A stretch of 49,217 nt of DNA from assembly GCA_024405115.1 (NCBI GenBank), contig JAKSPD010000009.1:1-49217 (forward strand), read 5' to 3'. This DNA is from Lachnospiraceae bacterium. Its GTDB lineage: Bacteria; Bacillota; Clostridia; Lachnospirales; Lachnospiraceae. The position numbers and the translations under genes were made by a program. Below, one piece after another: positions 1-49,217 of the stretch. Within the stretch, counting starts at the first letter, position 1; every line of letters starts with the position of its first letter. The notes beneath the pieces are model-generated. The model was not told the DNA's origin. It saw nothing but the letters and a program-made list of their open reading frames with translations, and made no database searches.

Positions 1-371
1 TCGTTACCGGAAAAGCACCTGTCAATCAGTTTATCCACAACAAAGCACTGACTAACGCAAGTTTTAAGGACGTGGTATCTCCCAACGTAGATACCATCTA
101 TACACAGGTCTGGTACGATCTCAGCGAGGAACCAATCATCTACGTGCTGCCGGAGACTGGCCGTTTCTGCAAGGTCCAGGTGCTGGATGCCTGGACCAAC
201 ACCCCCACAGTACTGGATCAGGCCGGCACCTATGCCATCACGCTGCTCTCCTGGGAGGGCGAATTGCCGGAGGGTGTGACCCGTATTGACGTTCCCACCG
301 CTTTGGCCTGGTCCATCACCAGAACGGTTCTTTCCGATGAGGATGACCTTGCCAATGTCCGCGCTATTCAG
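1..371 (+). pseudogene. DUF1254 domain protein, fragment fused to TnpB
   Basis: The reading frame is open from base 3, so the true start lies outside the window. About 120 residues match the DUF1254 pattern: a PNVDTIYTQVWYDLSEEP stretch, then VLDAWTNTP and a run ending at DLANVRAIQ. After residue Gln at base 371 the similarity stops abruptly and the same frame continues as TnpB, with no stop codon between them. DUF1254 proteins are usually several hundred residues long with a DUF1214 C-terminal part, which is absent here. The gene is therefore broken by the insertion sequence. The function of DUF1254 proteins is not well established. The family call is fairly sure and the junction is good to a few codons. 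Confidence 0.72.
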
Positions 372-884
372 GCGGGAAATGGAGTGAAATATCCAAAGCC
401 TTCAAAACACCTTCTTATGCTGTATGAAAAGAAACGCCATTCGGTGAAGGATTATCTGCACAAGGTCACACATTACATACAGGTGTACTGCGTGGAGAAT
501 AACATCCATACGGTCGTGATCGGGGACATAAAAGGGATCCGCAGGGAGAATGACCTTGGGGCAGTCACAAATCAGAAGCTGCACGCACTGCCGTACAACA
601 GGATATATCAGATGCCGGAATACAAGCTGTCCATGAAAGGCATACGGCTCATAAGGCAGGAGGAGTCGTGGACGAGCCAGTGCAGTCCGCTGTCTGACGA
701 TGTGTCTGAAACATACGCAAGAAAGAGTAACCGTAAGAAGAGGGGGCTTTATAAAGACGGCGTGAAGATCCGGAATGCCGATGCAGTGGGAGCCTACAAT
801 ACCCTGAGAAAAGAGAGGGGCATGGCGGGAAATTTCCCGACAGAAAAGCTGTCAAATCCGGAAGTGGTAAAAGTAGCTGTGTAA
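372..884 (+). pseudogene. tnpB: IS605-family TnpB (OrfB), C-terminal half only
   Basis: About 170 residues match the C-terminal RuvC part of TnpB, the RNA-guided nuclease encoded by IS200/IS605 elements. Counting from the ATG at base 72, the expected RuvC acids are visible: Asp152 in VVIGDIKGIR, Glu197/198 in RQEESWTSQCS and Asp237 in NADAVGAYN. The protein ends with the family-typical VVKVAV. The N-terminal recognition domain and the left end of the element are missing, so the piece cannot act as a normal TnpB. It is translated, if at all, only as the tail of the DUF1254 fragment. No tnpA transposase gene is present. Confidence 0.85.
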
Positions 885-985
885 CCGTAAGGTAGCAGTA
901 GAGGTGGCATGGACCCACCCTGAATCTACAGCCGGAAGGCTGCATATCAGATGCTCCGGCAATTCAATTGCCGAGTAGTTCACAA
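885..985 (+). ncRNA. IS605 right end / putative TnpB guide RNA scaffold
   Basis: Downstream of tnpB lie short inverted repeats: GGTGGCATGG..CCACC around 905-918, GCCGGAAGGC around 942-951 and GCAATTCAATTGC around 959-971. In this family the region overlaps the 3' end of tnpB and forms the reRNA/omegaRNA scaffold, with the guide taken from flanking DNA. Here the guide position would fall in the S66 gene remnant. The assignment rests on position and on these hairpins only, and activity is unlikely because TnpB is truncated. Confidence 0.4.
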
Positions 986-1806
986 GTGATACGGATATGA
1001 TCCTATGTGCCTTAGGAGGAGATGATACTTACCGTTTATTGCCGTATCTTTTTGATAACAATGAGCTGAAAAATGTTGTAAAGAAAAAAGTATTTCTCGG
1101 TTTTTCCGATACTACAATGAATCATCTGATGCTGCATAAAGCAGGACTCAATACATTTTACGGGCAGGCCTTTCTGCCGGATGTGTGTGAACTGCAGGAG
1201 GATATGCTGCCATATACGAAATCTTACTTCAAGGAATTGATTGAGAATGGGACAATCGCAAAAATCAAACCGAGCGATGTCTGGTATGATTCAAGGGAAG
1301 ATTTCTCGCCTGATGCGATTGGAACCAAGATGCCTTCTCACAAAAATAACGGGTTCGAACTTTTACAGGGAAAAGATATTTTTGAAGGTGAGATATTAGG
1401 CGGATGTATTGATACGATCTTTGATATTTTCAACGGAGAGCGCTATGCAAATTCTCCGGAAATATGCGCCAGGTATTCGATCTTCCCCGACCTGGAAGAC
1501 TGGCGTGGAAAGATCCTGCTTCTTGAAACAAGCGAAGAAAAAGCGCCACCGGAAAAGTACAGGAGAATGCTGGAGGCACTGAAGCAATATGGTATATTTG
1601 ATGTGATCAGCGGTGTTCTTGTCGGAAAACCGGCAGATGAAACTTATTTTGAGGAATACAAGGACGTTCTGATAAAAGTTATAAATGATTCTTCTTTGCC
1701 GGTAGTTGCTAACCTGAATATTGGGCACGCAACACCTCGCTGCATTATTCCGTTCGGAGTTGCTGCAAAAGTGAATGTTGCAGACCAGGTAATTACTTTT
1801 AAATAA
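982..1806 (+). pseudogene. LD-carboxypeptidase / MccF-like peptidase S66, 5' truncated
   Basis: The frame opens just after a TAG at 976, and the first internal ATG is at 997. From there 269 residues match the serine peptidase family S66 (muramoyl-tetrapeptide carboxypeptidase and microcin C7 self-immunity MccF). It begins at the conserved GGDDTYRLLPYL stretch. Counting from the 997 ATG, all three catalytic residues are visible: Ser37 in GFSDTT, Glu177 in LLLETSEEK and His244 in NIGHATPR. Family members have roughly 70-80 more N-terminal residues. The missing part coincides with the IS605 right end, so the gene was truncated by that element. There is no good ribosome site before 997. A shortened product is conceivable but probably misfolded. 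Confidence 0.8.
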
Positions 1807-1945
1807 CGGAATCTCAGTTTGTTCTTGCAACACCATATTGGGAACATTGTGAAAACATATCCCCTCTGACACGATTCTGTGACCGGAAACGGTAAAATCT
1901 ACCCCAGGGACTCTGAAACCACGTCACACGGAAACCGGAACATTC

Positions 1946-1976
1946 AGCGATACCTTAACTGGTGTCGCTTTTTATT
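1946..1976 (+). terminator. Rho-independent terminator after the S66 gene
   Basis: The nine-base arms AGCGATACC (1946-1954) and GGTGTCGCT (1961-1969) pair around a six-base loop and are followed by TTTTATT. The second arm is also the start of the direct repeat at 1961. Confidence 0.65.
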
Positions 1977-2047
1977 GGGGACGGGAGAGAGGCAATCTTA
2001 AGAAACTTTGTTCGTACGTTCTCAATCCAACTAAGGACGCAGGACGT
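1961..2047. repeat. Direct repeat, copy 1 (REP-like)
   Basis: This copy matches 3662-3747 in the same orientation. It shares the 15-base block TTGGGGACGGGAGAG (1975-1989 and 3677-3691) and then an identical 31-base block (1996-2026 and 3698-3728), with diverged spacers. The 31-base block contains an imperfect inverted repeat (AAGAAAC..GTTCTC) and the palindrome CGTACG. The GGGGACGGG lead resembles ends of REP elements associated with Y1 transposases, but that is only an inference. The rest of the 347-bp gap 1807-2153 holds the terminator and no convincing gene. Confidence 0.7.
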
Positions 2048-2153
2048 GGTACGGAAAGTGTCACAGGGGCTGAACAGCTTCTTTGTTTATTATGGGTTCA
2101 ACTAACGGACCTTTATTGGCCCAGAGTATTCTAAGTTCTACAGCGAGAACGTT

Positions 2154-3506
2154 TTATATGCATCCAGTCATATAAACTGGCAAATAGACGATTCCATCCT
2201 TTTCACAATAATCCGAGGTATGCAAAACATAAGCTTCATTCAGCCGTTCAGGATACTTATTCATGAATTTTTTAATGGAAGACAACGTGTAATTTTTTCC
2301 GGACTTTACTTCCAATGGCGTTATATTGTGACGATTTGTTGTCTTGCTTTTTGCCAGAAGAAAGTCTATCTCCATTCGACTGTTCTTATCCGTACGTGAA
2401 GAATTCATGTAGAAATAAAGTGAACGGCCACTCGCAACAAGCATCTGAGCAACGATGTTTTCGAAAATCATCCCTTCATTGACTTCCAGTTTTCCAAACA
2501 GCAGCTTCTTATATATCTCTTCTGAAACAAGGCCGTTTTCATCGAAGGCGTGGCTGATCAGGAGTCCTGTATCACCCATATACATTTTAAACGAGGAATT
2601 GTCACGATTCAGCTTTAAGCCTATAGTGGGTTCCGTGGAATTAAAGCAAACATTGGCAATCATAGAATCGCTGAGCCACATGAATGCACTTTCGTAATCC
2701 CTGAATCTGGCTCCTTTCCCTAAGGATGATAAAGTGAATTTCTTTTCATGTTTTGAAAGTTGCGCATGAATTTCATCAAAGATACTTTCCACTTTGCCAA
2801 CATACCCGCCGGCATGCTTTTGAATATCCTCCCTGTACAGGGTCAGGATATCTCTTTTTATCTGATCGGCTGCTTCAAAGCTTTTCGTCTCAATATACTC
2901 CCTGACAGCCTGTGGCATTCCTCCTATGATGATATACTCACGGAATAAAGTCATCACTCTGCGATGAAGGGCCTGTCCAAGAGGTTTCCTTTTCTCGTAG
3001 CAATCTCTTATCAGCGGCATAATCATGTCTTCTCCCTTGGCCCAAAGAAACTCTTCAAAATCCATAGGATACATCTTGATATGCCTCTCCTCAGATGGAA
3101 TGACAATGCTCTTGACGTTTTCTTTGATTGACATCAATGAGCCCGTCTCAATATAATCAAATCTGCCATCTGACACGAGGAATTTAATTGCAGCCCTTGC
3201 TCTGGGACATAACTGAACCTCATCAAATATGATCAGGGATTCCCTTTCATATAGTTTTACATTAAAAGCAGCAGACAGATACATAAAAAAGCTGTCTATA
3301 TCCCTGAAGTTCATCTCAAAAAGATCAATGATTTCAGTGCCGACCTGGTTGAAATCAATCAAAATATAAGATTTATAATTTTTTTTGGCAAACTCTTCAA
3401 CGATGTAGCTTTTTCCCACACGCCTTGCTCCGTCAATCAGTAAAGCGGTTCTTCCATTGCTATTTATTTTCCAGTTATAGATAACTTCCTCGATTTTACG
3501 TTTCAT
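2154..3506 (-). CDS. AAA family ATPase with DUF4143 domain
   Basis: This 450-residue protein belongs to the AAA_14/DUF4143 group of ATPases common in anaerobic bacteria and archaea. The Walker A motif GARRVGKS (26-33) and a Walker B motif LIIFDEV (91-97) are intact. The C-terminal third carries the DUF4143 pattern, with a restriction-endonuclease-like core around EIDFLL..ITPLEVKSG. Its cellular role is not established. Such genes are usually single, scattered and often exchanged between strains. I start it at the ATG at 3506, which has AGAGGTG six bases upstream, rather than at the upstream in-frame Met. It is a lone gene, bounded by the two direct repeats. Its promoter overlaps repeated TTGATT boxes. 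Confidence 0.87.
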   Translation of the reverse strand: MKRKIEEVIYNWKINSNGRTALLIDGARRVGKSYIVEEFAKKNYKSYILIDFNQVGTEIIDLFEMNFRDIDSFFMYLSAAFNVKLYERESLIIFDEVQLCPRARAAIKFLVSDGRFDYIETGSLMSIKENVKSIVIPSEERHIKMYPMDFEEFLWAKGEDMIMPLIRDCYEKRKPLGQALHRRVMTLFREYIIIGGMPQAVREYIETKSFEAADQIKRDILTLYREDIQKHAGGYVGKVESIFDEIHAQLSKHEKKFTLSSLGKGARFRDYESAFMWLSDSMIANVCFNSTEPTIGLKLNRDNSSFKMYMGDTGLLISHAFDENGLVSEEIYKKLLFGKLEVNEGMIFENIVAQMLVASGRSLYFYMNSSRTDKNSRMEIDFLLAKSKTTNRHNITPLEVKSGKNYTLSSIKKFMNKYPERLNEAYVLHTSDYCEKDGIVYLPVYMTGCI

Positions 3507-3520
3507 CACAGCACCTCTGC

Positions 3521-3640
3521 ACGAAATCAAGAATTATAAATACGTATATATACACCATTTCTTATATTTTGCATTCTATCACTCTTTGCGACGCAAATCA
3601 AGATTTTTATCAATCATATTTCACACCAAATCAAGATTGA
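3521..3640. repeat. Three AAATCAAGA(A/T)T boxes, possible operator
   Basis: Three near-identical boxes, all in one orientation, lie at 3523-3533, 3595-3605 and 3628-3638. One overlaps the -35 of the ATPase promoter, one lies upstream and one lies in the leader. The layout is what a repressor or autoregulator site would look like. No regulator gene is adjacent. Confidence 0.4.
3573..3601 (-). promoter_or_regulatory. Promoter of the DUF4143 ATPase gene
   Basis: On the minus strand TTGATT (3601-3596), a 17-base spacer and TAGAAT (3578-3573) form a good sigma-A-type promoter about 70 bases before the start codon. The -35 box lies inside one of the repeated AATCTTGATT boxes. Confidence 0.55.
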
Positions 3641-3661
3641 TGATCTGAAATGGCCTTAGCG

Positions 3662-3747
3662 GGTGCCGTTTTTTGCTTGGGGACGGGAGAGCAGTTGTCT
3701 TAAGAAACTTTGTTCGTACGTTCTCAATGGGGCGAAGGACGCAGGAT
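3662..3747. repeat. Direct repeat, copy 2 (REP-like)
   Basis: This is the partner of 1961-2047. The two copies bracket the DUF4143 ATPase gene. Beyond this repeat the 3507-3921 gap also holds the ATPase promoter, the three boxes and the leader of bioY. A TATAAT at 3858-3863 may be the bioY -10. No other gene is convincing here. Confidence 0.7.
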
Positions 3748-3921
3748 ATGGCCTAAAGGAGTTAAAGCCATATGGGTTGACTGTATCAGAGGAGTATTAT
3801 AAAATCATCCCTGCTGACTGTCATAAACGATAGGGCAACAAATTATAATCTTGCGATATAATATGTTTGATTTATTCTGTGCTTAAGGAGCACAAATCTT
3901 GCTTATTTGATGGAGATATAA

Positions 3922-4470
3922 ATGTCTGTCAAGAAAATGTCTCTGATTGCCATGATGACGTGTCTTATGGCTGTGTCTTCATGGCTGACAATTCCATCTG
4001 CCGTTCCATTTACAATGCAGACCTTTGCTGTGTTTTGCAGTTTACTATTGTTGGGCGGCAAAACCGGACTTGCAGCCATAGCATTATACGTTCTTATGGG
4101 CTGTGTCGGATTGCCCGTTTTTTCCGGATTTCAAGGAGGCATAGGTCATATAGTTGGCCCAACTGGAGGATATATCATCGGTTTTATCTTTACTGCCGTT
4201 TTTTATTTGTTGTTTGAGCCGTTATTCCTCAAATGCAGTAAACTCCGACTGCCGGTGCTTGTTGGCGGTCTGATTATATGCTATTTCGTCGGAACGATGT
4301 GGTTTCAGGTCGTTTCTGGAATGCGCGGAACAACATACTCTTTCGGTACGGTGATTTCAATATGTGTTATTCCGTATGTAATTCCTGATCTGGCAAAGCT
4401 GGCGTTGGCCTGGATCCTTTCAAACAGGATACGCAAAGCGGTTCTTTTAAATTTCAATGCGGTGGAATAA
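3922..4470 (+). CDS. bioY: BioY, biotin ECF transporter S component
   Basis: This integral membrane protein of 182 residues binds biotin for an energy-coupling-factor transporter. It matches BioY throughout: an N-terminal VPFTMQTFAVF stretch, the LGGKTGLAAIALYVLMGCVGLPVF segment and the GPTGGYIIGF motif, with about six hydrophobic helices. It is full length. The start at 3922 has a TGGAGAT ribosome site ten bases upstream. No ecfA or ecfT gene is adjacent, so it probably shares a general ECF module encoded elsewhere. No clear BirA operator was seen upstream. The following 190 bases hold no convincing gene. Confidence 0.93.
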   Translation: MSVKKMSLIAMMTCLMAVSSWLTIPSAVPFTMQTFAVFCSLLLLGGKTGLAAIALYVLMGCVGLPVFSGFQGGIGHIVGPTGGYIIGFIFTAVFYLLFEPLFLKCSKLRLPVLVGGLIICYFVGTMWFQVVSGMRGTTYSFGTVISICVIPYVIPDLAKLALAWILSNRIRKAVLLNFNAVE

Positions 4471-4659
4471 ACAATGAGTGAACAGAAATAAAAAAGAAGC
4501 GCGACGGTTATGACAATGAAATATATGTAAAACCGACAATCACTAAGCCTCTTTGGCCCAGAAAGAAAAGGGAATTCTGCCCGGCAGCATAAAGTACGGA
4601 AGGAGACTTAAGATAGTCTTATGCTTTCCCTGGAAAAAGCCTGAGAAAGCTTTAAGTTT

Positions 4660-4696
4660 AAAAATAGCGCCCTGAAAGCTCTGCCTTCAGGGCGCT
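4660..4696 (-). terminator. Terminator of the aldehyde oxidoreductase operon
   Basis: The perfect ten-base arms GCGCCCTGAA (4667-4676) and TTCAGGGCGC (4686-4695) are followed on the minus strand by TATTTTTAAA. It lies just beyond the stop of the ferredoxin-alcohol dehydrogenase gene. Confidence 0.85.
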
Positions 4697-4720
4697 TACG
4701 TTTTATGGATATTTATATTA

Positions 4721-6271
4721 TCAGTCAGCAGTCCTCAGGGTGTTGATAAGACGTTCAAAGTCATTGTAACCCCAGATGACAGGTACGGGGTAGAGAGGAT
4801 TTGCCTCCTTGTCTGCCCAGGCGATGATCTGCGGGATGTCCTCGTCCTTTATCATGTCAAGTCCGGCGGGAAGATTCATTTTCTTCTTCATCTCATCCAT
4901 CCATCCGATGAATGCGAGTGCCTTTTCCTCGTTTGTTCCTTTGAAGCCACATTCATCAGAAAGGTCTGCAAGACGGTCATAGACGCTTGAGCCAAACTGA
5001 CGCATTACATGTGGAAGGATAACTGCCATTGCAAGTCCGTGCGGTACGCCGTAAAGACCTCCGAGCGTATGTCCCACGGCATGCACGTAGCCCACGCAGC
5101 CACGTGTGAATGAACGGCCGGCATAGAAGGCGGCCAGCTGCATGTTCTGGCGTGCTTCCAGGTCCTTTCCGTTTTCAAATGCCTTGTAAAGGTTTTCGTA
5201 GATAAGCTTTACTGCCTTCTTTGAAAGGTCCTTTTCCACACTGGTGCAGTATGTCCAGTTAGTATAGCTTTCAACTGCATGGCAGAGGGCGTCGAGACCT
5301 GTTGTCGCAGTAATGAATGGAGGAAGGCCCATTGTGAGCTCCGGATCCAGGACTGCATATTTCGGCAGGATTGCGGGGTCGTTGATGGATGCCTTATGGT
5401 GTGTCTTTGCCTCCGTGATAACAGCTGCAACTGTGGTCTCGGAACCGGTGCCGGAGGTGGTGGGAACTGCCCAGAATGGAACAATCTTCTTATGCACCTT
5501 CAGAATACCCTGAAGCTTTGCAACGGGCTTATTGGGATGTGCGTTCTTTGCTGCAATGCCCTTTGCACAGTCCATCGGTGATCCGCCACCCATGGCGATG
5601 AGGGCCTCACAGCCGTTCTCCTTGAAAAGCTTGAAGCCTGCTTCCACGTTCTCATCCGTGGGATTGGGCTGAATGTCGGAAAACAGGGTGTACTGAAGTC
5701 CTTCTTCCTTAAGGGCTTCAATAAGACCGTTAGGGATTCCAATCTTCATCAGGCCATTATCGGTGACAAGCATTACATTCTTGATTCCCTTTGCCTTAAT
5801 GAGGGCCGGCAGCTTTTTGATTGATCCGGCGCCTTCAATATACTCGGGAGTACGGTAACCCAGAAAATAGTTGGCAACCTTCATGACTCCCTGAAATACT
5901 CTGCAATAAACTCTGCCCATACAGTTCTTCTCCTTTGAATATGCAATATTGTCCGGAACGGTTCCGGGGGTGACCATTGTAAGTGCTTCAATGGGACAGA
6001 CCTTTTCACAGATGCCACATGAGATGCAAGCGGTCTTGTTCGCCATATATGCTACGCTGTGAATATCGCCGTGGAAACGCGGAGGTGTGAGCTTAAGGCA
6101 GTCCCTGGGACAGTTCTCAACACACACGCTGCAGCCGGCGCAGCTGATATAATCAATATAGGGTGTCTTCTTTACGGCAGGCTTTTTGGGTGCTTCTTTT
6201 ACGGCACCTGCCTTATCGGCGGTAGCCTTTGCCTCGGAAGTCTTTACTTCGGATGATGTGTTTTCCTGCAT
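4721..6271 (-). CDS. Ferredoxin domain fused to iron-containing alcohol dehydrogenase
   Basis: The 516-residue protein has an unusual layout. A Lys/Ala-rich lead (1-36) is followed by a two-cluster ferredoxin domain with C44, C47, C50, C54 and C82, C85, C88, C92. A group III iron-type alcohol dehydrogenase follows from about residue 140. The dehydrogenase shows the nucleotide motif GGGSPMD (228-234) and the metal ligands Asp327, His331, His401 and His411. It should interconvert an alcohol and an aldehyde with NAD(P)H, and the clusters may pass electrons to or from the oxidoreductase encoded two genes upstream. The ATG at 6271 follows GGAGGG inside the end of the MoaD-like gene, so translation is probably coupled. 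It is the last gene of the operon. The substrate is unknown. Confidence 0.88.
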   Translation of the reverse strand: MQENTSSEVKTSEAKATADKAGAVKEAPKKPAVKKTPYIDYISCAGCSVCVENCPRDCLKLTPPRFHGDIHSVAYMANKTACISCGICEKVCPIEALTMVTPGTVPDNIAYSKEKNCMGRVYCRVFQGVMKVANYFLGYRTPEYIEGAGSIKKLPALIKAKGIKNVMLVTDNGLMKIGIPNGLIEALKEEGLQYTLFSDIQPNPTDENVEAGFKLFKENGCEALIAMGGGSPMDCAKGIAAKNAHPNKPVAKLQGILKVHKKIVPFWAVPTTSGTGSETTVAAVITEAKTHHKASINDPAILPKYAVLDPELTMGLPPFITATTGLDALCHAVESYTNWTYCTSVEKDLSKKAVKLIYENLYKAFENGKDLEARQNMQLAAFYAGRSFTRGCVGYVHAVGHTLGGLYGVPHGLAMAVILPHVMRQFGSSVYDRLADLSDECGFKGTNEEKALAFIGWMDEMKKKMNLPAGLDMIKDEDIPQIIAWADKEANPLYPVPVIWGYNDFERLINTLRTAD

Positions 6272-6276
6272 AATGC

Positions 6277-6531
6277 TTACCCTCCACAGACGGGACTCAT
6301 CAGCATGACGGTGTCGCCGTCCCTCAATGCGGCATTTTTGCCGGTCTGCTTATCATTTACCACGACTATGCAGCCGTCTATGTCTTTTGCCGTGACTTTT
6401 GTTCCGGGTTTGACGCGTTTTGCCTCCGCCAAAAGCAGGGGATACAGGTCACGCACATGTGAGGCCTCCGCCTCCATTTCCTTTATTCCGGTGTCCAGCC
6501 TCAAAAGACCGAAAACTTTTACATGAACCAT
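6277..6531 (-). CDS. MoaD/ThiS-family sulfur carrier protein
   Basis: This is an 84-residue ubiquitin-fold protein ending in Cys-Gly-Gly. The C-terminal di-glycine is adenylated and thiocarboxylated when MoaD donates sulfur for pyranopterin dithiolene formation. I start it at the ATG at 6531, which follows AAAGGAGGG. A longer frame back to 6558 would overlap the end of the oxidoreductase gene. It sits between the oxidoreductase and the alcohol dehydrogenase fusion. This placement suggests a carrier dedicated to the tungsten cofactor rather than to thiamine. Its activating enzyme is probably the ThiF-like protein at 13014-13685. A tungsten-dedicated role is inferred from context. Confidence 0.85.
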   Translation of the reverse strand: MVHVKVFGLLRLDTGIKEMEAEASHVRDLYPLLLAEAKRVKPGTKVTAKDIDGCIVVVNDKQTGKNAALRDGDTVMLMSPVCGG

Positions 6532-6544
6532 TGAATCCCCTCCT

Positions 6545-8479
6545 TTAAATGATGCCAAGCTTTTTGAGCGTCTTTTCCGTGGGAATGCCGTTCTGGTCCC
6601 AGCCCCTTGCCTTATAGTATGTCTTCTTCATACGCTCAAGCGGAACCTTTGTCTTTGGATTTTTGGGATCCTGCGGGGTATCTGTAAGACGCTTCGGAAG
6701 GGTGTCACGTTTACTGCTTACGCCAAACTTAGCATTAACGGCACGCTCTAAGCTGTAGCTTCTTTCTCCAATACGTATGTATTTTCCAAAGGTCATGGGC
6801 ATGCCCAGTGCCTTCTTAAAAAGCTTTGTGTGATGGAATACCGGGAGGTGTATTCCAAGTGCGGGAGAGGTACGGTTAATGAGACGGAGCACCCCGCCGA
6901 TTGCAGGTACGGCCTTATTAATCATCTTTGTCACGAAACTGTTGGGACGGGTGATCAGAAAGCCCGGGAAGAATGCATAGGAGGTGAAGAGGCACTGTCC
7001 GCTTGCGGAAATTGTCTCCATCAGGTCCTGGAAGAGCATGGTGAAGTCCGCCTTTGCATGAGGCGTCTGCGGATCAGCGAAAAGTCCAAGGCCTTCCACG
7101 ATTACGAGATATCCTCCGTTTAAGTGGCATCCGCCACGGTTGCTTACCGCATAACCGAGTCCCTGTCCGACAGCCCTACGCGGCTCATATGCCGCAAGTT
7201 CCATTCCCTTTGACTGGATTGCAAACTCCATGCCACCGTATTTTTCTGCAAGGCGCATGCTGCCTTCAGCAAGCTCATCGCCGATGCCCCTCCGGTGTGC
7301 GATGTCGTCCCAGACCTGAGAGATGCCTTCAGTATTTCCAAAGGAAAGCCCGTTGTTCCAGAGTCCCTTTTCATTTGCCTCCATTGCCCAGGCAAGTGTT
7401 GAGCTTGCAGATATGGTGTCCATGCCCAGCTCATCAATCTCATTATTCCATTTGAGGATGCTGTACATATCACTGTTGAGGATGCCACCGCCCAAAAGTC
7501 CGAGGGTTTCAAGCTCCGGACCTTTTACCTCGCGGTTTTCAACCTTTACGGTACGTGCGCACTTGATGGGGCAGGTGAGACAGCCCTTATTAACTATGTT
7601 AAACTCTTCAGCCAGTGTTTCGCCGTTTACTTCCTCAAAGTGCTCATAACGGCCAAACTGGTAATTCTTTGTTGAAAGCATGCCGCGCATCTGCATCTGG
7701 GAAACAAGTCCCGCTGTTCCAAGACGCGGCAGCTGGTTTCCGGTAAGCGGATGGTTTTTAAGATAACGGAACCATTTCTTGTTCCATTCCTTTGTGGCCA
7801 CAGGGTCTGCGACCGCAACCATCTTGTTGCCGTTTACGGTGATTGCCTTAAGGTTCTTGCTTCCAAATACCGCACCCACGCCTCCGCGTCCTGCCGCACG
7901 CTCATCTGAAATGACGCATGCGTAACGGACAAGGTTTTCTCCCGCAGGGCCGATGGTCAGCTGGGCAAACTTTGTTTTCTTTCCGTTTCTTAAGCCCATC
8001 ATCAGTTCCTGAAGCTTTTCCTGGCTTTCACCAGTCTTAAGTCCCCAGAGACCGTCCTCATCCGCGTTGTGGAGAATGAATTTTCCGTTATTTATCTCAA
8101 GCCAGGAATGCTCACTGCATTTTCCACGAAGGATAAGGGCGTCCAGTCCGGCTTTTTTAAGATAGTAGCCGAAACGCCCGCCACAGTTTGAAGATGTGGT
8201 TATTCCTGTTAATGGTGATAAGGTGGAAATGTTGAAACGGCTCGATGAAGGAGCCCCGGTTCCCGTGAGCGGGCCTGTGGAAATGATGAGAAGGTTTTCT
8301 TCACCGTAAGGGTCTTCCTTACCGGTAAAGCAGTCGTACATGATCCTGGAAGCCATTGCCTTTCCGCCCAGGTAAAGGGCGCGTTCCTTATCGGTCCAGG
8401 GATATTCCTTTGCGGTTCCTGTGGTGAGATCATACTCCATCACAAGCCCCATATAGCCGCCTTTGTAGTCCGTACTCAT
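6545..8479 (-). CDS. aor: Aldehyde:ferredoxin oxidoreductase, tungsten-dependent
   Basis: This 644-residue enzyme of the AOR family carries a tungsten bis-pyranopterin cofactor and one [4Fe-4S] cluster and oxidises aldehydes to acids with ferredoxin. The family features are present in order. The N-terminal pterin-binding domain includes STGPLTGTGAPSSSRFN and DERAAGRGGVGAVFGSKNLK. The cluster motif CLTCPIKC lies near residue 298, and a further Cys is in the GGCHLNGGY segment. The length is slightly above the archaeal enzymes. The ATG at 8479 follows TGGAGGTC. A TTG four codons earlier is less likely. It heads the operon with the MoaD-like and alcohol dehydrogenase genes, opposite a full cofactor and tungstate-uptake operon. 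The aldehyde substrate cannot be told from sequence. Confidence 0.95.
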   Translation of the reverse strand: MSTDYKGGYMGLVMEYDLTTGTAKEYPWTDKERALYLGGKAMASRIMYDCFTGKEDPYGEENLLIISTGPLTGTGAPSSSRFNISTLSPLTGITTSSNCGGRFGYYLKKAGLDALILRGKCSEHSWLEINNGKFILHNADEDGLWGLKTGESQEKLQELMMGLRNGKKTKFAQLTIGPAGENLVRYACVISDERAAGRGGVGAVFGSKNLKAITVNGNKMVAVADPVATKEWNKKWFRYLKNHPLTGNQLPRLGTAGLVSQMQMRGMLSTKNYQFGRYEHFEEVNGETLAEEFNIVNKGCLTCPIKCARTVKVENREVKGPELETLGLLGGGILNSDMYSILKWNNEIDELGMDTISASSTLAWAMEANEKGLWNNGLSFGNTEGISQVWDDIAHRRGIGDELAEGSMRLAEKYGGMEFAIQSKGMELAAYEPRRAVGQGLGYAVSNRGGCHLNGGYLVIVEGLGLFADPQTPHAKADFTMLFQDLMETISASGQCLFTSYAFFPGFLITRPNSFVTKMINKAVPAIGGVLRLINRTSPALGIHLPVFHHTKLFKKALGMPMTFGKYIRIGERSYSLERAVNAKFGVSSKRDTLPKRLTDTPQDPKNPKTKVPLERMKKTYYKARGWDQNGIPTEKTLKKLGII

Positions 8480-8704
8480 GGAGACCTCCAAAATAGGTTA
8501 ATGTAGTAGGATATGCATGAAAATTTACCGTTTGATTGTATCATATGTCATTAAATAAAGATAGCTGTTTTTGATGAAAATGCACAGAATTCATGGAAAG
8601 AAAATAAAATAATTATGCAAACCGACAAATTACTGTCGAATTTTCGGGAAGTTTATGATATGATACAGAAGTCGTAAAATGTGTCTTATAATAGTGGAAT
8701 TTTT
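8480..8704. promoter_or_regulatory. Divergent promoter region, aor / moaA
   Basis: This short AT-rich region feeds both tungsten operons. A TATGAT at 8659-8664 and a TATAAT at 8687-8692 are possible -10 boxes toward moaA, with poor -35 boxes. On the minus strand TACAAT around 8532-8537 may serve aor. I found no Moco/Tuco-type riboswitch here, because the leaders are too short. Confidence 0.4.
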
Positions 8705-9655
8705 ATGAAGGACAGTTTCGGAAGGGAAATCACATATCTCAGGCTTTCGGTCACGGATCTCTGCAACTTAAGGTGCCGCTACTGCATGCCCAAAGAGGGC
8801 GTGTGTCTAAGAAGACATGAGGAAATGCTTACAGAAGAGGAGATGACCGATGCCGTCACGGTGGCGGCGGAACTGGGAATCCGTAAGGTGCGGATTACAG
8901 GCGGTGAACCCCTGGTAAAGAAGAACATCCTTTCAATCTGTAAAAACATTTCACATGTTCCGGGAATCGAGGAAGTGTGTCTTACGACAAACGGGACGCT
9001 GCTTTCTAATATGGCGGCGGATCTTAAAGCCGCAGGCATCCAGAGGATAAATATAAGTATCGACACCCTTAATGAGGAAAAGTATTCAGAAATCACGCGG
9101 GGCGGAAGGCTTAAGGATGCCCTTTGCGGAATTGAGGCCGCATTAAATGCAGGTTTCGAAAAAGTTAAGCTTAACACGGTACTTATTGGCGGTTTTAACG
9201 ATGATGAGATTAAGGCTCTTGCGGAGCTTACGAGGGAAAAGGACCTTGATGTGCGCTTTATCGAGCTGATGCCGATGCTTTCAGACAGTGGTTTTGGGGA
9301 GGATGCCTTTATTCCGGTGGGAACGGTTAAGGAAAAACTGCCAGAAGTCATATTCCTTGGAAGGGACGGCGTGGCGGAACTCATGAAGCTTCCGGGGGCA
9401 AAGGGAAACATCGGGCTTATAAGTCCTATAAGCTGCCGTTTCTGTGCCTCCTGCAACAGGTTAAGGCTTACTGCGGACGGAAAAATTAAGCCATGCCTTC
9501 ACAGCCCCCTTGAATATGACATAAAGGGTCTTAAAAGGGAACAGATGAAGGACAAAATGAAACAGGCGATCCTTGCAAAGCCGGAAAGCTACGGGAAGCT
9601 TTCGTATGCGGACAGAAGCTGTGCCGGAAGGACGATGGACAGGATTGGAGGATAG
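8705..9655 (+). CDS. moaA: GTP 3',8-cyclase MoaA
   Basis: This is the radical SAM enzyme that starts pyranopterin synthesis by rearranging GTP. The 316 residues contain the N-terminal cluster motif CNLRCRYC, preceded by the typical YLRLSVTD. The second-cluster motif CRFCASCNRLRLTADGKIKPC lies near the C-terminus (first and last Cys about 16 residues apart). The C-terminal GG needed by MoaA is also present. I start it at the ATG at 8705 because family members begin with M-x-D-x-x-GR. A GTG at 8681 is possible. Neither start has a clear ribosome site, and a TATAAT at 8687 raises the possibility of a very short leader. It is the first gene of the cofactor operon and abuts the next gene. Confidence 0.93.
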   Translation: MKDSFGREITYLRLSVTDLCNLRCRYCMPKEGVCLRRHEEMLTEEEMTDAVTVAAELGIRKVRITGGEPLVKKNILSICKNISHVPGIEEVCLTTNGTLLSNMAADLKAAGIQRINISIDTLNEEKYSEITRGGRLKDALCGIEAALNAGFEKVKLNTVLIGGFNDDEIKALAELTREKDLDVRFIELMPMLSDSGFGEDAFIPVGTVKEKLPEVIFLGRDGVAELMKLPGAKGNIGLISPISCRFCASCNRLRLTADGKIKPCLHSPLEYDIKGLKREQMKDKMKQAILAKPESYGKLSYADRSCAGRTMDRIGG

Positions 9656-9656
9656 G

Positions 9657-10586
9657 ATGGGATACACCGCAGCTGTAATAACGGTAAGTGATAAAGGGTC
9701 AAGGGGAGAACGCGAGGATAAAAGCGGTCCTGCCCTGTGTGCCCTGCTTAGTGAAAATGGATATAAGGTGCGTCATACCGCCATTGTGCCTGATGAGGCG
9801 GAGGCAATATGTAAGGAGCTTCTTTTATGCACGGATGATCTTGGGATACAGCTGGTCCTTACGACGGGAGGAACCGGATTTTCACCTCGTGACATAACCC
9901 CGGAGGCTGCGGAGAGCATGTTCCAAAGAAGAGTTCCCGGAATTCCGGAGGCTATGCGTGCTGAAAGCATGAAAATCACCCCAAAGGGGTGCCTTTCCAG
10001 AAGCACCGCTGGGATAAGGGGAAGGTCCCTGATAATTACGCTTCCTGGAAGTCCAAAGGCTGCAGTGGAAAACCTTAAGCCGGTTTTACCGGCTGTTGAG
10101 CACGGGCTTTCAATGCTTCTTTCAGAAGGGTCTCAAGACTGTGCTGAACCAATGAATCCCGCAGGCGGCATTGAGCATAAGGAAATCAGATGTAAGGGCA
10201 CGGTCCCCTCGGTCGATTCATGGATAGCTGAAGCAAGGAAAAGCCCTGAAGCATCAGGAATAGGAGTGTTTTTAAGTCATCATGGAATAGTCCGGATAAG
10301 CTCAAGAAAGGAAGCGAGGGAAGGCATACCCACAGCACCTGTGGCCGCAATGCTTTTGACACCCGACTTTGAAAAGGTGGCAGAGGCGGAGAAAAAGGCC
10401 GGCATGATGGAGGGGGTACGGTATCTGAGGCTGTGGGTCAATGAGGGGCGGCTTTTAGTGGGTGATGACATCATGAAGGTGCTTGTGGGTGCGGACACAA
10501 GACCCCATGCGGAGAAGGCGCTTCTTACCCTGGTGGAAACACTTAAGAAGGAATGCATTCATGAGGAGGAAATTTTCCGGGAGTAG
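9657..10586 (+). CDS. MogA/MoaB domain fused to MoaE-like domain
   Basis: The 309-residue protein joins two cofactor steps. Residues 1-165 are a MogA/MoaB fold, which adenylates the pterin, with AVITVSDKGSRG and the TTGGTGFSPRDITPE motif. Residues about 180-309 match short MoaE-like proteins: SHHGIVR, then LWVNEGRLLVGDDIMKVLVG and an LKKE tail. This short type is known beside tungsten and molybdenum enzymes in anaerobes. The classical MoaE catalytic lysine region is not recognisable, so it may be a regulatory or altered synthase subunit. The ATG at 9657 follows TTGGAGGATAGG at the very end of moaA. I rejected an upstream Met at 9573, which would overlap moaA heavily. Confidence 0.85.
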   Translation: MGYTAAVITVSDKGSRGEREDKSGPALCALLSENGYKVRHTAIVPDEAEAICKELLLCTDDLGIQLVLTTGGTGFSPRDITPEAAESMFQRRVPGIPEAMRAESMKITPKGCLSRSTAGIRGRSLIITLPGSPKAAVENLKPVLPAVEHGLSMLLSEGSQDCAEPMNPAGGIEHKEIRCKGTVPSVDSWIAEARKSPEASGIGVFLSHHGIVRISSRKEAREGIPTAPVAAMLLTPDFEKVAEAEKKAGMMEGVRYLRLWVNEGRLLVGDDIMKVLVGADTRPHAEKALLTLVETLKKECIHEEEIFRE

Positions 10587-10642
10587 AAGCACCCGTGAAA
10601 ATATATAAAGGAAACGTTTTTAATCAGTTTTAGGAGGAAAGT

Positions 10643-11692
10643 ATGAAAAGAGTCTTATCAGTAGTTCTGGCAACTGTTTTAGCGTTGTCACTTGCAGCCT
10701 GCAGTAATGCACAGACACAGGCCACTACGACACCTGCAACCACGGCTGCCCCCACGACCACGGCGGCACCGGAAACTACAAAAGCTCCGGAAACAGAACC
10801 CGCAGCACCAAAGGTTGATCTGCAGATCCTTTATGAACAGGATAATTCCATGATCAATACCTATACGCTCATGTGCGTGAATCCTGATGCACCGTTTGTT
10901 GACGCTGACGGTAAGGAAGTTAAGGATGTGGCGCTCAATACCATTGGCGCGGAAGCACTGATCAACTTCCTCCTTTCCGAGGAAGGGGAAAAGCTTGCGG
11001 CTGGTTACGGATATGAAGAGTACGGCGAGTATCTTTTCTATCTCCTGGACGATGCCCCGGTATCAAGGGCGGAGATTCCTGCAGCCACGGAGGAAACTAA
11101 GCAGATCCGTCTTTCAACCACAACCTCAGTCAAGGACTCCGGTCTTTTGGGCTACATTATTCCTATCTTTGAGGAAAAATACGGATATTCGATTGAGGTG
11201 TATTCTGCAGGAACAGGAAAGTCCATCGCCAATGCGAAGATGGGAAATGCTGACCTTATCCTCGTTCATGCAAAATCACAGGAAGAGGATTTCGTAAGCG
11301 CAGGCTTTGCCAAAAAGCTTGACAACATGGAGAAGGAACGCATGAGCTTCATGTACAACTTCTTCGTGCTCTGCGGACCATTCTTGGATCCTGTTGGAGT
11401 AAAGGAATGTGCAACGGTTAAGGATGCCTTTAAGAAGATTGCCGATGAAAAGGCAGTGTTCATCTCAAGAGGTGACGGTTCAGGAACACATACGAAGGAA
11501 CTGTCACTCTGGCCTGAGGAACTTGGCATAAAGGCAGAGCCTGAAAGCTTTGCAAAATATACTGACTGGTACACATCGGCGAATGCAGGCATGGGCGTGT
11601 GCCTCACGATGGCTGAGGAGATGGGAGGATATATCCTTTCAGACAAGGCTACATATCTTACATTCCGTGCAAACGGTGGCATCATGCAGTAA
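10643..11692 (+). CDS. tupA: Tungstate-binding lipoprotein, TupA-like, circularly permuted
   Basis: This is a 349-residue lipoprotein with a signal peptide and lipobox LAAC (Cys20), then a Thr/Pro/Ala-rich linker (24-56). Residues 152-349 match the N-terminal and middle part of TupA: STTTSVKDSGLL (159-170), GTGKSIANAKMGNADLILVHA, SRGDGSGTHTKE (275-286) and ANAGMGV. The protein stops at the segment normally followed by the TupA C-terminal lobe. That lobe, LYEQDNSMINTYTLMCVNP..LSEEGEKLAAGYG, is instead found at residues 60-135, before the N-terminal part. The order is thus permuted. It should bind tungstate outside the membrane and deliver it to TupB/TupC. TAGGAGGAAAG precedes the ATG. Molybdate specificity cannot be excluded. 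Confidence 0.86.
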   Translation: MKRVLSVVLATVLALSLAACSNAQTQATTTPATTAAPTTTAAPETTKAPETEPAAPKVDLQILYEQDNSMINTYTLMCVNPDAPFVDADGKEVKDVALNTIGAEALINFLLSEEGEKLAAGYGYEEYGEYLFYLLDDAPVSRAEIPAATEETKQIRLSTTTSVKDSGLLGYIIPIFEEKYGYSIEVYSAGTGKSIANAKMGNADLILVHAKSQEEDFVSAGFAKKLDNMEKERMSFMYNFFVLCGPFLDPVGVKECATVKDAFKKIADEKAVFISRGDGSGTHTKELSLWPEELGIKAEPESFAKYTDWYTSANAGMGVCLTMAEEMGGYILSDKATYLTFRANGGIMQ

Positions 11693-11712
11693 GTGCCGCA
11701 TAACCTTTTTTA

Positions 11713-12399
11713 ATGAAGACCGCATTCGCCAAAGCAATTGAACTTATTCTTTCGGGAAGCCCGGAACTTTTAAACATCCTTGCCACCACGGCAAGGATGA
11801 GTCTTTCGAGTTCATTAATCGCACTTTTGCTGGGGGTTCCAATCGGCATCCTTTATGGTGCGGTAAGGTTTCCCGGAAGGACTCCTCTTGTTGTCATTAA
11901 CAGGACACTTACAGGAATGCCCCCGGTGGTGTGCGGCCTTCTTTTCTATCTTCTTTTCTCAGGTGTGGGGCCTTTTGGCAAAATGAAGCTTCTGTTTACG
12001 GTAAAGCTCATGATCATCGCACAGGTAGTGCTGATTACCCCCATTGTGATAGGAAGCATGGAGACATTTGTTTCCGGGATAGCGGCTCCGGTGAGGGAAA
12101 CGGCAAAGGGACTTGGCTTTAATGGAGTCAGGACTTTTTTTCTGCTTGCAAATGAGTCAGTGTACCAGATCTTTTCTTCATATCTTATGGCCTTTGCCCG
12201 TGCCATTGCGGAAGTGGGTGCTGTGAGCATGGTGGGCGGAGCCATTGCATGGAAGACAAACGTAATGACGACGGCAATCATGCAGTATACAAACATGGGA
12301 AACTTCAGTCTGGGAATAGCCCTTGGAATCATCCTGCTTACGATTTCACTTCTCGTAAATATCGCAGTAACACTGCTGCAGGGGAGGCTTTCGTCATGA
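11713..12399 (+). CDS. tupB: Tungstate ABC transporter permease TupB
   Basis: This is a 228-residue inner-membrane permease with about five to six hydrophobic helices. It matches the TupB/WtpB-type family, including the cytoplasmic loop that contacts the ATPase (ETAKGLGFNGVRTFF) and the AFARAIAEVGAVSMVGGAI segment. The loop is the EAA-type motif of oxyanion importers. It begins 20 bases after tupA without a clear ribosome site, so translation may be coupled or start weakly. Its last bases overlap the tupC start as ATGA. With TupA and TupC it forms a complete importer placed inside the tungsten cofactor operon. Confidence 0.92.
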   Translation: MKTAFAKAIELILSGSPELLNILATTARMSLSSSLIALLLGVPIGILYGAVRFPGRTPLVVINRTLTGMPPVVCGLLFYLLFSGVGPFGKMKLLFTVKLMIIAQVVLITPIVIGSMETFVSGIAAPVRETAKGLGFNGVRTFFLLANESVYQIFSSYLMAFARAIAEVGAVSMVGGAIAWKTNVMTTAIMQYTNMGNFSLGIALGIILLTISLLVNIAVTLLQGRLSS

Positions 12400-13049
12400 G
12401 GATAAATGCTTTTACAAAAACCTACGGAAGCAGGAGGGTGCTTGATTTTCCCGGCTGTGAACTAGAAAGAGGAAAAATATGTGCGGTGATAGGGGCGAAC
12501 GGAAGCGGAAAATCAACCTTTGCCTCCATTCTTGCGGGAACGGTCACTGCAGACGGAAAAGTTGAGACCCTTTCTTCAAAAATAAGCTGCGGTTTCATGC
12601 CACAGAAAAGTTACGCCTTCAGAATGAGCGTGCTCAGAAACATCCTCCTTAATGGAAATGATTTAAAGAAAGCAGAGCGCGTGCTCAATGAACTTTCCCT
12701 TATGGAACTTAAAAACGCCGGTGGAAAGACATTAAGCGGCGGCGAGACGGCGAAGATGGCGCTGGCAAGGCTTTTAGTGAGGCATTATGACCTTCTGATA
12801 CTTGACGAACCCTGTGCCTCCATGGACATGAAGGGTACGATTGCCGCGGAAAGGCTGATTACCGAGTATGCTCAGAAAGAAAATGCGGCAGTCATCTTAG
12901 TGACGCATTCCCTTGCACAGGCTAAACGCATGGCTTCCTGCATCTTGTTTTTTGATGATGGAAAATTAAATGATGACCCTGAAAGGATGGAGGAATTCCT
13001 AAGGTTTTACGGGTCAGATAAGGGAGACCCAGGAAATGGAGGGATCTGA
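12396..13049 (+). CDS. tupC: Tungstate ABC transporter ATP-binding protein TupC
   Basis: This 217-residue ABC ATPase has Walker A GANGSGKST, signature LSGGE and Walker B LLILDEP, followed by a switch histidine in VTHS. It is short, as expected for the TupC type, without the C-terminal anion-sensing domain of ModC/WtpC. The ATG overlaps the tupB stop codon (ATGA). A longer in-frame start upstream would run deep into tupB. The last 36 bases overlap the convergent ThiF-like gene. Neighbours show it energises tungstate uptake. Confidence 0.9.
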   Translation: MRINAFTKTYGSRRVLDFPGCELERGKICAVIGANGSGKSTFASILAGTVTADGKVETLSSKISCGFMPQKSYAFRMSVLRNILLNGNDLKKAERVLNELSLMELKNAGGKTLSGGETAKMALARLLVRHYDLLILDEPCASMDMKGTIAAERLITEYAQKENAAVILVTHSLAQAKRMASCILFFDDGKLNDDPERMEEFLRFYGSDKGDPGNGGI

Positions 13050-13685
13050 GACTGAACCAAAATAAAGAGTGTCTGCCTTTACCGGGCGCCCAAGCAGATA
13101 CTGTACCAGAAGACTCATCTGCAGGGATGCACAGAAAGCAGCGGTCATCGGAAGGACTGAATGTGAGGGTTCATCGGACTTCTGGCTGTAAAGATGGTGC
13201 AAAAGACCGCTTCCGGGCGAAATGAGGGCAGCCTGATAGCCCCAGCCGCTTATGGCGCCATGAACTAAGGGGTTGGAATATCTTTTGCAGAGGTCTTCCA
13301 GAAGAAGACGGCCGGTGACAGAATCAAGTGCGTCAATTACAGAATCTGCCCCGTGAAGTATGCTTTCAGCATTTTCATTTGTAAGATAGACAGGGAACAT
13401 CCTTACTGTAGTCTCAGGGAATATCTTTTTAATGCGGAGTGAGGCAGCCTCAGCCTTGTTTTTTCCAAGGTTTTCTGAGTTGGAGAGAAGCTGTCGGTTT
13501 AAATTGCTTTCTGTAAAGCAGTCACCGTCACAGACAGTTATCGTTCCGATACCAAGGCGCGCAAGAAATTCGACGGCATAGCCTCCCAGGCCGCCGGCAC
13601 CGATGACGGCCACGTGGCAGCTTCTGAGCATGTCCTGTTCTGATTCTGTGATTGATGGTATGTTACGTTCCAGCCTCGGTTCCAT
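13014..13685 (-). CDS. ThiF/MoeB/HesA-family adenylyltransferase
   Basis: This is a 223-residue E1-like protein that should activate the C-terminal glycine of a sulfur carrier, here plausibly the MoaD-like protein at 6277-6531. The nucleotide motif AVIGAGGLGGYAVEFLARLG and the following DGDCFTESNLNRQLL match the family, as does the DALDSVTGR segment. The CxxC zinc pairs of classical MoeB are absent, and it is shorter than MoeB, resembling HesA/TcdA-like short forms. I start it at the ATG at 13685, preceded by GAGAGGTG. A longer frame would run antisense through moeA. The gene is antisense within an otherwise rightward operon and overlaps the tupC end by 36 bases. Confidence 0.87.
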   Translation of the reverse strand: MEPRLERNIPSITESEQDMLRSCHVAVIGAGGLGGYAVEFLARLGIGTITVCDGDCFTESNLNRQLLSNSENLGKNKAEAASLRIKKIFPETTVRMFPVYLTNENAESILHGADSVIDALDSVTGRLLLEDLCKRYSNPLVHGAISGWGYQAALISPGSGLLHHLYSQKSDEPSHSVLPMTAAFCASLQMSLLVQYLLGRPVKADTLYFGSVSDPSISWVSLI

Positions 13686-13743
13686 GTGAACACCTCTCAC
13701 CGCCTTCTGGCGGATTATTATAATATGGAGTATAAAGTTAAAA

Positions 13744-14961
13744 ATGCTTATTGTAAAGACACCGGAAGAAGTATTTGAAATCATAAACAGTGTATTTGGA
13801 GAACGGATGGAAACGGAGGAGGTTTCTCTTTCGGATGCCCTGGGACGCGTCCTTTCCGAGGATGTGTGTTCCACGGAGCATGTGCCCGGATTTGACCGCT
13901 CCACTGTTGACGGGTATGCCGTAAAGGCTTCGGATACATTTGGATGTTCTGACAGTATTCCGGTTGTCTTAAGTCTTTTGGATGAAATCCGTATGGGCGA
14001 GGAGGCTTCGGAGTGCCTGAAACCCGGTGAGGCCGCTTATATCCCCACGGGAGGCGAACTTCCAAAAGGGGCTGACGGTGTGCTGATGGTTGAGTATTCC
14101 GAGCTGTACGGGGACGGTACCGTGGGTGTGCTGTGTCCGGTGTCTCCCGGTGAAAATGTGATCTTCCGCGGGGACGACATACGGACGGGGGAAAGGCTTC
14201 TTTCAAAAGGAAGTGTTCTTAATACGGCACAGATTGGTGCCCTGGCTGCCATAGGAAAAACAAATGTGCCGGTAAAGAAAAAGCTTAGTGTGGGCATACT
14301 GTCCACCGGGGATGAGCTTGTTCCTTCGAGCGATGTTCCGGGACCGGGACAGGTCCGGGACGTGAATTCCCGGATGCTTGAATCCTTTGTGATTGGTAAT
14401 TATGCGGAAGCTGTATGTTACGGAATCATACGTGATGATAAGGAAGAAATCGGAAGGACTTTGGATATTGCACTTTCAGAGTGTGACCTTGTCCTTATTT
14501 CCGGTGGGAGCTCTGCAGGACTTAAGGATACGACTGCAAAGATAATTGAGGAACGTGGGGAGCTTCTGTTTCACGGCATTGCCATGAAGCCTGGAAAACC
14601 CACGATACTTGGGAATGCAGGGGGAAAGCCGGTAATGGGACTTCCGGGACATCCGGGTGCGGCATTTTTTGTGGCACAGCTTTTTGTGACTGCGCTGCTT
14701 GACCGCCTATACGGAAGAAAGCAAAGTGAGTTTCCGGTAAAGGCAGTTCTTTCAGAGCGCGTTCCATCAAATCACGGAAGGGCGCAGTACGTGGGAGTGA
14801 GCCTCAGGGAGGAAAATGGAATCCTTTTTGCTGACCCGGTCCATTCCAAATCGGGTCTCATAACGACCATTGCGCGGGTATGCGGTTATTTTGCGATTGA
14901 CAGGGACCGTGAAGGTCTTGAAAAAGGGGAGGAGATTGAGGTATGGCGTTTCAGTATCTGA
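13744..14961 (+). CDS. moeA: Molybdopterin molybdenumtransferase MoeA
   Basis: This 405-residue MoeA inserts the metal into adenylated pterin. The full domain set is visible: an N-terminal lobe with PGFDRSTVDGYAVKASD, the GEAAYIPTGGELPKGAD motif, the MogA-like fold with GILSTGDELV and SGGSSAGLKD, then GIAMKPGKP and GLPGHPGAAF, and the beta-barrel C-terminal domain. The start at 13744 is 58 bases from the divergent ThiF-like gene, so it probably has its own promoter in that AT-rich gap. Its last 19 bases overlap the next moeA gene, so the two are coupled. Together with the second moeA it may provide a tungsten-selective insertase. Confidence 0.94.
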   Translation: MLIVKTPEEVFEIINSVFGERMETEEVSLSDALGRVLSEDVCSTEHVPGFDRSTVDGYAVKASDTFGCSDSIPVVLSLLDEIRMGEEASECLKPGEAAYIPTGGELPKGADGVLMVEYSELYGDGTVGVLCPVSPGENVIFRGDDIRTGERLLSKGSVLNTAQIGALAAIGKTNVPVKKKLSVGILSTGDELVPSSDVPGPGQVRDVNSRMLESFVIGNYAEAVCYGIIRDDKEEIGRTLDIALSECDLVLISGGSSAGLKDTTAKIIEERGELLFHGIAMKPGKPTILGNAGGKPVMGLPGHPGAAFFVAQLFVTALLDRLYGRKQSEFPVKAVLSERVPSNHGRAQYVGVSLREENGILFADPVHSKSGLITTIARVCGYFAIDRDREGLEKGEEIEVWRFSI

Positions 14962-16862
14962 CAAACACTGCGCTTTCAAAGGCACAGGAGGAATACCGCA
15001 ACGAACTTTTAAAATGCGGTTTTCGTGCGGTACCGGAAACCGTACCGGTACAAAATGCACTTGGAAGGATTACAGCAGGGGCAGTCTATGCCCATATCTG
15101 TGCCCCGCATTATCCGGCAGCGGCCATGGACGGCATCGCCATTAAGGCATCTAAAAGCTTTGGTGCAACGGAAACCACCCCGGTCGTTCTGAAGAAGGAA
15201 GACTATGTGACGGTGGATACCGGGGACCCGCTTCCTGAAGGCTGTGACGCCGTGATCATGGTGGAGGATGTGCTTTATGAGGAGGACGGCAGCGTAAGGC
15301 TTTATGCCGGAGCGGCACCCTGGCAGCATGTCCGTCAGGTGGGAGAGGACATATGTGCGGGCGAGATGATCCTTTCATCAGGAATGCGCATAAGCCCTTC
15401 TGCAATCGGCGCGATGCTGGCAGGAGGAGTGCTTACTGTCAGTGTATGGAAACAGCCCGTTGTGGGAATAATCCCTACAGGAGATGAAATCATACCTCCC
15501 ATATCCGACCCCGGCCCCGGGGACATTATTGAATTTAACTCGTCAATTTTTTCAGGGATGCTTACTGAATGGGGCATGGTATCAAAGACATACCCAATCG
15601 TCATGGACCGTTATGAGCTTATAAGGGAAGCACTTATTAAGGCTGCGCAGGAATGTGACATCGTCCTTTTAAATGCAGGTTCATCTGCAGGACGTGACGA
15701 TTATTCAGCGAAAGCCATTGCTGACTGCGGAATCGTTTTATTTCACGGTATCGCCATCAAGCCCGGAAAACCGGCAGTCCTTGGAAGGATCGGGAACCGT
15801 CCGGTCATCGGTGTTCCGGGATATCCTGTTTCCGGAATCCTTGTTCTGGAACTGTTTGTGAAACCGCTTCTGGAAATCTGGTACGGATGTAAAGAGACAG
15901 GAGAAGAGGGAGAAAGGGAAGCAGAGGCCACACTTTCAAGGGCAGTCGTTTCCGGTCTTAAGTATGAGGAATTTGTACGTGTCCGCATGGGCGTGGTGGG
16001 GGATAGACTCATTGCGACTCCCTTAAACCGTGGCAGCGGAATGGTCACTTCATTCATGAAGGCTGACGGCATCATGCGGATTCCTCAGGGAACAGAAGGA
16101 TATGCGTCAGGCGAAAAGGTTAATGTAAAGCTTTTTAAACCGATTGAGACGCTTAAAAACACCCTGGTTGCAATTGGAAGCCATGACCCTCTATTAGACG
16201 AACTATCGGAACTTCTGCATGCCAGTGAGCCGGAACTTTACCTCGGCTCAAGCCATGTGGGATCCATGGGGGGAATCATGGCAGTGAAACGTGGGGAGTG
16301 CCACCTTGCGGGAACACACCTTCTCGATGAGAAGGATGGGAGCTATAACAGTTCATATATAAGGAAGTATTTCCCGGACGGCGGTGTAAGGCTTCTGGAA
16401 TGCGTGGGACGTGTTCAGGGAATCATGGTGCAGAAGGGTAATCCTCTTCACATATCGGAAATCGGCGACCTGAGCCGCCCGGGGCTACGTTATGTAAACC
16501 GGCAGAAAGGTTCCGGCACAAGGGTGCTTATGGATTACCTCTGCAAAAAGGAAGGCATTGACACGAAAAATATATACGGATATGAACGTGAGGAACTTAC
16601 GCACACCTCCGTGGCGGCGCAGATTGCAAACGACACCGCGGATGCCGGAATGGGGATACTTTCCGCAGCAAAGATATACGGCCTTGACTTCATTCCCATA
16701 TGCCTGGAACAGTATGACCTTCTGATTCCGGATGAGGCATGGGAGCTTTCACAGATGCAGAAGCTTATAGAAGTCTTAAAGAGTGACGCATTCCGTAAAC
16801 GCCTCATGGAGATGGGCGGTTATGAATTAAAGGAACCCGGAAGGGTAATGGAAAGGTTTTAA
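14943..16862 (+). CDS. MoeA with C-terminal periplasmic-binding-like domain
   Basis: The 639-residue protein has a MoeA portion (1 to about 405) with PAAAMDGIAIKASKSFG, TGDPLPEGCDAVIMVED, GIIPTGDEI, AGSSAGRDD, GIAIKPGKP and GVPGYPVSG. It then has a PBP-like domain (about 410-639) with SHDPLLDELSELL, ECHLAGTHLL, the RQKGSGTRVL stretch and NDTADAGMGI. The second domain belongs to the PBP_like type found fused to MoeA or to ModE-like regulators. It has no signal peptide, so it acts in the cytoplasm, perhaps as an oxyanion or cofactor sensor. The ATG is within the end of the first moeA. The MoeA part is more diverged than the first copy. Confidence 0.92.
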   Translation: MAFQYLTNTALSKAQEEYRNELLKCGFRAVPETVPVQNALGRITAGAVYAHICAPHYPAAAMDGIAIKASKSFGATETTPVVLKKEDYVTVDTGDPLPEGCDAVIMVEDVLYEEDGSVRLYAGAAPWQHVRQVGEDICAGEMILSSGMRISPSAIGAMLAGGVLTVSVWKQPVVGIIPTGDEIIPPISDPGPGDIIEFNSSIFSGMLTEWGMVSKTYPIVMDRYELIREALIKAAQECDIVLLNAGSSAGRDDYSAKAIADCGIVLFHGIAIKPGKPAVLGRIGNRPVIGVPGYPVSGILVLELFVKPLLEIWYGCKETGEEGEREAEATLSRAVVSGLKYEEFVRVRMGVVGDRLIATPLNRGSGMVTSFMKADGIMRIPQGTEGYASGEKVNVKLFKPIETLKNTLVAIGSHDPLLDELSELLHASEPELYLGSSHVGSMGGIMAVKRGECHLAGTHLLDEKDGSYNSSYIRKYFPDGGVRLLECVGRVQGIMVQKGNPLHISEIGDLSRPGLRYVNRQKGSGTRVLMDYLCKKEGIDTKNIYGYEREELTHTSVAAQIANDTADAGMGILSAAKIYGLDFIPICLEQYDLLIPDEAWELSQMQKLIEVLKSDAFRKRLMEMGGYELKEPGRVMERF

Positions 16863-16873
16863 GGAGAACCCTT

Positions 16874-17359
16874 ATGGAAGATTTGAAGGATTTTACACAT
16901 TTTGATGATGAGGGAAGGGCCAGGATGTTGTACGTGGGAGAAAAAACGGAAACACACCGCATGGCCCGTGCCATGGCCCGCGTGCTGGTGAATGAGGAAA
17001 CGTTCCGCCTTATAAAGACCGGAGGAATGAAAAAAGGCGATGTTCTCACGGTGGCGCAGATTGCGGGTATCATGGGAGCAAAAAGGACGCCGGACCTGAT
17101 ACCCATGTGTCATCCGCTTTTTCTTACAGGCATCACGCTGTCCCTAAAACTTAATGAGGAGCTTTGCTCCGTGGACATAATTTCTGAAATTAAGTGCGAC
17201 GGGAAGACGGGCGTGGAAATGGAGGCGCTGACAGCCTCAAGCGTGGCCGCCCTTACTGTCTATGACATGTGCAAGGCAGTGCAGAAAGACATATGTATCA
17301 CTGAGATACGCCTTCTTGAAAAGACCGGCGGAACACACGGGGATGTGTGCAATGTGTGA
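16874..17359 (+). CDS. moaC: Cyclic pyranopterin monophosphate synthase MoaC
   Basis: This 161-residue enzyme converts the MoaA product into cyclic pyranopterin monophosphate. Family signatures are continuous: FTHFDDEGRARM, KRTPDLIPMCHPLFLTG, DGKTGVEMEALTASSVAALT and VYDMCKAVQKDI, ending LLEKTGG. It is full length. AAGGAGAACC precedes the ATG, 11 bases after the previous stop. It is the last gene of the tungsten cofactor operon. Confidence 0.95.
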   Translation: MEDLKDFTHFDDEGRARMLYVGEKTETHRMARAMARVLVNEETFRLIKTGGMKKGDVLTVAQIAGIMGAKRTPDLIPMCHPLFLTGITLSLKLNEELCSVDIISEIKCDGKTGVEMEALTASSVAALTVYDMCKAVQKDICITEIRLLEKTGGTHGDVCNV

Positions 17360-17369
17360 AAATGATGGC

Positions 17370-17391
17370 AGCATAATCTTTAAGTTATGCT
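17370..17391 (+). terminator. Hairpin after moaC, weak terminator
   Basis: The arms AGCATAA (17370-17376) and TTATGCT (17385-17391) form a seven-base stem with an eight-base loop. No T tract follows, so termination is uncertain. Confidence 0.35.
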
Positions 17392-17430
17392 CGGCAAGAG
17401 AAAAGTTATCCACTCACCAGTAATTACAAA

Positions 17431-17459
17431 TTGACATTGGGAAAAAATGAAATTATAAT
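17431..17459 (+). promoter_or_regulatory. Consensus promoter of the sugar permease operon
   Basis: TTGACA (17431-17436), a 17-base spacer and TATAAT (17454-17459) match the sigma-A consensus exactly. The leader to the GTG at 17531 is about 65 bases. Confidence 0.88.
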
Positions 17460-17530
17460 GTTAAAATCGTATGGGCACAAAGGGAGTGCTATGTTCTGTT
17501 GTGCCAAAAGAAGATAAGGGGGGTTTTTCT

Positions 17531-18466
17531 GTGGCAGAAGGAAAAACAAAAGTAAAAAAGGCCCGTTCCGGTGAGAAGCCGGGTGCGGTCGAACTCATCC
17601 AGTCATACCTGATGGTTGCAGGTACTGTTCTGGGAGTTGTTATCTTCGTAGCTATTCCTCTTGGCTGGGTCCTCAGATGGTTCATGTCAAAGTATAAGGG
17701 ATATGGAAAGATCAAGTATGTTGGCTTTGACAACTTCAAGAGGCTCTTTGATATGTCAAAATCAGCACTTTACTGGCAGTCAATCAGAAATACCTTTGTA
17801 TTTGCAATTGGAAAGCTTCTTGTTGAGATTCCGCTTGCACTTGTTACAGCCTTCATTCTTACAAGAAAGATCAAGTTCCGTAACTTCTTCCGTGCAATGT
17901 ATTTCATGCCTTCCATGATTTCAGTTGCTATCATGGGCGTTGTGTTCACATACCTGTTCTCACATCAGTCAGGTGTTGTTAACAACATTATCAGGCAGTT
18001 CGGCGGAAAGGGAGTTGAATGGTTCTCGGGTAAGACTTCGGCAATGCTCATGCTCATGATCGCGTCTATCTGGCAGAATTTCGGACTTAACATGCTGTTC
18101 TTCATGACAGGTCTTCAGAGTATCGACCCTGCAATGTATGAGGCAGCTACCGTTGACGGAGCTTCAAATACGAGACAGTTCTTCTCAATCACAATTCCGC
18201 TTCTCGGACCGGTGCTCCAGATGGTTCTTATGAACGCCATCCTCGGTTCACTGAAGGTTACAGACCTTGTTCTTACATTCACGAACGGACGTCCCAACGG
18301 CGGAACAGAAGTTATGATGACTTATGTATATAAGCTCTTCTTCGATTCGGCAAGTGCAATGGACTACGGTTTCGGAGCTGCAACAACGGCATTTACGGCA
18401 CTTATTCTTGGTATCGTAACAATCTTCTATCTGAAGTCTACCAAGAAGTCTGCTAATGTTTATTAA
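17531..18466 (+). CDS. CUT1 sugar ABC transporter permease (MalF/UgpA type)
   Basis: This 311-residue membrane permease belongs to the carbohydrate uptake transporter-1 family. Six or so hydrophobic helices surround the ATPase-contact loop YEAATVDGASNTRQFFSITIP, matching the EAA motif. I start it at the GTG at 17531, which follows AAGGGGGG, rather than at an upstream ATG (17471) that lacks a ribosome site and adds a non-conserved lead. It pairs with the next gene as a heterodimer. The substrate is probably a glycan or sugar derivative. No solute-binding protein gene is found next to it, which is unusual for this family. Confidence 0.9.
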   Translation: MAEGKTKVKKARSGEKPGAVELIQSYLMVAGTVLGVVIFVAIPLGWVLRWFMSKYKGYGKIKYVGFDNFKRLFDMSKSALYWQSIRNTFVFAIGKLLVEIPLALVTAFILTRKIKFRNFFRAMYFMPSMISVAIMGVVFTYLFSHQSGVVNNIIRQFGGKGVEWFSGKTSAMLMLMIASIWQNFGLNMLFFMTGLQSIDPAMYEAATVDGASNTRQFFSITIPLLGPVLQMVLMNAILGSLKVTDLVLTFTNGRPNGGTEVMMTYVYKLFFDSASAMDYGFGAATTAFTALILGIVTIFYLKSTKKSANVY

Positions 18467-18485
18467 TTAAGGAGGTACTTGAATC

Positions 18486-19397
18486 ATGAAAATGCAGATG
18501 AGCAAAACAGCAAAGTTCTTCCTTTATCTTTTCCTTATTGTTGTAACATTTTTTACACTGCTTCCGCTTCTCTATACCCTGTCGGCTTCATTCAAGTCAA
18601 ACATGGAAATCATGAGCGGACATACAAACCTTATCCCTAACTATGCTAAGTATCCGCTTACCGCAAGGGGAAGTGATGTCCTTAACCCGATGGCAAACTT
18701 CGCAGAGGTTTGGGGAATGTCAGGTTCAGGACTTCAGGGTACCACAGACTTCGCTGACTACACCATTAACTCACTTAAGGTTGCAACTCTCAGCGTGCTT
18801 ATCACCGTCACCTTTACGGCAATGAGTGCTTACTGCTTCCAGAGAGGACGTTTCCCCGGAAAGACATTCCTGTACTATTTCTTCATGGCTACTATGTTTA
18901 TCGGTGCAGGTTCAATCACTGTATTCCCGATTCTCCGTATCACAACAAAGGTCGGAATGAATACCTGGTGGGGACTTTCAATCGTTCTTTCAGCTACAGG
19001 CGGTGTTTCAAACCTCTTCCTTACAATAGGTTACCTTAAGACGATCCCGAAGGATCTGGATGAGTCTGCTAAGATCGATGGATGTACATTCTTCTCAACA
19101 TGGTGGAGAGTAATCCTTCCTCTTTCAATCCCGATTCTCGGAACTATTGCACTTATGACATTCCGTGGAACATGGAATACCTGGATGCTTCCCAGACTGA
19201 TGCTTGCATCAGACCAGACGGCTACCACCCTTGTAGTTGCTATCGTTAACCTTGCAAACTCAGGCGGATCAGGTGCTTCTCAGTACAACCTCATGATGGC
19301 CGGTTCAATGCTTTCAATGGCTCCCATGCTTATCATGTTCCTTATCATGAATGAGACCTTTGTTGAGGGTATCACTCAGGGTTCAGTTAAGGGATGA
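18486..19397 (+). CDS. CUT1 sugar ABC transporter permease (MalG/UgpE type)
   Basis: This is the 303-residue second permease, matching the MalG side of CUT1 importers. It has an N-terminal helix followed by LLPLLYTLSASFKSN, the EAA-type loop DESAKIDGCTFFSTWWRVILPLSIP and C-terminal helices. AAGGAGG lies nine bases before the ATG, 19 bases after the first permease. A segment around residues 40-75 (ANLIP..PMANFAEVWGMSG) is the usual periplasmic loop. The ATPase is likely the MsmX-type protein at 23070. Confidence 0.9.
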   Translation: MKMQMSKTAKFFLYLFLIVVTFFTLLPLLYTLSASFKSNMEIMSGHTNLIPNYAKYPLTARGSDVLNPMANFAEVWGMSGSGLQGTTDFADYTINSLKVATLSVLITVTFTAMSAYCFQRGRFPGKTFLYYFFMATMFIGAGSITVFPILRITTKVGMNTWWGLSIVLSATGGVSNLFLTIGYLKTIPKDLDESAKIDGCTFFSTWWRVILPLSIPILGTIALMTFRGTWNTWMLPRLMLASDQTATTLVVAIVNLANSGGSGASQYNLMMAGSMLSMAPMLIMFLIMNETFVEGITQGSVKG

Positions 19398-19416
19398 TCG
19401 AAAGGAGGGAACACTA

Positions 19417-19779
19417 ATGAAATATGCAAAGATTTTTGTTGCAGTAGCATCAGTAGCAGTAGTTGTTTATGTTCTTGCAAATTTCGGTTGGGCAGATGAA
19501 ATCAATACAAACAACGGTGAAGCAGTTATCAAGGCTGCAGGATATGTTGCAATCGCATTTAACCTTGCAGCTGCAGCAATTGCAGTAATCACCAGGAATT
19601 CAGAGAGTCCGAAGGCAGCTATTGGAATGAGCGCCCTTTTCGCAGCATCATTCCTTATTGCGCTTGCTTTCTCACTTTTCATAGAGTCCTACCTTGTGCT
19701 TTCGGTATGGAGTTTCATCGGCCTCTGCCTTGGAATTTCGTTCACACTTCTTGAAAAGGACATCTATTCGACAATGTAA
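19417..19779 (+). CDS. Small membrane protein, four predicted helices
   Basis: I do not recognise this 120-residue protein. It has four hydrophobic stretches: about 5-25 (FVAVASVAVVVYVLANF), 41-60, 70-92 (AIGMSALFAASFLIALAFSLF) and 95-112. It ends with LLEKDIYSTM. AAAGGAGGG precedes the ATG, 19 bases after the permease stop, so it is in the same operon, and a terminator follows it. It could be an accessory subunit of the importer, but nothing in the sequence proves this. Confidence 0.8.
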   Translation: MKYAKIFVAVASVAVVVYVLANFGWADEINTNNGEAVIKAAGYVAIAFNLAAAAIAVITRNSESPKAAIGMSALFAASFLIALAFSLFIESYLVLSVWSFIGLCLGISFTLLEKDIYSTM

Positions 19780-19823
19780 TCATTATCCTGATCAAAGCAT
19801 AAGAGAATTATTGAACAGTTAAA

Positions 19824-19861
19824 GAAGACCTGTATTGCCAAAAAGCAGTACAGGTCTTTTA
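19824..19861 (+). terminator. Terminator of the permease operon
   Basis: The perfect ten-base arms AAGACCTGTA (19825-19834) and TACAGGTCTT (19849-19858) have a 14-base loop that can pair further (TTGC/GCAG). The T tract after the stem is short. Confidence 0.75.
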
Positions 19862-20173
19862 AGTAATAAATATATAAAAAAGATGCGAATGCAAAACCGC
19901 TTCATTTGCTTTATGCCGGATGAATTTTCTGTATGTTGTGTTTTCTGCGGCTTATGTTCTTTTTTTGTCTATATGCAGACAGAACTTTTCTAAATCCCCT
20001 TTGGAATGTATAATGAAAAACACGCGTCACCGCAAAGGAACGAGCATAAGCATCATTTTCATGAACTGATGTGTTCTTTGGGCGGTATGAAGCAGGGGGA
20101 CGGAAATGCTCCGGTGACCCCAAAAAGGCAGTCATGACACTGTCTTTAATCAATGTAAGGAAAGAGGTACAAT
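19862..20173 (+). other. Long leader before ceramidase-like gene 1, possible RNA structure
   Basis: The 394-base gap 19780-20173 has no convincing gene. A possible -10 TATAAT is at 20009-20014. Beyond it GTCACCG (20034-20040) can pair with CGGTGAC (20113-20119). Between them lie CATCA/TGATG with GAAC/GTTC, and AGCA/TGCT. This would make a multi-branched fold of about 86 bases. Transcription start and folding are inferred by eye only. Confidence 0.35.
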
Positions 20174-21712
20174 ATGAGCAGAGTATATATCGGATGGGCA
20201 GAGGAAAGCATAACACCGGAAAAGAAGGTGTCACTCGCAGGACAGTTCGCAGAGAGAATATCAGAGTATGTTGAGAAACCGCTTACAGTTACAGCCATGG
20301 CTGTTGAGTGCGGCGGTGATCAGATGATAATGATAAGCTGTGATCTTACGAGCGTTACCCGTCTGCTTACCGATGAAGTAAGAAAGCTCGTATCAGAGAA
20401 GAATCCCGAAATAGATCCCTCAAAAATAATGATGTGTGCTATACATACACATACCGCATACGCAACAAAGGGCGTAAGACGTTCTGCGGAGCTTGCCGGA
20501 GATACAAAAAGCTATAAGGACCTTATCAAGGAGTCTATTCTTCCGGGCCAGAAGTATATAGAGAAGGCAAAAGTTTCCGATAATCCGGAGATCCAGACCA
20601 AGGAAGAGGCATTTAATCTTGTTTCCGCTCAGGCTGCAAAGGCTGCCCTTAAGGCATGGGAAAACAGAGAAGAGGCTTCTTTTGCAAATGCTTTTGACAG
20701 AGCAGCAGTCGGAATGTGCAGAAGAGTGGACTATTCGGACGGCACGGCACAGATGTGGGGAGATGCCAATACAGCCGTATTTACGGAACTTGAGGGCGGA
20801 AACGATTCAGGCGTTGAGCTTATGTACTGCTTTGGCAGGGATGATGCTCTTAAGGGTATCGTAGTGAACCTTGCCTGCCCGGCACAGTGCGTTCAGCACA
20901 GGCTGTTCATCTCTCCCGATTTCTGGGGTGAGGCAAAGAAACTTATCCGTGAAAGATTCGGAGAAGATATTTTTGTTCTTCCGCTTTGCTCTGCAGCAGG
21001 AGACCAGTGCCCTGTTGACCTTGTAAGATGGGTAAATCCCGAAACAGATGTAAATGACCCGAACCTTATAAGAAATAATCCTCCCGTCAGAAAGGCGGAT
21101 CCTTCAATGTTCGACCTTGCCGGAATGAAGAAGGCCGGAAAGCGTGTTGCCAATGCGGTATTTGACGCCTTTGATGACGGAATAGGAGAAAAGCAGAGCG
21201 AGATCAAATTTGAGCATCTTGTTCATAAAATCGAGCTTCCGTTAAGACGTGCTACGCTTACCGAGTATAATGAGGCAGTTAAGGCCATAAAGGACTATAT
21301 CAGAAACAAGAGAGGAGATATCGATTACAACGATGTTGCCAACCTTCAGAAATACGGCGGAATTATACAGAGATTCCACACTCAGGAAAAGGTGGACGCA
21401 ATAGATCTTGATATCCACATCATCAGAATGGGCTCGATCGCATTTGCGACAAATCCTTTCGAGCTGTTCCTTGACTACGGCAATCAGATCAAGGCAAGAG
21501 CTTACTGCGAGCAGACCTTCATTGTACAGCTCTGCTGCGGTACGGAAGGATATCTTCCCACCGAAAAGGCTGAAAAGCACGGACATTATTCGGCATTTAT
21601 CGGTTCGGGTCAGGTCGGACACGAGGGCGGAGATCTTCTGGTGCGTGAGACGCTGAAGCAGATCAACAGATTGTTTGAGGATGACTATAAGGTCTACGAG
21701 TATAATGACTGA
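20174..21712 (+). CDS. Neutral ceramidase-like protein, paralog 1
   Basis: This 512-residue protein is distantly related to neutral/alkaline ceramidases (PF04734-type N-terminal domain). It has no signal peptide, so it is cytoplasmic. The opening GWAEESITPEKKVSL matches the family's G-x-D-I-T-P start, and HTHT (91-94) corresponds to the zinc-binding THTHS. The VVNLACPAQCVQHRLFISPD stretch matches the second metal region. The family's nucleophile motif GDVSPN reads GDQCPV here, with Cys279 in place of the serine. In paralogs 2 and 3 HTHT is followed by GP, but here by AY. It may act as an amidase or another hydrolase on an imported compound; the true reaction is unknown. AAAGAGGTAC precedes the ATG. 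Confidence 0.75.
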   Translation: MSRVYIGWAEESITPEKKVSLAGQFAERISEYVEKPLTVTAMAVECGGDQMIMISCDLTSVTRLLTDEVRKLVSEKNPEIDPSKIMMCAIHTHTAYATKGVRRSAELAGDTKSYKDLIKESILPGQKYIEKAKVSDNPEIQTKEEAFNLVSAQAAKAALKAWENREEASFANAFDRAAVGMCRRVDYSDGTAQMWGDANTAVFTELEGGNDSGVELMYCFGRDDALKGIVVNLACPAQCVQHRLFISPDFWGEAKKLIRERFGEDIFVLPLCSAAGDQCPVDLVRWVNPETDVNDPNLIRNNPPVRKADPSMFDLAGMKKAGKRVANAVFDAFDDGIGEKQSEIKFEHLVHKIELPLRRATLTEYNEAVKAIKDYIRNKRGDIDYNDVANLQKYGGIIQRFHTQEKVDAIDLDIHIIRMGSIAFATNPFELFLDYGNQIKARAYCEQTFIVQLCCGTEGYLPTEKAEKHGHYSAFIGSGQVGHEGGDLLVRETLKQINRLFEDDYKVYEYND

Positions 21713-21813
21713 TCACAGATCCCCGACAGTTCATATTGCCGGGGCTGTCCTTGTATTCCGGGCTGCAATATGATAGTATGAATGAAACGAATATAATGAA
21801 AGAAGAATCGGGA

Positions 21814-22917
21814 ATGAGTAAAGAAGAAAAGAAAATTATACTTACCGGCGACAGACCGACAGGCCGTCTTCATCTTGGACACTACGTAGGCTCGTTGGAA
21901 AGGCGTGTGGAATTGCAGAATTCCGGTGAATATGATGAGATCAATATTCTGATTGCGGATGATCAGGCGCTGACGGATAATGCAGATAATCCGCGGAAGA
22001 TCAGAGATAATATCATCAATGTGGTTCTGGACTATTTATCCGTTGGACTGGATCCGGAAAAAACAACGATCTGTGTACAGTCGGCACTGCCCGCACTGCA
22101 TGCACTTACTTTTTATTATATGAACCTTGTTACGACGGCAAGACTTACGCGCAATCCGACAGTCAAGGCGGAAATCCAGCTGAGAGGATTTGAAGATGAA
22201 GGACTTCCTGTGGGCTTCTTCGCATATCCTGTTTCACAGGCTGCCGATATTACGGCCTTTAATGCCAATGTGGTCCCCGTAGGCGAGGATCAGCTTCCCA
22301 TGCTTGAGCAGACAAGGGAAATCGTTGAAAAGTTCAACAGGATCTATGGCGAGACCTTAGTGCTGCCAAAGGCGATGATCCCCGAAAATGAGATGCAGCG
22401 CCGTCTTCCCGGTGTGGACGGAAAAGCCAAGATGAGCAAGTCTCTCGGAAACTGTATTTATCTGTCAGATACCTCCGCTTCGGTGAAAAAGCAGATAAAC
22501 GGAAGAATGTATACGGACCCGCAGCATTTAAGGATCGAAGATCCCGGTCATCTGGAAGGAAACATGGTGTTCACTTATCTGGATGCATTCTGTAAGGATG
22601 AATATTTTGCCGAGTTTCTGCCGCAGTATGCATGCCTGGATGAGATGAAAGAACACTATACGCGCGGAGGACTTGGGGACGGAACCTGCAAAAAATTCCT
22701 GATCTCGATCTTAGAGGAGATCCTTTCCCCCATACGTGCCGAACGCCAAAAGTGGGAAGCGGATATTGATTCCGTTTATGATATTCTTCTTGCAGGTACG
22801 GAAAAAGCAAGGGAGACAACAAACCGGACCTTAGCCAGAGTTGAGCAGGCTATGCGTATCGATTATTTTGCCAATCGTGAGATCGTAAAAGAATGGGAGG
22901 AATTGCTGAAAAAGTAA
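21814..22917 (+). CDS. trpS: Tryptophan--tRNA ligase
   Basis: This 367-residue class I synthetase charges tRNA-Trp. The HIGH-type motif is TGRLHLGHYVGS and the KMSKS motif is KAKMSKSLGN. The segment PVGEDQLPMLEQTREI matches the catalytic fold of TrpS. I start it at the ATG at 21814 (MSKEEKKI), since the preceding residues are not conserved. ATGs at 21778 and 21796 are alternatives, and the ribosome site AAGAA is weak. No T-box leader fits in the 100 bases upstream. It lies between genes of the sugar-type region without functional link, and ends at a strong terminator. Confidence 0.95.
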   Translation: MSKEEKKIILTGDRPTGRLHLGHYVGSLERRVELQNSGEYDEINILIADDQALTDNADNPRKIRDNIINVVLDYLSVGLDPEKTTICVQSALPALHALTFYYMNLVTTARLTRNPTVKAEIQLRGFEDEGLPVGFFAYPVSQAADITAFNANVVPVGEDQLPMLEQTREIVEKFNRIYGETLVLPKAMIPENEMQRRLPGVDGKAKMSKSLGNCIYLSDTSASVKKQINGRMYTDPQHLRIEDPGHLEGNMVFTYLDAFCKDEYFAEFLPQYACLDEMKEHYTRGGLGDGTCKKFLISILEEILSPIRAERQKWEADIDSVYDILLAGTEKARETTNRTLARVEQAMRIDYFANREIVKEWEELLKK

Positions 22918-22952
22918 TGCTTCCGTTTATCGGTTGAGACTCATATCAGACG

Positions 22953-22982
22953 ACCCGGGCACGCAGGTGCCCGGGTTTTTCT
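22953..22982 (+). terminator. Terminator after trpS
   Basis: ACCCGGGCAC (22953-22962), a GCAG loop and GTGCCCGGGT (22967-22976) are followed by TTTTTC. This is a very strong intrinsic terminator. Confidence 0.95.
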
Positions 22983-23006
22983 GCGCGTTAAAATACATGC
23001 GGAATG

Positions 23007-23035
23007 TGGATATTTTTACGGGATTCTGTTATAAT
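23007..23035 (+). promoter_or_regulatory. Promoter of the MsmX-type ATPase operon
   Basis: TGGATA (23007-23012), a 17-base spacer and TATAAT (23030-23035) lie 35 bases before the ATG at 23070. Confidence 0.65.
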
Positions 23036-23069
23036 GACCCAAATGTGTTTTCTGGAGAAAGGGAGAAAA

Positions 23070-24188
23070 ATGGCGGAAATAAAGCTTGAAAATGTCACTT
23101 ACGTTTATCCGAAAGGCAATGTGACCGCATTGAAGGATGTCAGCATCGACATTAAGGACCATGAGTTTCTGGTGCTTCTCGGGCCTTCAGGCTGCGGAAA
23201 ATCAACGATGCTTCGTGTAATTGCAGGCCTTATGAAGCAGACGGAAGGTGATGTCTGTTTTGACGGTGTGGATGTCTATGATCAGGATGCAAGGGCACGC
23301 AACGTTTCCATGGTGTTCCAGTCATATGCACTGTATCCGCATCTGAATGTTTTTAAAAACATAGCCTTTCCTCTCGGCAACATCAAGGGCATGTCAAAGG
23401 AGGAAATCAAGGAAAGAGTCGAGGAAACGGCAAAGCTTCTGGATATCGAACACATTCTGAACCGGCGTCCCAGAGAACTGTCCGGAGGCCAGCGTCAGAG
23501 AGTGGCACTCGGCAGAGCAATGGTAAGGAATCCGGTGGTATTTCTTTTTGACGAACCTCTTTCCAATCTTGACGTTAAGATGAGACAGGAGCTTCGCGTG
23601 CTCATCTCGGAGCTTCATGAAAAACTGGGAACCACCTTCGTGTATGTTACTCATGACCAGTCCGAAGCCATGCAGCTGGGAGACCGTATCGCGGTAATGG
23701 ATAACGGAGTCATAAAACAGATAGGAGAGCCGCAGGAGGTCTATAATAATCCCAACTGTGTGTACGTGGCCGGCTTTGTGGGTTCTCCGAAGATCAATTT
23801 CTTCGCTTCGCGCTTTGTTGACAGGAAGGATCACTGGGCGGTAAAGGTGATGGGAAACGTGATCGATATTCCGGTATCAAGACTTCCGTATGAGACAGAG
23901 GGAATAAAAGACGGCGGCAGGATCATATCAGGCATCAGACCTGAGGACCTCAGACTTGAGGCCGTGGATGAGACTTCTGATTTCGAATTCAAAGCTTCTG
24001 TCGAAAAAGTCGTGCCTATGGGTGCCGGGCTGCATGTACAGCTCAATACAAACGGAACAAGTTTTCTTTCTGTATTCCTGAATCATACCAGTATTGAACA
24101 GGGAAATGAGATCACGGTGCATGTGGATCCTGAGGTGATACATCTCTTTGATCCCGAAACAGAAGAAGCTGTAACGAAAAGGATGTAA
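23070..24188 (+). CDS. Sugar ABC transporter ATPase, MsmX/UgpC type
   Basis: This is a 372-residue ABC ATPase with the CUT1 layout. The catalytic domain (about 1-235) has GPSGCGKST, the LSGGQRQRVALGRAMVRNP signature and FLFDEPLSNLD. The C-terminal OB-fold domain has the GIRPEDL motif near residue 290 and a further RPED-type barrel. This family often serves several importers. Here it is likely the ATPase of the permeases at 17531-19397, encoded 4 kb away behind trpS. The ATG at 23070 follows GGGAGAAAAA. It heads an operon with the DUF624 and CapA-like genes. Confidence 0.93.
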   Translation: MAEIKLENVTYVYPKGNVTALKDVSIDIKDHEFLVLLGPSGCGKSTMLRVIAGLMKQTEGDVCFDGVDVYDQDARARNVSMVFQSYALYPHLNVFKNIAFPLGNIKGMSKEEIKERVEETAKLLDIEHILNRRPRELSGGQRQRVALGRAMVRNPVVFLFDEPLSNLDVKMRQELRVLISELHEKLGTTFVYVTHDQSEAMQLGDRIAVMDNGVIKQIGEPQEVYNNPNCVYVAGFVGSPKINFFASRFVDRKDHWAVKVMGNVIDIPVSRLPYETEGIKDGGRIISGIRPEDLRLEAVDETSDFEFKASVEKVVPMGAGLHVQLNTNGTSFLSVFLNHTSIEQGNEITVHVDPEVIHLFDPETEEAVTKRM

Positions 24189-24190
24189 AA

Positions 24191-25075
24191 ATGGCATTGT
24201 TTGACAATAAAGAAAAAGCTGATGTTGTAAAGAACGCCCCTCCGAAAACAGGGGCGGCTCTTCTGGGATCCACAGTGTGGAGAGAGCTGAGATCGCTTCT
24301 TACTCTCAATTTCATGATGGATCTGTTCTGGATATCCCCGTTAATGGCCGTGCTTTCGGTTTTATTTGCGGCTCCGAGGGCACTGATCGTGATCATGCTC
24401 ATTCTGGGTATCATTTCTCTGATATGCCTTCCCGCAGCCATCACGGCAGAAAACAGGATAACCGCCACCATGGTAAGAGACGAGAATTTCTTTCTGTGGC
24501 AGGATTTTAAGAAGGCATTTACAAAGAACTTCGGGAAGGCACTTGCAGGAGGCTTTGTATATACTCTGCTGATAACCGTATTTGTTTTTGCCGGTACGGT
24601 ATATTACTCCATGTTTGGAAAAAGCATGCTGTTTTCCATAATAGCAGCCTTTGATCTGTGTCTTATCATCATCGTATTCACTGCTTCCCTGTATTACTGG
24701 ACAATGCTTGCCTATGTAGAGCTTCCGTTCGGGGCTCTGTTTAAGAATTCTCTTATCATGGTGCTGGGCTGCTGGAAAAGAAGCCTTCTGGCATGGCTTA
24801 CGGAGCTTGTTACCGTACTGCTTTTCCTGTTTGTGAAAATGGATCTTATTATTCTTCTGCTTGGTTTGTTTGTCATAGCACTCAACAGTCTCATGATCAA
24901 TTTCGCGATCTATCCGGCGATCTATGATAAGGTGATAAAAAAATCAGAGCACGAAACGGGCTCCTTTGCTCAGGATATTAATTCGGAGCCGCTTAGCTGG
25001 GACAGTGAGGATGAGCTTAAGTCAGCCTCTATTGACAGCCTTGATTTCGGTTCTGATGATGAGGAGGATAAATAA
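24191..25075 (+). CDS. YesL-family (DUF624) membrane protein
   Basis: This 294-residue integral membrane protein has about five to six helices between residues 40 and 250, an N-terminal polar lead and an acidic tail (DSEDELKSASIDSLDFGSDDEEDK). It matches the YesL/DUF624 family, whose genes usually sit beside CUT1 transporters for complex glycans such as rhamnogalacturonan. The role is unknown. It starts two bases after the ATPase stop and its stop overlaps the next ATG (TAATG), so the three genes are translated together. The placement strengthens the case that the region handles a carbohydrate. Confidence 0.83.
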   Translation: MALFDNKEKADVVKNAPPKTGAALLGSTVWRELRSLLTLNFMMDLFWISPLMAVLSVLFAAPRALIVIMLILGIISLICLPAAITAENRITATMVRDENFFLWQDFKKAFTKNFGKALAGGFVYTLLITVFVFAGTVYYSMFGKSMLFSIIAAFDLCLIIIVFTASLYYWTMLAYVELPFGALFKNSLIMVLGCWKRSLLAWLTELVTVLLFLFVKMDLIILLLGLFVIALNSLMINFAIYPAIYDKVIKKSEHETGSFAQDINSEPLSWDSEDELKSASIDSLDFGSDDEEDK

Positions 25076-26364
25076 TGTATAAATGTACAGCCGCAGGCGA
25101 CGCAATGGTATTCCGCCGCACGGTCCCGTATCAGGGATTTGACGAACTGAAGGCTTTTATAGAAAAAGGCGATTTCCGTTTCCTCAACATGGAGACGACT
25201 GTTCATAACTTTGAAACTTACGGAGCGGCACTTTCAGGCGGATCATGGTTCTGTGCGGAGCCGGAAGTCGCAGCCGACATGCATAAGTACGGCTTCAACA
25301 TTCTCACGACGGCCAATAACCATTCGCATGACTACGGCATTGAGGGCCTTCTTCTTACCTTAAAACACCTTAAGGAGGCAGGATTCCCGGTGGCGGGTAC
25401 CGGCGCGACACTTGCCGATGCTTCGGGTCCCGTTTACCTTGATACTGAAAGCGGACGTTACGCACTTATTGCAGGATGCTCTTCATTTACGGCTGACATG
25501 ATGGCCGGGGAGCAGACACGCCTTATGCCAGGACGTCCCGGGCTTAACGGAATTGAGTGTAAGACAAACTATAAGGTCACTGAAGAAGAATTTGACATGC
25601 TCAAAAAGATTGCGGAGGAGACCTCAATCAACGGGGCGGCTGACATAAGCCGTAAGGAGGGATACCTTCCCCCGCTTCCGGAAGGAAAGATGGCTTTCGG
25701 AAGCTTAAGCTTTGAAAAGGCAGAAAAGAGCGGAAAGATCACTTTCGTAAATCCGCGTGACATGGAAAGGACCGTAAAGGCCATTAAGGAAGCTAAGGGT
25801 TTTTCCGACTACATCATCATAAGCATCCATTCACACCAGATTAAAACCACGGTTAAGGAAGAACCGGCTGAATTTTTAGAGGAGTTCTGCCGTAAGTGCA
25901 TCGATGCAGGCGCGGACGCTGTAATCGGCACAGGACCTCATCTCATAAGACCTGTTGAAATCTATAAGAATAAGCCCGTTTTCTACTCTCTGGGAGATTT
26001 CTTCCTTGAGAATGAGACCATGAAGAAGGTCCCTGACGGAATGTTCCTAAAGCAGAAGATGACCGGAAATGAAAACATGGTTGACATGTATGATGACCGT
26101 TCCGACCATGGTAAGAAAGGTCTTTACTATTCAAAGGTAATGTTTGAGGCGTTCGTTCCTTACTGGGAAGCTGATGATAATGGAAACGTTACAAAGATAG
26201 ACCTTCTTCCCGTTGAGCTTGGATACGGAAAGCCGAGGTCACGGGGCGGTGTTCCCGCACCTGCATTTGATAAGGGCATCCTTGAGCGCCTTAAGGAAAT
26301 GAGTAAGTCTTACGGCACAGACATTGAGATTGATGCGGACGGCATCGGACATGTAGTACTCTGA
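25075..26364 (+). CDS. CapA-family (PGA_cap) metallophosphatase-like protein
   Basis: This 429-residue protein matches the CapA/PgsA-type fold, related to calcineurin-like phosphoesterases. It has the opening AAGDAMVFRR, LNMETTVHNF, TTANNHSHDYGIEGL with the metal-binding ANNH, ISIHSHQIKT, GTGPHLIRPVEIYK and YSLGDFFLEN. CapA proteins are linked to poly-gamma-glutamate, but many relatives have other roles. This one has no signal peptide and sits with sugar uptake genes, so a cytoplasmic phosphoesterase acting on an imported compound is plausible. It shares an A with the stop of the previous gene (TAATG). Substrate unknown. Confidence 0.85.
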   Translation: MYKCTAAGDAMVFRRTVPYQGFDELKAFIEKGDFRFLNMETTVHNFETYGAALSGGSWFCAEPEVAADMHKYGFNILTTANNHSHDYGIEGLLLTLKHLKEAGFPVAGTGATLADASGPVYLDTESGRYALIAGCSSFTADMMAGEQTRLMPGRPGLNGIECKTNYKVTEEEFDMLKKIAEETSINGAADISRKEGYLPPLPEGKMAFGSLSFEKAEKSGKITFVNPRDMERTVKAIKEAKGFSDYIIISIHSHQIKTTVKEEPAEFLEEFCRKCIDAGADAVIGTGPHLIRPVEIYKNKPVFYSLGDFFLENETMKKVPDGMFLKQKMTGNENMVDMYDDRSDHGKKGLYYSKVMFEAFVPYWEADDNGNVTKIDLLPVELGYGKPRSRGGVPAPAFDKGILERLKEMSKSYGTDIEIDADGIGHVVL

Positions 26365-26470
26365 TGTCAGGCAGGGTGTGAGATGTGTACGTATGTTGGA
26401 CGTACCGAAAAACATCCATTGGAAGGTTTTTGTTTAGAAAGAAGATACAGTTAACAGAGGTAGTTTTATC

Positions 26471-27613
26471 ATGAATCTTACGAAGGAAATGGAGCAGTAC
26501 GCTCTTGATACAAAAGAGGAAGTTTTACAGTTCATGCGTGACCTTTCACCCATTCCGGCACCCTCACACCATGAGGAAAAAAGAGCAGAGTGGGTGAAGG
26601 GATGGATGGAAAGAAACGGTGCAAAGGGTGTTTTCATCGATGAGGCACTTAACGTTCAATGGCCTGTTAAGGATGACGGTGTTTCTGACATGGTTGTCTT
26701 CATGGCTCATACTGATGTCGTTTTCCCCGACACAGAACCTCTTCCTTTTTCAGAGGATGATGAAAAGATGTACTGCCCGGGAGTGGGAGATGACACTGCA
26801 CGTGTTGCCACCCTCCTTCATGCGGTAAGGTATTTTACACAGAATAAAATTGAACCTGAGACCAACATCCTCGTGGTGGCAAACTCATGCGAGGAAGGAC
26901 TTGGAAATTTAAAAGGTTCAAGGTTCATCATGGATACATACGGAAAGAGGGTAAAGGCCCTTATAACCGTTGACGGGGGATTCCGCTCCATGGTAACGAC
27001 CGGCGTGGGCTCACACCGCTACCGTGTGACGGTTAAAACTGAAGGCGGCCATTCATATGGTGCTTTCGGAAACCGCAATGCCATTGCGTACATGGCTTCC
27101 ATGATTGACACCCTTTACAAGATGAAGGTTCCGGCAAAGGAAGGAACAAAGACAACCTATAACGTGGGCGTCATCGAGGGCGGCACGAGCGTAAATACCA
27201 TCTGCCAGGAAGTAAGCATGCTTTATGAGTACCGTTCAGATGACAGGGAATGCCTTCTTACCATGAAGAACATGTTTGAGAAGGTAATCGAGGCTTACCG
27301 TGCAATGGGTATTGAGGTTGAAGTCGAGCTTCTTGGAGAACGCCCCTGTAACGGTGATGTTCCGGAAGATGAGTTTAATGCACTTAAGGAAATGGTACGT
27401 AAGGCAGGCAGTGAGGTGCTTGGACTTGAGATTAAGGAAGACTCCGGCTCAACTGATGCGAATTATCCACTTTCTCTCGGTGTTCCGGCCATCTGCATCG
27501 GCGGCTGCACATCAGGCGGCACGCACACAAGGTCTGAGTGGCTTCTTAAGTCATCACTTTATGACGGCGTAAGGTTCCTTCTTGAGATTCTTTCAAACTA
27601 TTTCAACATATAA
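26471..27613 (+). CDS. M20-family metallopeptidase, PepT/tripeptidase-like
   Basis: This is a 380-residue zinc aminoacylase/peptidase of the M20 family. The metal-binding residues appear in HTDVVFPDT (His80, Asp82), the bridging aspartate in PGVGDDTA (Asp107/108) and the catalytic glutamate in NSCEEGLGN (Glu141/142). The dimerisation lid lies in the middle (SHRYRVTVKTEGGHS). It could hydrolyse a small peptide or remove an acyl or amino-acid group from an imported sugar conjugate. It begins 106 bases after the CapA-like gene. A weak ribosome site (AGAGGTAG) lies about ten bases upstream, and a short hairpin with a T run (26400-26435) lies between the genes. Confidence 0.9.
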   Translation: MNLTKEMEQYALDTKEEVLQFMRDLSPIPAPSHHEEKRAEWVKGWMERNGAKGVFIDEALNVQWPVKDDGVSDMVVFMAHTDVVFPDTEPLPFSEDDEKMYCPGVGDDTARVATLLHAVRYFTQNKIEPETNILVVANSCEEGLGNLKGSRFIMDTYGKRVKALITVDGGFRSMVTTGVGSHRYRVTVKTEGGHSYGAFGNRNAIAYMASMIDTLYKMKVPAKEGTKTTYNVGVIEGGTSVNTICQEVSMLYEYRSDDRECLLTMKNMFEKVIEAYRAMGIEVEVELLGERPCNGDVPEDEFNALKEMVRKAGSEVLGLEIKEDSGSTDANYPLSLGVPAICIGGCTSGGTHTRSEWLLKSSLYDGVRFLLEILSNYFNI

Positions 27614-27685
27614 AAAGTATTTCCGGCCGGACCGGCTTCCGGTCTGATATGGACCGGTAATCTCATTTTTTAATAAGGAGTTACC

Positions 27686-28660
27686 ATGAAAAGCTTTGTA
27701 AAAAGAAAATTTGATGTCACTAAGGACGGACGCGACATTTTCGTTTACACCCTTGAAAATGAAAACGGAATGAAGCTTTCCGTGCTTGATTACGGAATGC
27801 GCATCCAGACACTCTATGTTCCTGACGAGGACGGTGATCTTGTAAATGTGGTAATGGGCTTTGACAAAATGCCCCGTTACGAGGGCGGCGGATGCTACGG
27901 CGCACTCATCGGACGTTTTGCAAACAGGATAAAGGATGCAAAGTACGTTTTAAACGGTGAGGAGGTAAAACTTACCGTAAACGACCACACAAACTACATC
28001 CACGGAAATTATGAACACACGGTTTTTGACATCGAGGCTTCAGACGGTAAGCTTACCGGAACGTATTTAAGCCCCGCAGGTGAATTCGGTTTCCCCGGAA
28101 ACTTAAACGTAAAGGCCACCTATGAGCTTACCGAGGATAACGAGGTCATCCTTACTTACGAGGCAGAGACTGACGCGCCCACAGTGGTTAACATAACTAA
28201 CCACAGCTACCTTAACCTTGACGGAATGCCTGAAAACGCTGACGAGGTATCAAAGGAGACTGTTAACGTTTTCGCACATAAGATGACGGTTAACGCCGAT
28301 GCATACCTTGAGGCTGATGACATCAACATGGTTACCGGAAAGGTGATTCCCGTTGAGGGAACTGATTTCGATTTCAGGACGGAAAGGGAAATCGGCGGCA
28401 TGCTCTATGACCATAACTTCAACATTAACGGATATGACGGAACTTTAAAGAAGGCAGTTGAACTTACAGGTCCCGGATCAGGCATTAAGCTTGAACTCTG
28501 GACCACGCAACCGGGCGTTCAGGTATATACTGGTGCTAAGAAGGCTGTTGCCCTTGAGACACAGCACTATCCGGACGGACCCAACCATCCTGAATGGCCC
28601 TCGACCACGCTTCTTCCGGGCGAAACCTACAGGGAGCAGACGGTCTACAAATTCATATAA
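27686..28660 (+). CDS. galM: Aldose 1-epimerase
   Basis: This 324-residue mutarotase interconverts the alpha and beta anomers of sugars. Family features are the DYGMRIQTLYVPD start, YGALIGRFANRIKDA, NYIHG with the active-site histidine, NITNHSYLNLDG and the C-terminal ALETQHYPD with the catalytic glutamate. It is full length and cytoplasmic. TAAGGAGTTACC precedes the ATG. Located between the M20 peptidase and two ceramidase-like genes, it supports sugar metabolism in this region. The intergenic 28661-28843 that follows has short inverted repeats (CATACG/CGTGTG) but no gene. Confidence 0.94.
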   Translation: MKSFVKRKFDVTKDGRDIFVYTLENENGMKLSVLDYGMRIQTLYVPDEDGDLVNVVMGFDKMPRYEGGGCYGALIGRFANRIKDAKYVLNGEEVKLTVNDHTNYIHGNYEHTVFDIEASDGKLTGTYLSPAGEFGFPGNLNVKATYELTEDNEVILTYEAETDAPTVVNITNHSYLNLDGMPENADEVSKETVNVFAHKMTVNADAYLEADDINMVTGKVIPVEGTDFDFRTEREIGGMLYDHNFNINGYDGTLKKAVELTGPGSGIKLELWTTQPGVQVYTGAKKAVALETQHYPDGPNHPEWPSTTLLPGETYREQTVYKFI

Positions 28661-28843
28661 ATACATTGAATAAACAAGCTCAATAAGATAAAATTAACTT
28701 TTGATGGCTAAACCTGAGTCCGAAGGAAAACGGCATACGTAACCGGTACGGGGCGTGTGTTGCAAAGGAAGCATAAAGACAGGTCTGGCTATGTGCGGCA
28801 TAAGTAAAAAAGTATTGTAAAACGATATAAAGAGGAGAACAAA

Positions 28844-30388
28844 ATGGCACAGTTAAACATCGGTTGGTCGGAAGTCAACATTACTCCTGACAAGAAGGTA
28901 TCACTTTACGGACAGTTCGCAGAGAGAATCTCTGAGTACGTTGAGAAGCCCCTCATGGCAACCGCTATGGCAGTTGAGTGCGGCGGGGACCAGATGGTTC
29001 TCTGCGCGTGCGACCTTGAGAGCGTTCATGACGACCTCATCGCAGCTATCAGGGAAAAGCTTGCAGGAAATGAGTACGGACTTGATGAGAATAAGATCAT
29101 CTTCTCAGCAATCCATACGCATACAGGCCCGCAGCACATCAAGCCCGCAACAGGCGTCAAGAACGGCAGCTTCACATGGATCAGGGAAGTCCTTGAGACA
29201 TGCCTTGCACCCGGACAGAAGTACGTTGAGGCAGCTGAAGTAAGCTCAGACCCCACAGTTGCAACAGGCGAGGAAGTATTCGTAATGCTCGTTGAAAGAC
29301 TTACAATGGTCTGCATCGAGGCATGGAATGCACGTAAGCCCGGCGGTTTCTCAAACGCATTCGCAAGGGCAGCCATCGGCATGTGCCGCCGTGTTGACTA
29401 TTCAGACGGAACAGGTCAGATGTGGGGCGATGCCAATACCGCAGTATTTACAGAGCTTGAGGGCGGAAATGACTCAGGTATCGAGCTTATGTACATCTTT
29501 GACGATGCTAAAAAGCTTACGGGTATCGTAATCAACCTTGCATGCCCGGCACAGTGCGTACAGCACAGGCTCTTCGTTTCACCCGATTTCTGGGGCGAGA
29601 CAAAGGTTCTCCTCAGAAAGTATTTCGGAGAGGACATCTTTATGCTTCCGCTCTGCTCACCCGCAGGTGACCAGTGCCCCGTTGACCTTGTAAGATGGGT
29701 AAATCCTGACACTGACGTTCATGATCCTAACCTCATCCGTCATAATCCTCCCGTACGTAAGGCTGACCCCTCAATGTTCGACATTGAAGGCATGAAGAAG
29801 GCCGGAAAGAGAGTTGCAAGGGAAGTTATCGACACATTCGAGGAAGGACTCGATGAGCCACAGACCGATGTCAAGTTCGAGCACAGACATTACCTCATGC
29901 AGCTTCCGCTCCGTCGTGCTACCTTGGCCCAGAAGATCCAGGCTGAAAAGAACATAAAGGAATACATCAGAAATAAGAACGGTGCTGACGTTGACTTCAA
30001 CGACCTTGCACACCTTCAGAACGATATCGGAATCCTCATACGTTTCGTGGAGCAGGAGAAGAAGGACATCTATGATACAGAGTACCACTGCATCCGTATG
30101 GGTACCGTGGCAATCTCTTCAGATCCCTTCGAGCTCTTCCTTGATTACGCTAACCAGATCAAGGCACGTGCCGTATGCGAGCAGACATTCCTCATCCAGC
30201 TTGCAGGCGGTTCAGCAGGATACCTTCCCACAGAGAAGGCAGAGAACCACGGCCACTATTCAGCATTCATTCCTTCAGGAAACGTGGGACATGTCGGCGG
30301 CGACCAGCTCGTAAGACAGACCCTTAAGGACATCTCAGAGCTTTTCGGTGACGACTACAAGGTTTATCACTACGCAGACGAGCAGTAA
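28844..30388 (+). CDS. Neutral ceramidase-like protein, paralog 2
   Basis: This 514-residue protein is closely similar to the neighbours at 20174 and 30493. It opens NIGWSEVNITPDKKVSLYGQF. It has HTHTGP (91-96), a conserved MCRRVDYSDG segment, the EGGNDSG segment and CPAQCVQHRLFVSPDFWGE, then GDQCPV with Cys278 in the family's serine position. Late conserved blocks include FELFLDYANQIKARAVCEQ and LPTEKAENHGHYSAFIPSGNVGH, both shared across the three. There is no signal peptide. AAAGAGGAGAAC precedes the ATG. It forms a tandem pair with paralog 3, only 104 bases apart. Substrate unknown; relation to ceramidases is distant. Confidence 0.76.
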   Translation: MAQLNIGWSEVNITPDKKVSLYGQFAERISEYVEKPLMATAMAVECGGDQMVLCACDLESVHDDLIAAIREKLAGNEYGLDENKIIFSAIHTHTGPQHIKPATGVKNGSFTWIREVLETCLAPGQKYVEAAEVSSDPTVATGEEVFVMLVERLTMVCIEAWNARKPGGFSNAFARAAIGMCRRVDYSDGTGQMWGDANTAVFTELEGGNDSGIELMYIFDDAKKLTGIVINLACPAQCVQHRLFVSPDFWGETKVLLRKYFGEDIFMLPLCSPAGDQCPVDLVRWVNPDTDVHDPNLIRHNPPVRKADPSMFDIEGMKKAGKRVAREVIDTFEEGLDEPQTDVKFEHRHYLMQLPLRRATLAQKIQAEKNIKEYIRNKNGADVDFNDLAHLQNDIGILIRFVEQEKKDIYDTEYHCIRMGTVAISSDPFELFLDYANQIKARAVCEQTFLIQLAGGSAGYLPTEKAENHGHYSAFIPSGNVGHVGGDQLVRQTLKDISELFGDDYKVYHYADEQ

Positions 30389-30395
30389 AAGAAAC

Positions 30396-30448
30396 ACAGG
30401 TAACTAATCGGTATAACCGTAATTCCCTGATAATCCAGGGTGACCTGT
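30396..30448 (+). other. Intergenic three-way-junction RNA candidate
   Basis: ACAGGT (30396-30401) pairs with ACCTGT (30443-30448). Inside it CGGT/ACCG (30409-30419) and CCCTG/CAGGG (30425-30440) each form a hairpin. The three stems fit a small compact junction between the two ceramidase-like genes. Its role is unknown; it could be a regulatory leader or an mRNA-processing signal. Confidence 0.4.
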
Positions 30449-30492
30449 AAATCAGGAAACGGTTTACGGAAGGTAATAAAAAGGAGTTAAAA

Positions 30493-32025
30493 ATGGCAAA
30501 GTTAAACATCGGCTGGTCAGAGATCAGCATCACACCCGAAAAGAAGATCTCACTTGCAGGACAGTTTGCAGAGAGAATTTCAGAGTACGTTGAGAAGCCC
30601 CTCATGGCAACTGCAATGGCAGTTGAGTGCGGCGGCGACCAGATGGTCATCTGTTCAACAGACCTTGTAGGCGTAGCTTATAACCTTAAGGATGACATTC
30701 AGAACGCACTCCGTGGAAATGAAGAGGGACTTGATCCCGATAAGACAATCATCTGCGCAATTCATACACATACAGGTCCTGTATATCCCAGGGGCCAGCT
30801 TTCAAATAGGACTGATTCAGCTTCTAACGTAGAGCTTCTCAAGGCTTACCTTGCTCCCGGAGCAAAGTATGTTCCTGCTGTTAATACAGAGGCTCCCGAC
30901 GTTGCAACACCCGCTGAGGTTTATGAGCTTTTAGTAAAGAACATCTCAAAGGTCATCCTTGATGCATGGAAGGCAAGAAAGCCCGCTAAGTTCATCAATG
31001 CATTTGACCGTGCAGCAGTTGGTATGTGCCGCCGTGTTGACTACTCAGACGCTACAGCACAGATGTGGGGAGACGCAAACACCGCAGTATTCACGGAGCT
31101 TGAGGGCGGAAATGATTCAGGCGTTGAACTCATGTATGTATTTGACGAGAATGATAAGCTTACAGGCGTTATCCCGAACCTTGCATGCCCGGCACAGTGC
31201 GTACAGCACAGACTCTTCGTATCACCTGACTTCTGGGGTGAGGCAAAGGTCCTTATCCGTAAGAAACTTGGCGAGGACGTATACATGCTTCCCCTTTGCG
31301 GCCCTGCAGGTGACCAGTGCCCCGTTGACCTTGTAAGATGGGTAAATCCTGACACAGACGTTCACGATCCTAACCTCATCAGAAATAATCCTCCCGTACG
31401 TAAGGCTGACCCCTCAATGTTCGACCTTGAGGGAATGAAGAAGGCCGGCAGGAGAGTTGCAAACGCTGTCATCGATACATTTGAGGAGCTTGACATGGCA
31501 GAGGCACAGGAAGACATCAAGTTCGAGCATCACGTTCACAACATGCAGCTTCCGCTCCGCCGTGCAACCCTTTCTGAGAAGATTGAGGCTGAGAAGGCCA
31601 TCAAGGATTATCTCCGCGAGCATCCCGGTGATGTAGACTTCAACGATGCGGCAAACCTTCAGGTTAAGCTTGGAATCATCAAGAGAATGAGAGTTCAGGA
31701 GAAGATGGAGACCCTTGATACTGATGTACATATCATCCGTATGGGTTCAGTTGCATTCGCTTCCAACCCGTTTGAGCTCTTCCTTGACTATGGCAATCAG
31801 ATCAAGGCACGCCAGCTCTGCGAGCAGAGTTTCCTTATCCAGCTTGCAAACGGAACAGAAGGCTACCTTCCCACCGAAAAGGCTGAAAAGCACGGACATT
31901 ATTCAGCATTCATCGCTTCAGGCCAGGTTGGTCATGAGGGTGGAGACCTCCTCGTACGTGAGACACTTAAGGACATCAACAACATGTTCAAGGACGACTA
32001 CAAGGTTTACGAGTACCGGGAGTAA
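30493..32025 (+). CDS. Neutral ceramidase-like protein, paralog 3
   Basis: This 510-residue protein is the third copy. It shares the GWSEISITPEKKISL opening, HTHTGP (91-96), FDRAAVGMCRRVDYSD, CPAQCVQHRLFVSPDFWGE and GDQCPV, with Cys276 where neutral ceramidases have the nucleophilic serine. The C-terminal half carries PFELFLDYGNQIKARQLCEQ and LPTEKAEKHGHYSAFIASGQ. Differences among the copies cluster in residues 95-160, the likely substrate pocket, suggesting different substrates. AAAAAGGAGTTAAAA precedes the ATG. A strong terminator follows, closing the region. Cytoplasmic, with no signal peptide. Confidence 0.76.
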   Translation: MAKLNIGWSEISITPEKKISLAGQFAERISEYVEKPLMATAMAVECGGDQMVICSTDLVGVAYNLKDDIQNALRGNEEGLDPDKTIICAIHTHTGPVYPRGQLSNRTDSASNVELLKAYLAPGAKYVPAVNTEAPDVATPAEVYELLVKNISKVILDAWKARKPAKFINAFDRAAVGMCRRVDYSDATAQMWGDANTAVFTELEGGNDSGVELMYVFDENDKLTGVIPNLACPAQCVQHRLFVSPDFWGEAKVLIRKKLGEDVYMLPLCGPAGDQCPVDLVRWVNPDTDVHDPNLIRNNPPVRKADPSMFDLEGMKKAGRRVANAVIDTFEELDMAEAQEDIKFEHHVHNMQLPLRRATLSEKIEAEKAIKDYLREHPGDVDFNDAANLQVKLGIIKRMRVQEKMETLDTDVHIIRMGSVAFASNPFELFLDYGNQIKARQLCEQSFLIQLANGTEGYLPTEKAEKHGHYSAFIASGQVGHEGGDLLVRETLKDINNMFKDDYKVYEYRE

Positions 32026-32051
32026 TTAACAGGCTATACTTTAAAATAAGG

Positions 32052-32081
32052 CTCGGGGCTGTTACTGCAGCCCCGAGTTTT
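32052..32081 (+). terminator. Terminator after ceramidase-like gene 3
   Basis: CTCGGGGCTG (32052-32061) pairs perfectly with CAGCCCCGAG (32068-32077) and is followed by TTTT. Confidence 0.92.
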
Positions 32082-32100
32082 AAAAACGGAGGAACCACAG

Positions 32101-33132
32101 ATGCTTTTTGGCGGGCTGTACGAAGAATACGGAACTCCTTTTACGGGAAGAAAACTTGGAAGGCTTAAGGACTTCCTTTTAAAGGAAGGGCTTTCTTATG
32201 ACGAAACGGTGGAATATACGCTTCTTCTTTCTGATGACGAGGGAAACATCGCCGCCACGGGATCTGTTTCCGGAAATGTGTTTAAGTGCATCGCGGTTTC
32301 TGATGATTTCCAGGGGGAGGGACTTTCTGCAACCGTGGTCACGGGACTCATGAAGTATGCGCTTGAAAAGGGAAGGGAGCATATCTTTCTTTTTACAAAG
32401 CCCAAAAATCTTGCGATGTTTAGTGACCTTGGGTTTTATAAGATAATCCAGACTGAAGACGTCCTTTTCATGGAAAATAAAAGGGACGGCATAAAGGATT
32501 TTGCAAATAAGCTCCTTGAGTCCTCAAAAGACCGCTATGCGGCTTTCGCCGATGAAAAAGGCCGTGAACCCTTATGCGGGGCTATAGTGGCAAACTGTAA
32601 CCCGTTCACGTTAGGACACAGGTACCTGATTGAAACGGCCCTTAAAGAGTGTGACCTTCTTCATCTTTTCATCCTTTCGGAGGATAAGAGCGATTTTTCT
32701 GCGGAGGAAAGATTTGCGATGGTTTCGGAGGGTATTAAGGACCTCCCGCGGGTGCTTCTGCATCCTACCTCAGATTACCTTATATCACAGGCCACCTTCC
32801 CCACTTATTTCATAAAGGATAAGGCAAAGGCGGAGGACGCAAACTGCGAACTTGACGTACGCATTTTCTGTGAATGTCTTGCGGGTCCCTTAAGCATAAA
32901 AAAACGCTTCGCCGGCACGGAACCCACTGACGTGGTCACGAATGCCTATAACGAAGCGATGCGCCGCATCCTTCCGGAATACGGCATGGAATTTGTTGAA
33001 ATTAAAAGACTTGAAACAAAAAGCGGTGTTCCCGTAAGTGCAAAGGAAGTAAGGAGGCTCCTTAAGGAAGGAGATTACGGTGCCTTAAAAAGCCTTCTTC
33101 CGGAAAACACGATCAGACAGCTCTGCTTATAA
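32101..33132 (+). CDS. citC: [Citrate (pro-3S)-lyase] ligase CitC
   Basis: This 343-residue enzyme acetylates the prosthetic group of citrate lyase. A GNAT-like domain (about 1-130) precedes the nucleotidyltransferase domain with the CNPFTLGHRYL motif (167-176). The conserved EDKSDFSAEERFAMV and SAKEVRRLL segments follow. CGGAGGAACC lies eight bases before the ATG. Citrate lyase genes (citD, citE, citF) are normally adjacent, yet none lies in the window. It may serve a lyase elsewhere or a different thiol carrier. Confidence 0.92.
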   Translation: MLFGGLYEEYGTPFTGRKLGRLKDFLLKEGLSYDETVEYTLLLSDDEGNIAATGSVSGNVFKCIAVSDDFQGEGLSATVVTGLMKYALEKGREHIFLFTKPKNLAMFSDLGFYKIIQTEDVLFMENKRDGIKDFANKLLESSKDRYAAFADEKGREPLCGAIVANCNPFTLGHRYLIETALKECDLLHLFILSEDKSDFSAEERFAMVSEGIKDLPRVLLHPTSDYLISQATFPTYFIKDKAKAEDANCELDVRIFCECLAGPLSIKKRFAGTEPTDVVTNAYNEAMRRILPEYGMEFVEIKRLETKSGVPVSAKEVRRLLKEGDYGALKSLLPENTIRQLCL

Positions 33133-33154
33133 AATCAGGCCGTGGCTTTCATGT

Positions 33155-34651
33155 TCAGTTGTCCTTTGCCCAGTTAAAGGAGCACTTTACTGCCTTTTCC
33201 CAGTTTCTTATGCGTGTTGAACGTTCCTCTTCGGTAATTTCGGGGTGGAACGTTTTTTGCGTCTCGCGGTTTCTTATGACGTCTTCCTTATCCTTCCAGA
33301 AGCCTACTGCAAGTCCTGCAAGGTAAGCCGCGCCCATTGCGGTAGTTTCAACGCATTTCGGGCGCTCCACATCCGCGTTTATGAAATCAGCCTGTGTCTG
33401 CATGAGGAAGTTATTGGCGGAAGCCCCTCCGTCAACCTTTAAGGTCTTAAGCTCTATCTTTGAGTCCGCCTTCATTGCGCAAAGGACGTCATTTGTAAGA
33501 TATGCCAGTGACTCGAGTGTTGCCCTTATCACATGGTTTCTGTTAACGCCTCTTGTAAGTCCCAGGATGCATCCTCTTGCATACTGGTCCCAGTACGGTG
33601 CTCCCAGTCCCGTAAATGCGGGAACCACGTAGCAGCCGTTAGTGTCCGGAACTGAAAGTGCGGCTTTTTCTGATTCGGGAGAACTGCTGATAAGCTGCAT
33701 CTCGTCACGGAGCCACTGTATTGCGGCTCCGGCAACGAAGATAGAACCCTCAAGAGCATACTCTACCTTTCCGTCAATGCCCCATGCAATCGTGGTAACA
33801 AGGCCGTGTTCGGAAAGGATGGGATTTTCTCCTATATTCATGAGCATGAAGCAGCCGGTGCCGTATGTGTTCTTTGCCTCACCGGGGGTGAAGCACGCCT
33901 GTCCGAAAAGTGCTGCCTGCTGGTCGCCTGCGGCACCGGCAATCTTTATGGGTGCCCCGAAAAGCGAGGGATCGGTCTCACCGTAAACACAGCTTGAGGG
34001 CATGGGTGTGGGAAGCATGCATTTTGGAATGTTGAGTTCCTTTAGGATGTCGTCATCCCATGTGAGCGTATTTATGTTAAAAAGCATGGTACGGGAAGCG
34101 TTTGAATAATCAATCACGTGAACCTTCCCACCCGTGAGTTTCCAGATGAGCCAGGTGTCAACCGTACCAAAGAGAAGGTCACCTTTTTCTGCCCTTTCGC
34201 GTGCTCCGGGTACGTTTTCAAGTATCCAGCGGATCTTTGAGCCTGAGAAATATGCATCGATTACAAGACCTGTTTTCTGGCGTATTGTCTCCGTGAGACC
34301 TTTTTCCTTAAGGGAGTCACAGTATTCCGAAGTTCTCCTGCACTGCCACACTATCGCATGATATACAGGCTCCCCGGTATTGCGGTCCCATACGATGGCT
34401 GTCTCACGCTGGTTCGTGATACCGATCGCGGCAATGTCTTCTGCATCGGCGCCAGCCTTTATTATGGCCTCCCGTGCGACAGTAAGCTGTGTGTCCCATA
34501 TCTCAAGGGCATCGTGCTCCACCCAGCCGGGCTTTGGGAAGTACTGTGTGAATTCTTTCTGCGAAACCGCCACGGGCTCGCATTTTTCATTGAAAAGAAT
34601 ACATCTGTTGCTTGTGGTTCCTGCGTCAAGCGCCATTACATATCCGGGCAT
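33155..34651 (-). CDS. glpK: Glycerol kinase
   Basis: This 498-residue FGGY kinase makes glycerol 3-phosphate. The hallmarks are [31 protein letters not shown], the [11 protein letters not shown] motif, [16 protein letters not shown] and the C-terminal [18 protein letters not shown] start it at the ATG at 34651, with AGAGG about eleven bases upstream. A frame extending to 34765 adds unrelated residues and covers the promoter. The common HPr phosphorylation-site region cannot be judged by eye. It stands alone, divergent from apt, without glpF or glpD nearby. Confidence 0.95.
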
Positions 34652-34685
34652 CCTTTTTACCTCTGGTATCATTTGATATACTATC

Positions 34686-34694
34686 ATTATATCA
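34686..34694 (-). promoter_or_regulatory. Extended -10 of glpK
   Basis: On the minus strand TGATATAAT (34694-34686) reads as an extended -10 (TG-n-TATAAT) about 35 bases before the ATG. The -35 is weak. Confidence 0.5.
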
Positions 34695-34733
34695 CCAGTT
34701 TCGATGTTTGCACACACAGATGGATTAACGTGA

Positions 34734-34762
34734 TTGAAAATCATGGTAAAAGGTTGTAAAAT
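34734..34762 (+). promoter_or_regulatory. Promoter of apt
   Basis: TTGAAA (34734-34739), a 17-base spacer and TAAAAT (34757-34762) lie 32 bases before the apt start. Confidence 0.6.
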
Positions 34763-34793
34763 CATATCAGTTTATTTTTGGGAGGAGACCCTT

Positions 34794-35321
34794 ATGGCTA
34801 AGAAGCTTGAAGAACATGTAGTAACTATACCTGATTTTCCGGAGCCGGGCATCATGTTCAGGGACGTGACAAGCATCATTCAGGATCCTGAAGGATTAAG
34901 GCTTGCCATCAACGGACTTGTAGGACTTACGATGGGCGTTGATTTTGACGTTATTGTGGGACCGGAATCAAGGGGATTCATTTTCGGTGTTCCCGTGGCA
35001 TACCTTACCGGTAAGGGATTTGTCCCTGTAAGAAAGAAAGGCAAGCTCCCCAGGGAGACCGTTTCTGAAAAGTATGACCTTGAGTACGGCCAGGCTGAGG
35101 TTGAGATGCACAAGGATGCAATAAAGCCCGGGCAGAAGGTCCTTGTTGTTGATGACCTCATCGCAACGGGAGGATCGGCGGAAGCCGCATGCAAGCTTGT
35201 TGAAAAGCTTGGCGGTGAAGTGGTAAGGCTCATCTTCGTGATGGAACTTGCAGGCCTTGAGGGAAGAAAGAAACTGGAAAAGTATAACGTTGATTCGCTT
35301 ATCGTTTATCCCGGAAAATAA
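34794..35321 (+). CDS. apt: Adenine phosphoribosyltransferase
   Basis: This 175-residue purine salvage enzyme joins adenine to PRPP to give AMP. The PRPP-binding motif VLVVDDLIATGGSAEAA is present, with FPEPGIMFRDVT near the start and GPESRGFIFGVPVA. GGAGGAGACC precedes the ATG at 34794. It overlaps the next small gene by one base (TAATG), so the two are translated together. Confidence 0.96.
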   Translation: MAKKLEEHVVTIPDFPEPGIMFRDVTSIIQDPEGLRLAINGLVGLTMGVDFDVIVGPESRGFIFGVPVAYLTGKGFVPVRKKGKLPRETVSEKYDLEYGQAEVEMHKDAIKPGQKVLVVDDLIATGGSAEAACKLVEKLGGEVVRLIFVMELAGLEGRKKLEKYNVDSLIVYPGK

Positions 35322-35491
35322 TGCAGTGTGATACATGTGCGTACTATGTGTACGACGAAGACGATGATGAATATTACTGCTCCGTGGACATGGATGAGGA
35401 CGAGTATGCGAGGCTTCTGGAAAGCAGTCATAAGACCTGTCCCTTCTGGAGAAACGGTGATGAGTACGAAGTCGTGAGGCATCAGATGTAA
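35321..35491 (+). CDS. DUF6472-like small Cys-containing protein
   Basis: The 56-residue product contains CDTCAYY at its start, a further Cys at position 20 (EYYCSV) and CPFW near residue 40, so four cysteines (3, 6, 20, 40) could bind a metal. The middle is very acidic (DEDDDE), and it ends DEYEVVRHQM. It resembles DUF6472 proteins of Lachnospiraceae, which are often encoded next to apt. Its ATG overlaps the apt stop, and the phosphoesterase begins two bases after its stop. Function unknown. Confidence 0.8.
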   Translation: MQCDTCAYYVYDEDDDEYYCSVDMDEDEYARLLESSHKTCPFWRNGDEYEVVRHQM

Positions 35492-35492
35492 A

Positions 35493-35999
35493 ATGGAGAA
35501 AAGGTATCTTCTTGTATCTGATACTCATGGAAGAAACGGGCTTCTTGAAAGGATCTTCCAGAAGGAGGGTCCTTTTTATGGTCTCATTTTCTGCGGGGAC
35601 GGAGAGGGGCTTGAAAAGAGTATATGGAACATCCCGGGCTGCCCGGCGGAAATCCACATGGTAAAAGGCAACAATGACTGGGGTTCGGAACTTTCCACGG
35701 AATGTGTCATGAAGCTTGGAAGGTACAGGATCCTTCTTACGCACGGCCATCAGTACCACGTCCGCATGGGTCTGCAGAGCTTAAGCTACAGGGCTTCGGA
35801 AAAGATGTGCGACATGTGCTTCTTCGGACATACCCATGAACCCCTTATGGAAAACATGGGCGGAATTCTAATGATAAATCCCGGGTCGCTCACTTATCCC
35901 AGACAGTACAGCAGAAAACCGTCCTATGTGGTGGTGACCCTTTATGATGACGGGGAAATCGATTTTTCCTTTAAAGAGACCGGGGAAGGCGACATTTGA
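35493..35999 (+). CDS. YfcE/MJ0936-type metallophosphoesterase
   Basis: This 168-residue calcineurin-like phosphodiesterase has all metal motifs: SDTHGR, FCGDGEG, GNNDW, LLTHGHQYHV and FFGHTHEP. It is the usual size for the family, whose members hydrolyse phosphodiesters or cyclic nucleotides in vitro. GGAG-rich sequence precedes the ATG, two bases after the previous stop, so it is the third gene of the apt operon. Substrate unknown. Confidence 0.93.
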   Translation: MEKRYLLVSDTHGRNGLLERIFQKEGPFYGLIFCGDGEGLEKSIWNIPGCPAEIHMVKGNNDWGSELSTECVMKLGRYRILLTHGHQYHVRMGLQSLSYRASEKMCDMCFFGHTHEPLMENMGGILMINPGSLTYPRQYSRKPSYVVVTLYDDGEIDFSFKETGEGDI

Positions 36000-36024
36000 T
36001 AAAGTCATGCTGAAATGTTATAAT
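35996..36024 (+). promoter_or_regulatory. Promoter of the large lipoprotein gene
   Basis: TTGATA (35996-36001), a 17-base spacer and TATAAT (36019-36024) begin at the phosphoesterase stop codon. The position supports the TTG start at 36065 instead of the ATG at 36038. Confidence 0.75.
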
Positions 36025-36064
36025 AAATCAGTTTTGTATGCATGTCCGAAAGGAGGATCTGTAT

Positions 36065-37852
36065 TTGAAAAAGTTAGTCAGGCTTCTGATTCCCGTTATA
36101 CTGGCAGGCTGTCTTCTGGCAGGCTGCAATAAAGGAGGAAACCCTTTGAACGTGATCACTACACAGGCTGTGTGCGGAGGCCCCGTTGATAATTCGTACA
36201 ATGCACCCAAGGAAATAAAATCAGAAAACATAACATCCTTTTCATGCCATTTTTTCCTTTACGGGGATTATGACAGTGACGGGGATGATTCCTATTACTT
36301 TGACGTGGAAAAAAACGATGAGGGAAAACTCATCCTTACGGAGAGCAGGCATGACGTGAACTGCGAGGTTGATTGGGAACTCATGAAGGGCATCCGGGAA
36401 ATCATCAGAAAGTATGACCTCGTAAAAAAGAACGGTACGGACAGGCACACAAGCGGACTTCCCACAGAGTTCCAGCCGAACAGCTTTGAGGCCGTGTATG
36501 ACTCAGGTGAGAAGCTTTATTTCAGCACGAATAATGATCCTGACGGGGAATGGGAGAGGGAAATCTTAAAGCTCATGAGAACTGAACTCCATGACCGTGG
36601 GATATATGTGTTTGACCCTCCCACGGGAGTCACTGACATTACAAGGTGTGAGGTTTTATTTGCCGAAGGTGACACTTTCTACCGTTTCAATGAGCTGGGC
36701 GTTCCGCTTCCGGGCGTGAGCAAGTCATTTGAGGACCTTGCCACAAACGGTTATGCGGAAGACGAGTATGCCACAAGGATAGAGCTTGAAATATGGGACC
36801 GTTCAAAAAAAGGCGGCGGACTCCTTCTTTTTGGTGACCCTGACCAAAAGTATTATGACGGACTCAGTGATATCCTGGCCGATGTCAACATGAAGGAGTT
36901 TGACAATTATGACTATGATCCTTCCGGCTTTGATTACAATAATGCTCCGCAGTACTATCAGTTATACATTGAGTATGAATACGGAAACAGGATAAGCGGT
37001 TTCTCCGAGGATTCTGAACTTGTTGAAAAACTCCGTCCCACAGTGGAAAAGATGGTAGAGTTCGTAAAGACCTACACCACTGATGAAAACCTGTATTTTG
37101 ATGAGGAAGAGGAGACAACCGAGACCGCGGCCACTGAGGCTGAAACGGAAGCAGCCACCATAGCCGGGGGTGATGAACCCGTGGCACTGCCATCAGACGG
37201 TTCAAATCTCTTCCTTTCCTCAGTCGGCGACTGGAGAAGGGAAAACTTAAGCGATTTAAGCATCTGGGACGGAAAATGGTACCTTAAGGGTGACAGGGGG
37301 TCCGCTTACATAAAGATTGAAAACGGTGTGGCAGAGCTTTCGGAGGATGTACGTCAGCTCAAAAAGTTCAGCGGCAGGATTTCAGCGGAAATCGTAAAGG
37401 AAACACATTCCTATAACAACATGGATGTGGATTCCGAGTCACTTGTCCTTACAGTGGACTGTGGTGACAGAAAAGTGGAACTCGTGAGCTTCTGCCACGG
37501 AGAGGCACTTCTCAATAAGGAGAGTGAAGCCTTCTTCTTCCCGGATGAAATGTGTGAGGAAGGCGTGCTTGGCGAGGTGTACCCTGAATGTGTCCTCATG
37601 TCAGCTGATTTTGAACAGTCAATGAGAAATGACAAGGCATACTTCCTTCCTGACGGCCTTGTGGTGCTTTCAGGCTTTGATACCAGGGAACAGACCTTTG
37701 AGGACAATGCGGTGGGAATCTGGTCGGCAAATACGTCAGACATAACCGTTCAGTACTTTGACGGAGCGGAAGAAACCTTCGAGTTTGACCCGTTCGGGGA
37801 AGTATACCGGTTCCATCTTGACTACACCGGAAGCGATTACGTGGGATATTAA
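36065..37852 (+). CDS. Large acidic lipoprotein, function unknown
   Basis: I do not recognise a family. The 595-residue product has a signal peptide with lipobox LAGC (Cys21), so it should be anchored outside the membrane. It is rich in Asp, Glu and Tyr. A low-complexity Glu/Thr/Ala stretch (about 345-372: EEEETTETAATEAETEAA) divides it into two parts. The second half has a Trp-rich start (SVGDWRRENL..SIWDGKWYLKGDRGSAYIKI) resembling small lipocalin-like repeats. I chose the TTG at 36065, since it follows AAAGGAGG by eight bases. The ATG at 36038 lies before that ribosome site. It precedes the C11 protease modules. Confidence 0.78.
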   Translation: MKKLVRLLIPVILAGCLLAGCNKGGNPLNVITTQAVCGGPVDNSYNAPKEIKSENITSFSCHFFLYGDYDSDGDDSYYFDVEKNDEGKLILTESRHDVNCEVDWELMKGIREIIRKYDLVKKNGTDRHTSGLPTEFQPNSFEAVYDSGEKLYFSTNNDPDGEWEREILKLMRTELHDRGIYVFDPPTGVTDITRCEVLFAEGDTFYRFNELGVPLPGVSKSFEDLATNGYAEDEYATRIELEIWDRSKKGGGLLLFGDPDQKYYDGLSDILADVNMKEFDNYDYDPSGFDYNNAPQYYQLYIEYEYGNRISGFSEDSELVEKLRPTVEKMVEFVKTYTTDENLYFDEEEETTETAATEAETEAATIAGGDEPVALPSDGSNLFLSSVGDWRRENLSDLSIWDGKWYLKGDRGSAYIKIENGVAELSEDVRQLKKFSGRISAEIVKETHSYNNMDVDSESLVLTVDCGDRKVELVSFCHGEALLNKESEAFFFPDEMCEEGVLGEVYPECVLMSADFEQSMRNDKAYFLPDGLVVLSGFDTREQTFEDNAVGIWSANTSDITVQYFDGAEETFEFDPFGEVYRFHLDYTGSDYVGY

Positions 37853-37880
37853 GGCAATTAAATAATTATGTAAACCATGA

Positions 37881-37919
37881 GGGGGGTTTCCGCATATTGC
37901 GGGAACTCCTATTGTTTTT
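37881..37919 (+). terminator. Terminator after the large lipoprotein gene
   Basis: GTTTCCGC and GCGGGAAC (about 37886-37906) pair around ATATT, extended by GGGG/TCCT, and are followed by ATTGTTTTT. A long T-rich tract (about 37959-37981) lies further on, before the next gene. Confidence 0.65.
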
Positions 37920-38027
37920 CATGAAAAAAGGATTCACATAAAATGTTTTTTACTCAGGGTTATTTTTTTTTGTTTTTTTTTATGCTATCATGTATTTTGT
38001 GTATATATGCGAAGGCGGTATAAACCA

Positions 38028-38777
38028 ATGAAAAAGATTTATTTATTCATATCAGTCATGGCACTTATATTATCCTTATGTGCCTGTACAAAAACGGAGA
38101 CTCCGAAACAGGAGGAAGCCACCGTGGACAACGTAAAGTGGCCTCTTTCTGCGGAGATGAATGAGTATGATGAGGCGGAATACTGGAATGAGACAGCAGG
38201 ATGGCTCTACTATTTCACACGTGAAAAGTTCGGAAGAAGCTACTTGATCCTTAAGGACACCTCTACCCTTACTGAAGATGAAAAGAACACGTATGCGGAG
38301 GCGCTCCTTCTTTCTGCTGCTTATGGTCCCTCAAAGGGAACGCTCTTTACCGAAAATACGGAAGGAACGCTTAAAGGCGATATAAAGACCGTGAATGAAG
38401 CAATCATGGAACTTTTCGGGTTTGACATGAACGGACTGGGTACCGCATATCAGAAAGACGGCAGATATGAGATCGCCGGATATGACTTTGATGAGTATAA
38501 GCCAGAGGCGGTTACCGGCGGCACGGGGCTTTCAGGAAGTGACCAGACGGTATCCGGGGATATCAGCATCACGTCAAACGGTGAATGGCTTGCATCCCAG
38601 AAGTTTGAACTTAAGCTTAAGCAGAATACTGGAGGAAAGTATTCGAAGTATACATATGACGGCATGGAAATCACATGGGTCGATCCGGAGGAATGCATCG
38701 GGACAAACGAGGCAGGAGAGAGAAGAGACGCCCTTCTTGCACTTACTACACTTGGAAAGGGAGGTAATGCAGAATGA
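38028..38777 (+). CDS. Small lipoprotein paired with C11 protease 1
   Basis: The 249-residue product has a signal peptide ending in the lipobox LCAC, then a soluble domain. It shares layout and motifs with the protein at 42666 (for example EYWNETAGWLYYF and ELFGFDMNG against VFWGDAAAYLYYF and ELYGIDMKG), so the two are paralogs. I start it at the ATG at 38028, with AAGGCGG upstream. A frame from 38007 adds only MRRRYKP. It overlaps the protease gene by ATGA, so the two are made together. It could be a protease inhibitor, chaperone or substrate adaptor, but no function is known. Confidence 0.78.
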   Translation: MKKIYLFISVMALILSLCACTKTETPKQEEATVDNVKWPLSAEMNEYDEAEYWNETAGWLYYFTREKFGRSYLILKDTSTLTEDEKNTYAEALLLSAAYGPSKGTLFTENTEGTLKGDIKTVNEAIMELFGFDMNGLGTAYQKDGRYEIAGYDFDEYKPEAVTGGTGLSGSDQTVSGDISITSNGEWLASQKFELKLKQNTGGKYSKYTYDGMEITWVDPEECIGTNEAGERRDALLALTTLGKGGNAE

Positions 38778-41700
38778 AGCGCAGGACATTAAGAATCATT
38801 GCGGCGGCTATGGCCGCCTGCCTGCTCGCCGCATGTACAAAGGGAGTTATTGAATCCCCCACAACGGCGGCAGTAATTGAAAAGACGGCTCCTGCTGAAG
38901 CCGAGTGGGCCGTTTACTGGTATCTTTGCGGAAGTAACCTTGAGTCAGGAAACCAGTCAGCGTCAAATGACCTTTCGGAGATACTTTCAGAAAAGCTCCC
39001 GAAGGATGCGAAGGTGGTCATCCAGACTGGCGGAAGCCGTTCATGGCATTCAAAAGGAATCACGGCTGACGGAATGATGAGGTTCACCGCTGAAAACGGA
39101 AAGCTTTCAAAACAGGAAAAGCTTCCCCTTCAGAACATGGGTACGGCCCGGACGCTTTCTGATTTCATTACCTACTGTCTTACCGAACATCCGGCTAAGC
39201 ACACCATGCTTGTAATGTGGGACCACGGCGGAGGAACGCTGGGCGGAGTCTCCTATGACATGAACTACAACATGGACTCAATAATGCTTCCTGAATTAAA
39301 GGAAGCACTCGCAACCGCACTTCCCGACGGAAAGAAACTTGACATCATCGGATTTGATGCATGCCTCATGTCCACGATCGACATGGTTGAGGCCTGTCTC
39401 GGACACGCTGATTATGTCCTTTCATCACAGCAGCTTGAACCTGTCTGCGGCTGGGACTATAAGGCACTTGCAGGTGAACTTAAAAATGCGGGTTCACTTA
39501 CACCGGAAGCACTTGGAAAGGCAATTTGCGATGCGTACTATGTTTCCTGTGGTAAGGAAGGCCTTGCAGAGATAGCGACGCTGAGCCTTATCGACCTTAA
39601 TACGGCAGAAGGCGTTGTATGGCATTATGACGAAATGATAAAGACAATGTTTGATGGGGCACTTCAGAGTGATGAGAAGGCGGCCTCCATCAGACGTGCC
39701 GCTTACAGTTCTGAAAACTATGGTGCAAACGGCAGGGACATCGGATATACGGACATGGTGGACCTTAAGGGATTTGCCTCTTCCATGGAGGAGTTTGCAG
39801 GGGAGGCGTTCTTAAGCCTCATCGATTCCGCGGTCGTTTACCAGGTAAGGGGTGAGCTGTCCCCTGAAGGATGCGGTATATCATGTTACTATCCCCTTGA
39901 TGCCTCGCTTCGAAGCGTCATCCAGTATACGCAGGCTGCAGGCAGCAACGAGGACGTATCCCTTTTCTTCAAGTACATGCTTTCACCCGAATATGACGGT
40001 GCGGTAGAGGCATATGCAGGTGAGCAGAATGTTACGAAGGCCATGCGCGAAATGCGTTATGTGGCTTCGGAACTTGACCTGGGCGACGTTGAAAAAGCCG
40101 TGCTCACAATGGATTCAAAGGAATCAAACCGGCTTTCAGATGTCAAGGTCGCAGCAAACAGGATGAGCAAAGAAAATAACAAGTACTCCTGGTCTGAGCA
40201 GGGCGAGGTTCCGTGCTCAAGTGCTGACTATGAAGGTGGAAAGTTTGAATATGACGGTGAGTTTAAAAACGTATATGGCGATGACAGCCCGTTTGCAACA
40301 TATGTTTACTCACGTGACGGAAACATTGTCAGGTGCTATTCACCTGCGGTAATAGACGGTGAGGATGCATTTCTTCTTTTTACAGGAAACACTGAAACAG
40401 GTGAAGTCATTTCAAATGGTGTCGTGCTTGGCCAGAACCATGTAGAAGGCCGGTATAACCCCACCGGAGTCAAAATTTCAGATGAGGACCTTCAGTTTAC
40501 TGACGAAGAACTGAAACAGTTCAGGAAGGAATTCGGAAGAGACGGTACACCCGAGGAAAAACGTAATTACATACTTTCAGAAAGGGCAGTAAAGAATAAG
40601 AATTTTGCCTCTTCTACAGGAAAAACCCCCAATGCAGGGGAAATCGGCAGTAATACCCTCTTTATAGCTAACAGGGTTGATCCTTTGAAGAAAGACCAGG
40701 TAGTGACACCACTCTTTAAGTGCTCGCTCACTGACACACCGGTAAAGAAGGCGGAAGACGACGGGAATGCCGGATGGCAGGAGGGCCAGCTGATAGTCAT
40801 TGGAGAGAAGACGAAGTTCCAGTTTAAGGATCCCGGGGAGGGACTCCTCTTTAACTTTACCGTTACTGATGCCTGGGGTAATGAGAAAACAACAGGCAGC
40901 TTTGAGGCTTCCAAAGATGAAGAGCCTGCACCTGCTGAACATGAAACAACTACGGCGGCAGAAACTGAGGCGGCCACTGAACCCGTGACTGAGCCTGCCT
41001 CCACAACGGCAGCACCCACGACGCCTGCGCCCACGACAGCAGCACCCACGGTGGAACCGACACTTCCGGCAAGCACCGAGGCACCCACTACGTCACCCGT
41101 GGCACCCACACAGTCAGGCGGAGGAAATGGCAGTGGCGGAAACTATGAGAATTACGACTACGATGATGACGATGACGAGCCCGAAACAGGCATGACCGCA
41201 GAATCAACAACCGCACAACAAAACACCACGGAGGCGACAGTTGCTCCGACTTCAGAGTCGGGAACTACGGCACCTGAAACGACCCAGGCCATATGTGGTC
41301 ATTGCGGCAATCCGATAATTGCCGGTGAGGAACAGAACCATGAAGCGCTGTCATGTAATAAACATTTTGCCTGCGAGGTAAGTGAAGAAGAAAAAGCCAG
41401 ACATAACAACCTGCTTGACTGCCGCAGGCACTATGGATGTGAAGAAGGAGACCACGTTCTTCTAAGCTGTGGAGAGCATTATGCATGTCAGGAAGGATAT
41501 AAGCTTCCCTGTGCACACTGTTCATGTAAACTTTTGGATGATGGCAAACTATACTGTTCTGAAGAATGTACGGCGGTTTATATCCGGTGTGAGGCCTGTG
41601 GCGAAATACTTCCGGATACAGATGAAAATGAGTATGGAAATCCACATCTGCTTCCCTGTGGGCAGCATTATATCTGTAAAGATGGTGAAGGAGATGAGCA

Positions 41701-41914
41701 TACAGATTTATTGGGTAGGTTCCGTGATGTAGAAGTATTTGAATGCATGTATGATTCATCAACCGGTCTGTATAATTTTGATGTTGGAGAAATTTCGGGA
41801 CAGTGTAAAAAGTGCGAGCATTGCAAAAATCTTTATGACCCGGATCCGCAAGTTAATGAAGCGGGAATGCATGTCTATGACGCAGCAACAGGTACCTGGA
41901 GTTGTACCCCATGA
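38774..41914 (+). CDS. Clostripain-like C11 protease with Cys-rich tail, lipoprotein
   Basis: This 1046-residue surface cysteine protease of family C11 has lipobox LAAC (Cys21). The catalytic His151 lies in MWDHGGG and Cys197 in GFDACLMS, as in clostripain. Residues about 720-838 form a Thr/Pro/Ala-rich spacer with an acidic DYDDDDDEPE stretch. Residues 839-1046 hold a Cys/His-rich region with CGHCGNP and four CxxH(Y/F)xC units (CNKHFAC, CRRHYGC, CGEHYAC, CGQHYIC), probably metal-binding or disulfide-linked. That tail is AT-richer than the rest of the gene. C11 enzymes cut after Arg or Lys, and self-process in known members. The gene starts in the stop of the paired lipoprotein gene. Confidence 0.88.
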   Translation: MKRRTLRIIAAAMAACLLAACTKGVIESPTTAAVIEKTAPAEAEWAVYWYLCGSNLESGNQSASNDLSEILSEKLPKDAKVVIQTGGSRSWHSKGITADGMMRFTAENGKLSKQEKLPLQNMGTARTLSDFITYCLTEHPAKHTMLVMWDHGGGTLGGVSYDMNYNMDSIMLPELKEALATALPDGKKLDIIGFDACLMSTIDMVEACLGHADYVLSSQQLEPVCGWDYKALAGELKNAGSLTPEALGKAICDAYYVSCGKEGLAEIATLSLIDLNTAEGVVWHYDEMIKTMFDGALQSDEKAASIRRAAYSSENYGANGRDIGYTDMVDLKGFASSMEEFAGEAFLSLIDSAVVYQVRGELSPEGCGISCYYPLDASLRSVIQYTQAAGSNEDVSLFFKYMLSPEYDGAVEAYAGEQNVTKAMREMRYVASELDLGDVEKAVLTMDSKESNRLSDVKVAANRMSKENNKYSWSEQGEVPCSSADYEGGKFEYDGEFKNVYGDDSPFATYVYSRDGNIVRCYSPAVIDGEDAFLLFTGNTETGEVISNGVVLGQNHVEGRYNPTGVKISDEDLQFTDEELKQFRKEFGRDGTPEEKRNYILSERAVKNKNFASSTGKTPNAGEIGSNTLFIANRVDPLKKDQVVTPLFKCSLTDTPVKKAEDDGNAGWQEGQLIVIGEKTKFQFKDPGEGLLFNFTVTDAWGNEKTTGSFEASKDEEPAPAEHETTTAAETEAATEPVTEPASTTAAPTTPAPTTAAPTVEPTLPASTEAPTTSPVAPTQSGGGNGSGGNYENYDYDDDDDEPETGMTAESTTAQQNTTEATVAPTSESGTTAPETTQAICGHCGNPIIAGEEQNHEALSCNKHFACEVSEEEKARHNNLLDCRRHYGCEEGDHVLLSCGEHYACQEGYKLPCAHCSCKLLDDGKLYCSEECTAVYIRCEACGEILPDTDENEYGNPHLLPCGQHYICKDGEGDEHTDLLGRFRDVEVFECMYDSSTGLYNFDVGEISGQCKKCEHCKNLYDPDPQVNEAGMHVYDAATGTWSCTP

Positions 41915-41945
41915 TGTATTAAAGCTTACAAATTCATAACTTGCC

Positions 41946-41975
41946 TTGACACTTTAACGTTTTAAATTGTATAAT
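41946..41975 (+). promoter_or_regulatory. Promoter of the CAP-domain gene
   Basis: TTGACA (41946-41951), an 18-base spacer and TATAAT (41970-41975) lie 59 bases before the start codon. Confidence 0.8.
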
Positions 41976-42034
41976 TTTATTAGTATGGAATCCGGTAAGT
42001 TTCCGGTAGACATCATACCTTTATGGAGGACGAA

Positions 42035-42661
42035 ATGAAAAAGATAACTGTTATTTTACTCGCAATTTCAATGCTTGCTGTTTTGGCCGCATGCAGCACT
42101 TCAAAGGGCGGTACAACAGTGGCAGCGGCTGATGAAAAAACATATTTCACCGGTGATGCAGTAGTCGGTGAGGAAGGAAAGGAATCGGAGATCCTTGCAG
42201 AACCTGAGGAAGGCTGGGAGGAAGCAAAGAAAAAAGCCGAAGATAATGCTGCCGCAGCAGGCGACAAGGGACCCGGAGGCTTCAACAGAAGCTACGAGGA
42301 AAAGGTAGTTGCTGTCGTTAATCAGGAAAGAGCCAAAGTCGGACTCGGACCTGTCAATATCGATGAGACCATGATGGCAGGAGCTGAAATCCGTGCACAG
42401 GAACAGCAGAGCCTTTTCTCACATACAAGACCTGACGGAAGAGACTGCTTCTCCGTATTCTCAGACCTTGGGATAGCTGCAGGCTATCGTGGAGAAAACG
42501 TGGCATATGCAAGCCCCTGCACACCTGAATTCATCATGAACGGATGGATGGGTTCCGAAGGCCATAAGAAAAATATCCTTGACCCCAGATTCACACGTAT
42601 CGGTGTTGGATATTATGAGTCTGCGGGACTTGGATACTGGGCACAGATCTTTGCGGAATAA
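42035..42661 (+). CDS. CAP-domain (SCP/PR1-like) lipoprotein
   Basis: The 208-residue lipoprotein begins MKKITVILLAISMLAVLAAC, a signal peptide with lipobox LAAC. An Ala/Lys/Glu linker leads to a CAP domain from about residue 85, with VNQERAKVGLGPV, HTRPDGRDCFSVF, GENVAYAS, WMGSEGHKKNILDPRFTRIGVGYY and a final GYWAQIF. These are the usual CAP blocks, including the GH of the cavity. CAP proteins are extracellular; some are proteases or lipid binders. TGGAGGACG precedes the ATG at 42035. It sits between the two protease modules and four bases before the next gene. Confidence 0.9.
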   Translation: MKKITVILLAISMLAVLAACSTSKGGTTVAAADEKTYFTGDAVVGEEGKESEILAEPEEGWEEAKKKAEDNAAAAGDKGPGGFNRSYEEKVVAVVNQERAKVGLGPVNIDETMMAGAEIRAQEQQSLFSHTRPDGRDCFSVFSDLGIAAGYRGENVAYASPCTPEFIMNGWMGSEGHKKNILDPRFTRIGVGYYESAGLGYWAQIFAE

Positions 42662-42665
42662 GAAA

Positions 42666-43670
42666 ATGAGAAGGCAGTATAAAAGAGCAGCAGCCCTTAT
42701 TGTTCTGTCCTGTATTCTGACCCTGACCGGTAACGGCCGGGGTTTTTCTTCCATAAGGGCCTATGCTGAAAAAACATATACTGAGACCGTATACGATGAA
42801 ATGGTCTTCTGGGGAGATGCCGCGGCGTATCTTTATTACTTTGCGGAAAATTCCGGTTATTCGGCGGACAGCATTCTTTATTACTACAGCGAGAAGGACA
42901 GCCAGGAGGACATAGTAAAGGCACAGTTTGAAAAGATGGCCCTTTATTCCCTTATCTCATGCTTCCCGGAAAAAGATGCCGTTACGGAAAAACAGGGCTA
43001 TGTTTATGTGAATAAGGATGTCATGGATGTGGCGGCTTCCGAACTGTACGGAATAGACATGAAGGGTGCTGTGGATTACTGCAGCTTTTTTACCGAGGAC
43101 GGCGATGACTATGTATTTATGAAACCCGACTTTGGGAGCAGCGTCCCTGAGTCCGTTTCACATGCCTTTTATGGGGACGTGTTAAACGGTTACGTGTGCC
43201 TTACAAAGAACGGCACATGGGTGGAGCCGTATGAGTTTGACATGTACATGGAGCCTGTGGAAAACGGAAGGTACAGTAACTACCGTTTCAGCTCCATGAC
43301 CATCATGACGCCTGACAGCTATAAAAAGATTTCAACAGGTGAGGCGGAGGAGGAGATGGTATCAGTGCGCCTCATGGCGTTTTTGAACCATGAACCCGCC
43401 AATGCATTTCTTTCCCATGATTTTACGGGAACTGAAAGCGAAAACGGCATCATTACATACGAATGCGAAGGTAAGTTCCTGACACAGGAAGACATGACAG
43501 CGTATCTGTGTCCCAAGGGGGATGATACTGAAAGGATACGCGTGGGGCTCGGTTCAATATTTAAAAACGGAAACCACTACATTGCAGATTATGGCGAAGG
43601 ACTTCTGGAAGTAAAGATGACGGAAGACAGGGAACTGATCTTTATGAGAAACAAGAGGTATAAAAAGTGA
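42666..43670 (+). CDS. Exported protein paired with C11 protease 2
   Basis: This is a 334-residue protein with an N-terminal signal peptide (KRAAALIVLSCILTLTGNGRG) and no clear lipobox. Its first 150 residues match the small lipoprotein at 38028, and the following 80 residues match the C-terminal part of that protein (NGTWVEPYEFDMYMEP against NGEWLASQKFELKLKQ). A further ~90 residues are extra. I chose the ATG at 42666, just after the CAP stop. The ribosome site there is weak (GGAATAAG), so coupling is likely. Its stop overlaps the GTG of the protease (GTGA). Function unknown. Confidence 0.78.
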   Translation: MRRQYKRAAALIVLSCILTLTGNGRGFSSIRAYAEKTYTETVYDEMVFWGDAAAYLYYFAENSGYSADSILYYYSEKDSQEDIVKAQFEKMALYSLISCFPEKDAVTEKQGYVYVNKDVMDVAASELYGIDMKGAVDYCSFFTEDGDDYVFMKPDFGSSVPESVSHAFYGDVLNGYVCLTKNGTWVEPYEFDMYMEPVENGRYSNYRFSSMTIMTPDSYKKISTGEAEEEMVSVRLMAFLNHEPANAFLSHDFTGTESENGIITYECEGKFLTQEDMTAYLCPKGDDTERIRVGLGSIFKNGNHYIADYGEGLLEVKMTEDRELIFMRNKRYKK

Positions 43671-45925
43671 AGAAGGAAACCTTGAAAAAACTGATACCTC
43701 TTATGACCGTGGCGGTCTGTGCGGTCCTTATCATCATCTTTACCGTAGGAAGGAAAAAAGAGGAACCCGTACCCACACAGGCGGAAGGACACATGGAGTC
43801 TTCAGGGACCGAGTGGGCAGTCTACTGGTATCTCTGCGGAAGCAACCTGGAATCAGGCTCGCAGTCGGCAACACTTGACTTAAACGAGATGCTTTCCGTA
43901 AAGGCTCCCGAAAATGTCAGGGTCGTCATAGAGGCGGGCGGTTCCAGAAAGTGGAACACAAAAGGCATCGATCCTGAAAAAATCACGCGCCTTGTATATG
44001 ATAAGTCCGGCCTTAACATAGTAAGTACCCTGCCACAGGCAGACATGGGTGATGCCGGAACGCTTTCCGACTTCCTGTCATGGTGTCTGAAGGAGTATCC
44101 TGCAAAACATACCATGGTCATTTTATGGGACCACGGCGGCGGATCACTTTACGGGGTTTCCTACGACCAGAACTACAACATGGACTGCCTTACCTACACG
44201 GAACTTAAAAAGGCACTTACCGTGTCAGGGGAAAAGAAGTTTGACATTATTGGCTTTGATGCCTGCCTCATGTCTTCCATAGACACCATAATGTCATGCA
44301 GGGATGCGGCGCAGTACATGATTGCGTCAGAGCAGCTCGAGCCTACCTGCGGATGGGATTATGCGGCGCTGATGAGCGCGCTTATGAACGCCGGCGGACT
44401 TGCGCCCGAAGTACTGGGGAAATCGATATGTGACGGGTACCTGGCTGGCTGCGAAAGGGAAGGCCTTGCGGATTCAGCCACCCTGTGTCTCTGTGACCTG
44501 TCAAAGGCTGAACCCCTGATCAGGTCTTATAATGACAAGCTTCTTGAACGCTTTGACCGTGTGCTTATTAGCGATGAAGAGGCAGCTGCCTTAAGGCGCT
44601 GTGCAATCGATGCTGAAAACTACGGGGCTAACGGAAAGTCAGTGGGCTTTACTGACATGGTCGACCTCCTCGGATACCTGGGCACTGACGGACGTTCACT
44701 GGATTATCAGTTTGCAGGGCTCATCGAGGATACCGTGGTGTATCAGGTACGCGGTGATGCATATAAAAGGGGATGCGGTATTTCCTGTTATTATCCGCTT
44801 GACGCCTCCCTCAGGAGCGTGCTTCAGTTTGTTTCTGCCACAGCGGCGGAATCGGACGTCTCGCTTTTCTACAGGTACATGATAAGTCCCGGCCTTGATG
44901 AAACGGTTTCAGGATATGCGGAGAGAAGGAGCATAAGTGAAAACGAGATACTCAAAAACCATTTCCGTGCATCCACGGTTTCGCTCACTGAAAGCCCGCT
45001 TTCCTATGGAGCTGACGGCAGGCTTACCTTAAAGCTTGATGAAAATGTGGCTGCCAACCTTTCGGAGGTCAACCTGAAGATAACAGGTGTCTTTGAAGTT
45101 GAGAACACCCTTTTCTATGATTCTGATACCATGTATTTCTGGATGGAGGAAGGTTCATACCCCGCTAAGGAGGCTGACTTTGAAAAAGGCTCCTTCGTGT
45201 TTGACGGGGCAGGGAAACAGGCCACAATGGACGGTGTACAGCTTGCCACATATGTGGCGTCAGATTCGTCAGACTGCACCGTGCTGTATTCCCCGGCAGT
45301 CATAGATGACCGTGACGGAATACTCTTCTTTTCCGTAGGAAAGCCTGATGGCAGGGTAACATTCCTTGGCGCCTATACCGGAAAGATGCATAAGACAGGC
45401 ATGTATTCCATGGAAAGCCTCTTCACTGAGGATGAAACGGAAGGGACCATCGATGCCGAAAGGTACGATGATGAAGCATCCGGCGAGAGAAACACTTTTG
45501 ATTACACTTTCACTTTTGATGAGCTTTATGAGTACCATGAGAAGTTCGGATATATCGGTGAGCCGTATGAGATTGAGGAATATTTTCACGGTAAGGAAAC
45601 GGATAAAGAGGAAAGTGACAATGAGGAAGTTTCTTCAGACGTGGAAGCTTTCGTCTTTGAGCGACTCGCACCTCTTTCTGAAGGCCAGGTGATAACGCCG
45701 GTATTCAGCTGTATTTACACAAAAAAACTTGAAGCACCCACAAAAGACACGGCGTTCTTTGCAAACTGGGGCGTTTCCGAAAGCGTGGTGTATTCTGAAA
45801 AGACAAGATTTACTTTTGAGGAGGGACACTATTCTTCCGACTATGAAAGGATGAACCTTTACAGCTACACGCTTTCTGATGCCTGGGGAAATGTGGCGGA
45901 GTCTGACCCGATATTGATTCCATAG
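43667..45925 (+). CDS. Clostripain-like C11 protease 2, membrane-anchored
   Basis: This 752-residue C11 protease has His156 in LWDHGGG and Cys200 in GFDACLMS. Its N-terminal helix (about 9-28, LIPLMTVAVCAVLIIIFTVG) lacks a lipobox Cys and may stay as a membrane anchor. It aligns with protease 1 through the catalytic part, including QVRGDAYKRGCGISCYYPLDASLRSV. It then has its own beta-rich region and ends SYTLSDAWGNVAESDP, matching the TVTDAWGNEKTTG stretch before the Thr-rich spacer of protease 1. It lacks that spacer and the Cys-rich tail. The GTG at 43667 lies about 12 bases after AGAGGT. Partner of the gene before it. Confidence 0.88.
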   Translation: MKKETLKKLIPLMTVAVCAVLIIIFTVGRKKEEPVPTQAEGHMESSGTEWAVYWYLCGSNLESGSQSATLDLNEMLSVKAPENVRVVIEAGGSRKWNTKGIDPEKITRLVYDKSGLNIVSTLPQADMGDAGTLSDFLSWCLKEYPAKHTMVILWDHGGGSLYGVSYDQNYNMDCLTYTELKKALTVSGEKKFDIIGFDACLMSSIDTIMSCRDAAQYMIASEQLEPTCGWDYAALMSALMNAGGLAPEVLGKSICDGYLAGCEREGLADSATLCLCDLSKAEPLIRSYNDKLLERFDRVLISDEEAAALRRCAIDAENYGANGKSVGFTDMVDLLGYLGTDGRSLDYQFAGLIEDTVVYQVRGDAYKRGCGISCYYPLDASLRSVLQFVSATAAESDVSLFYRYMISPGLDETVSGYAERRSISENEILKNHFRASTVSLTESPLSYGADGRLTLKLDENVAANLSEVNLKITGVFEVENTLFYDSDTMYFWMEEGSYPAKEADFEKGSFVFDGAGKQATMDGVQLATYVASDSSDCTVLYSPAVIDDRDGILFFSVGKPDGRVTFLGAYTGKMHKTGMYSMESLFTEDETEGTIDAERYDDEASGERNTFDYTFTFDELYEYHEKFGYIGEPYEIEEYFHGKETDKEESDNEEVSSDVEAFVFERLAPLSEGQVITPVFSCIYTKKLEAPTKDTAFFANWGVSESVVYSEKTRFTFEEGHYSSDYERMNLYSYTLSDAWGNVAESDPILIP

Positions 45926-45954
45926 GTTGATTTCAGATCGGTTTTGAAGTAAAG
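45926..45954 (+). promoter_or_regulatory. Promoter of the mechanosensitive channel gene
   Basis: TTGATT (45926-45931), a 17-base spacer and TAAAGT (45949-45954) begin right after the protease stop codon. Confidence 0.5.
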
Positions 45955-45985
45955 TAGTAATAGTTTTTTTAAGGAGGGCATGAAA

Positions 45986-46774
45986 ATGTCAAATATTTTG
46001 GGAACAGTAGTAGAAAAGGGCATTCAGGTGATCATAGCCCTGATAATCCTCATTGTTGCGTTCAAGATCATCAGCAAGCTTGCGAAGAAGATTGACAAAA
46101 AGCTTGAGGATAAGCTTGATCCCACACTTGTAAGGACCCTCGTAAACGCGGGAAAGATCCTTTTTGACGCACTTGTCGTAATGGCTCTGGTAGGATATCT
46201 CGGAATCGATACAAGCGGAATCGCGGCAGTGTTTGCTTCCCTTGGTGTCTGCGTCGGCCTGGCAGTTAACGGTGCTCTTTCGAACTTTGCAGGCGGCGTG
46301 CTCATCCTTATCACAAGACCTTTCAGAATCGGTGACTTCATTTCAGCCCAGGGCTTTGAGGGAACAGTTGAGGAAATCAAGGTCATCAGCACAAAGGTAA
46401 TCACACTTGATAACAAGGTGGTTTACATCCCCAACGGTGCCCTTTCATCAGGAACCATCGTGAACTATTCAGAAAAGGATCTCAGAAGGGTTGACCTTAA
46501 CTTCACGGTGGGCGGAAATGATCCTGAAAAGGTAAAGAGCCTTATCCTTGGAGTATGTGAAGCGAATGAACTCGTTTTAAATGATCCGGCTCCGTTCGCG
46601 AAGATCACGGATTACGGCGCAGGCAACGGTGTCATCGTTACAATGCGTGCATGGACGAAGTCAGCTAACTACTGGGATGTTTATCTTAAGTCCCTTGACG
46701 ATATCAGGAAGGCATTTGATGAGAACGGTATCGTGGTTCCGTTCAACCAGCTTGACGTACATATCAAGCAGTGA
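45986..46774 (+). CDS. MscS-family mechanosensitive ion channel
   Basis: The 262-residue channel has a short N-terminal helix, then the pore helix region ALGVCVGLAVNGALSNFAGGVLILITRPF with the glycine/alanine-rich TM3. The beta domain follows (RIGDFISAQGFEGTVEEI, TLDNKVVYIPNGALSSGTIVNYS) and then an alpha/beta C-terminal domain. It releases solutes when the membrane is stretched by osmotic downshift. AAGGAGGGC stands before two ATGs. I chose the second (45986), which has normal spacing; the first, at 45980, is too close to the ribosome site. Not linked in function to its neighbours. Confidence 0.93.
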   Translation: MSNILGTVVEKGIQVIIALIILIVAFKIISKLAKKIDKKLEDKLDPTLVRTLVNAGKILFDALVVMALVGYLGIDTSGIAAVFASLGVCVGLAVNGALSNFAGGVLILITRPFRIGDFISAQGFEGTVEEIKVISTKVITLDNKVVYIPNGALSSGTIVNYSEKDLRRVDLNFTVGGNDPEKVKSLILGVCEANELVLNDPAPFAKITDYGAGNGVIVTMRAWTKSANYWDVYLKSLDDIRKAFDENGIVVPFNQLDVHIKQ

Positions 46775-46805
46775 CCAGTAAAAACCAAAGCTCAGGAGAA
46801 ACCTT

Positions 46806-47495
46806 ATGCAGTTACAGTATCTTAATATAGCGGGACAGTGCCTTGTCGTTGTGATAGCATATCTCTATATCTATTTTTCAAACAGACATTCACTGGCAAC
46901 ATTCTTCAAGGCCCTTGCCTCAGGCATGTTCCTCTGGTTCGGACGTATCAGCAGTGAGCTCTGTACCGACCCGCAGTTTGCAAAGCTCGTGATGATCGGG
47001 CTGCTGCTTGGAATGATAGCGGATGTCCTTCTGGATCTTCGTTTTGTGTTTGAGAAGATAGGACAGAAGATCTTCATTCTCGGCACGCTCACTTTCCTGG
47101 CCGGCCATGTGATGTATCTGATTGCACTGATTCCTTACTGTGATAATCTGTGGATATGGATCATCGGTGCCGTTGCACTTACGATACTATTCTGCTGGTT
47201 CATTTTCAAGAGAATCACTGCAGAAAAGAAGATGAAGATAGTCGGTGCCGTTTATATCGGAACAGTCACCATGATGGCCACTGTGGCAGCAGGCGTGTTC
47301 TTTACCGCTCCCAGGCTTTTCTCACTGTGTTTCTTCATCGGAGGGCTTCTTTTCCTGGCAAGCGACATCATTCTCATCCTCAATACATTCGGAAAGAAGA
47401 CGAGAAAATCACTCCGTATACTCAATGTAAGCCTTTACTATATCGGACAGCTGATGATAGGACTTAGCCTTCAGTGTTTAAGAAACTTTATTTAA
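46806..47495 (+). CDS. YhhN family membrane protein (lysoplasmalogenase-like)
   Basis: The 229-residue polytopic protein, with about eight helices, matches the YhhN/TMEM86 family: MIADVLLDLRFVFEKIGQKIF, FLAGHVMYLIAL, FLASDIILIL and YYIGQLMIGLSLQ with the conserved Asp residues. Known members hydrolyse the vinyl ether bond of lysoplasmalogens. Plasmalogens occur in anaerobic Clostridia, so this role would fit, but it is not shown. It starts 31 bases after the channel gene with AGGAGAAACC upstream, probably in the same operon. Confidence 0.85.
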   Translation: MQLQYLNIAGQCLVVVIAYLYIYFSNRHSLATFFKALASGMFLWFGRISSELCTDPQFAKLVMIGLLLGMIADVLLDLRFVFEKIGQKIFILGTLTFLAGHVMYLIALIPYCDNLWIWIIGAVALTILFCWFIFKRITAEKKMKIVGAVYIGTVTMMATVAAGVFFTAPRLFSLCFFIGGLLFLASDIILILNTFGKKTRKSLRILNVSLYYIGQLMIGLSLQCLRNFI

Positions 47496-47509
47496 ACTAG
47501 TAAAATAAT

Positions 47510-47548
47510 CGGGCAGGACTGATGTTTGTTTCAGTCCTGCCCGTTTTT
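47510..47548 (+). terminator. Terminator of the mscS-yhhN operon, inside the facing gene's end
   Basis: Arms of 13 bases, CGGGCAGGACTGA (47510-47522) and TCAGTCCTGCCCG (47531-47543), are followed by TTTTT. The right arm carries the stop codon of the facing phosphopantetheinyl transferase gene. Confidence 0.93.
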
Positions 47549-48151
47549 CAGTTCACAGGTTGTGAAGACATATCCTTCTGAAAGTTCGTGGTTTTGGAAT
47601 ACAGCGCCTTCCGTGCCTTCGCCGGAGAGCACGTCAAATGAGTCGAGGGGAATTGAAAGTCCGCCCCCCTTTGCCTTTATAAAGCTCTCCTTCATGGTCC
47701 ATATTTTATAGAAAAGCAAGTTTTTTTCTGAAAGTTCCGGAGTGCCGTTTATGGCGCGTACCTCGCCTTCAGAAAAGAAGTGTTCTGCTATCGCAAGACG
47801 GGATGAGTTGAAATCCCTGAAAGGCTTTATTTCTTCCACGTCACATCCGACTTCTTTATCGGAGACAGCCAGAAACACATACTTTCCTGAATGTGATATA
47901 TTAAAATGAATGTCCGGGTAATCCCTCAGATAAGGCTTTCCGAAAAGGTTCTTTTCAATCACCGGGAAGTCTTCACTTATTCCCGCATCCTTAAAAGCAT
48001 ACCTTAAGAGAAGCCCGGCCCCGGCCGAAAGCTTCTTATCGTTCTCAAACCTCTTACGGTCCATGTCCGCCTGTCTTTCCGGTGAAAGCGACCCGTAGAC
48101 TTCAGACAGTACTATATCTGTAACGTTCTGATGATAAATCTGCAAACTCAT
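47531..48151 (-). CDS. 4'-phosphopantetheinyl transferase, Sfp type
   Basis: The 206-residue enzyme transfers 4'-phosphopantetheine from CoA to carrier proteins. Sfp-type motifs are in order: NLFGKPYLRDYP, HFNISHSGKYVFLAV, VGCDVEEIKP and FYKIWTMKESFIKAKGGGL. The cofactor metal site is Asp and Glu in the GCDVEE and WTMKES motifs. Fatty acid carrier proteins are normally served by AcpS, so this one probably modifies a secondary metabolite carrier, though no such cluster is in the window. The ATG at 48151 has a weak ribosome site. It is alone and convergent with yhhN. Confidence 0.92.
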   Translation of the reverse strand: MSLQIYHQNVTDIVLSEVYGSLSPERQADMDRKRFENDKKLSAGAGLLLRYAFKDAGISEDFPVIEKNLFGKPYLRDYPDIHFNISHSGKYVFLAVSDKEVGCDVEEIKPFRDFNSSRLAIAEHFFSEGEVRAINGTPELSEKNLLFYKIWTMKESFIKAKGGGLSIPLDSFDVLSGEGTEGAVFQNHELSEGYVFTTCELKNGQD

Positions 48152-48216
48152 GTCACATATGATAACACAAATTCCTTACAATTTGTTAACATCAGCCCGT
48201 TTTTAACAAAAAGTTT

Positions 48217-48245
48217 TTGACAGAATTACCATAAAAATATATAAT
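48217..48245 (+). promoter_or_regulatory. Consensus promoter upstream of the signal peptidase gene
   Basis: TTGACA (48217-48222), a 17-base spacer and TATAAT (48240-48245) match the sigma-A consensus exactly, about 160 bases before the start codon. Confidence 0.88.
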
Positions 48246-48251
48246 ATAAGC

Positions 48252-48368
48252 GGTCCTAAAGGAAGGGATATATCCAAGCAGAATAAGAAGTGCCTGACCA
48301 ACACTTCTGTTTTGCTATCTTATTAATGCTTTCTTTGGTGCGACTTTGTTAAAAGCCGCCTGTTTTTT
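48252..48368 (+). other. Leader or small RNA with terminator-like hairpin
   Basis: From the likely start near 48252 the leader has AGAAGTG (48286-48292) pairing with CACTTCT (48302-48308), followed by GTTTTG. A second weak hairpin (GGTGC..GCCGCC) before a seven-T run ends near 48368. This could be an attenuator or a short RNA of about 60 bases. Folding is by eye. Confidence 0.35.
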
Positions 48369-48407
48369 TAAGAGACAAACCGGAAAAAGCAGAATGGCAG
48401 GTATGAA

Positions 48408-49127
48408 ATGAACGACACAACTAAAAAAGAGACAACAAAAAAAGGCCCTGTATCGAAGATCCTTTCCGTATTGTGTACGATATGCTGCGTGTTTCTTGCA
48501 TGCATACTCATAGTAAACTGTACCCTTATCGTAAAGAGCTATACGAATAAGGATGCCGTCCCGGACTTTGCGGGCTACAGACCGTTCATCGTAATGACGG
48601 GTTCAATGGAGCCCGGAATCATGAGCGGCGACCTTATCATTACAAAGGGGATCGAACCTTCGGATGTAAAGGTCGGGGATGTAATAAGCTTTGTGGATCC
48701 GGCAGGAAACGGAGTCACCGTAGTGACCCACCGTGTCATTGAAGTCTTAAATGATAACGGGACTCTTTCCTTCAGGACGCGAGGCGATGCAAACAACACG
48801 GATGATCAGGATGCGGTTCCGGAAGAATCACTTCTTGGAATCTATGTAGCAAAGCTTTCAGGAATGGGCAGTGCCGTAATGTTCATGCAGACCACCACCG
48901 GTCTTATCATCTGCGTTATCGTTCCTCTTATTCTTCTGGTGGGATATGACATCTTACGAAGAGGAAAGCAGGAAAAGAAGCAGAAGAAGGAAGAGGATGC
49001 TCTCCGTGCGGAGCTGGAAGCCTTAAAGGCGGAAAAAGCGGCAGCAGAAGCAAAGGCAGCAGAGGAAACTGCCAGCGCAGATGCCGGGCAGGTCTCCGCT
49101 TCGGATTCTGAGCAATCCCGCACATAA
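48408..49127 (+). CDS. Signal peptidase I, SipW/ER type
   Basis: This 239-residue membrane protease removes signal peptides. An N-terminal helix (about 16-45) is followed by VMTGSMEPGIMSGDLIITKG with the catalytic serine. VVTHRVIEV carries a histidine where bacterial type I enzymes have lysine, which marks the SipW/ER type. TRGDANNTDD and a second membrane helix (about 160-185) follow. The C-terminal 50 residues are Lys/Glu/Ala-rich and look like a coiled coil. SipW processes TasA-type fibre proteins in Bacillus; no such gene is visible before the window ends. The ribosome site is weak. Confidence 0.9.
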   Translation: MNDTTKKETTKKGPVSKILSVLCTICCVFLACILIVNCTLIVKSYTNKDAVPDFAGYRPFIVMTGSMEPGIMSGDLIITKGIEPSDVKVGDVISFVDPAGNGVTVVTHRVIEVLNDNGTLSFRTRGDANNTDDQDAVPEESLLGIYVAKLSGMGSAVMFMQTTTGLIICVIVPLILLVGYDILRRGKQEKKQKKEEDALRAELEALKAEKAAAEAKAAEETASADAGQVSASDSEQSRT

Positions 49128-49217
49128 CGAAGTTCCATCCCGCAGCCACATGCGGTGGAAATATATCAGGGAACGGCCTTTACCGTTCCTAACGGAACGC
49201 CGATGCAGGTAACCGCC
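49128..49217. other. Window end, no gene seen
   Basis: An inverted repeat GGAACGG..CCGTTCC lies around 49173-49190. No start with a ribosome site is visible before the window stops. Confidence 0.4.

Follow-up and report, generated by a model that had tools for sequence, protein, structure and literature searches.

The tupA gene and its neighbourhood

The window, i.e. the whole stretch of 49,217 nucleotides that was analysed, carries on its + strand an intact ORF (10643..11692) for a tungstate-type substrate-binding lipoprotein of 349 amino acids, annotated here as a circularly permuted tupA since its two blocks match TupA in reversed order. The gene is preceded by a ribosome-binding site read from the sequence (AGGAGG, 10632..10637, +). 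As the original prediction had it, a lipobox and a Thr/Pro linker stand ahead of the displaced part: the signal peptide (10643..10702, +) ends in LAAC (Cys20) and is followed by a tether rich in Thr, Pro and Ala (residues 21-56; 10703..10810, +). Then comes the moved block (residues 57-139; 10811..11059, +), equivalent to the C-terminal block of ordinary TupAs, a profile of which scores 49.3 bits over residues 60-136. The new joint, at which the former C- and N-termini meet (residues 140-151; 11060..11095, +), reads VSRAEIPAATEE in the window protein and VSTAEIPAATEE in the consensus of the permuted clade, across which these residues are well conserved; it also lies in a confidently modelled region, as judged by pLDDT. 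The core (residues 152-349; 11096..11689, +) corresponds to the first ∼180 residues of ordinary mature TupA, with 208.6 bits against a core profile over residues 156-344, and carries TTTS at 159-162, H209, R276, T282 and D334.

Only 20 bases separate the tupA stop from the start of tupB, which leaves no room for a lost C-terminal piece. The product of tupB (11713..12399, +) is an ABC permease, with 172 bits against the NCBIfam model ABC_perm1 (cut-off 100) and 137 bits, below the cut-off of 320, against tung_perm_TupB. The ABC ATPase gene that follows (12396..13049, +; Pfam ABC_tran) is named tupC by position. Upstream lie moaA for pterin cofactor synthesis (8681..9655, +; Pfam Radical_SAM and Mob_synth_C) and a moaB/mog-like cofactor gene whose start codon is provisional (9573..10586, +; Pfam MoCF_biosynth). 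Downstream of tupC are a ThiF/MoeB-like gene with a listed start that is probably too long (13014..13904, -; Pfam ThiF), moeA (13744..14961, +; matched by NCBIfam molybdopterin biosynthesis models, the whole-protein ones below cut-off) and a moeA fused to a PBP-like domain (14943..16862, +; Pfam MoeA_N, MoCF_biosynth, MoeA_C and PBP_like, with NF011068 over its cut-off). In agreement with the original prediction, the neighbouring tupB, tupC and moa genes support a tungstate role, and MoeA-PBP is reported to accompany TupA in 86% of cases (PMC11733289). The succession in 13744-16862 of a moeA and, directly after it, a moeA-PBP fusion is an observation in its own right; its PBP-like domain (PF12727) and TupA are members of one broad superfamily.

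On the opposite strand, an aldehyde ferredoxin oxidoreductase of the tungsten enzyme family (6545..8491, -; Pfam AFOR_N and AFOR_C) is the likely user of the imported metal, its product being the only AFOR_N match in the window's own genome, which is 78.5% complete. A gene for an iron-containing alcohol dehydrogenase adjoins it (4721-8491 for the two, - strand), and it is plausible that both enzymes form an alcohol/aldehyde/acid pair dependent on imported tungsten. No ModA over cut-off was found in this same 78.5% complete genome; one weak ModA match, C41, was judged from its sequence to be an ordinary iron-type binding protein. The window gave no Rfam match at gathering thresholds, and hence no sign of a known cofactor riboswitch.

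Block order and distribution of the permuted form

The original prediction placed the C-terminal end of TupA at residues 60-135 and its beginning and middle at residues 152-349, with the stop codon following directly. Alignment with a TupA of known structure agreed with this: in a phmmer search, PDB entry 3muq was matched by two stretches in reversed order, query residues 153-342 on chain residues 5-179 and query residues 57-109 on chain residues 181-235. Taken alone, the front stretch gave weak matches (i-Evalues of 0.17 for 3muq, 15 for 3lr1 and 1200 for 5my5). The profile databases see the core only: Pfam PBP_like_2 covers residues 148-342, and the NCBIfam TupA profile NF041772 matches residues 151-344 (118 bits) on positions 13-192 of its 266. 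The window protein is below the curated cut-off of 400 bits of the latter profile, but so are four ordinary Clostridial TupAs (214.5-272.7 bits), and the cut-off therefore does not separate permuted from ordinary proteins. What does differ is the extent of the match, which in the four ordinary proteins forms one stretch from 12-16 to 261-264 of 266 and in three other permuted ones runs from 14-15 to 192-193 only; a colinear match along the whole profile was found neither for the window protein nor for those three.

For a systematic comparison, 46 intact permuted proteins (window included) were set against 60 ordinary TupAs. Another six loci, of which five belonged to the permuted group, were excluded as partial or frame-broken. 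The window protein, whose core is 34-50% identical to the 60 ordinary TupAs, matched both blocks in 36 of them by blastp (E≤1e-5), in swapped order in all 36, and the large block only in the remaining 24. The C-terminal blocks of the ordinary proteins, less two of aberrant length (58 of 60), then served to build a C-block profile. This profile matches the front block of all 46 permuted proteins, with scores of 33.4-58.9 bits and a largest i-Evalue of 6.5e-11, at least one of these matches spanning only part of the profile; among 920 composition-shuffled front blocks, 27 matched at all, with 12.0 bits at best. A chance origin of the front-block match is excluded by this comparison of sequences. 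The match, weak for the window protein by itself, is made certain because the front blocks of its relatives match the ordinary C-terminal profile. The core profile gives 191-224 bits in 46/46, and every one of the 46 reading frames stops 0-4 residues past the last aligned residue. The boundaries proposed for the front part are thus borne out with slight extension, to 57-139, and so is the halt of the protein after the TupA middle. The reversed block order is real and inherited.

A scan of genome contigs revealed 39 loci, 35 of them intact in permuted order and included in the set of 46; among the other four, two are permuted with broken frames (L064 and L067), one is cut by a contig end with the order still visible (L065) and one is cut with the order not visible (L066). 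By title the 39 come from metagenome-assembled or uncultured bacteria, mostly Oscillospiraceae/Ruminococcaceae and many from ruminant guts, with no cultured isolate evident among them. In whole genomes the permuted form is patchy (7/397 in the family sample, 2/25 in the genus, 4/392 in the order and 4/391 in the class), and 13 other genomes of the family sample match in the core part only. Once their overlap is discounted, these samples hold 11 different genomes with the permuted form, counting that of the window; one of the 11, G167, is known from a cut copy alone. In the phylum sample a TupA match was present in 187 of 398 genomes, with no other permuted form among the matches listed by E-value; the best match after the window's own starts at query residue 90. 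An ordinary-order TupA was not found as second match in the 10 other genomes with the permuted form (thresholds of 1e-8, or 1e-5 for the genus). The window's own genome (78.5% complete) gave 10 further matches, all confined to query residues 1-102, which are mostly signal peptide and tether; the TupA core was not reached by any of them. Likewise, in the plasmid collection the permuted form was not seen: 116 records matched, none over 80% of the query. One genome, G356, holds two permuted copies; the second (L125:5496-6518, on G356:C5) is diverged, being 62% identical to the window's protein, and has no tupB, tupC or cofactor gene within its 14-kb stretch.

In a tree of all 106 proteins, the permuted ones re-ordered before alignment, the 46 permuted TupAs group together in a single clade (SH-aLRT 100), with one change of block order. 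A tupB lies downstream on the same strand in 44 of the 46 loci, with gaps of about 13-266 bases; it is only partly readable in L030 and L041, the sequence of L049 is cut off by the end of its contig, and L029 is a permuted tupA standing by itself, with no tupB or tupC nearby. Among the TupB partners of permuted TupAs, the 42 for which 150 amino acids or more could be read constitute one clade (support 100) and are 54-78% identical to the window TupB; the 50 readable TupBs that accompany ordinary TupAs are 34-48% identical to it.

Predicted fold, lobe topology and lipid anchor

AlphaFold was run twice, with the window protein and with the protein of L061 as lead sequence, and gave mean pLDDT values of 90.8 and 90.6 and pTM values of 0.84 and 0.86, with nearly identical secondary structure; the runs share 30 sequences and hence are not independent. 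The two segments that hold the joint (protein residues 134-153, i.e. model residues 81-90 and 91-100) have mean pLDDT values of 93 and 97 in the first run. A single compact fold is thus predicted for the permuted protein. The six best Foldseek matches of the model are TupA chains, 3lr1, 3muq and 5my5 among them, and a Type I (Cluster B) fold was not found at this level; among the 50 matches listed there is presumably no Type I sugar receptor, if each belongs to the class in which we take it to be. Foldseek follows chain order, and its alignments span only 190-196 columns of the TupA structures, with TM-scores of 0.37-0.62 by target length.

In the published description of Desulfovibrio alaskensis TupA, lobe A comprises residues 2-76 and 201-251, the central strand residues 77-89 and lobe B residues 91-200 (PMC5517513). 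We transferred these limits through the 3muq alignment, in which by our own count the chain number is the mature number plus 23. This puts the cut inside lobe B, ahead of the lobe's final segment and between residues 180 and 186 in mature numbering; residue 74 of the window protein corresponds to Y201. By this mapping the moved block would consist of the last lobe B segment (57-73) and the second half of lobe A (74-139), and the chain order would be lobe B segment, second half of lobe A, joint, first half of lobe A, central strand and lobe B. Both interlobe crossings would be retained and none added, and both termini, with any lipid anchor, would be shifted from lobe A to lobe B. The claim of the original prediction that the lobe order is reversed therefore needs amendment: the order of the blocks is swapped, but with the published lobe limits the lobes are not simply exchanged. 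Two residues of the crossing segment, N72 and Y74, are kept in 46/46 permuted and 59/60 ordinary proteins. Separately, the permuted proteins have three extended segments, each of them longer in every one of the 46 than in any ordinary TupA of the 60: window residues 80-101, window residues 209-237, and the stretch from the Trp of LSLWPE to the Trp of DWY. Typical lengths, permuted versus ordinary, are 22 versus 11, 29 versus 22 and 20 versus 12-13 residues.

The lipid anchor itself is not a constant feature. A lipobox was found automatically in 33 of the 44 readable permuted N-termini and was absent from 11; by eye, with L056 added, about 12 of the 44 have a signal peptide without lipobox cysteine (L032, L033, L036, L037, L042, L044, L045, L046, L047, L049, L054 and L056), and their tether is short or missing. 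The automatic call errs on L056 and on several ordinary rows, the check by eye covering the permuted rows only. Parsimony on the automatic labels (11/44 without lipobox) gives 8 changes on the tree; loss of the anchor seems to have occurred several times within the permuted clade. With about a quarter of the N-termini in this state, a lobe B anchor is not general. For the permuted glucose receptor Tp0684, its authors mention adaptation to tethering as a possible reason for permutation (PMC4990184). Such an adaptation is not clearly supported for TupA, because the permuted order persists in members with no evident lipid anchor.

Function, origin and relation to known systems

The residues linked to the oxyanion in D. 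alaskensis TupA are given as T9-T11, S12, H59, R118, T124 and D170 (PMC5517513); their equivalents, window residues 159-162, 209, 276, 282 and 334, are invariant in 46/46 permuted proteins. The moved block is under purifying selection: for 10 chosen pairs dN was 0.024-0.172, dS 0.46-1.69 and dN/dS 0.02-0.13, and core dN/dS was similar in the nine scoreable pairs. The conserved residues, the operon and the neighbouring cofactor and tungsten-enzyme genes support a tungstate role, so that the permuted protein most likely is a functional tungstate receptor for TupBC and probably binds tungstate itself, although selectivity for tungstate over molybdate is not readable from sequence. Overall, we hold it to be highly probable that the gene is a circularly permuted TupA acting as receptor of a TupABC tungstate importer. 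According to the model that we favour, a single ancestral rearrangement in Clostridia would have linked the former C- and N-termini by a short conserved joint, the chain having been opened inside lobe B, directly ahead of its last segment. The chain would then begin in lobe B, cross to lobe A, complete it, return by the central strand and finish in lobe B. With the two interlobe crossings preserved, the clamshell should remain able to close around the oxyanion, which would be held by TTTS and His of lobe A together with the Arg, Thr and Asp of lobe B. The two termini, plus the lipid anchor where present, would sit on lobe B; TupB being a single permease gene and expected to act as a homodimer, docking may tolerate an anchor on either lobe.

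Could the front block instead be an unrelated added domain, joined to a TupA that has lost its C-terminal end? The window protein alone might suggest so, with a best front-block i-Evalue among the three solved TupAs of only 0.17 and with no PBP part detected by Pfam when residues 1-152 were submitted alone. But the ordinary C-terminal profile matches the front block in 46/46 proteins, one confident fold was predicted twice (pTM 0.84 and 0.86) and the crossing-segment residues N72 and Y74 are conserved on both sides of the comparison; we regard the idea as very improbable. Hardly any credence at all is due to an assembly error, a frameshift or a pseudogene mimicking a permutation. It is true that the 39 scanned loci are by title metagenome-assembled or uncultured genomes and that two of them, L064 and L067, have broken frames, but 46 intact copies from many separate assemblies share the same order and a conserved joint, dN/dS is low and a C-terminal lobe lost by frameshift after residue 349 would have to fit into the 20 bases before tupB, with all 46 frames ending 0-4 residues past the alignment.

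The remaining alternatives concern the origin of the blocks and the ligand. The usual route to such permutations is tandem duplication, fusion and trimming, and no permutation intermediate was found among the examined loci. Tandem tupA genes were considered as half-way forms: L121 (G894) has two adjacent TupA-like ORFs of 293 and 366 amino acids, and L122 and L123 have two each within their respective stretches. In all three the second ORF shows no separate front-block match and 29-33% identity, and was taken for a diverged paralog. This want of a tandem or half-way form would also suit a fusion of pieces from two TupA paralogs, as would the fact that the nearest ordinary rows differ by block, L096, L095 and L016 leading in mean core score and L108, L016 and L090 in mean C-block score. 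Against this, L016, of the same family, appears in both rankings (third by core, second by C-block) and is the nearest ordinary row in the joint tree, sister to the 46 (support 92, at a point where long branches meet), which is compatible with a rearrangement within one gene although it does not prove it. Paralog fusion is unlikely on balance, yet is the alternative to be taken most seriously. Somewhat less likely still, the permuted protein is an oxyanion receptor with a preference for molybdate or some other ligand, or it serves as a sensor. The three lengthened segments (typically +11, +7 and +7 residues) could change specificity, and no transporter genes surround the isolated copy L029; on the other hand, every residue named as important in D. 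alaskensis TupA is retained, and an aldehyde ferredoxin oxidoreductase and a MoeA-PBP, which goes with TupA in most reported cases, are close.

The permuted TupA is a clean natural circular permutation within one functional family, in which both blocks are clearly homologous, the order has by the tree a single origin and the partner genes are conserved, so that cause and effect are open to study. Nature would here have put to the test whether a binding protein has to be anchored by one particular lobe, and the case bears on which of its ends can carry the tether. For tungstate sensors it supplies a second pair of termini ready for use, and it illustrates how freely transport proteins of this kind can be rewired. 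It also explains why profile searches recognise only two thirds of each such protein; surveys of tungsten use in gut and rumen bacteria may consequently score these proteins as truncated or miss them.

As predicted, no earlier description of a permuted TupA was found in the open-licence literature on permuted binding proteins, TupA and ModA included, and the parts available to us of TupA-rich open-licence papers make no mention of permutation. Natural permutation of a binding protein has a precedent in Tp0684 (TpMglB-2) of Treponema pallidum, a crystallised glucose receptor for which the class ‘Type Ic / Cluster Bc’ was proposed (PMC4990184); the case of TupA is new as far as that literature shows. 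Like the permuted TupA, Tp0684 is a naturally permuted binding lipoprotein of an ABC transporter, and relatives with its topology are reported from Gram-positive gut bacteria. It differs in being of the Type I class, in having a permuted part just 13% identical to its counterpart and in having gained a fourth crossing (PMC4990184), whereas in the permuted TupA both crossings would be kept and none added. Permutation within the wider fold superfamily is also known from the CPSARST survey, which related glycine betaine-binding proteins, molybdate-binding proteins and CysB in this way, at less than 24% identity between proteins (PMC2395249); here, in contrast, the permutation lies within one transporter family, the window protein's core being 34-50% identical to the ordinary members. 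Closest of all are the ordinary TupAs of D. alaskensis (5my5), Geobacter sulfurreducens (3lr1) and Vibrio parahaemolyticus (3muq), which have both blocks in homologous form and the same oxyanion-site residues, and whose TupABC systems use the same kind of partner genes, tupB and tupC. From these the permuted form is set apart by its swapped block order, its new joint, its three longer segments and, judging by homology, termini on lobe B rather than on lobe A.
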